Below are positions 1 through 33,281 of a stretch of 33,281 nucleotides of DNA, in pieces (position 1 is the first letter of the stretch; every line of letters starts with the position of its first letter). Under the pieces are notes generated by a model, which saw only the letters and a program-made list of their open reading frames with translations, had not been told where the DNA came from and searched no databases. This stretch comes from Microbacteriaceae bacterium (GTDB taxonomy: Bacteria; Actinomycetota; Actinomycetes; Actinomycetales; Microbacteriaceae): assembly GCA_947373155.1 (NCBI GenBank), contig CANBWO010000011.1, positions 1 through 33,281 of the forward strand, written 5' to 3'. Position numbers and translations under genes: made by a program.

Positions 1-1
1 G

Positions 2-74
2 TGGAGACTAGGGGGGTCGAACCCCTGACCCCCTGCTTGCAAAGCAGGTGCTCTACCAACTGAGCTAAGTCCCC
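2..74 (-). tRNA. tRNA-Ala (anticodon TGC)
   Basis: On the minus strand the sequence starts GGGGACTTAGCTCAGTTGG and folds into a full cloverleaf. The acceptor GGGGACT pairs with AGTCTCC, the anticodon stem CCTGC/GCAGG encloses TTTGCAA (anticodon TGC), and the T-loop is GGTTCGACC. The discriminator base is A. Base 1 would be the first C of a CCA end, but the window stops there, so whether CCA is encoded cannot be seen. It follows tRNA-Ile, the usual pair downstream of gyrA in Actinobacteria. Confidence 0.95.
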
Positions 75-109
75 GGTTATGGATCTTGTCTTTTAGTTCA
101 AGGTCCTAG

Positions 110-183
110 TGGGCCTAGGAGGACTTGAACCTCCGACCTCTTCATTATCAGTGAAGCGCTCTAACCACCTGAGCTATAGGCCC
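110..183 (-). tRNA. tRNA-Ile (anticodon GAT)
   Basis: The minus strand begins GGGCCTATAGCTCAGGTGG and gives a complete 74-nt cloverleaf. The acceptor GGGCCTA pairs with TAGGCCC, the anticodon stem CTTCA/TGAAG encloses CTGATAA (anticodon GAT), and the T-arm is GGAGGTTCAAGTCCTCC. The discriminator is A. The following minus-strand bases are CTA, so CCA is not encoded and must be added by the nucleotidyltransferase found at 21881-23299. Confidence 0.96.
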
Positions 184-266
184 GTTAGAGCCTTAGTAAC
201 TTTACAGGATTTGCTAGCGATAAAACAAATTGAGTTTGCCTACCGTGCTTCACAAACAATGCTTGG

Positions 267-677
267 CTACTGGTTGTTGGTGAAACCAACTCCCACGCCA
301 CCAACGATTCTAGCCACAACGTTGAAGATCAACGCCAGGATTCCAGCCAGAAGCGTGCCTGCAACAATGTTGAATGCACTAAGCGCAACCGAGAAAGACA
401 TCACTCGCGGAAGGCTCAACTGGCTTTCCACGGAAGTGCCGCTGCTTCCGCCAACCACGCTGGAAAGCATGGCGTTCAGGTTTCCGAACAGTCCGGTCTT
501 GCTTAGAACCAACCACAAAATAAAGAATCCAACGATGTTCGCCACTGCGAGCGCCAACTGAAGCACGAAACCAACCTTTACGGCCGACCAAAATTCAATG
601 TGCATCAGGTTTAGCTTTACTTGCTTACCCGAACCGGCTCCGCGCCTGGCGCGAACCTTGTCAACGATGTTTGTCAT
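267..677 (-). CDS. DUF3566 family transmembrane protein
   Basis: A 136-aa protein with a basic N-terminus (residues 1-21), a first membrane segment at about 33-58, a polar Gly/Ser linker (about 70-90) and a second membrane segment at about 98-120. This layout, and its place directly after gyrA, match the DUF3566 family that follows gyrA in most Actinobacteria. Its function is not established. The ATG lies 8 nt beyond the gyrA stop and its weak SD (AGGGA) overlaps that stop, so it is probably co-transcribed and coupled with gyrA. No signal-peptide cleavage site or catalytic motif is visible. The family call rests on position and topology together. Confidence 0.85.
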   Translation of the reverse strand: MTNIVDKVRARRGAGSGKQVKLNLMHIEFWSAVKVGFVLQLALAVANIVGFFILWLVLSKTGLFGNLNAMLSSVVGGSSGTSVESQLSLPRVMSFSVALSAFNIVAGTLLAGILALIFNVVARIVGGVGVGFTNNQ

Positions 678-685
678 TTTGGTCC

Positions 686-3235
686 CTAATTGGTGGTTTC
701 TTCGGAAACTGCTTCATCGGTGGCCGCTTCCGATTCATCGGTGTCGGCTCCCTGTGATTCTAGGTTTCGTTCGGTGTTCTTGGCTAGTCCAATAATGCTG
801 TCGTCTTCGGCAAATCGGGCAAAGACAACACCCATGGTGTCGCGGCCCTTGGCTGGAACCTCAGAAACTGAGCTACGAACTACCTTGCCGCTTTCTAGCA
901 CAACAAGCACTTCGTCGTCTTCGGCAACGATGATGGCTCCAACTAGGTCTCCGCGCTTTTCTTCTAGTTTGGCTACCTTGATACCGATACCGCCGCGGTT
1001 CTGCAAACGGTACTGATCAACCGAGGTGCGCTTGGCGTAGCCACCTTCCGTAACGATGAACACATAGCCTTCGTCTGCAATGACGGTTGCGTTCAGCAGC
1101 TCGTCTCCCGAACGGAAGTTCATGCCGATGTTGCCGCTGGTGTCTCGACCCATTGGGCGCAGGCTTTCATCGCTGCCACTAAAGCGGATGCTCATACCCT
1201 TGCGGCTTACCAACAGCAGGTCATCGCTGTCGTTAACCAACAGTGCGCTCACGAGTTCGTCGTCTTCACGAAGCTTGATCGCAATGATTCCACCGGCACG
1301 AGGAGTGTCGTAGGCCTCGAGTGCGGTCTTCTTGACCAGACCGTTCTTGGTCGCCAACACTAGGTAAGGAGCACTTGCGTAATCCTTTAGGTCGATTACC
1401 TGGGCAATGCGTTCGTCTGGCTGGAGGGCAAGCAGGTTAGCTACGTGCTGTCCCTTGCTATCGCGACCGGCCTCTTGTACCTCATAGGCCTTTGTGCGGT
1501 AAACGCGGCCCTTGTTGGTGAAGAACAACAGCCAGTGGTGAGTGGTGGTCACAAAGAAGTGATCAACAATGTCGTCGGCTCGAAGGTTTGCACCCTTCAC
1601 GCCCTTGCCACCGCGGTGCTGCGAACGGTAGTTATCGCTCTTGGTGCGCTTGATGTAGCCACCGCGAGTCACGGTAAGAACCATCTCTTCTTCTGGAATC
1701 AGGTCTTCCATAGATACGTCGCCGTCGAAACCGGCAACAATCTGGGTGCGGCGGTCGTCTCCGTGCTTGGCCACGATCTCGGTTAGTTCTTCGGCAACAA
1801 TGCTGCGCTGGCGCACTGGGTCGGCGATGATCGCCTTGAAGTCCACGATCTGTGCTTCGAGTTCGGCGGCTTCATCGATGATTTTCTGACGCTCAAGCGC
1901 TGCCAGCTGACGCAACTGCATATTCAGAATCGCGCGAGCCTGAAGCTCGTCGATTGCCAGCAGTTCCATTAGGCCTTCGCGGGCGATCTCGGCGTTGTCG
2001 CTCTTGCGGATCAGCGCAATCACGGCGTCTAGGGCATCTAGGGCCTTGAGGTAGCCGCGCAAAATGTGAGCGCGTTCCTCGGCCTTGCGCAAACGGAACT
2101 GGGTGCGGCGAACGATTACATCGATCTGGTGATCAACCCAGGCACTGATGAATCCATCGATGCTCAAGGTACGTGGAACGCCGTCAACCAGGGCCAGCAT
2201 GTTGGCGCTGAAGTTCTCTTGCAACGGGGTGTGCTTGTACAGGTTGTTTAGAACCACTCGGGCAACTGCATCGCGCTTTAGAACAATCACCAAACGCTGA
2301 CCGGTACGACCCGAGGTCTCGTCGCGGATGTCGGCAATGCCGGTGAGTCGGCCTTCCTTGACGAGCTCTGCGATCTTTAGCGCCAAATTGTCAGGGTTCA
2401 CCTGGTAAGGCAACTGGGTAACCACTAGGCAGGTACGACCTTGAAGTTCTTCAACGTTTACAACGGCACGCATTGTGATGCTGCCGCGGCCAGTGCGGTA
2501 GGCATCGTTGATGCCCTTACGGCCAAGAATGGTGGCTCCGGTAGGGAAATCCGGACCCTTAACACGTGCAATTAGTGCCTCTTGCAGTTCCTCGCGGGTG
2601 GCCTGCGGGTTAGCCAGGTACCAGAGGGCGCCTTCGGAAACCTCGCGTAGGTTGTGAGGAGGAATGTTGGTAGCCATACCAACGGCGATACCAATCGAGC
2701 CATTCACCAATAGGTTTGGGAATCGGCTTGGCAAAATGGTTGGCTCTTGGGTGCGGCCATCGTAGTTGTCCTGGAAATCAACGGTGTCTTCGTCGATGTC
2801 TCGAACCATTTCCATGGCCAAGGTAGCCATGCGGCACTCGGTGTAACGAGGAGCAGCAGCTGGGTCGTTTCCTGGGGAACCAAAGTTGCCCTGGCCCGAG
2901 ACCAGCGGGTAACGGAGGTTCCAGTCCTGAACCAAACGAACCAAGGTGTCGTAGATCGCGCTGTCGCCGTGAGGGTGGTACTGACCCATCACGTCGCCTA
3001 CTACGCGCGAACACTTGCTGAACTGCTTATCTGGTCGGTAGCCACCGTCGTACATCGCGTAAATCACACGGCGGTGAACCGGCTTTAGGCCATCGCGAAC
3101 ATCTGGCAGGGCGCGGCCAACAATAACCGACATGGCGTAGTCGAGGTAACTACGCTGCATCTCGGTTTGCAGTTCGATCTGCTCGATGTTGTCGTGAGGG
3201 GTGCCACTTACTGGGGTCTGAATGTCATCAGCCAT
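686..3235 (-). CDS. gyrA: DNA gyrase subunit A
   Basis: This 849-aa subunit is the breakage-reunion half of gyrase, which introduces negative supercoils as an A2B2 complex. The catalytic Tyr131 sits in AAAPRYTE. The quinolone-determining segment [13 protein letters not shown] (about 84-96) carries Ser92 and Asp96, the residues equivalent to E. coli Ser83 and Asp87, so it looks wild type. The GyrA box needed for DNA wrapping is seen as QHRGGKG in the C-terminal domain, followed by the repeated blades of the beta-pinwheel and an acidic tail. Length is normal for Actinobacteria. It starts 22 nt after gyrB, with only a weak purine-rich stretch (GAAAGAAG) as ribosome binding site, and is followed at 8 nt by the DUF3566 gene. 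Confidence 0.99.
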
Positions 3236-3257
3236 GATTTGCTTCTTTCACCGATTC

Positions 3258-5222
<1,965 letters not shown>

Positions 5223-5283
5223 TTAGGCCCTGTGAAAAGCGGCTCCGATGAGTCGACTTATATTCGGGGTGGCTAACCCTCAA

Positions 5284-5289
5284 ATTCTA
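5284..5289 (-). promoter_or_regulatory. Possible -10 element of the gyrB promoter
   Basis: In the 198-bp gap between the DUF721 gene and gyrB, the minus strand carries TAGAAT about 90 bp before the gyrB start, preceded by an AT-rich stretch. No convincing -35 is seen at 16-18 bp. A 8/9 match to the DnaA box (TGTGGACAA on the plus strand, 5318-5326) sits just upstream of it. Nothing else stands out in this gap apart from an inverted repeat (CTTATTTG at 5347-5354 and CAAATAAG at 5381-5388) just past the DUF721 stop. Confidence 0.35.
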
Positions 5290-5393
5290 CCGTAAAAACA
5301 TGCAAATACCCTTTAGGTGTGGACAACTGCCAAGGTGTCTACTCCCCTTATTTGACGGGCATTATGTGGCCGCCTCAAGGCAAATAAGCCGAT

Positions 5394-5882
5394 TTACCCG
5401 TAGGTGTCTCTTGGTCCTCGGCCGGGTACAGACATTTTGCCCTTTTTCCAGCTCGGGGCATCGGGTCCAACGAACTTGATTGCCTCCACTTTGAGGCTTG
5501 GAAATACTTCGGTTATGCGTTCCAAGATCTGCAACTGCATGAGTCTTAGCTGGGTTGCCCAAGTGGTCGACTTGCATCGAACCAAGAGCAAACCGTTGTC
5601 TAGCGACTCCGGGGTGGAGTTGGTGGCGTTCAAATCTCCCACTATTTTGTGCCAGTTGGTGAACAGCTCGGCCTGTGTAAGTGGGGCATCCCAGTCAAAC
5701 TGCTGCAGCATGCCATCTAGTCCCGCACCGGCAGTGATTGGTTCTCTGCCTTTTTCAAATGGTTGCGAGTTGGCTCTTTTCTCCGAATCCTTGCGTCGTT
5801 GAACGTCCTTAGAGATTCGGCCCGTGACAGCTTGCTTCATTCGCAAATAAAAGGCCACAGCAAAGTCGTCTGGTTCGGTCAC
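5394..5882 (-). CDS. DUF721 (DciA-type) protein
   Basis: A 162-aa protein of the DUF721 family, which in Actinobacteria lies between recF and gyrB (Rv0004 position in Mycobacterium). DUF721 includes DciA, which replaces DnaC/DnaI in loading the replicative helicase in many bacteria. The N-terminal 60 residues are charged and low in complexity. The conserved domain starts at about residue 65 (LFTNWHKIVG) and runs through STTWATQLRLMQLQILERI to about 145. The GTG start overlaps the recF stop as GTGA, giving tight coupling. A helicase-loader role here is inferred from the family and from dnaB being elsewhere in the window without a DnaC/DnaI-like gene. Confidence 0.88.
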   Translation of the reverse strand: MTEPDDFAVAFYLRMKQAVTGRISKDVQRRKDSEKRANSQPFEKGREPITAGAGLDGMLQQFDWDAPLTQAELFTNWHKIVGDLNATNSTPESLDNGLLLVRCKSTTWATQLRLMQLQILERITEVFPSLKVEAIKFVGPDAPSWKKGKMSVPGRGPRDTYG

Positions 5883-7057
5883 TTTTGCACCCTCGAAACC
5901 TTGCCATGTTCCACGTGAAACAATGTTGCGTTTAACTCCAGGGGCACATCCTCAGCTACCGCAGCCGTGATGAGTACCTGCTCGTTGTCTAAGACCATCG
6001 ATGCCAGTCTGTTGCGACGACTCACGTCTAGCTCAGCGAAAACGTCATCCAGGATCAGAATTGGATCGCCGAAGTTGCTGTCCTGCCTAATCAGTTGTCT
6101 TGCGGCGAGTTTGAGTGCCAGAGCATAAGACCAAGACTCGCCGTGGCTGGCATAGTTCTTGGCTGGCATTTGGTTTAGCAACAGCACTAGGTCATCGCGC
6201 TGGGGACCAACAAGAGTTAGTCCGCGTTCTAATTCCTTGGGACGAAGTTGCTTTAGCCGTTCCTCGAACTTGGCTCTCACAAAATCAGGTGCGAAGTCGG
6301 TGAGAAACTCTAGGTCCTCAATCTCTTCTTCGTCTAGATAACTAGGAACTCCACTGGCTAACAGCGATGACTTCATCTTGATTGCGGGTTCGTTTTTGGC
6401 GGCAGCTATCTGCTGATACGAGGTTAAAACCTCTGGTTCGAGACGATTTAAGAGTTCGCCCCTAGCAACAACTATCTGAGTTCCCAGGGTTAGTAACTGA
6501 TCATCCCAGGCGTCCAGGGTTGAAAGGCTAGAACCAGACACCTTATTGTTGCGTGCGCTTTTCAAGAGGGCGTTGCGTTGCTTCAGAACTCGCTCGTAAT
6601 CCGAATAAATACCCGCAAATCTTGGAGCAAGTTGCACCACAAGTTCGTCTATAAAAGCCCTGCGGTTTCCCGGATCTTTCTTTACTATGTCTAGGTCTTC
6701 AGGCGCAAAAATTACGGTCTGAACATAACCAAGAATGTCGCGCAAACGACTACTGGGGGATTTATTGATTACCACCCGATTTTTTGCCGATTTAGAAAGT
6801 TCCAGATCCAGCAGAACGTCTCGCCCACCGTGAGTAACTTTGGCTCTCACAATGGCCTGCTCTGAATCAGCCTTAATAAGCGGAATGTATCCAGCGGTTC
6901 GGTGCGAACCAAGAGTCGCCAAATAGTGAACGGCTTCTACCAGATTGGTTTTACCCTGACCGTTTTGGCCTTGAAACAGGTTTACGCCGGTTTCAAATTC
7001 AACTTCGGTCTCTTGGTGGTTCCTGAAGTTAGCCAGAGTGAGGTGCTTGATGATCAC
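5879..7057 (-). CDS. recF: DNA replication and repair protein RecF
   Basis: RecF (392 aa) is an SMC-like ATPase that helps load RecA at gaps. The Walker A motif GQNGQGKT is at residues 30-37; the C-terminal part has DPILILDDVFAELD (Walker B plus D-loop) preceded by the ABC signature-like region. The start is GTG (VIIKHLTLANFRNH, the typical RecF N-terminus), 18 nt after dnaN. Its last 15 codons contain a parS site (5907-5922), read in frame as FHVEH. It overlaps the DUF721 gene by 4 nt. Confidence 0.98.
   Translation of the reverse strand: MIIKHLTLANFRNHQETEVEFETGVNLFQGQNGQGKTNLVEAVHYLATLGSHRTAGYIPLIKADSEQAIVRAKVTHGGRDVLLDLELSKSAKNRVVINKSPSSRLRDILGYVQTVIFAPEDLDIVKKDPGNRRAFIDELVVQLAPRFAGIYSDYERVLKQRNALLKSARNNKVSGSSLSTLDAWDDQLLTLGTQIVVARGELLNRLEPEVLTSYQQIAAAKNEPAIKMKSSLLASGVPSYLDEEEIEDLEFLTDFAPDFVRAKFEERLKQLRPKELERGLTLVGPQRDDLVLLLNQMPAKNYASHGESWSYALALKLAARQLIRQDSNFGDPILILDDVFAELDVSRRNRLASMVLDNEQVLITAAVAEDVPLELNATLFHVEHGKVSRVQK
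5907..5922. other. parS centromere site 1 (inside recF)
   Basis: TGTTCCACGTGAAACA is an exact copy of the classical 16-bp ParB-binding site. It lies in the 3' end of recF and encodes FHVEH there, so coding and ParB binding share the bases. It is about 2.5 kb from the dnaA-dnaN origin candidate; parA and parB are in the same window. Confidence 0.93.
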
Positions 7058-7075
7058 AACAGCACTGCCGTTGGA

Positions 7076-8200
7076 TTAGCGCAACAGGTTTGGCTGCAGA
7101 AGGTAACGGTAGCTGTCTGTCTTGTCTTTAGCACCGTGGCTGGTGATTAGTACAGGACCTGGCTTGTGCGGGTTGTCGTTGTTAGTGAAAGCTATCTTCA
7201 CAAACTCAGAGTGGCACGCCGAAAGCCCATCAATTAGGAACTGAGGCTTAAGCATCACAACGATGTCCTTACCAGTCAGTTCTGCATTTACACTCTCAGA
7301 AGCCTGTGCCGATTCATTTGCCTCTAGAACAACCTGGTTTTCCTCAAACGAATACTTGAGAGCTGGCTGCTTGTCTAGAACAAGGGCCACTCGACGAGTC
7401 GAATCAATCAGGTCTTGAGTTGAAACAACAACGTAGTTCTCGGAGTCTTGTGGGAAGTAACCACGAACCGGGCGCATCTGCTCTTTGATTAACTGGGAAG
7501 TTACGGAGCGGTTGTTCGCTTTGAATGCAATCATTCCGCGTTCGTCGTCTGCCTTGATAGCTATTGAGATCTCACCCTGGTTGGCAAAGGTCTTGGCTAT
7601 TTCCTGAAGAGTCTTTGCCGGTACTAGAGCACCGAGCTCAGAATCAGAGTTGGACTGCCATTCAATTTCCTTTAGAGCTACGCGGTAACGGTCTGTAGCG
7701 ATGAAGGAAATGGTCTTTGGAGTTGCCTCGATCATCACACCGGTCATCCAGGCAGGCAGTTCTTCCTTTGAAGCTGCCATTCCTACCTGAGCAACAGTCT
7801 CTGCAAAACTCTCTCCGCTGATGGTTCCGCTAATGGCTGGAAGTTCAGGAAGGGTTGGGTAAGCCTCTACATCCATGGTTGGCAACGTGAACTTGGAAGA
7901 ACCGCAACTCAACAACAACTTAGTTCCGTCGGATTCAAATTCCACTGGTGCATTAGGTAAGCGATTTGAGATATCTGAGAGCAGCTTGCTGGAAATAAGG
8001 ATTCGGCCAGATTGCTCAACTTTTGCAACAACCTCTGCCTGGGCAGATACTTCGTAGTCGAATACAGATAGTCGTAGAGCGTTGGCATCTGCCTCGATCA
8101 GGATGCCACTGAGAATCTGTTGGCGATTCTTCTGAGGGAGCATGCGAACAGCAAAAGAAACTGCTTCTGAGAGCACGTCTTTGTTTACCTGGAACTTCAC
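7076..8200 (-). CDS. dnaN: DNA polymerase III beta subunit (sliding clamp)
   Basis: The ring-shaped beta clamp tethers DNA polymerase III to the template. I chose the GTG at 8200 (374 aa, VKFQVNKDVLSEAVSFAV), because actinobacterial clamps of this group begin with this motif; an upstream in-frame GTG at 8218 would add six residues (MRLDNT) with no better ribosome binding site. Three repeated clamp folds of about 120 residues are apparent, and the end (SYRYLLQPNLLR) matches the usual C-terminal strand and dimer interface. It lies between the origin and recF, 18 nt from recF, and is probably co-transcribed with recF, the DUF721 gene and perhaps gyrB. Confidence 0.98.
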   Translation of the reverse strand: MKFQVNKDVLSEAVSFAVRMLPQKNRQQILSGILIEADANALRLSVFDYEVSAQAEVVAKVEQSGRILISSKLLSDISNRLPNAPVEFESDGTKLLLSCGSSKFTLPTMDVEAYPTLPELPAISGTISGESFAETVAQVGMAASKEELPAWMTGVMIEATPKTISFIATDRYRVALKEIEWQSNSDSELGALVPAKTLQEIAKTFANQGEISIAIKADDERGMIAFKANNRSVTSQLIKEQMRPVRGYFPQDSENYVVVSTQDLIDSTRRVALVLDKQPALKYSFEENQVVLEANESAQASESVNAELTGKDIVVMLKPQFLIDGLSACHSEFVKIAFTNNDNPHKPGPVLITSHGAKDKTDSYRYLLQPNLLR

Positions 8201-8218
8201 TGTGTTATCCAATCTCAC

Positions 8219-8561
8219 ACGGTCTTTAATCTTGGCACATTAGCCAGCGCCTTGGGGTATTCAAACCAAGACCGTAATTCGTTATCTTTTTTCAATTTCT
8301 CTTTAAATCTTTATTAGTACTAATAACCAGCTGTGGAATTGTTGATAACTAGTTATTTCCCTTTCGGGAGTAAGAAACTACATCGATGTAAGTTGTATAC
8401 ACAGCTGTGGATAAATCTGTGTATAACTATCAAGCCTGTTAGTTGTCTATTTTTGATTCACCAGTTAGTGGCCGGTAATTAAGCCATTTCTAGCAAGTTA
8501 TCCACAGCATTCAACATGTTTATGGACAGGTGGTTTTTGATGAAAATCTAAGAATCTTGGA
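8219..8561. other. Chromosomal replication origin, dnaA-dnaN intergenic part (oriC)
   Basis: This 343-bp gap is gene-free and AT-rich. Perfect DnaA boxes (TTATCCACA or its complement) are at 8406-8414 (minus) and 8498-8506 (plus). Close matches are at 8340-8348 (TGTTGATAA), 8395-8403 (GTATACACA), 8418-8426 (TGTGTATAA) and 8520-8528 (TTATGGACA). An almost pure A+T stretch at about 8281-8327 is a candidate unwinding element. Three short palindromes sit between them (8345-8356, 8379-8390, 8400-8409). The position between dnaA and dnaN is the standard oriC place in Actinobacteria. Confidence 0.88.
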
Positions 8562-9977
8562 TTAGGAACGCTGGTTGTTCTTGATGCGAGCCAGGATCTC
8601 GGTTACGTGTCCGTAAACCTCGCGCTTTCGACCCATGTCCTCTTTGATTTTGTTGCAAGCATAAAGAACGGTGCTGTGGTCGCGGCCTCCAAAGAGGGCT
8701 CCGATTTTTGGTAAAGAAAGGCTGGTCTGGTCGCGGCAAAGATACATGGCAATTTGACGAGCCTGAGCAATGGCCTGGATACGGGAACCGCCGGATAGGT
8801 CGTCGACACTGATTCGGTAGAACGATGCCACCACATTCATGATCTCGGCTGGTGTCGTGTTACTTGTTTCACCAACCGGAACAATGTCTCGCAAGACTGT
8901 CTGAACCAGCTGCATGGTGATTGGCTGGTGGTTCAGGTTGGCAAAAGCCATAACGCGAATCAGGGAACCTTCGAGATCGCGAATGTTAGAAGAAACGCGT
9001 TCCGCCATGTAAGGCAGGATTTCGTCTGGAACTCGAAGCTTTTCGTTGCTTGCCTTCTTACGAAGGATGGCGATTCGGGTCTCAAGTTCAGGCGCTTGAA
9101 TGTCTGTGGTTAGACCCCAGTTGAAGCGCGTAATCATTCTGTCTTCAAAGCCCTCCATGTCCTGGGGTGGCTTATCACTGGTTAGAACAATCTGCTTGTT
9201 GTTGTTGTAAAGACTATTGAAGGTGTGGAAGAACGCCTCTTGGGTCTGCTCTTTACCTTGCAAAAACTGGATGTCGTCGATAAGCAGGATGTCTATGTCC
9301 CTATAGGCTGCCTGGAATTCGGAGTTCTTATTGGTCTGAATTGCATTGATGAATTCATTGGTGAATTCCTCGCTGGAAACGTAGCGAACCTTGCGCTTTG
9401 GATTCAGTGCCAGGGAATAGTGCCCGATGGCGTGAAGCAGGTGGGTCTTACCCAAACCTGAAGCTCCGTAAATAAACAAAGGGTTGTAGCTCTTGGCAGG
9501 ATCCTCAGCTACGGCAAAAGAGGCAGCATGTGCAAACCGGTTTGACCCACCAATAACAAACGTGTCAAAGGTGTACTTGGGGTTCAACCTGGTTTCGTGG
9601 TTTCGGGAAATTGGAGTTGAGCTTAGGTAACTCGGAACCTCAACTGGTTCCTGTGCAACCGAAACCGCTGTGGTCGGGGCACTCAGAGTGTCGTTTATTA
9701 CGCCCTCGAGGTCTGAGTTGATTTTAAGATTTAGGCGAACGGCTCCACCGAATGCGGCGTTATCTGCCATGACTTCATTGATGATGCCCATCATGCGCTG
9801 TTCGATCATTCCCTTGGTGATTTCGTTGGGAACTTCTGCGAAAAGGGTCTCGCCCAAAACCGCTACCGGTTCAATAAGGCTTATGAAACCAAGAGCCTGT
9901 TTGCTGACTCTTTCGTCTGCGCTTAGCTTTCCAAGGATCGAGTGCCAGAGCGTGGCTACAACGTCTTCATCGCTCAT
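8562..9977 (-). CDS. dnaA: Chromosomal replication initiator DnaA
   Basis: DnaA binds DnaA boxes, opens oriC and helps recruit the helicase. With the ATG at 9977 the protein has 471 aa; this start has AGGGG 5 nt upstream, whereas the in-frame GTG at 9983 would sit directly on that SD. Domain I (residues 1-90) and a short linker II (about 90-130) are followed by the AAA+ domain III, with Walker A GASGLGKTH (about 171-179) and Walker B DILLIDDIQF (about 229-238). Domain IV carries the DNA-binding signature GGRDHSTVLYACNKI near the C-terminus. Linker II is short for an actinobacterial DnaA. DnaA-box clusters flank the gene on both sides, consistent with autoregulation. Confidence 0.99.
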   Translation of the reverse strand: MSDEDVVATLWHSILGKLSADERVSKQALGFISLIEPVAVLGETLFAEVPNEITKGMIEQRMMGIINEVMADNAAFGGAVRLNLKINSDLEGVINDTLSAPTTAVSVAQEPVEVPSYLSSTPISRNHETRLNPKYTFDTFVIGGSNRFAHAASFAVAEDPAKSYNPLFIYGASGLGKTHLLHAIGHYSLALNPKRKVRYVSSEEFTNEFINAIQTNKNSEFQAAYRDIDILLIDDIQFLQGKEQTQEAFFHTFNSLYNNNKQIVLTSDKPPQDMEGFEDRMITRFNWGLTTDIQAPELETRIAILRKKASNEKLRVPDEILPYMAERVSSNIRDLEGSLIRVMAFANLNHQPITMQLVQTVLRDIVPVGETSNTTPAEIMNVVASFYRISVDDLSGGSRIQAIAQARQIAMYLCRDQTSLSLPKIGALFGGRDHSTVLYACNKIKEDMGRKREVYGHVTEILARIKNNQRS

Positions 9978-9983
9978 AGTCAC

Positions 9984-10417
9984 CCCTTTTTTTCCCTAGA
10001 TTTGGCCGGATTTAATCGGCTGTGGCTTCCTCGATGGAATCACAACTCCAAATAGTTTTCCACAGGCTATAGGCACTTATCCACCGATGTGGATAACTTG
10101 TGGATAACTTTCGTTCGGGTGGGCGAAACCACACCAAAATCGTCGAGAACAAGATTCAACCGAATATGCTCGAACTAAGCAAATTGAGCCCGCGTGTCGC
10201 TAACTAATTGGAGCTGCTTGCTGTGGCAAGATTTAGCACTTATGGCTTGATTTGGGAATCAGACTTGACCCCAGCGAAATAAAGTCGTATTTTTAATTGG
10301 TTGCTCGGCCTCGAGGTTGGTCGAGATTTTACTTTTGAAGCTGTTTTCCTTTTTCAAGCAAATACAGTCTCAACTCAACTTATGTGAACCTCACACCTGC
10401 CCTTGGAGTGATCACCA
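9984..10417. other. dnaA-rpmH divergent intergenic region with second DnaA-box cluster
   Basis: This gene-free 434-bp stretch separates the leftward dnaA unit from the rightward rpmH unit. Four DnaA boxes are packed in 52 bp: 10056-10064 (TTTTCCACA, 8/9), 10077-10085 (TTATCCACC, 8/9), 10088-10096 and 10099-10107 (both perfect, minus orientation). The last three are 11 bp apart start to start, that is, on one face of the helix. The cluster is 79-130 bp before the dnaA start and fits both dnaA autoregulation and the second half of a bipartite origin. The right half (10260-10417) holds the rpmH promoter and leader; nothing else was recognised. Confidence 0.75.
10265..10293 (+). promoter_or_regulatory. 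Predicted sigma-70-type promoter of the rpmH operon
   Basis: TTGACC (10265-10270) and TATTTT (10288-10293) are separated by exactly 17 bp. Transcription would start near 10300, giving a leader of roughly 118 nt before rpmH. The -35 matches the consensus at 5/6, the -10 at 4/6. Confidence 0.6.
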
Positions 10418-10555
10418 ATGACTAAGCGTACTTTTCAGCCGAACAACCGTCGTCGTGCAAAGACCCACGGTTTCCGTCTGCGCATGAAGACCCGTGCCGG
10501 CCGCGCCATCCTTTCGGCTCGTCGCCGTAAGGGACGCACCGAGCTTTCGGCGTAA
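10418..10555 (+). CDS. rpmH: 50S ribosomal protein bL34
   Basis: A 45-aa, very basic protein: [20 protein letters not shown] followed by [20 protein letters not shown] and a short tail. This is the full bL34 pattern (KRTxQPxxRRRxxxHGFRxRM). It is shorter than a usual 60-residue gene-finding cutoff but complete. An SD-like GGAG lies about 10 nt before the ATG. It heads the rpmH-rnpA-yidD-yidC-jag operon, which is conserved next to oriC in bacteria. Confidence 0.98.
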
Positions 10556-10577
10556 TCTAGCAAGCCAAACCTAGCCA

Positions 10578-10925
10578 ATGCTGGCGAAAGAAGCTCGTCT
10601 GCGTACTGCAGATGATTTTCGTTCGACAATGCGTAATGGTCGTAAGGTTACTTCGGCAAATCTAGTCATCTACCTAAAGCGGGTCCCGGGCACAGCCCAG
10701 GCCCGCTTTGGCTTTGTAGTGGCAAAGACCGTTGGTAACGCGGTGACCAGAAACCTTGTGAAGCGCAGATTAAGGCATTTGGCCAAATCCCAGTGCCCGG
10801 CAGTAGCTGAAGGCGCGGATGTAGTTGTTCGTGCACTCCCTGGTAGCGCAAAACTGGATTGGATTGGGCTCACTCAAGAGTTCGAGGCATCCCTAAGCAA
10901 GGCGTTGGCTAGGAGTAGCGAGTGA
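10578..10925 (+). CDS. rnpA: Ribonuclease P protein component
   Basis: The 115-aa protein cofactor of RNase P, which assists the RNA subunit in trimming tRNA 5' leaders. The family signature is present at residues 54-66, with RNLVKRR at 58-64, and an N-terminal LRTADDFRSTMRNG segment that forms the central cleft. Length is normal. It starts 22 nt after rpmH and its TGA stop overlaps the GTG start of yidD. Confidence 0.97.
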   Translation: MLAKEARLRTADDFRSTMRNGRKVTSANLVIYLKRVPGTAQARFGFVVAKTVGNAVTRNLVKRRLRHLAKSQCPAVAEGADVVVRALPGSAKLDWIGLTQEFEASLSKALARSSE

Positions 10926-11242
10926 TTGCTTCTCTGGTCTGGCTCTGGTTGCTTCCTAGAAACATCTTGATTGCCATCTTGATTGCCTACCGCAAGTTAA
11001 TCTCTCCGCTCTACGGTGATGTTTGCCGCTACTACCCCACATGTTCGTCATACGGGTTGCAACAGGTTCAACAAAGAGGCGTTATTTTAGGAATAGTTTT
11101 ATCGGCTTGGCGGGTACTCAGATGTAACCCCTGGTCGGCTGGCGGAGTCGATGAAGTCTCACCCAGCAAGCAAAGTTTTGGCGTCACGAAACAAGGTTTT
11201 GTAACGCTCGGGAGTTTTACTGCACGAAAGGCAAGCAAATAA
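10922..11242 (+). CDS. yidD: Membrane protein insertion efficiency factor YidD
   Basis: A 106-aa protein of the YidD family, thought to aid YidC-dependent membrane insertion. The hallmark is intact: YRKLISP (23-29), CRYYPTCSSYG (35-45) and LRCNPWSAGG (66-75), with conserved Cys35, Cys41 and Cys68. A hydrophobic or amphipathic N-terminal helix precedes it. The start is GTG, overlapping the rnpA stop (GTGA), and the stop TAA overlaps the yidC ATG by one base, so three genes are translationally linked. The C-terminal tail after residue 80 is not conserved in sequence. Confidence 0.97.
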   Translation: MIASLVWLWLLPRNILIAILIAYRKLISPLYGDVCRYYPTCSSYGLQQVQQRGVILGIVLSAWRVLRCNPWSAGGVDEVSPSKQSFGVTKQGFVTLGSFTARKASK

Positions 11243-12177
11243 TGGACTTTCTCTGGCCAATCAAATGGGTTATTGAACTAATCCTGGTTAGTTTCCACAC
11301 CCTATTCACGTGGATGGGCATGGGCCCGGCTCAGGGCATCACCTGGGTTCTTGCCATAACCGGACTTGTATTGGTAGTCCGCGCGGCCATGATCCCGCTG
11401 TTTGTTCGCCAGATCGTGAGTCAGCGAAACATGTTGGTGGTCCAGCCAGAATTGCAGAAACTTCAGAAGAAGTACAAGGGCAAGACCGACCCAGATTCGC
11501 GCCAGGCGTTCGCTAAAGAGCAGATGGACCTCTACAAGAAGTACAGCGCTAACCCATTGAGCAGCTGTTTGCCACTTCTGGTTCAGATGCCAATCTTCTT
11601 TAGCCTTTTCTCTGTTCTCAGCGAGTCCCAGAAGGGCAAGGCCGGTGTGGGCTGGTTGAGCAAAGACCTAGCCGTGGCTTTCGCCGATTCCAGCATCTTT
11701 GGTGCGCACCTAAAGGACACCTTCATGACTGAGGGTGCGAGCATCACTGTGAAGATTTTGGCTGCAACCATGATCGTTTTGATGACCGCTTCGCAGTTCA
11801 TCACTCAGCGTCAGATTCTGGCCAAGAACCAGAACCCGGCTGCTATGACCAGCCAGTACGCACAGACTCAGAAGATAATGCTTTATGTCTTCCCAATCAT
11901 CTTTGCTATCTCTGGTGTTGCCTTCCCACTGGGTGTAATGACCTACTGGCTGGTTTCCAACTTCTGGACCATGGGTCAGCAGTTCATTGTGATCCGCAAC
12001 ATGCCAACCCCTGGTTCCGAGGCCCACAAGGCCCGCGAAGCTCGCTTGGCCAAGAAGGGCAAGACCTCTGCCCCAGCAGCCATCGTTGCCGCCGAAGGCT
12101 CTGAACCAGCTGAACCGGTGAAGACCCAACGTGCGCAGCCGGTGTCAAAGACCCGCGCCAAGAAAAACGTTAAGTAA
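11242..12177 (+). CDS. yidC: Membrane protein insertase YidC (Oxa1 family)
   Basis: A 311-aa YidC/Oxa1/Alb3 insertase without the large periplasmic domain of Gram-negative YidC, as expected in Actinobacteria. Five membrane segments can be placed at about residues 10-30, 34-58, 105-125, 166-190 and 210-240. The groove arginine is in VLVVRAAMIPL (second segment). The cytoplasmic loop 60-100 (PELQKLQKKYKGK) is typical. The C-terminal 60 residues are Ala/Lys-rich and basic, a probable ribosome-contacting tail. Confidence 0.97.
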   Translation: MDFLWPIKWVIELILVSFHTLFTWMGMGPAQGITWVLAITGLVLVVRAAMIPLFVRQIVSQRNMLVVQPELQKLQKKYKGKTDPDSRQAFAKEQMDLYKKYSANPLSSCLPLLVQMPIFFSLFSVLSESQKGKAGVGWLSKDLAVAFADSSIFGAHLKDTFMTEGASITVKILAATMIVLMTASQFITQRQILAKNQNPAAMTSQYAQTQKIMLYVFPIIFAISGVAFPLGVMTYWLVSNFWTMGQQFIVIRNMPTPGSEAHKAREARLAKKGKTSAPAAIVAAEGSEPAEPVKTQRAQPVSKTRAKKNVK

Positions 12178-12216
12178 TCAATCGATAGACCTGGTGTCTA
12201 AGAACAGGATTTAAAC

Positions 12217-12747
12217 ATGAGCGAAGAACTAGAAACTACTGTTGCTGAGCAAGAGATCGATTCGACCGAGGCAGAGCCAAGTAGCTCGTTGAAGGCCCTA
12301 GAGGACGAAGGCGACATCGCTGCCGACTACATCGAAGAGCTCCTAGATATCTTTGACCTTGACGGCGATATTGACATCGATGTTCGCCAGGGACGCGCTT
12401 ACCTTGCTGTTACTAGCGAGCAGAGCACCAACCTACGTTTGCTATCTAACCCAGACACCGTAGAGGCCTTGCAGGAGTTAACTCGCCTGGCAGTCCAGAC
12501 CAAGACCGGCAACTACAGCCGTTTGATTCTGGACATCGGTGGTTCCCGCGATGCCAAGATCGACGCGCTTGGCAAGATTGTGGAGCGGGCAATAGCTAAG
12601 GCACAGGACACCGGCAAGTCGGTTCCTCTAAAGCCAATGTCTTCCTACGAGCGCAAGCTGGCACACGACATCATCGCTGACGCTGGTCTGGTTTCAGAGT
12701 CTGAGGGCGAAGGCAAAGATCGCCACATCGTCATCAAACTTTCCTAA
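12217..12747 (+). CDS. jag: Jag/KhpB family RNA-binding protein (KH + R3H)
   Basis: A 176-aa protein encoded after yidC, the standard place of Jag (KhpB/EloR), an RNA-binding regulator linked to cell envelope growth in Firmicutes. An acidic N-terminal region (1-45) is followed by a KH domain (about 46-130) and an R3H domain (about 140-175) with Arg146 and His150 in ERKLAH and the end DRHIVIKL. In the KH domain the RNA-binding GxxG loop is replaced by SNPD (77-80) although the next helix (VEALQELTRLAVQ) is well kept. An AGGA ribosome binding site lies 8 nt before the ATG. Role in Actinobacteria is inferred from the family. Confidence 0.92.
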   Translation: MSEELETTVAEQEIDSTEAEPSSSLKALEDEGDIAADYIEELLDIFDLDGDIDIDVRQGRAYLAVTSEQSTNLRLLSNPDTVEALQELTRLAVQTKTGNYSRLILDIGGSRDAKIDALGKIVERAIAKAQDTGKSVPLKPMSSYERKLAHDIIADAGLVSESEGEGKDRHIVIKLS

Positions 12748-12763
12748 TGTTTCACGTGAAACA
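12748..12763. other. parS centromere site 2 (perfect palindrome at the rsmG start)
   Basis: TGTTTCACGTGAAACA is a perfect 16-bp palindrome and a consensus ParB-binding site. It fills the gap between the jag stop (12745-12747) and the rsmG ATG (12763-12765); its last base is the A of that ATG. It therefore occupies the place where an SD sequence would be. Confidence 0.95.
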
Positions 12764-13398
12764 TGTCTGAGGATTTTGAACTAGAAATCGAACCGGCTTC
12801 GGCGGAGGCCATCTTTGGCGCTGGCATTGGCCAAGCCCGAGACTACGCAACCAACTTGGTTTTGGACGCAGACCTTCTTGGCCTGCTGGGCCCCCGAGAG
12901 ATGCCTAAGCTCTGGACCAGGCACATCCTAAACTCGGCGGTGGTCTCGGAACTGCTGCTTGCAGGTTCAAAGGTTGCCGATGTTGGTTCTGGTGCAGGCC
13001 TCCCGGGAATCCCCATGGCGATTGCAAGACCGGACGTTAAGTTCGTGTTGATCGAGCCAATGGAGCGACGCGCAAGTTGGCTTGAGAAGCAGGTAGAAGA
13101 ACTCGAACTCAAAAACGTGAAAGTTCGCCGTGCAAGAGCCGAAGAAATCGAAGCTCACACCTTTGATGTTGTAACCGCAAGAGCCGTCTCTGCTTTGCCA
13201 AAATTACTTCGGCTTACCGTGCCATTGCTCAAACCGGGCGGTGCCGTTTTGGCCCTCAAAGGCAGCAAGGCTCAGGATGAGATCACGGAGTCCCTCAGTT
13301 TGCAAAAGAAACTGAAAATCAAGAGTTTCGACATTCTTTACACAGGAGAGGCCCACTTGGCCGAACCAACGTTGGTAGTAGTAACTAGGCTTATCTGA
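12763..13398 (+). CDS. rsmG: 16S rRNA (guanine-527-N7)-methyltransferase RsmG
   Basis: A 211-aa Rossmann-fold methyltransferase (GidB) that uses S-adenosylmethionine to make m7G527 in 16S rRNA; loss in other bacteria gives low-level streptomycin resistance. The SAM-binding motif VADVGSGAGLPG is at 71-82, followed by the acidic ribose-binding strand VLIEPMERR. LLGPREMPKLWTRHILNSA (41-59) is the typical N-terminal signature. No SD is visible: a parS palindrome lies directly before the ATG, and translation may depend on coupling to jag, whose stop is 15 nt upstream. Confidence 0.96.
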   Translation: MSEDFELEIEPASAEAIFGAGIGQARDYATNLVLDADLLGLLGPREMPKLWTRHILNSAVVSELLLAGSKVADVGSGAGLPGIPMAIARPDVKFVLIEPMERRASWLEKQVEELELKNVKVRRARAEEIEAHTFDVVTARAVSALPKLLRLTVPLLKPGGAVLALKGSKAQDEITESLSLQKKLKIKSFDILYTGEAHLAEPTLVVVTRLI

Positions 13399-13412
13399 GA
13401 TTGGAGTATCGA

Positions 13413-13613
13413 ATGTCTCAGCAAGATTTGGCGGCACCCGCACTCATTCAGCTAACCGTTGAAGCAAGTGTTCGTGAAGGTTTGGGTTACCCAAATCACC
13501 GCATCGATGGCTCAATCGTGCCTACCGGTTGGTTAAACAATCAGCCCGAAAACCTCATGGGCATTGGGAACAGCACTCAGTCTCTAGCTGGCAAGTCCGA
13601 GTCCGGGAGTTAA
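13413..13613 (+). CDS. Hypothetical 66-aa protein coupled to parA
   Basis: I do not recognise this protein. The ATG at 13413 has a GGAG ribosome binding site (13403-13406) at 6-nt spacing, and the TAA stop overlaps the parA ATG as TAATG (13611-13615). It fills the whole gap between rsmG and parA with 14 nt to spare, and its codon use resembles its neighbours. The sequence (MSQQDLAAPALIQLTVEASV, later PTGWLNNQPENLMGIG) is soluble, mildly acidic, with no membrane segment or signal peptide; the last 15 residues are Ser/Gly-rich and probably disordered. It may be a small partner of ParA, or only a leader ORF whose translation opens the parA start. The coupling argues that it is translated; its function is unknown. 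Confidence 0.6.
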   Translation: MSQQDLAAPALIQLTVEASVREGLGYPNHRIDGSIVPTGWLNNQPENLMGIGNSTQSLAGKSESGS

Positions 13614-14518
13614 TGTTTCACGTGGAACAATTCAACTCAAACTTCGATGACACCCCTCTTGCAAAAGAGCTTTCTAGCAATTCCGGTCGCCTTAAGGCAA
13701 TTGCCAACGCAACAGTGAAGAAGCCTGCCACCACCAGGATTTTTACGATCAGCAACCAAAAGGGTGGTGTGGGTAAGACCACCACAGCGGTTAACCTGGC
13801 CGCTGCCTTGGCCCAAAAGGGTTTGAGCGTTTTGGTCATAGATCTAGACCCGCAGGGTAATGCTTCAACCGCATTGGGAATCGACCACCACTCCGGGGTC
13901 AAGGGCATCTATGAGGTTCTCACCGAGGGCGAGAAACTGGCGAACGTGATTTACAAGAGCCCGGTAATGGACAATCTGTACTGTGTTCCTGCGTCAATCG
14001 ATTTGGCTGGTGCAGAGATGGAGTTGTTCTCTGGTTTCGACCAACATGAGCGCAACTTTAGACTCCGTCAGGCCATCGATGTCTTCATGAGTTCTGGCGT
14101 AAAGAAGCCCGACTACGTCTTTATTGACTGTCCGCCGAGCCTCGGGCTGTTAACTGTAAACGCTTTCAGTGCTGCCACCGAAGTTCTAATACCCATTCAG
14201 TGCGAGTATTACGCGCTAGAAGGCCTCAGCCAGCTCCTTAGAAACATCACACTGATTCAGCAACACCTGAATCCAAAGTTGGTTCTCAGCACCATCTTGC
14301 TAACCATGTTCGACAACCGCACAAACCTCTCCACGCAGGTCTCAGACGACGTTCGAGAGCATTTCCCTAACCAGGTGCTAAACGCGGTCATTCCGCGCTC
14401 TGTGAGGGTCTCAGAGGCCCCTAGCTACCAGCAGCCGGTCATCACCTACGATAAGACTTCGCCAGGAACCATTGCCTACCTAGAAGCGGCAATCGAACTG
14501 GCAAACAGAGGAGCATAG
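13613..14518 (+). CDS. parA: Chromosome partitioning ATPase ParA (Soj)
   Basis: A 301-aa ParA/MinD-type ATPase that binds DNA non-specifically in its ATP form and moves ParB-parS complexes. The deviant Walker A motif KGGVGKTT is at about 50-57, and the Walker B-like FIDCPPSLGLLTVNAF lies near 185. I chose the ATG at 13613 (MFHVEQFNS): it has GGGAG 3 nt upstream and overlaps the stop of the 66-aa gene; the ORF stays open upstream to 13529 but that would cover the small gene. A parS site covers codons 1-6. The disordered 40-residue N-terminus is usual for actinobacterial ParA. Confidence 0.96.
   Translation: MFHVEQFNSNFDDTPLAKELSSNSGRLKAIANATVKKPATTRIFTISNQKGGVGKTTTAVNLAAALAQKGLSVLVIDLDPQGNASTALGIDHHSGVKGIYEVLTEGEKLANVIYKSPVMDNLYCVPASIDLAGAEMELFSGFDQHERNFRLRQAIDVFMSSGVKKPDYVFIDCPPSLGLLTVNAFSAATEVLIPIQCEYYALEGLSQLLRNITLIQQHLNPKLVLSTILLTMFDNRTNLSTQVSDDVREHFPNQVLNAVIPRSVRVSEAPSYQQPVITYDKTSPGTIAYLEAAIELANRGA
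13614..13629. other. parS centromere site 3 (first codons of parA)
   Basis: TGTTTCACGTGGAACA; its complement TGTTCCACGTGAAACA is identical to site 1 at 5907. It starts on the T of the parA ATG and encodes FHVEQ. ParB bound here would cover the parA start, giving a possible autoregulatory point. Confidence 0.92.
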
Positions 14519-14520
14519 CA

Positions 14521-15477
14521 ATGGCAGAGAAAAAGGGCGGCCTGGGCCGAGGCATTGGGGCACTAATCCCAACCAGCGATATTCCTGGCGAGCGTCCGAT
14601 GGACGTTTTCTTTCCTTCGGCTGCAGAGCAGGCAAATGCCGCAACCGACCTAGTTGCGGTTCCTGGCGCACGCTTTGGCCACCTCGACATCAAGTCAATC
14701 GTTCCTAATGCCCGTCAGCCAAGAGCCGTGTTCGAGCCCGAGGCTTTCGCCGAGCTAGTGCACTCGATTCGTGAACTTGGAGTTCTGCAGCCAATCGTGG
14801 TTCGCCCGTTGGGCGTCCAAGATGGTCAGCAGACCTATGAGCTAATCATGGGTGAGCGTCGTTTGCGCGCCAGCAAAGAAGTTGGGCTAACCAAGATTCC
14901 AGCGGTCATCCGTGAAACGGCCGACGAAAACATGCTTCGCGATGCCCTACTCGAGAACCTGCACCGCAGCGATCTAAACCCACTAGAAGAAGCCAGCGCT
15001 TACCAGCAGCTACTAGAAGACTTTGGTATCACCCAAGACGAACTAGCGAACCGCATCGGCCGAAGCCGCCCAAGAATCACCAACACCATTCGCCTGCTGA
15101 AACTGCCAGCCGATGTTCAAAAGAAGGTCGCTGCCGGAGTTCTCAGCGCGGGCCACGCAAGAGCTATCTTGGGTGCCGCATCCGAAGAACGCATGATTTA
15201 CTGGGCCAACAAGGTAATCACCGAAGGACTTTCGGTGCGTTCGCTCGAAGAGGCCATTGCCCTAGACAAAGGCGCCAACTCAGCCAAGGGCGGAGCTACG
15301 ATCACCCGCGGTGGTCGCAACGCGCTGCTTTCCGAGATGGCAGAGACCCTATCAGACAAGTTCAGCACTAACGTGCGCATTGTTTTGGGTAAGAAAAAGG
15401 GTCAGCTAATCGTGGACTTTGCTACCGTTGCAGACCTAAAGCGTATCCTGACCGAAATGGGTCAGGACCAAAACTAA
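14521..15477 (+). CDS. parB: Chromosome partitioning protein ParB (Spo0J)
   Basis: A 318-aa CTP-dependent DNA clamp that loads at parS and spreads. The N-terminal KKGGLGRGIGALIP (4-17) is the ParA-stimulating peptide. The CTP-binding ParB core follows, with SIRELGVLQPIVVRP (82-96) and the box GERRLRA (111-117). A helix-turn-helix (about 160-185, ELANRIGRSRPRITNTIRLL) recognises parS, and the C-terminal about 60 residues form the dimer domain. It begins 2 nt after parA. Its 3' end overlaps the convergent Ddl-like gene by 4 bp, so no separate terminator is present. Confidence 0.98.
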   Translation: MAEKKGGLGRGIGALIPTSDIPGERPMDVFFPSAAEQANAATDLVAVPGARFGHLDIKSIVPNARQPRAVFEPEAFAELVHSIRELGVLQPIVVRPLGVQDGQQTYELIMGERRLRASKEVGLTKIPAVIRETADENMLRDALLENLHRSDLNPLEEASAYQQLLEDFGITQDELANRIGRSRPRITNTIRLLKLPADVQKKVAAGVLSAGHARAILGAASEERMIYWANKVITEGLSVRSLEEAIALDKGANSAKGGATITRGGRNALLSEMAETLSDKFSTNVRIVLGKKKGQLIVDFATVADLKRILTEMGQDQN

Positions 15478-16445
15478 CCTCGGCCGCGAAGGGCTGCCTG
15501 AGCTAGACCCAGGTAAACCTGGCCAAGAGTCGATCCGGTGGCCACAATCGCCTGTGGCAACAAGGACGTCTCGGTAAGACCGGGAACCACGTTCGCTTCC
15601 AGGAACCACGCCACGCCCTGGGCATCGATAATCATGTCGATTCGCGACAGGTGACGCAAACCAAGAGCCTCGTGAGCCGAAATAGCCATGGCTGCGGCCT
15701 TGGCAGAAATGTGGTTGTCGAGACGAGCCGGCACAAAGTAGTTCGTCTCTCCCGCAACGATGCGCTGTTCGTAGCCGAATTCACCGTTCGCGGCTTCGAT
15801 TTCCACAGCGGGAAGCGCGATAGGACCGGCACCCTCATTGATCACCGAAATCGCCAGCTCAGTACCGGAAACAAATTTCTCGATTACCGCTACATCGCAG
15901 TAAACATAGGCATCTACCATGGCGCGGGACAGCGATGCGAGGTCGTGCACAATTGTGACTCCCTGAGCAGATCCGCTGCGGGCGGGCTTGACCACAACAG
16001 GGAAAGCAAGGGCGTTAGAGACGTGCTGTAGAACTGTTTCTGCGTTTAGTTCCCTAAAGGTCTCTTTGGGTAGGGTCACCGAAGGCGGGGTCTGAATACC
16101 TGCGCGCTGAACCAGAATCTTGGCGATCGACTTATCCCAAGCCAATCGGGCAGCATCCGCGCTGGCACCCACGAAAGGAACACCGCTCAGGGTCAAAATA
16201 TCTCTAAGTGCGCCGTCCTCGCCCGAGGCGCCGTGCAAAGTCGGCCAGATTACATCCGGGGCATCCTGAGCGATGTAGTTGAATAGCTGGTCGTCTGGTT
16301 CGCGGATTACCACCTGAGCACCGGCATCGGTGAGGGCATCTGCCACGCGGCGGCCACTCTTCAGTGAGATATCGCGTTCGTGCGAGATTCCGCCGGCTAG
16401 GACAAGAATCTTTAGGTGGTCTAGCTTCTTGGAACCTGGAATCAT
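15474..16445 (-). CDS. D-alanine--D-alanine ligase-family ATP-grasp protein
   Basis: A 323-aa ATP-grasp enzyme of the Ddl family. Visible motifs: GGISHERDISLKSG (18-31, Glu23 equals catalytic Glu15 of E. coli DdlB), LHGASGEDGALRD (70-82), KPARSGSAQG (153-162, Ser159 equals Ser150) and SRIDMIIDAQGVAWFLEANV (267-286) with the Mg-binding Glu and Asn. The omega-loop that in Ddl reads EAKY is here EQRI (226-229), so the Lys215/Tyr216 pair of DdlB is replaced by Arg and Ile. It may join other substrates than two D-alanines, or be a second Ddl. The ATG overlaps the stop of the upstream aminotransferase (ATGA), so the two form an operon, suggesting a shared substrate. Family call is firm; substrate is open. 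Confidence 0.85.
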   Translation of the reverse strand: MIPGSKKLDHLKILVLAGGISHERDISLKSGRRVADALTDAGAQVVIREPDDQLFNYIAQDAPDVIWPTLHGASGEDGALRDILTLSGVPFVGASADAARLAWDKSIAKILVQRAGIQTPPSVTLPKETFRELNAETVLQHVSNALAFPVVVKPARSGSAQGVTIVHDLASLSRAMVDAYVYCDVAVIEKFVSGTELAISVINEGAGPIALPAVEIEAANGEFGYEQRIVAGETNYFVPARLDNHISAKAAAMAISAHEALGLRHLSRIDMIIDAQGVAWFLEANVVPGLTETSLLPQAIVATGSTLGQVYLGLAQAALRGRG

Positions 16446-17710
16446 TTGGCGCCTCCGGATTTGCTCACAAAGGTGTCTAGCAGTTCGGTCTGCAAATTAA
16501 TCACCGATGACAACCGCTTGATACCTAGTTTGATGTTATCTGGCGTTGGATAGCAGAAACTGATTCGAAGGTTGTTGTGTCCGGAACCATTGGCAAAGAA
16601 CGCCGTTCCAGGGGTGTACGCAACAAGTTCCTTGACCGCCAACGGAAGCATTGCCTTGGAGTCCACTCCCTCTGGCAATGTGACCCAAAGGTAGAACCCG
16701 CCGTCTGGGCGAGTGGTCCTGAGGCTAGGAAGGTATTCCTTCATGGCCGACAACGCGGCATCGCGGCGCTCACGATACACACCACGGAAAGTGTCGATCT
16801 GACCTTGCCAGTCGGCCTTTGCCAGGTATTCGCTGATCAACATTTGACTAAATGAACTTGGGCTCAAAATAGCCGATTCATTGGCTAGTACTAGCTTGTC
16901 TCGGATTGCCGGCGGGGCTAGAACGTAGCCCACACGGAAACCAGGCGCAAAAATCTTGCTGAAAGAGCCCAGGTAGATCACGCAGTCGTCTTCGAACGAA
17001 CGCATGGCATTTGGCGGCTTCTCGCCAAAGTAAAGCAGCCCGTAGGGGTTGTCTTCCAGAATCAGAATGTGTTCGCGCTTGCAAATCTCAACTATCCGGT
17101 GACGACGTTCCTCCGTGAGGGTCACGCCCGAAGGATTACCAAAGTTCGGCACCAGGTAGAGGAACTTGATCCTGCGGCCCTCGGCTCGCAGACGAACGAT
17201 AGCCTCCTGCAGTGCCTCGGGATCCATTCCGTCGTCATCGGTGTGGACATGTTCCACGTGGGCCTCGTAGTGTCTGAAAATGCCCAGCGCACCAACGTAG
17301 GAAGGCGATTCGGCCAGAACCACATCGCCGGCATCCAAGAAAAGACCGCCTAGAAGATCCAGTCCCTGCTGGCTTCCGGTGGTGATAACAATGTCCTCAA
17401 CGCTGCTGGCGATACCCTCAAGAGCCATGAGTTCGCGAATCTGCTCACGAAGTTGAAGATCGCCTTGGCCACCGCCGTATTGCAGGGCCAGGTTGCCACG
17501 ACTTGCCATCATGGTGTCAAACGAAGACTCGAGGAGCTCCTTAGGCAGAGCCGAAACGTAAGGCATACCACCGGCTAAGGAAACCACTTCTGGTCTACTA
17601 ACCACCGCAAACAGCGCTCGCACCTCGGAAACCGAGAGAGTGTTCGCGCGCGCCGCGTAGGAATCCAACCAGTGGTCGAAGTTGTTGCCCTGCGGTGTTG
17701 TTTCGGTCAT
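16442..17710 (-). CDS. PLP-dependent aminotransferase (class I/II, 2-aminoadipate/MocR-like)
   Basis: A 422-aa fold-type I aminotransferase. The PLP lysine is Lys252 in GSFSKIFAPGFRVGY, the cofactor-binding Asn and Asp/Tyr lie in PNFGNPSG (188-195) and ILEDNPYG (217-224), and TTGSQQGLDLL (110-120) is the phosphate-binding helix start. It is closest in pattern to the LysN/ARO8-type group and lacks the winged-helix domain of MocR regulators. I chose the ATG at 17710, preceded by GGAG at 8 nt; the open frame extends to 17770 but that part runs into the trxA terminator. It is coupled to the Ddl-like ligase by ATGA. Amino-donor and acceptor cannot be told from sequence. Confidence 0.88.
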   Translation of the reverse strand: MTETTPQGNNFDHWLDSYAARANTLSVSEVRALFAVVSRPEVVSLAGGMPYVSALPKELLESSFDTMMASRGNLALQYGGGQGDLQLREQIRELMALEGIASSVEDIVITTGSQQGLDLLGGLFLDAGDVVLAESPSYVGALGIFRHYEAHVEHVHTDDDGMDPEALQEAIVRLRAEGRRIKFLYLVPNFGNPSGVTLTEERRHRIVEICKREHILILEDNPYGLLYFGEKPPNAMRSFEDDCVIYLGSFSKIFAPGFRVGYVLAPPAIRDKLVLANESAILSPSSFSQMLISEYLAKADWQGQIDTFRGVYRERRDAALSAMKEYLPSLRTTRPDGGFYLWVTLPEGVDSKAMLPLAVKELVAYTPGTAFFANGSGHNNLRISFCYPTPDNIKLGIKRLSSVINLQTELLDTFVSKSGGAK

Positions 17711-17748
17711 GTCCCCTGCTCCAAAAATGGGTATTCCTACAAGATTAG

Positions 17749-17791
17749 TAAAAAACCCGTCTGACCACACTTGGGGTGGGCCAGACGGGTT
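17749..17791 (-). terminator. Intrinsic terminator of trxA
   Basis: A perfect 10-bp stem, AACCCGTCTG (17754-17763) with CAGACGGGTT (17782-17791), encloses an 18-nt loop that can pair further (CCAC with GTGG). Reading on the minus strand it is followed by a run of T (plus-strand A at 17750-17755). It ends the murJ-trxB-trxA unit before the aminotransferase start. Confidence 0.85.
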
Positions 17792-17807
17792 ACGAAAACC
17801 TGAGCTG

Positions 17808-18134
17808 TTAGCCCAAGAACTCCGCGAGCTCGTTTACTAGGATCGGCTTTGGCTTGGCGCCAACCATGCTCTTCACAAGCTGTCCACCCTGGAAAACCTG
17901 AAGTGCTGGAATGCTGGTGATGCCGTACTGCATTGCAAGAGCCTGCTCTTCGTCTACGTTCACCTTGACGATTTCGATCTTGCCAGCGTACTCGGCGGCA
18001 ATCTGGTCGAGAATCGGGGAAACCTGACGGCAAGGACCACACCACTCGGCCCAGAAGTCAACAAGTACCGGGGTGCTCTTGTCGAGTACGTCGGCTTTAA
18101 AGCTGGCGGTGGTTACGTTTTTTGCGGCGCTCAT
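17808..18134 (-). CDS. trxA: Thioredoxin
   Basis: A 108-aa thioredoxin, a cytoplasmic disulfide reductase. The active site WCGPC is at 31-35, with the buried Asp in LVDFWAEWCGPC, the cis-proline in TSIPALQVF and the C-terminal amphipathic helix. No signal peptide. AGGAG lies 6 nt before the ATG. It follows trxB after 74 bp; that gap starts with a weak hairpin (AACGG/CCGTT) at the trxB stop, so trxA may be partly separately transcribed. Confidence 0.98.
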   Translation of the reverse strand: MSAAKNVTTASFKADVLDKSTPVLVDFWAEWCGPCRQVSPILDQIAAEYAGKIEIVKVNVDEEQALAMQYGITSIPALQVFQGGQLVKSMVGAKPKPILVNELAEFLG

Positions 18135-18208
18135 TACAACTCCTGTTTGTCTTGATAAAAGTCTATGTTTTGGTTTGGCTAGGTTTGGGCTTGAAACGGA
18201 AAAAACCG

Positions 18209-19129
18209 TTAGTGATCTGCCAGGTAGTGCTCGGCATCAAGGGCTGCAACACAACCCGAGGCCGCCGCGGTGATGGCCTGACGATAAGTCGGGTCAATCA
18301 CGTCTCCAGCAGCAAATACACCAGGCAGGCTGGTCTTGCTACTGCGTCCTTCAACCGCGATGAACTTCTCGGCTGTTAGTTCTACCTGGTTTTCAACCAG
18401 CCAAACTCGTGGATCGTTACCAACGGCGATGAAAAGGCCGTCTAGGTCTAGGTTTTTGGTGGCACCATTTACGGTGTCGCGGAGGGTGACACCGGTCAGT
18501 TTGCCCTCGCCAAGAAGCTCTGCAACCTCCGAGTTCCAGACAACCTCAATCTTTGGGTTGTTCAGCGCGCGGTCTTGCATGATCTTGCTGGCCTTGAAGG
18601 TGTCGCGACGATGAATGAGGTAAACCTTGCTGGCAAAGCGGGTTAGGAAGTTAGCTTCCTCCATTGCGCTGTCGCCGCCACCCACAACAGCGATGGTGCG
18701 CTCACGGAAGAAAAAGCCATCGCAGGTGGCACACCAAGAGACACCGTGGCCACTTAGTTCCTTCTCCTTTGGAAGCCCAAGTTCGCGATAAGCGGCTCCT
18801 GTGGCAAGGATTACGGTCTTTGCCTCGTAGGTTACTCCGCCGCCAGTTTTCACAATCTTTACGTCGCCCTTGAGGTCAACTTCGATTACGTCGTCTAGCA
18901 AAACCTCGGTGCCAAAGCGCTCGGCCTGTGCCTGGAAGTTAGCCATGAGCTCAGGACCCTGAAGGCCATCTGGGAAACCAGGGAAGTTCTCCACCTCGGT
19001 GGTCTTCATTAGTTCGCCACCGGACTCAACGCTGCTAGCAATCAGAAGCGGATTCATACCTGCGCGAGCGGTGTAGATGGCTGCGGTGAAGCCGGCTGGG
19101 CCTGAGCCAATGATGATGACGTCGCGCAA
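18209..19129 (-). CDS. trxB: Thioredoxin reductase (NADPH)
   Basis: A 306-aa flavoprotein that passes electrons from NADPH to thioredoxin. The FAD site is GSGPAG (8-13), the redox disulfide is CATC (133-136), the NADPH site GGGDSAMEEA (150-159), and the C-terminal FAD motif is GVFAAGDVIDPTYRQAITAA. The start is TTG (LRDVIIIGSG), supported by AGGAG 5 nt upstream. It lies between murJ and its partner trxA. Confidence 0.98.
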   Translation of the reverse strand: MRDVIIIGSGPAGFTAAIYTARAGMNPLLIASSVESGGELMKTTEVENFPGFPDGLQGPELMANFQAQAERFGTEVLLDDVIEVDLKGDVKIVKTGGGVTYEAKTVILATGAAYRELGLPKEKELSGHGVSWCATCDGFFFRERTIAVVGGGDSAMEEANFLTRFASKVYLIHRRDTFKASKIMQDRALNNPKIEVVWNSEVAELLGEGKLTGVTLRDTVNGATKNLDLDGLFIAVGNDPRVWLVENQVELTAEKFIAVEGRSSKTSLPGVFAAGDVIDPTYRQAITAAASGCVAALDAEHYLADH

Positions 19130-19168
19130 GGGGTCTCCTGTGGGTTGGATTACATTCCAAAGCCCATT

Positions 19169-20809
19169 TTAGCGACCGATTATTCCCCGAATCTTTGCCG
19201 CCACTGGCTTAGCTAGCTCTGCCACAAGTTTTACTTCCGGCGCTCTAATCAGCACCAGCGTGAGCACAAAGCCCAACAGAATGGCTAGCCCGGTTATCAT
19301 CGATGCAATCACTGCGCCCAGAACGCTGTGCATGGAAAAACTGGATTCCGTGGTGCCGCCAAGCAACTGAAGAACCAGTTGACCTAGCAAGCCACCGACT
19401 AGAGCGGCAATTGCGAAACGCAAGATGCTACTGAATAGGCCCTGTCCAAACACCCCGATACGTTTGCGCAGAATCACATAGCCCAGAAGGGCCTGCACCG
19501 AAACCGTGGCGCTGGTGAGGAGAGCCAGATCGGCAACTCTCTGTGCCGGAGCCACGGTGTTCAGAATCAAAAGCGAACCCAGAATGTACAAACCGGACTG
19601 GACCACGGCAATCCAAAAAGGAGTCTTGGTGTCTTCTAGGGCATAAAAAGCCTTTTGCAGGAAGAACCCGATACTGAAAGGCAGAAGTCCTACAAGGAAA
19701 CAGATCAAGACACTTCCCAGAGCCAAAGTGGAGTCATATTCCCCAACAAATACGCGACTGATTGGATACGCGATTTGAGTCAATGCAACGCTAGCCAGAA
19801 TGCTGATTAGCGAAGTTACCTTTAGCCCGCTCAGCAGGTCCGCCTTCACCAAATCCATAGCTTGGTTGTTTGCATGGGTGCTGATCCGAGTGAAGTAAAC
19901 CGTTGCCAGGCTCACAGTAAAAATCGAGTGCGGGAGCATAAAAATCAACCACGCAATGCCCGACGCGGCAACCGAGGCAACTGCGACTCCGTTTCGGCCG
20001 GCTACAGCACTCGATGCCACCGAGCTTTGAAAGATGCCCGCAATTTGCGTCACAAGTACCATGGCCAGAGTCCAGATGCCCGCCTTTAGAGCCGGTCTCA
20101 TGCCAAACCCACGCCACCTAAAGTTCGGCTTAAAGTTGATGCCGATTCGGCGCCAGCTCACAAACAAAATCGCCGCCTGTGAGGCGACTCCCAAAGTAGC
20201 GGTGCCTGCCAGTAGCGAAATCTGGCTGATTCCCCACGTTTGCATGGACTTCTGACCGGTTGGGTCCATGCCAAAGAACCAGATGTAGGCACCCATGCCC
20301 AGCAACGCAACCACGTTGTTCAAAACCGGAGCCCACATGTACGGTCCGAACTCGCTTCGGGAGTTCAGTACCTCGCCCAACATCGAGTAGATGGCGTAAA
20401 AGAACAGTTGAGGCAGGCACCAGTAGGCAAAGGCAACCGCCAGGGCTAGCTGCTCGGGTTTCCAGCCACTCGTGTAAATGTTCACCAAGATCGGTGCCGC
20501 CACCGTGGCAATCACAGTGATTGATCCGAAAACCACAATTCCCATGGTCAGTAGGCGGTTAATGTAGCCGGCACCGCCATCGGGGTGATTTCTGGCTTTT
20601 ACCAACTGCGGAACCAGGACGGCATTCAAAACACCACCGGCGATGATGGCGTAAACGTTGTTTGGAAGTTGGTTGGCAATACCGAAGGCGTCGGCCGCGT
20701 TAGTTGTGACACCGAGCATGGCAGCCAGCAATACAGCACGCGCAAAACCCAGCACGCGGCTGATGATTGTGCCGCTAGCCATAATCAGGCTTGAGCGAGC
20801 AACGCTCAT
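19169..20809 (-). CDS. murJ: Lipid II flippase MurJ (MviN)
   Basis: A 546-aa multi-pass protein of the MOP superfamily that flips lipid II for peptidoglycan synthesis. The N-terminus SSLIMASGTIISRVLGFARAV is the typical MurJ start. About 13-14 membrane segments can be counted along the length. It ends shortly after the membrane core, with only a short basic tail, so it lacks the pseudokinase and extracellular extension found in mycobacterial MurJ. AGGAG lies 7 nt before the ATG. It lies 9 bp downstream of the small membrane-anchored protein, as in other Actinobacteria. Confidence 0.95.
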   Translation of the reverse strand: MSVARSSLIMASGTIISRVLGFARAVLLAAMLGVTTNAADAFGIANQLPNNVYAIIAGGVLNAVLVPQLVKARNHPDGGAGYINRLLTMGIVVFGSITVIATVAAPILVNIYTSGWKPEQLALAVAFAYWCLPQLFFYAIYSMLGEVLNSRSEFGPYMWAPVLNNVVALLGMGAYIWFFGMDPTGQKSMQTWGISQISLLAGTATLGVASQAAILFVSWRRIGINFKPNFRWRGFGMRPALKAGIWTLAMVLVTQIAGIFQSSVASSAVAGRNGVAVASVAASGIAWLIFMLPHSIFTVSLATVYFTRISTHANNQAMDLVKADLLSGLKVTSLISILASVALTQIAYPISRVFVGEYDSTLALGSVLICFLVGLLPFSIGFFLQKAFYALEDTKTPFWIAVVQSGLYILGSLLILNTVAPAQRVADLALLTSATVSVQALLGYVILRKRIGVFGQGLFSSILRFAIAALVGGLLGQLVLQLLGGTTESSFSMHSVLGAVIASMITGLAILLGFVLTLVLIRAPEVKLVAELAKPVAAKIRGIIGR

Positions 20810-20818
20810 GGCAATCTC

Positions 20819-21373
20819 CTATAGGTTTGCGTTTTTCAGTGCCCTACGGGCTCTGATTCGCTTGGCTCTGGTTCTAAGGACACCCGCAACACCAAGCCCG
20901 GCAATCAGAATCACAAATCCGCTGATCAGGCTTTCTTCTACCTCGGCATTGATGGTGAGCCTTAAATCAACCGCTGGGCCGAGGGGCAAACCCGAAAATG
21001 TGGTTAGCCAGGCCTTTAGCGGCACATCGCCGTCGGCTATTGCGCTTACCGGTACCTGCGCCACGTAGGTGGTATTGGCCGGAACTGTTACTTCGATGGC
21101 CGCAGGGAACAGAGCCCGAAGGTTAGAGGGAGCAACGTGGACCTGAACCCGAATTTCTTGCGGGTAATCGTTACGGATGGAAATCGGTAGCTGGCTGGAA
21201 CGAGAAACCAAGTGGATGCTGGATCCGGGGACGATTCGAATCGCAAAGCCAGGAAGTTCCTTGGTTTTGCTGGCTGCGGAGGCTGGAGTTGCGCCTGCAA
21301 ACAGAACCAGCACTAGGGCAAGAATCGCGGTTACCCGTGAAACATTTCTGGACAAAAGAGTTCCGCGCATCAT
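20819..21373 (-). CDS. Secreted, membrane-anchored protein in the DUF6049 position
   Basis: A 184-aa protein with a signal peptide (MMRGTLLSRNVSRVTAILAL, cleavage likely after ATPASA near residue 33), an extracellular beta-rich region (about 40-145, one immunoglobulin-like domain by appearance) and a C-terminal membrane helix (SGFVILIAGLGVAGVL) followed by an Arg-rich cytoplasmic tail. The start ATG overlaps the NUDIX stop as ATGA and has GGAG 8 nt upstream; the open frame begins slightly earlier. In most Actinobacteria this slot, between the NUDIX gene and murJ, holds a much larger DUF6049 protein, so this looks like a form reduced to the last ectodomain and anchor. Homology is inferred from position and topology, not from a matched motif. 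The role is unknown; context suggests cell-wall synthesis. Confidence 0.65.
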   Translation of the reverse strand: MMRGTLLSRNVSRVTAILALVLVLFAGATPASAASKTKELPGFAIRIVPGSSIHLVSRSSQLPISIRNDYPQEIRVQVHVAPSNLRALFPAAIEVTVPANTTYVAQVPVSAIADGDVPLKAWLTTFSGLPLGPAVDLRLTINAEVEESLISGFVILIAGLGVAGVLRTRAKRIRARRALKNANL

Positions 21374-21837
21374 TGGTTGCGCTCCACCCACTCCACTACT
21401 CCACGGGCCATTCGGCGCTCGTTTTCGTGAGCCAGTTTTTGGTTGAGGTCATCGATGTTGAACCAGCGCACATCCACAGCTTCGTGGTTTGGGTCGCCTT
21501 CCACAGTGAGATCGCCACCGGTTTGCTTCATCAAGAAATGGTGCACGGTTTTTGCAATCAACTTGCCGGAGGCAGCGAACTCGTAGTTGATGGTGCCAAG
21601 GGTGCTGAGGATTTCGGCTTTCAGACCGGTTTCTTCCTCGATTTCACGAACCGCTGCTTGTTCCAGCGACTCCTGGCCTTCTGGATGGCCCTTCGGAACA
21701 CACCAATCGATGCGCCCGGAGCGGGAGAGGCGACCGATTAGGGCCACCCGTTGCGAGCCGTCGGCTGCCAATACAAAACCGCCGGCAGAGGTCTCTTCCA
21801 CCCGCACAAGGTTGGCTCTGGATCGGCGTTCGGTCAT
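21370..21837 (-). CDS. NUDIX hydrolase (MutT4 position)
   Basis: A 155-aa NUDIX pyrophosphohydrolase. The Nudix box is complete: GHPEGQESLEQAAVREIEEE followed by TGLKAE. I chose the ATG at 21837 (MTERRSRANLV) because a TAGGCT -10-like element ends 7 nt upstream (21845-21850), which suggests a leaderless mRNA; the longer frame to 21882 would start upstream of that promoter and overlap the divergent pcnA start. It corresponds in position to Rv3908 (mutT4), divergent from pcnA. It is coupled to the next gene by ATGA. The substrate (oxidised or dinucleoside polyphosphates) cannot be assigned. Confidence 0.88.
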   Translation of the reverse strand: MTERRSRANLVRVEETSAGGFVLAADGSQRVALIGRLSRSGRIDWCVPKGHPEGQESLEQAAVREIEEETGLKAEILSTLGTINYEFAASGKLIAKTVHHFLMKQTGGDLTVEGDPNHEAVDVRWFNIDDLNQKLAHENERRMARGVVEWVERNQ

Positions 21838-21880
21838 GGTTTCAAGCCTAGAGCCATAAGTCTGTGAGAAACTGAAAGCC

Positions 21881-23299
21881 ATGCAATCCGTGGCTCAGGC
21901 GTTGGCAAATCTAAACGAACTCACAGCAAGTGAGTTGTTTTTGCGTTTGGGGCGGATATTTGCCGAGGCGGGAAAAGAGCTAGCCCTGGTGGGAGGCCCG
22001 GTCCGAGATGCCTTTCTTGGGCGTAAATCGCCTGATCTAGACTTCACTACCAACGCACTCCCAGACGAAACCATCGCCATTCTCAAGGGCAACGTGGACA
22101 CCTGGTGGGACATCGGTAAAGAGTTCGGAACCATCGGTGCCCGCATTGGCAACGACACGGTTGAGATCACCACCTACCGAGCCGATGAATACGACGCGGA
22201 TAGCCGTAAACCCCTAGTGGCTTTTGGCAAGAGCCTGGAAGCCGACCTATTCCGACGCGACTTCACCGTTAATTCCATGGCACTGCGCCTTCCGGAGCAG
22301 GTATTTGTGGATCCAACCAACGGTTTGCAGGATTTGCTAGACGGTGTTTTGAAGACGCCGATTGAACCTGAAATTTCTTTCAGCGATGATCCACTGCGAA
22401 TGATGCGAGGGGCCAGGTTTGCCAGTCAGCTGGGGTTCGAAATCGAGCCAGCCACCTTTGAGGCCATGAAGCAGATGACCGATCGCCTGGCGATTGTTAG
22501 CGCGGAGCGAATTCAGGCTGAGTTCGTCAAGTTGATGCTCGGGGCAAACCCGCGCCTGGGTCTTGAGGCCCTAGTGGACAGCGGCTTAGCTCATGTGGTT
22601 TTGCCTGAGCTTCCGGCTTTGCGCCTAGAGAGCGATGAGCACCACCACCACAAAGATGTTTATGAACACACATTGATGGTGGTTGAACAGGCCATTGACT
22701 ACGAAAAGGATTACGGCTTAGACGGCGATTTTGTGTTGCGTTTTGCCGCTCTGCTTCACGACATTGGCAAACCCGCCACTCGCCGGCTCGAAGATGGTGG
22801 GGCAGTTAGCTTCTATCACCACGATGTGGTTGGCGCAAAGCTTGCCAAAAAGCGCATGCGGGAACTGCGTTTTGACACTGATACCACCAAGGCCGTGGCG
22901 CATCTGATTGAGCACCACTTGAGATTCTTCGGCTACAGCGACCAGCCTTGGACAGACTCAGCCGTGCGTCGTTACGTTCGAGATGCGGGCGACCAGCTGC
23001 ACAGGCTGCATGCGTTGACCCGTGCGGATGTCACCACCAGAAACAAGCGGAAAGCCGATCGACTGGCTCACGCGTATGACGACCTAGAGGCTCGAATCGC
23101 CCACCTCGCCCAAGAAGAAGAGCTAAACGCGCTTCGACCTGACTTAGATGGCACCCAAATCATGGAGATTTTGGAGATTCGCCCTGGGCGTGAGGTTGGT
23201 GAGGCCTACCAGTTCCTTATGGAGCTTCGGCTTGAAGAAGGCTCGATTGGTGCCGAAGAGGCCAAAAAACGCTTGCTTGCTTGGTGGCAGGCAAGGTAG
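21881..23299 (+). CDS. pcnA: CCA-adding tRNA nucleotidyltransferase
   Basis: A 472-aa enzyme that adds or repairs the 3' CCA of tRNAs. The nucleotidyltransferase head has LVGGPVRDAFLG (36-47) and the metal-binding DLDF (52-55), then RRDFTVNSMAL (about 125-135). A C-terminal HD domain is visible (HHHHKDVYEHTLMV, LLHDIGKPATR), as in other actinobacterial PcnA/Cca proteins. tRNA-Ile in this window does not encode CCA, consistent with an essential role. No SD stands out before the ATG. It is divergent from the NUDIX gene with a 43-bp gap. Confidence 0.96.
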   Translation: MQSVAQALANLNELTASELFLRLGRIFAEAGKELALVGGPVRDAFLGRKSPDLDFTTNALPDETIAILKGNVDTWWDIGKEFGTIGARIGNDTVEITTYRADEYDADSRKPLVAFGKSLEADLFRRDFTVNSMALRLPEQVFVDPTNGLQDLLDGVLKTPIEPEISFSDDPLRMMRGARFASQLGFEIEPATFEAMKQMTDRLAIVSAERIQAEFVKLMLGANPRLGLEALVDSGLAHVVLPELPALRLESDEHHHHKDVYEHTLMVVEQAIDYEKDYGLDGDFVLRFAALLHDIGKPATRRLEDGGAVSFYHHDVVGAKLAKKRMRELRFDTDTTKAVAHLIEHHLRFFGYSDQPWTDSAVRRYVRDAGDQLHRLHALTRADVTTRNKRKADRLAHAYDDLEARIAHLAQEEELNALRPDLDGTQIMEILEIRPGREVGEAYQFLMELRLEEGSIGAEEAKKRLLAWWQAR

Positions 23300-23320
23300 T
23301 CTAGAAAGGTTGCGCCAGCT

Positions 23321-23349
23321 TTGCCATTCGGCAGAGTGGGCGTTATCAA
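23321..23349 (+). promoter_or_regulatory. Predicted promoter of the rpsF operon
   Basis: TTGCCA (23321-23326, 5/6 of the -35 consensus) and TATCAA (23344-23349, 4/6) with a 17-bp spacer. Transcription would begin near 23356, a few bases before the leader hairpin that pairs with the SD. Confidence 0.5.
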
Positions 23350-23359
23350 ATGCACATAC

Positions 23360-23404
23360 CCTCCTGCCATGGAAGTCCCATGGCCGTTCTAGTCCAAAGG
23401 AGGT
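23360..23404 (+). promoter_or_regulatory. rpsF leader hairpin, S6:S18-type autoregulatory motif candidate
   Basis: CCTCCT (23360-23365) can pair with the rpsF SD AGGAGG (23398-23403). Directly inside is a perfect 7-bp stem, GCCATGG (23366-23372) with CCATGGC (23378-23384), and on its 3' side CCG (23384-23386) followed by an 11-nt single strand. A hairpin with a 3' CCG that masks the SD is the known pattern of mRNA leaders bound by the S6:S18 complex. Both genes, rpsF and rpsR, are in the operon. Confidence 0.6.
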
Positions 23405-23413
23405 GGGTTAGTC

Positions 23414-23812
23414 ATGCATAAGTACGAGCTAATGGTTCTGCTCGACCCAACAGTCGAAGAACGTACCGTCGCTCCAAGCCTCGACAAATTCCTCAATGTA
23501 ATCCGCAACGGTGAAGGCACCGTTGACAAGGTTGACATTTGGGGCCGTCGTCGTCTTGCCTACGAAATCGCTAAGAAGACCGAAGCTATCTACGCAGTCA
23601 TTCAGTTGACCGCGAAGTCGGCAGATGTTGTAGAGCTTGACCGCCAGCTAAAGCTGTCGGAAGCCGTTCTACGCACCAAGGTTCTACGCGCCAACGAGGC
23701 AATCGTAAACATCAATCCAGTAGACGTTCCAGAGGTTTCGGCCGCTGAACTTGCAGCTGAAAAGCCAGTCAAGACCCGTTCTGCACGTCCAGCCAAGAAG
23801 GCAAGCGAGTAA
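23414..23812 (+). CDS. rpsF: 30S ribosomal protein bS6
   Basis: A 132-aa bS6 that binds bS18 on the small-subunit platform. The N-terminus [20 protein letters not shown] is diagnostic, followed by [20 protein letters not shown]. The C-terminal 35 residues form an Ala/Lys-rich extension, as in other Microbacteriaceae. The SD AAAGGAGG is strong (10 nt before ATG) but can be paired in the leader. It heads the rpsF-ssb-rpsR-rplI operon. Confidence 0.98.
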
Positions 23813-23817
23813 AGATT

Positions 23818-24324
23818 ATGGCCGGGGAAGTTAACGTCACGATTGTCGGCAACCTTGCCGCAGATCCAGAACTGCGTTACACCCAGGGTGGCGTCGCCGT
23901 CACTTCGCTGCGTGTAGGTTCAACTCCACGCACCTTCAACCGCACCACCAGCGCTTGGGAAGATGGCGAAACCGTTTGGGTTCGTTGCACCGCTTGGCGT
24001 GAATTGGCAGAAAACATTGCCAACTCGCTGCACAAGGGTTCCCGAGTAGTAGTGACCGGTCGAATGAAGGCTCCATCTGCTTACCAGGCAGCCAACGGCG
24101 AAGCACGCGCTTCGCTAGAGCTCGAGATTGAGGACATCGGTGCATCGTTGCTTCGCGCAACCGCCGTAGTCACCAACCGTGTTCGCGAAGGCGGCTCAGC
24201 AGCAGTGAGCAACGGCAACCCATGGGGCGATGCTCCAGCAACCCCATCCCGTAACTCAGCACCTGCAACCGACGCCTGGGCAAACCCAGGCACCGGATCC
24301 GGCGCTGACGACACCCCGTTCTAA
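23818..24324 (+). CDS. ssb: Single-stranded DNA-binding protein
   Basis: A 168-aa SSB. The OB-fold covers about residues 1-115 (VNVTIVGNLAADPELRYTQG, TVWVRCTAWRELAENI, KGSRVVVTGRMK). A flexible Gly/Ala/Pro/Asn linker follows, and the C-terminal tip DDTPF is the partner-docking peptide, a variant of DDxPF. It starts 5 nt after rpsF without a strong SD and is probably coupled. Confidence 0.97.
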   Translation: MAGEVNVTIVGNLAADPELRYTQGGVAVTSLRVGSTPRTFNRTTSAWEDGETVWVRCTAWRELAENIANSLHKGSRVVVTGRMKAPSAYQAANGEARASLELEIEDIGASLLRATAVVTNRVREGGSAAVSNGNPWGDAPATPSRNSAPATDAWANPGTGSGADDTPF

Positions 24325-24353
24325 ATCTTTAGAAACTTTTTAAGGAGAATCAA

Positions 24354-24608
24354 ATGGCTGCAAAGAGCGACCCACGTCGTAAGCCACGCAACGCAAAGAA
24401 CGCCAAGCTTGCCCCTGTAAAGGCAATCCGTGTTGGCGTAATCGACTACAAGGACATCGCTACCCTGCGTAAGTTCCTATCGGACCGTGGAAAGATCCGC
24501 GCCCGTCGCATCACCGGTGTCTCTGTACAGGAGCAGCGCCTAATTGCCCGTGCCATCAAGAACGCTCGCGAGGTAGCTTTGCTTCCTTACGCAGGCGCTG
24601 GCCGCTAA
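24354..24608 (+). CDS. rpsR: 30S ribosomal protein bS18
   Basis: An 84-aa basic bS18 ([45 protein letters not shown]). It has no zinc-binding cysteines, that is, the zinc-free form. AAGGAG lies 6 nt before the ATG. It is the partner of bS6 and candidate co-repressor at the rpsF leader. Confidence 0.98.
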
Positions 24609-24619
24609 GGAGTAATCGA

Positions 24620-25072
24620 ATGTCAAAGCTAATCCTGACTACCGAGGTAACTGGCCTCGGCGCCGCTGGCGATGTTGTAGAGGTAAAGAACGGTTACGCA
24701 CGTAACTTCTTGCTACCTCGCGGCTTCGCTGTTGTATGGAGCAAGGGTGGCGAGAAGCAGATCGAGCAGATCCGCGCAGCTCGCGACGCTCGTGCTCTAG
24801 CTACCGTAGAAGAAGCACAGACCCTAAAGGCTTCGCTAGAAGCCGCAACCATCAAGCTAGCCATCAAGGCTGGAGTTGGTGGCCGTTTGTTCGGTGCTGT
24901 CAAGACCGTCGACGTTGCAAAGGCTGTTGCCGCTGCAGGTCTAGGCGAGATCGACAAGCGCAAGATCGAGTTCATTGCACCGATTCGCACCACTGGTGCT
25001 CACGTTGCAACCGTTCGTTTGAACAGCGACCTAAGCGCAAAGCTCAACCTTCAGGTTGTAGCTGCCAAGTAG
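24620..25072 (+). CDS. rplI: 50S ribosomal protein bL9
   Basis: A 150-aa bL9. The signature [19 protein letters not shown] (17-35) is intact, with the long connecting helix (about 40-75) and the C-terminal domain ([11 protein letters not shown] onwards). GGAG lies 7 nt before the ATG. It is the last gene of the operon and is followed by a strong terminator. Confidence 0.98.
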
Positions 25073-25084
25073 TTTCAAAGCTAG

Positions 25085-25114
25085 AGCGGGTGACCATTTT
25101 GGTCACCCGCTTTT
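25085..25114 (+). terminator. Intrinsic terminator of the rpsF-ssb-rpsR-rplI operon
   Basis: A 12-bp perfect stem, AGCGGGTGACCA (25085-25096) with TGGTCACCCGCT (25100-25111), a TTT loop, then TTT. It separates the ribosomal operon from dnaB. Confidence 0.92.
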
Positions 25115-25430
25115 GCTTTCCCGGTTTAACCGCAGGTAAAGGACTATCGCAAACCGAACCAGAATTGGTTCGCTTTACCGAAAAGTTATCCACAACTCTC
25201 TACCTTAGGTTTAGGGTTTGGCTAATTACTTATCCACAGTTCTACAACCCTTTATTTATAAGGGCTTCCAGCCTGTTTCCACAATTACTCCACAGGGTTA
25301 TCAACAAGTTATCGACAGGTCTTACGGCGTGTTTCCACAGTTATCCACAGCTCTGTGCACAGGGTTGGTTGAAGGTTAAATGTCGGTGACCAATGCTATG
25401 ACTGAAGTATTAGGTCTTAAGGAGATCAAC
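25115..25430 (+). promoter_or_regulatory. dnaB upstream region with a DnaA-box array
   Basis: This 316-bp gene-free stretch holds many DnaA boxes, all on the plus strand. Perfect TTATCCACA: 25186-25194, 25230-25238, 25341-25349. One mismatch: 25298-25306 (TTATCAACA) and 25309-25317 (TTATCGACA). Two mismatches: 25275-25283 and 25331-25339 (both GTTTCCACA) and 25286-25294 (TACTCCACA). From 25275 to 25349 the boxes end at 25283, 25294, 25306, 25317, 25339 and 25349, i.e. steps of 11, 12, 11, 22 and 10 bp, close to one helical turn. An AT-rich tract with a small hairpin (about 25247-25264) lies upstream of the phased part. The dnaB promoter must lie in or after the array; no clear -35/-10 pair was found. 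Confidence 0.75.
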
Positions 25431-26783
25431 ATGAGTTTGGCTGCAGTGCCACCCCTAGAGCAGAACCTCGGTCAGCGAGTCCTGCCTAGCGATATGTTGG
25501 CCGAACAAAGCACATTAGGCGGCATGTTGCTCTCCCAAGAGGCCGTGGCGGAGGTATTCGAGCAGGTCAAAGCCGCAGACTTCTACGCGCCAAAGCATGA
25601 GCTCATTTTTGAGGCAATCGTTAACCTTTACAGCAAGGGTGAACCAACAGACGTAATCACAGTCACAGACGAACTGGTCAAGAGCGGAAACCTGGTTCGA
25701 GCCGGCGGCGCAGATTACCTACACACCCTCACTTCCATCGTTCCAACCGCAGCTAGCTCAGCCTTCTACGCGGCAATCGTTAAGGAAAAGTCGATTCTGC
25801 GCCACCTAGTAGAGGTTGGTACTCGGATCGCACAGATGGGCTACAGCAATGAGGGCGAGGTAGAAGACCTAGTCAACTCGGCTCAGGCCGAGGTCTACGG
25901 TGTAGCCCGTGCCAACGCCACAGACGAATTCAGCACCCTGGGGGATTCACTCCAGGCTGCCATCGATGATATTGAACTGGCTCAGAACCGTGGAGGTGAG
26001 CTGGTTGGGGTTCCTACCGGCTTTGCGGAACTAGACGAACTTACTCACGGCCTTCACCCGGGTCAGCTAATCATCGTTGCGGCTCGTCCTGCTGTCGGTA
26101 AGTCAACGCTCGCGGTCGACTTCATCCGAAACGCGGCTATTCGTTACAACAAGCCAGCCATTTTCTTCTCGCTTGAAATGGGGCGGTCCGAAATCGCCAT
26201 GCGTATGCTCAGTGCCGAAACCAGCATTCCGTTGCAGAGCATGCGAAAGGGAATGGTCGATAACAGCGACTGGACCAAGATCGTTTCGGTTCGTAGTCAG
26301 CTAAACAGCGCACCGCTTTACATCGATGACAGCCCAAACCTCACACTTGTGGAGATTCGTGCCAAGTGTCGTCGTCTGGTCAAGCAGTACGGCCTCAAGT
26401 TGATCGTTATCGACTACCTGCAGTTGCTCACCAGCGGTAAGAAGGTAGAAAGTCGTCAGCAAGAAGTATCCGAGTTCAGCCGCTCGCTCAAGTTGCTGGC
26501 CAAAGAACTCAACTTGCCGGTTATCGCTATCTCTCAGCTAAACCGACAAAGCGAACAGACCAAGGACAAGAAACCTGATATCTCGCAGCTGCGTGAGTCT
26601 GGCTCGCTAGAACAAGACGCCGATGTGATTATCTTGCTCCACAGAGAAGGTATTGGTGAAAAGGATCACCCACGTTCCGGCGAGGCCGATCTGATTCTGG
26701 CCAAGCAGCGAAACGGCCCAACCGGAACCATTACCGTTGCCTTCCAGGGCAGGTACTCGCGTTTTGCAAATATGAAGGCCTAG
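25431..26783 (+). CDS. dnaB: Replicative DNA helicase DnaB
   Basis: A 450-aa hexameric 5'-3' helicase. The N-terminal domain starts at LPSDMLAEQSTLGGMLLSQE; the RecA-like domain has Walker A ARPAVGKST (about 218-226), Walker B LKLIVIDYLQLL and the QLNRQSE and DKKPDISQLRESGSLEQDAD motifs. No intein or insertion is present. I chose the ATG at 25431, with AAGGAG 6 nt upstream; an in-frame ATG at 25380 has no SD and would add 17 residues. Its promoter region carries the DnaA-box array, so its expression may follow DnaA activity. Confidence 0.98.
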   Translation: MSLAAVPPLEQNLGQRVLPSDMLAEQSTLGGMLLSQEAVAEVFEQVKAADFYAPKHELIFEAIVNLYSKGEPTDVITVTDELVKSGNLVRAGGADYLHTLTSIVPTAASSAFYAAIVKEKSILRHLVEVGTRIAQMGYSNEGEVEDLVNSAQAEVYGVARANATDEFSTLGDSLQAAIDDIELAQNRGGELVGVPTGFAELDELTHGLHPGQLIIVAARPAVGKSTLAVDFIRNAAIRYNKPAIFFSLEMGRSEIAMRMLSAETSIPLQSMRKGMVDNSDWTKIVSVRSQLNSAPLYIDDSPNLTLVEIRAKCRRLVKQYGLKLIVIDYLQLLTSGKKVESRQQEVSEFSRSLKLLAKELNLPVIAISQLNRQSEQTKDKKPDISQLRESGSLEQDADVIILLHREGIGEKDHPRSGEADLILAKQRNGPTGTITVAFQGRYSRFANMKA

Positions 26784-26860
26784 CGGTTTTCGGCTAGCCA
26801 TTGCCCTGGGGCACCTTATTTTTGGTCCAACCCAAGCAGTATTTGTGAAACGATAGAACC

Positions 26861-27373
26861 GTGCGACTCTTACTAATCCTGCGTGCGGCGGTATGCCTAG
26901 AAGTAGGCCTCATCGTCACGTTTTCGCAGAGCCACAGCATCCAGGTTGGCCTTTTGGCACTTACCAGTTTTGGCGTTGGCTATGCCATGGTCTCCGTCTT
27001 CACCTCCCTGTTGCAGCGCAAGAAACTAGCTGAACTAGACAGCGTGGTTATTACTGCGCTGGCACTAATCGTTGGTCTTGCTGCGGCAAATACTCCTGTG
27101 GATCAGGACCACCTGTGGTTCAGATTGCTGGTGGTGGGTTGGGGCTTGCTTTCCGGCGGCTACGACCTATTCAAGGCTCGCAAGTTAGGCTTCAAGACTC
27201 CTCGTGGCAAGGAGTACAGCGTAAGTGCTGTCTTGGCGTTGGCCCTCGGTCTCTTGTACCTACTCATCCAGTTAGACGAAGTGGGTTCCGTGGGATTCTT
27301 TGGTGCTTACATGATTCTCTGTGCGGTCCATTTTGGAATTTCTGCAGCATCCGAAACCAGTCCAAAGGCTTAG
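26861..27373 (+). CDS. Multi-pass membrane protein, HdeD/DUF308-like by appearance
   Basis: A 170-aa protein with about six hydrophobic segments (approx. 3-20, 26-48, 62-80, 86-102, 122-140, 145-163) and a positively charged loop (DLFKARKLGFKTPRGKEYS) between segments 4 and 5. The pattern of paired short helices resembles HdeD/DUF308 proteins, but no diagnostic motif was recognised. It starts with GTG without an SD, 77 bp after dnaB, so the mRNA may be leaderless. A 73-aa membrane protein follows at 9 nt, probably in the same transcript. Function unknown. Confidence 0.7.
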   Translation: MRLLLILRAAVCLEVGLIVTFSQSHSIQVGLLALTSFGVGYAMVSVFTSLLQRKKLAELDSVVITALALIVGLAAANTPVDQDHLWFRLLVVGWGLLSGGYDLFKARKLGFKTPRGKEYSVSAVLALALGLLYLLIQLDEVGSVGFFGAYMILCAVHFGISAASETSPKA

Positions 27374-27382
27374 GGTTAAACA

Positions 27383-27604
27383 ATGACCAATCCAAATACC
27401 AAAATCGGCGTGAACGTTTACCTGGCTCTGTCTTTCATCTCTGCCGTAGTGGTTGGTCTTATTGCTTGGGGAGGCTTGCGCGACCTGGGCAAGACTCTGA
27501 TCTGGGCTGGCGTCACTTTTATCGTTGTTTTGGTTGGAATCGCAACCTTGGCACTCACCGTGAAAGACGACGAGCACGATCCGAATCAGCCGCGCCTCAA
27601 GTAG
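27383..27604 (+). CDS. Small two-helix membrane protein
   Basis: A 73-aa protein with two membrane segments (about 9-29 and 36-58) and a charged C-terminal tail (KDDEHDPNQPRLK). AGGG lies about 7 nt before the ATG, 9 nt after the previous gene. No family recognised. A bidirectional terminator follows it at once. Confidence 0.72.
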   Translation: MTNPNTKIGVNVYLALSFISAVVVGLIAWGGLRDLGKTLIWAGVTFIVVLVGIATLALTVKDDEHDPNQPRLK

Positions 27605-27620
27605 CACGCGAAAAACTTAG

Positions 27621-27657
27621 AAAAATACCCCGACTCAAATCGAGCCGGGGTATTTCT
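27621..27657. terminator. Bidirectional intrinsic terminator between convergent genes
   Basis: A 10-bp stem, AAATACCCCG (27623-27632) with CGGGGTATTT (27646-27655), extends inward by CTC/GAG after one mismatch. Plus-strand continuation is TCTTC after the TTT of the stem; minus-strand continuation is TTCTAAG after five T. It can stop both the small membrane-protein operon and purB. Confidence 0.88.
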
Positions 27658-27672
27658 TCGCTGAAACCAGCG

Positions 27673-29061
27673 TCACTTCTGAATGCGTGCCGCCAAATCT
27701 GATGCCACGCCAACATAGGTCTGTGGCTTTAGAGCCAGCAGTCGGTCTTTGGCTTCCTGCTGAAGATCAAGGCCGTTCACAAAGGTGATTAGGTCCTCGC
27801 CACCGATTCGCTTGCCACGGGTAAGTTCCTTGAGTAGTTCATAAGGGTTGCTAATGTTGCTGCGCCCAGCGGCAACCTCGGCACGAATCACGGTCTGAAT
27901 GGCCTCGCCAAGTACTTCCCAGTTCTCCAGAAGGTCACTGAGTAGCACGCTCTCGCTGAGCTCCAACTGCCCAAGTCCGCGGGTTACGTTGTCCAGAGCC
28001 AAAACAGAGTGCCCAAGACCCAGACCGATGTTGCGCTGCGATGAGGAGTCGGTTAGGTCGCGCTGCATACGGCTCGTTACCAGGGTCTGAGCCAGACTCT
28101 CCAGAATGGCGTTGCTCAGTTCAAGGTTGCTTTCCGCGTTTTCAAAACGAATCGGGTTCACCTTGTGTGGCATGGTGCTGCTACCGGTAGCACCGGCTAC
28201 CGGAATCTGCTTGAAGTAGTTCAGGCTGATGTAGGTCCAGACATCGGTGCATAGGTTGTGCAAAATTCGGTTGAACAAGGCCACCGATGAATACAGTTCT
28301 GCCTGCCAGTCGTGCGATTCAATCTGAGTGGTCAGCGGGTTCCAGGTAAGCCCCAGACCCTCCACGAAAATTTGTGATTCTGCTACCCAGTCAACGGTTG
28401 GCGCCGCAACCACGTGGGCGCTGAAAGTTCCGGTGGCACCGCTGAACTTACCAAGGTACTCGGCAGATTCGATTCGGGTGATCTGGCGCTGCAGGCGGTA
28501 GATGAAAACAGCAATCTCTTTGCCCATGGTGGTAGGGGTGGCTGGTTGGCCGTGGGTGCGGCTAAGCATTGCTACCTGAGCGTATTGCGCGCTCATCTGA
28601 CGCAACTTGGTAAGCAGCGCCTCGGCCTTGGGAAGCCAAACCTGGTTGATTGAATCTCGTACCGTCACTGCGTAGGACAGATTGTTGATGTCCTCGCTGG
28701 TGCATGCAAAGTGGGTTAGTTCCAGAAGGTCGGTTCGACCCAACTGGGTAAGGCGCTCGCGGATGTAGTACTCGATCGCCTTCACGTCGTGCTGGGTAAC
28801 CGCCTCGGTCTTGGCCAGCTCGGCAACATCGGCGTCGCCAAAGTTAGTCACCAATGCCCTAAGTGTTGCAATCTCGGTTTCGCTAAGTGCGCGACCAGTG
28901 CTCAGTACGTCGCGGTTGGCTAGGTGAATCAGCCACTCGACCTCTACATGGATGCGGGCTCGGTTGAGTCCGGCTTCGGAAAGGTGCAGGCCAAGGTCTG
29001 ATACTGCGGCGCGGTAGCGCCCATCTAGAGGACTTAGCGGCTGGATTGAAAGATTACTCAC
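27673..29061 (-). CDS. purB: Adenylosuccinate lyase
   Basis: A 462-aa fumarate-lyase-fold tetramer that cleaves SAICAR and adenylosuccinate in purine synthesis. I chose the GTG at 29061 (VSNLSIQPLSPLDGRYR), since the family begins at LSPLDGRY; the frame stays open to a TTG at 29142 but that part has no family likeness and overlaps the divergent gene. Motifs: HFACTSEDINN (about 117-127), SRTHGQPATPTTMGKE (about 167-182) and the signature GSSTMPHKVNP (about 293-303). The length and the ENAESN variant after the signature resemble the E. coli PurB group. CAAAAT lies 7 nt before the GTG and could be the -10 of a leaderless mRNA. Confidence 0.96.
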   Translation of the reverse strand: MSNLSIQPLSPLDGRYRAAVSDLGLHLSEAGLNRARIHVEVEWLIHLANRDVLSTGRALSETEIATLRALVTNFGDADVAELAKTEAVTQHDVKAIEYYIRERLTQLGRTDLLELTHFACTSEDINNLSYAVTVRDSINQVWLPKAEALLTKLRQMSAQYAQVAMLSRTHGQPATPTTMGKEIAVFIYRLQRQITRIESAEYLGKFSGATGTFSAHVVAAPTVDWVAESQIFVEGLGLTWNPLTTQIESHDWQAELYSSVALFNRILHNLCTDVWTYISLNYFKQIPVAGATGSSTMPHKVNPIRFENAESNLELSNAILESLAQTLVTSRMQRDLTDSSSQRNIGLGLGHSVLALDNVTRGLGQLELSESVLLSDLLENWEVLGEAIQTVIRAEVAAGRSNISNPYELLKELTRGKRIGGEDLITFVNGLDLQQEAKDRLLALKPQTYVGVASDLAARIQK

Positions 29062-29162
29062 CCCTCTATTTTGCCCTATCCACAATGCCTGCCTCGGGCG
29101 GGTTATGAACGGGTTTGAATCCTGGGGGTTTATCGCCGCCAATCGCCTCGCAAATTAGAAGC

Positions 29163-29354
29163 GTGATACCCGCCATTCAGACCCTGAACTGGGCTAAAAA
29201 CTTGCTAACAGCCGCACACCCTTCATCGCTGGGATGGCAGGGACCGGCGGCGAACCAGTTGGCAAACAAACTACAAGAAATCCTGCACCAAATAGATTCG
29301 GCCTCCAGGGCAATCGAGTTGGTTTGGCTCGCAGAGCTGGCGCTGGAGGTCTGA
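29163..29354 (+). CDS. Small helical WXG-like protein
   Basis: A 63-aa protein beginning with GTG at 29163 (VIPAIQTLNWAKNLLTAAHP); the open frame extends upstream to 29115 but no ribosome binding site supports that. It looks like a helix, a turn with LGWQGPAAN (WQG at 25-27), and a second amphipathic helix (QLANKLQEILHQIDSASRAI) - the hairpin layout of WXG100 proteins, but shorter than their usual 100 residues. It is divergent from purB and lies 16 nt before an alpha/beta hydrolase gene, with which it presumably forms an operon. CAAATT 7 nt before the GTG could be a leaderless -10. No formal family match is possible here. Confidence 0.6.
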   Translation: MIPAIQTLNWAKNLLTAAHPSSLGWQGPAANQLANKLQEILHQIDSASRAIELVWLAELALEV

Positions 29355-29370
29355 AATTACTCAAAGAATC

Positions 29371-30432
29371 TTGGCCGATACTTTGGAAATCCAGAGGATT
29401 GCCGCCGTAGTTAGTTCGGCAATTATTGCCCTGGAAACCGAGGTGTTGAGCGCGCTTAGTCTCAGGCCCGTTTCGGGGGCAATCGCGTTAGCCGAAGTTG
29501 CGATTTTGCTGCAAAAGCTCAACCACCTCAGAGATTCTTGCCTTGCGGCGGCTAACTCCTACGACAGTTGCGAGCACTCGGTTCCCCTGAAACTACAAGA
29601 TCTTGTGGCTACCGCGGTTCCGAACCTTGTGGCAACTGCTGTGCCTGTCTTGGCTGCGGTAGCCAGCCAACAGGCGTCTGTAATCCCCGGATTTAGTCGA
29701 GCAAATGTTTTTGCTGATCGCAAAGGTACATTCAGCCAGGTTGCCCCGGGTAATCTGCCAGATTTGTTGGCTCGGCTACAATCCACCGAACACCCGCAAG
29801 CTTTGCTCAGAGTGGAGCAGGTGCACACCTCTTCGGGAGCACGAGAGTTTATGGTTTACATTCCGGGAACGCGGCAGATGTCTTTTGTGCCAACTAATAA
29901 CCCCTTTAACCTCACCAGCGCCGTAACTGCGATTGGTGCCACCGGTAAAGCTGCCTCGGAACGATCCGTTTTACTTGCGCTGAATAAGGCGGGCATTGGT
30001 TCTGTCAAGGGAGACACCGTTACCCTGGTCGGATACTCGCAAGGGGCGACCATCGCTGCAAACATTGCAAGCCGGCCACAGAGGTTCAACGTTCGTGGTT
30101 TGGTTTCGATAGCCGGACCCATATCGGCTCGCGACCTACCGCCATCGCTAAATGTGGCTGCACTTGAAAACTCCACTGATCCGGTGCCGTGGCTGGATGG
30201 TTCGGCCAACCCTGCTTCTGGAAATCTGGTAACGGCGCACATCGAGACGCCAACCGGATTAAACGGCCACGACCTGGTGGGTTACGGCCTAGACGCCAAG
30301 CGAATCGAAGGCAGCGATGCCGGGTTTGCCGCTTTCAAGCGAAAACTACAAGAAATCCTGCAGCCCAATCAAGGCAAGGCGGTGACCGGTGCCTGGTATG
30401 AACTCACCCAGAATCCTTGGCCTAAGTTCTAG
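29371..30432 (+). CDS. Alpha/beta hydrolase with helical N-terminal domain
   Basis: A 353-aa protein in three parts. Residues 1-70 are two predicted helices ending in YDSCE (64-68), a YxxxE pattern. Residues 78-100 are a hydrophobic Ala/Val/Pro linker with a tandem repeat (DLVATAVP/NLVATAVP). Residues 145-330 are an alpha/beta hydrolase: nucleophile Ser223 in GYSQG, probable acid Asp270 in STDPVPW, and His300 in GHDLVGYG. No signal peptide. The TTG start is uncertain: the best SD, GGAGGT at 29345-29350, is 20 nt from it but 5 nt from an in-frame ATT at 29356. Context with the WXG-like protein resembles type VII secretion substrate pairs. Esterase, lipase or peptidase activity cannot be told apart. 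Confidence 0.75.
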   Translation: MADTLEIQRIAAVVSSAIIALETEVLSALSLRPVSGAIALAEVAILLQKLNHLRDSCLAAANSYDSCEHSVPLKLQDLVATAVPNLVATAVPVLAAVASQQASVIPGFSRANVFADRKGTFSQVAPGNLPDLLARLQSTEHPQALLRVEQVHTSSGAREFMVYIPGTRQMSFVPTNNPFNLTSAVTAIGATGKAASERSVLLALNKAGIGSVKGDTVTLVGYSQGATIAANIASRPQRFNVRGLVSIAGPISARDLPPSLNVAALENSTDPVPWLDGSANPASGNLVTAHIETPTGLNGHDLVGYGLDAKRIEGSDAGFAAFKRKLQEILQPNQGKAVTGAWYELTQNPWPKF

Positions 30433-30517
30433 CCATGCCACTTTGGATTTGGCGGTTCTAGCCACGTCCGCTTTGAGATGAGGGGCCAAGCCACGACCGC
30501 TTTGAGTTTGGGTACGC
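30431..30517. repeat. Three tandem imperfect 29-bp repeats
   Basis: Units start at 30431, 30460 and 30489, each exactly 29 bp. Each begins AGCCAYG followed by a CCRCTTTGR core and a G-rich tail. Units 2 and 3 are most alike. They fill the gap between the convergent hydrolase and holin-like genes and overlap the last two bases of the hydrolase stop. There are no spacers, so this is not a CRISPR array. Confidence 0.75.
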
Positions 30518-30523
30518 GACAAC

Positions 30524-30949
30524 CTAGAGAATACGCAGAATCTTGAACGACCAGCGAGCAAAGAAACTGGACACGCTCATCACAATGGCTCCCAAAATGG
30601 CCCAACCGAAAGCAGCCCAGGTAAGACCGCTGGCACCAAAGCCATCGATGCTAAGTCCGCCACCGTGAATCTGGTTGCTCAAGAAGGTCACAAAAATCAG
30701 GATTCCGCCATTGATGGCAAAGGAGATCAAGCCAAAGGTGAGGATATAAATGGGGAACGCCAGAACCTTGATTACCGGTGCAACGATGGCGTTCACAAAC
30801 CCAAAGATCGCGCCAATCAAAAGGTACGAAAGAATCAGGAACCACTCATTGGTGCCACCGTAGGGATGCATGGCAATTGCGGGCACCACAATCGTGGTCA
30901 GCCAAAGACCCAAGCCGTTGATAATACTTCCAACTACAAAACGCTTCAT
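30524..30949 (-). CDS. Phage_holin_4_2 family (mycobacterial-type) membrane protein
   Basis: A 141-aa protein with four membrane segments (about 5-25, 35-55, 62-88, 108-130). NAIVAPVIKVLAFPIYILTF and the following segment are the typical core of the Phage_holin_4_2 family, which is widespread in bacterial chromosomes and despite its name is not tied to prophages. Nothing phage-like surrounds it. It has no SD; AAGAAT lies 7 nt before the ATG. It is divergent from pdhA with only 38 bp between the starts. Function unknown. Confidence 0.85.
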   Translation of the reverse strand: MKRFVVGSIINGLGLWLTTIVVPAIAMHPYGGTNEWFLILSYLLIGAIFGFVNAIVAPVIKVLAFPIYILTFGLISFAINGGILIFVTFLSNQIHGGGLSIDGFGASGLTWAAFGWAILGAIVMSVSSFFARWSFKILRIL

Positions 30950-30974
30950 GGTTAGATTCTTTCACTTTCACAAG

Positions 30975-30980
30975 TAAATT
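30975..30980 (+). promoter_or_regulatory. Predicted -10 element for a leaderless pdhA mRNA
   Basis: TAAATT followed by 7 nt and then the GTG at 30988 fits a TANNNT -10 with the start codon at or near the transcription start. There is no SD in the 38-bp gap. The element overlaps the alternative TTG at 30979, which argues against that start. Confidence 0.45.
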
Positions 30981-30987
30981 GGTTTAT

Positions 30988-32193
30988 GTGAGTACCCAAG
31001 ACGCCTCGAATGTACCTATGGTGCAGTTCCTTTCTCCGGACGGCAAGCTGCATGTGCCAGAAGAATGGGCACACTATGGTGAATACCTAAATCGCCTAAC
31101 CGAGGCCGATTACCTCAAGTTTTACCGCGACATGGCGCGCATTCGCCGTTTCGACAACGAGGCCACTGCGCTTCAGCGCCAGGGTCAACTGGGTCTTTGG
31201 ATTCCGGCGATTGGCCAAGAGGCAGCACAGATTGGTTCGGGCTACGGAGTTGGCTCAAACGACCACATTTTCCCTAGCTACCGCGAACACGGTGTGGCCT
31301 TAACCCACGGAATCGACCTGATGTCGATTCTGAAGATGCTGCGTGGTGTTAACCACGGCGGTTGGAACCCAGACGAAACTCGTTTCCACCTCTACGCAAT
31401 CGTGCTTGGCTCACAGGTATTGCACGCCACCGGCTACGCCATGGGTGTGAACTTTGATGGCCATGTTGCTACCGGTAACCCAGAGGTAGACCAGGCCGTA
31501 ATCACCTACTTTGGCGATGGCGCAACCGCAGAGGGCGATGTCTCCGAGGGTCTGCTTTTCGCGGCTATCAACAAGACCCCGCAGGTATTTTTCTGCCAGA
31601 ACAACCAGTGGGCAATTTCTAGTTCTACCGCCAGCCAAACCACCGTGCCGCTTTATCGTCGCGGTGAAGGCTTTGGAGTCAACGGAATTCGCATCGATGG
31701 AAACGACGTTCTGGCTAGCTATGCGGTGACCGCAAAGCACATGGATGATGCCCGCAACGGCCTTGGCCCATACCTGATTGAGGCTCTGACCTACCGCATT
31801 GGTGCACACACCACCAGCGATGACCCAACCAAGTACCGCACCAACGAGGAAGTTGAGTACTGGAAGGCGCGCGATCCATTGAAGCGCCTAGAGATTTTCC
31901 TGCGTGAGCAGGGTGTTGGTCAGGTTTTCTTCGACGACGTGGCTGCCTCGGGCGACGCCCTAGCCGAAGAGATTCGCCTGGCTACCTTTGCGTTGCCAAA
32001 CCCACCGTTTGAAACCATGTTCAACCACGTTTACAGCGAACCTCACCCGCTGATCGAGGAACAGATGGCCTGGCTTGAGAACTATGAGGGATCCTTCGAA
32101 GCCGAGGGTCACCTAGCGCACCAGACCAGCTCGATTCAGATTATCGAGACCAACGATGTGATTCAGGTAAACCACGAAGGCGGTGCCGCATGA
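30988..32193 (+). CDS. pdhA: 2-oxoacid (pyruvate or branched-chain) dehydrogenase E1 alpha subunit
   Basis: A 401-aa thiamine-diphosphate subunit that decarboxylates a 2-oxoacid and passes the acyl group to E2. The ThDP motif starts GDG (176-178, GDGATAEGDVSEG) and ends NN (205-206, QNNQWAIS). The phosphorylation-loop region YRIGAHTTSDDPTKYR and SYREHG (97-102) are conserved. I chose GTG 30988 over an in-frame TTG 9 nt earlier. It overlaps the E1 beta gene as ATGA. The two-subunit E1 next to E2 resembles branched-chain complexes and the pyruvate complexes of some Actinobacteria; substrate is not decided by the sequence. Confidence 0.92.
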   Translation: MSTQDASNVPMVQFLSPDGKLHVPEEWAHYGEYLNRLTEADYLKFYRDMARIRRFDNEATALQRQGQLGLWIPAIGQEAAQIGSGYGVGSNDHIFPSYREHGVALTHGIDLMSILKMLRGVNHGGWNPDETRFHLYAIVLGSQVLHATGYAMGVNFDGHVATGNPEVDQAVITYFGDGATAEGDVSEGLLFAAINKTPQVFFCQNNQWAISSSTASQTTVPLYRRGEGFGVNGIRIDGNDVLASYAVTAKHMDDARNGLGPYLIEALTYRIGAHTTSDDPTKYRTNEEVEYWKARDPLKRLEIFLREQGVGQVFFDDVAASGDALAEEIRLATFALPNPPFETMFNHVYSEPHPLIEEQMAWLENYEGSFEAEGHLAHQTSSIQIIETNDVIQVNHEGGAA

Positions 32194-33173
32194 GCAACTT
32201 TGTAGAAATGCCAATCGCCAAGGCAATCAACGCGGGTCTGCGCCAGGCAATGGCTCGCGACCCTAAAGTTTTGTTATTCGGAGAGGACATCGCTGAACTT
32301 GGCGGTGTTTTCCGTGTCACCGAGGGCATTCTGAACCAGTTCGGCCCCAAGCGAATCATGAACTCCCCTATTGCGGAGTCCGGAATCGTGGGAACCGCTA
32401 TTGGCCTGGCCATGCGTGGCTACCGTCCGGTGGTCGAGATTCAGTTCGATGGCTTCATTTTTCCCGCTTTCGACCAGATCACCACTCAGCTGGCAAAGAT
32501 GCAGAACCGCTCCGAAGGTTTCCACCAGATGCCAGTGGTTATTCGCGTTCCATTCGGCGGCGGAATCGGTGCTGTTGAACATCACAGCGAAAGCCCGGAG
32601 GCATATTTTGCTCACACCGCCGGTTTACGCGTGGTTAGCCCAAGCAACCCGAACGACGCCTACTGGATGATTCAGCAGGCAATCGCCAGCAACGATCCAG
32701 TTATGTTCTTTGAGCCAAAGCGTCGGTACTGGCAAAAGGGCCCGGTAAACCTAGACACAGCACCGATGCCGCTGCACGCGGCTCGCGTCTTGCGTGAGGG
32801 AACCAGCGCCACTATTGCTTGCTACGGACCCATGGTTACCGTTGCTCTTCAGGCTGCCGAAATCGCGGCCGAGGAGGGCATCAGCCTAGAGGTAATCGAC
32901 ATTCGCAGCATTTCGCCGATTGACTTCACCACCATTGTTGACTCCGTCAAAAAGACTGGTCGTTTGGTGGTGGCCTCAGAGGCAAGCAACTTTGTGAGCG
33001 TGGCCGGTGAAATCGCGGCACGCGTTGCAGAGCAAGCTTTCTACCACCTTGAGGCACCGGTGCTTCGAGTTGGCGGATTCGACGTTCCTTATCCACCAGC
33101 CAAACTCGAAGAACTGTTCTTGCCAGACGCCGACCGCATCCTTGAGGCTGTCGACCGAATTTTGGCCTACTAG
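32190..33173 (+). CDS. pdhB: 2-oxoacid dehydrogenase E1 beta subunit
   Basis: A 327-aa partner of the alpha subunit. Typical motifs are [20 protein letters not shown] (28-47, with the ThDP-activating Glu of the beta subunit further on), [33 protein letters not shown] and [20 protein letters not shown]. The C-terminal transketolase domain has [12 protein letters not shown]. Length is normal. Start is coupled to pdhA (ATGA), and the E2 gene follows after 13 nt. Confidence 0.95.
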
Positions 33174-33186
33174 GAGGCAACCCCAA

Positions 33187-33281
33187 ATGAGCCAGACTGC
33201 TTTCTTTAACTTGCCAGACGTTGGCGAAGGCCTGACCGAAGCCGAGATCGTTTCTTGGAAGGTCAAGCCAGGCGACGCAGT
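33187..33281 (+). CDS. Dihydrolipoamide acyltransferase (E2), 5' part
   Basis: The first 31 codons are in the window: [20 protein letters not shown] then [11 protein letters not shown]. This is the start of a lipoyl domain ([22 protein letters not shown]), the swinging-arm carrier of E2. AGGAGG lies 9 nt before the ATG and overlaps the pdhB stop. The gene is cut by the window end, so lipoyl-domain number and the catalytic domain cannot be seen. Confidence 0.93.

Follow-up and report, generated by a model that had tools for sequence, protein, structure and literature searches.

At the replication origin, the initiator DnaA recruits the helicase DnaB. The window analyzed here, a stretch of 33,281 nucleotides from a Microbacteriaceae bacterium, raises the question of why a dense array of DnaA boxes, all in one orientation, lies directly upstream of dnaB. 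The array is real, conserved, and helically phased. We propose that the segment from 25186 to 25361 is probably a cis-regulatory DnaA filament site of dnaB, most likely an activating one, with a second input from PafBC.

The window carries dnaA on the minus strand (8562-9983) and the gene for the replicative helicase, dnaB, on the plus strand (25431-26783; TIGR00665, E = 3.4e-151 on the open reading frame 25380-26783). The likely start of dnaB is the ATG at 25431 rather than the in-frame ATG at 25380; the former is placed 6 nt past a ribosome-binding site, AAGGAG (25419-25424, plus strand), that was read from the sequence, and the alignments of several homologues begin at residue 1 of the 25431 start. 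An inverted repeat with 20-nt arms that are 90% complementary (25077-25119, plus strand) forms a hairpin with a T-rich 3' arm directly 3' of rplI. By eye, this hairpin is terminator-like and divides rplI from the dnaB region; the terminator scan reported no terminator and left the hairpin unscored. The intergenic region between dnaA and dnaN (8219-8561) contains boxes on either strand and a 40-mer at 8287 that is 85% AT, and it is consistent with an ordinary oriC.

DnaA boxes in the window were defined as TTWTNCACA with at most one mismatch, and TTRTNCACA was used for some counts (the box at 25353 and the density per 250 bp). With the first definition, seven DnaA-like boxes in one orientation were found within 165 bp upstream of dnaB. 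The motif scan located perfect boxes, TTATCCACA, at 25186-25194 and, 44 bp past the first, at 25230-25238, both at positions that could be aligned in relatives from the genus. These are followed by boxes with a single mismatch at 25275-25283 (GTTTCCACA), 25298-25306 (TTATCAACA), 25309-25317 (TTATCGACA), and 25331-25339 (GTTTCCACA again), and by a perfect box at 25341-25349 (TTATCCACA), whose columns are among the most conserved of the genus alignment. A weak DnaA-like site with two mismatches, TACTCCACA (25286-25294), falls outside the one-mismatch list and was read from the sequence. The promoter-proximal DnaA-like box, CTGTGCACA (25353-25361), was identified by its TTRTNCACA score and by conserved CACAg columns in the genus alignment; it is 12 bp beyond the 25341 box and had been overlooked in the initial annotation. 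All of these sites are on the plus strand, and from 25275 onward they are spaced by 11, 12, 11, 22, 10, and 12 bp when the weak box at 25286 is included.

Rescanning the sequence bore out the array coordinates and the orientation that had been reported initially. Five of the six array boxes listed there have zero or one mismatch to TTWTNCACA, whereas the one ending at 25294 is the weak site described above. The two outlying perfect boxes are also real, but the numbers quoted for them (25186 and 25230) are starts, whereas the other numbers in that list are ends. The array had further been called denser than either flank of dnaA. This holds against the region upstream of dnaA but not against the dnaA-dnaN region, the number of boxes per 250 bp (TTRTNCACA, at most one mismatch) being 7 upstream of dnaB, 7 in dnaA-dnaN, and 4 upstream of dnaA.

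The clustering of DnaA boxes just before dnaB exceeds chance. Among 300 dinucleotide shuffles of the window, four reached 5 boxes within 165 bp and none went higher, compared with the 7 observed, and the 5 boxes observed within 75 bp were reached by one shuffle in 300. Across 400 kb from a single-contig congener, 250-bp segments with at least four boxes were confined to the dnaA-dnaN region (9), the region upstream of dnaB (8), and the region upstream of dnaA (4). In three single-contig congeners, close groups of at least three TTATNCACA were likewise confined to the neighborhood of dnaA and the region upstream of dnaB; the dnaB site of G016 has just two TTATNCACA (strict form). As a separate observation, three genomes contain two perfect DnaA boxes approximately 503-512 bp apart in what by eye seems to be a syntenic place after a secA-like open reading frame (G000:C8:60754 and 61257; G047:C1:291367 and 291879; G016:C1:270126 and 270638). 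These pairs are possibly another DnaA site.

For the genus, 60 genomes were searched, the window's own included; 57 matched, and 50 loci (the window and 49 relatives) were examined. Seven partial or low-ranked matches (G014, G020, G035, G043, G044, G054, and G056) were left out, and one of the loci examined (L108) provides 132 bp of upstream sequence only. At least three same-strand boxes were found in all 50 loci (median of 6) and a pair of boxes 11 or 12 bp apart in 47 of them, and the array has thus passed the comparison of boxes and spacing in near relatives. The genus alignment conserves CGGCGTGT, the 25341 box, the promoter-proximal CACA, and the promoter core TGTC...ATGCTAgAcA. A reverse-strand box is located between -335 and -265 in 43 of the 50 loci, 35 of which contain two such boxes; this interval is free of them in the window and its closest relative.

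The nearest named records are metagenome-assembled genomes of Microbacteriaceae and Micrococcales. The set used here, the best 80 of 568 records, overlaps the genus set and is mostly, not wholly, made up of named Microbacteriaceae. At least three same-strand boxes lie within 450 bp in 72 of these best 80 of 568; the other 8, three of them Clavibacter, have two or fewer, which is counted against a regulatory reading. For the class, 144 other genomes matched; the scan took in 90 upstream stretches, and 67 of the 71 genera entered the count, once each. These 67 genera from 33 families contain 285 boxes within approximately 600 bp; shuffles predict 26.8, and the reversed sequence contains 43. At least three boxes are present in 52 of the 67 genera, and 44 exceed all 100 of their own shuffles; the 15 genera with fewer than three boxes and the 23 that fail to exceed all of their own shuffles count against regulation. 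In other classes, from which 105 genomes matched and 20 were scanned (one with 702 bases only), the signal is weak, with 25 boxes versus 7.0 expected and one strong case (G221, 5 boxes).

The six array boxes of the window fit an 11-bp period with a mean cosine of 0.90. Same-strand spacings cluster at 11-12, 22-23, 32-33, 43-45, and 54-56 bp in the genus and in the named records (best 80 of 568), and the same spacing classes, represented by fewer pairs, recur in a set of 65 other-family genera. The mean cosine at the 11-bp period is 0.85 for the genus, 0.81 for the named records (best 80 of 568), and 0.78 for the 65 other-family genera, where random placement gave 0.17 (SD 0.07, maximum of 0.35 in 300 placements); the loci are related and hence are not independent draws, and each genus enters the other-family set once. 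A pair 11 or 12 bp apart occurs in 26 of these 65 genera and in none of the reversed sequences. The remaining 39 genera have no such pair, and this too is counted against regulation. The in vivo preference of Escherichia coli DnaA is for gaps of 2-3 bp between boxes (PMC11317965). Since a start-to-start distance of 11-12 bp corresponds to gaps of 2-3 bp, the spacing of the boxes in the window is the pair spacing that E. coli DnaA prefers, and the window contains same-strand pairs of the double-box or filament-site type.

The array also stays with dnaB. In 20 ten-kilobase stretches that end in dnaB, a cluster of at least three boxes was found immediately upstream of the gene in 18, the exceptions being G060 and G062, and a single cluster was found elsewhere in these 200 kb (G170). 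The gene for rplI was located in 18 of the stretches, and in 13 it ends 1.4-8.7 kb from dnaB; in 12 of these 13 the cluster adjoins dnaB and not rplI. So close an association with one gene would be unexpected for a free-standing reservoir or origin.

The array leads up to a predicted core promoter of dnaB, TGTCGGTG-N8-TATGAC (25381-25402, plus strand), which was derived from the genus alignment and from pattern scans and is RecA-NDp/PafBC-like. The core of RecA-NDp/PafBC promoters is TGTCRG-N10-TA (PMC5656591 and PMC8151990), and this pattern is present in the window at 25381-25398; coupling with a DnaA array is not described in the passages of those two papers that concern these promoters. 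The same core was found in 21 of 50 genus loci, 61 of the named records (best 80 of 568), and 20 of 65 other-family loci (one of 65 in the reversed control of this last set). Close to the start of dnaB, the shorter pattern TGTC-N12-TA was found in 49 of the 50 genus loci (none reversed), 74 of the best 80 of 568 named records (one reversed), and 27 of 65 other-family genera (three in the reversed control). The full consensus tTGTCRgtg-8nt-TAnnnT is not matched in the window, the first base and the sixth base of the -10 element being different, and within the window alone the number of consensus matches is within chance (1 found versus 0.49 expected at up to three mismatches).

When the full RecA-NDp consensus was applied with at most one mismatch to three genomes (G000, G005, and G047), 16, 12, and 19 matches were obtained, respectively, compared with 8, 11, and 5 for the backward pattern; the matches did not form a clear regulon, and dnaB was missing from them. 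A tighter pattern, derived from the genus consensus for dnaB, ranks dnaB first in each of these three genomes, a result that is partly circular. The window's genome contains two adjacent genes for WYL-domain proteins (G000:C33:4670 and 5634) that are probably pafB and pafC. The dnaB promoter resembles a PafBC DNA-damage promoter, and its sequence suggests that PafBC may control dnaB. In Mycobacterium tuberculosis, dnaB is partly PafBC-dependent, yet its induction persists with both PafBC and RecA down.

The distance between the array and the promoter was evaluated in 68 family records from other genera, which remained after 12 of the 80 (best 80 of 568), likely genus members, were removed by hand. 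CACA-N6-TTTG is present in 45 of these 68 records, and a near-identical pattern was found in 44 versus none in the reversed sequences. By eye, the consensus of this set has a TAnnnT hexamer 18 bp after a TTGnnn hexamer. This arrangement would put the center of the box near -48 relative to the predicted transcription start, a common position for activators. Elsewhere, the exact CACA-N6-TTTG spacing is less frequent (12 of the 50 genus loci and 6 of the 65 other-family genera), and this is counted against a regulatory reading.

Other conserved elements accompany the boxes. An imperfect inverted repeat with the genus consensus AACCcTnAgg...GGTTTAGGGTTT was recognized in the genus alignment between two DnaA boxes (25194-25219). 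Inside the array is a conserved non-box element, CGGCGTGT (25325-25332, plus strand), which reads CGGCGTTTC in many relatives and is possibly a site for a partner protein. The pattern CGGCGT(G/T)*TT for this element was found in 69 of the named records (best 80 of 568) compared with 2 for the reversed and none for the reverse-complement pattern; counts of 21 in the 50 genus loci and 4 in the 65 other-family genera mark it as a feature of the Microbacteriaceae only. Class loci such as L292, L295, L305, and L306 contain an element of the GCAGGTCAG type upstream of dnaB. In the class set, 11 of 20 CAGGTCA motifs begin 17-18 bp past the first base of a reverse DnaA-box-like core, the cores having been picked post hoc and without a control. 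As a dnaB-specific site, GCAGGTCAG was rejected; it is also found 12 times in 30 dnaA loci and elsewhere in the ten-kilobase stretches.

The initial annotation had suggested that dnaB transcription depends on DnaA and had regarded such control as undescribed in Actinobacteria. The second statement is contradicted by PMC7738170, which covers M. tuberculosis and Mycobacterium smegmatis. Of the five top DnaA regions of M. tuberculosis in vitro, one is upstream of dnaB (Rv0057), and ChIP-seq in M. smegmatis recovered the homologues of all five regions, the one upstream of dnaB included. A DnaA mutant of M. tuberculosis with reduced binding upstream of dnaB under-expresses dnaB (PMC7738170). By description, the mycobacterial region is like the one in the window in gene and place, whereas the published passages on it mention neither a phased array in one orientation nor a conserved spacing. 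Caulobacter dnaB, in a different phylum, is similar by description in having predicted DnaA boxes upstream and is a member of the DnaA regulon (Hottes 2005, via PMC8203912). The double DnaA boxes of E. coli share the gaps of 2-3 bp and the start-to-start distance of 11-12 bp with the window; the window has a longer array in place of single pairs, and the passages of PMC11317965 on these boxes do not list dnaB among the targets.

Within the literature searched, PMC7738170 alone, in the portions consulted, joins DnaA with the phrase "upstream of dnaB". That search, within openly accessible literature, yielded no description of the class-wide phased architecture. A 2006 Streptomyces paper by Smulczyk-Krawczyszyn reportedly concerns DnaA-box clusters. 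On the published passages, control of dnaB by DnaA is an already known kind of regulation, in Actinobacteria as well, and the window is a member with an unusually clear architecture.

The suggestion that dnaB is under the control of DnaA is supported by the conservation of the array, its phasing, its linkage to dnaB, its place next to the promoter, and the mycobacterial binding. We infer that DnaA binds and activates at this site in the present organism and that DnaA-ATP has a role in doing so; by analogy with the one published mutant, activation is the most likely outcome. DnaA would fill the strong boxes and spread over the weak ones 11-12 bp apart on one face of the helix, and the resulting directional filament would end at the dnaB promoter. 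Activation of dnaB transcription by the filament would cause helicase output to rise with active DnaA around initiation, and the promoter, which resembles a DNA-damage promoter of the PafBC (RecA-NDp) type, would provide a second input to dnaB.

Alternatively, the array may be an origin-proximal reservoir or conversion site for DnaA, similar to datA or DARS, that mainly binds, inactivates, or reactivates DnaA, its position next to dnaB being secondary. The datA, DARS1, and DARS2 loci of E. coli also have several DnaA boxes outside oriC; datA and DARS2 use sites for IHF (and Fis) and DARS1 a special flank (PMC4585315), whereas the array in the window is tied to dnaB. The number of boxes is comparable to that of the dnaA-dnaN region, and the dnaA-dnaB distance was found to be 16-141 kb in the 43 genomes measured (of 44, with G137 left out; a closed circle was assumed when dnaA and dnaB were at opposite contig ends). 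The number of boxes drops as this distance increases (rho = -0.45, n = 43, P = 0.002), with rho values of -0.61 for genus means (n = 18) and -0.73 for family means (n = 12). The negative correlation between families had first been seen in 28 genomes with hand-entered values and was repeated from sequence on the 43. Pure gene regulation does not predict this trend, which is therefore counted against the regulatory reading.

Within families, however, the trend is gone (rho = 0.11, n = 38), and the overall trend weakens once family f21 is left out (rho = -0.33, n = 40, P = 0.036). The array, moreover, remains by dnaB where rplI is kilobases away, and it ends at a fixed distance from a promoter-like element in the 45 of 68 other-genus family records described above. 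A reservoir as the primary function is thus unlikely, and an added role in titration near the origin is possible. In the three measured loci of family f21 (L178, L364, and L365, from G166, G176, and G110), dnaB is 86-141 kb from dnaA and is preceded by 3, 3, and 1 boxes, respectively.

Repression of dnaB by DnaA bound to the array, after the model of dnaA and mioC in E. coli, which are repressed through multiple DnaA boxes in their promoters (PMC4585315), is equally doubtful. The last box is near the core promoter, but the boxes are upstream of the predicted core promoter and do not overlap it, and the M. tuberculosis mutant that binds less at this region under-expresses dnaB (PMC7738170).

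It had also been suggested that the array is a third unwinding site, which would make it a second or third replication origin. The density and common orientation of the boxes are compatible with an origin, and over 400 kb of one single-contig congener (G005) the GC skew stays close to zero between -20 and +10 kb of dnaA. The minimum of the cumulative skew within 30 kb is near -14 kb, closer to dnaB (-16.5 kb) than to dnaA, but it is only approximately 120 bases lower, the skew is too flat to place a switch, and across the full 400 kb the lowest value is reached at -179 kb. The region upstream of dnaB is less AT-rich than dnaA-dnaN (GC of 0.44 versus 0.36), and its AT-richest 40-mer is 72.5% AT compared with 85%, so that, by composition only, it lacks an AT element of the oriC kind. 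None of the three regions compared contains three DnaA-trios in a row, and the trios therefore do not discriminate among them. With the array traveling with dnaB in addition, an origin at this position is very improbable. An artefact of chance or composition is scarcely credible: there is no overall excess of boxes in the whole window (45 found versus 46.3 expected), but the clustering and the conservation and phasing in other families contradict this explanation.

A wider and more tentative possibility is that the array represents an ancient, actinomycete-wide module of phased DnaA filaments that acts as a helicase switch and as a DnaA sink tuned to the distance from oriC, and that in the Microbacteriaceae has been fused to PafBC control and supplied with partner sites (CGGCGTTTC, GCAGGTCAG, and the inverted repeat). 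Such a module would have two jobs, turning on helicase production as active DnaA accumulates and serving as an origin-proximal sink. If dnaB is indeed regulated by DnaA, the conserved array at its promoter would complete a regulatory loop, with the initiator also determining how much helicase is available. Transcription activation by DnaA is poorly understood (PMC11317965), and an array on one face of the helix that ends at a damage-type core promoter would provide a clean and mutable system in which it could be studied.
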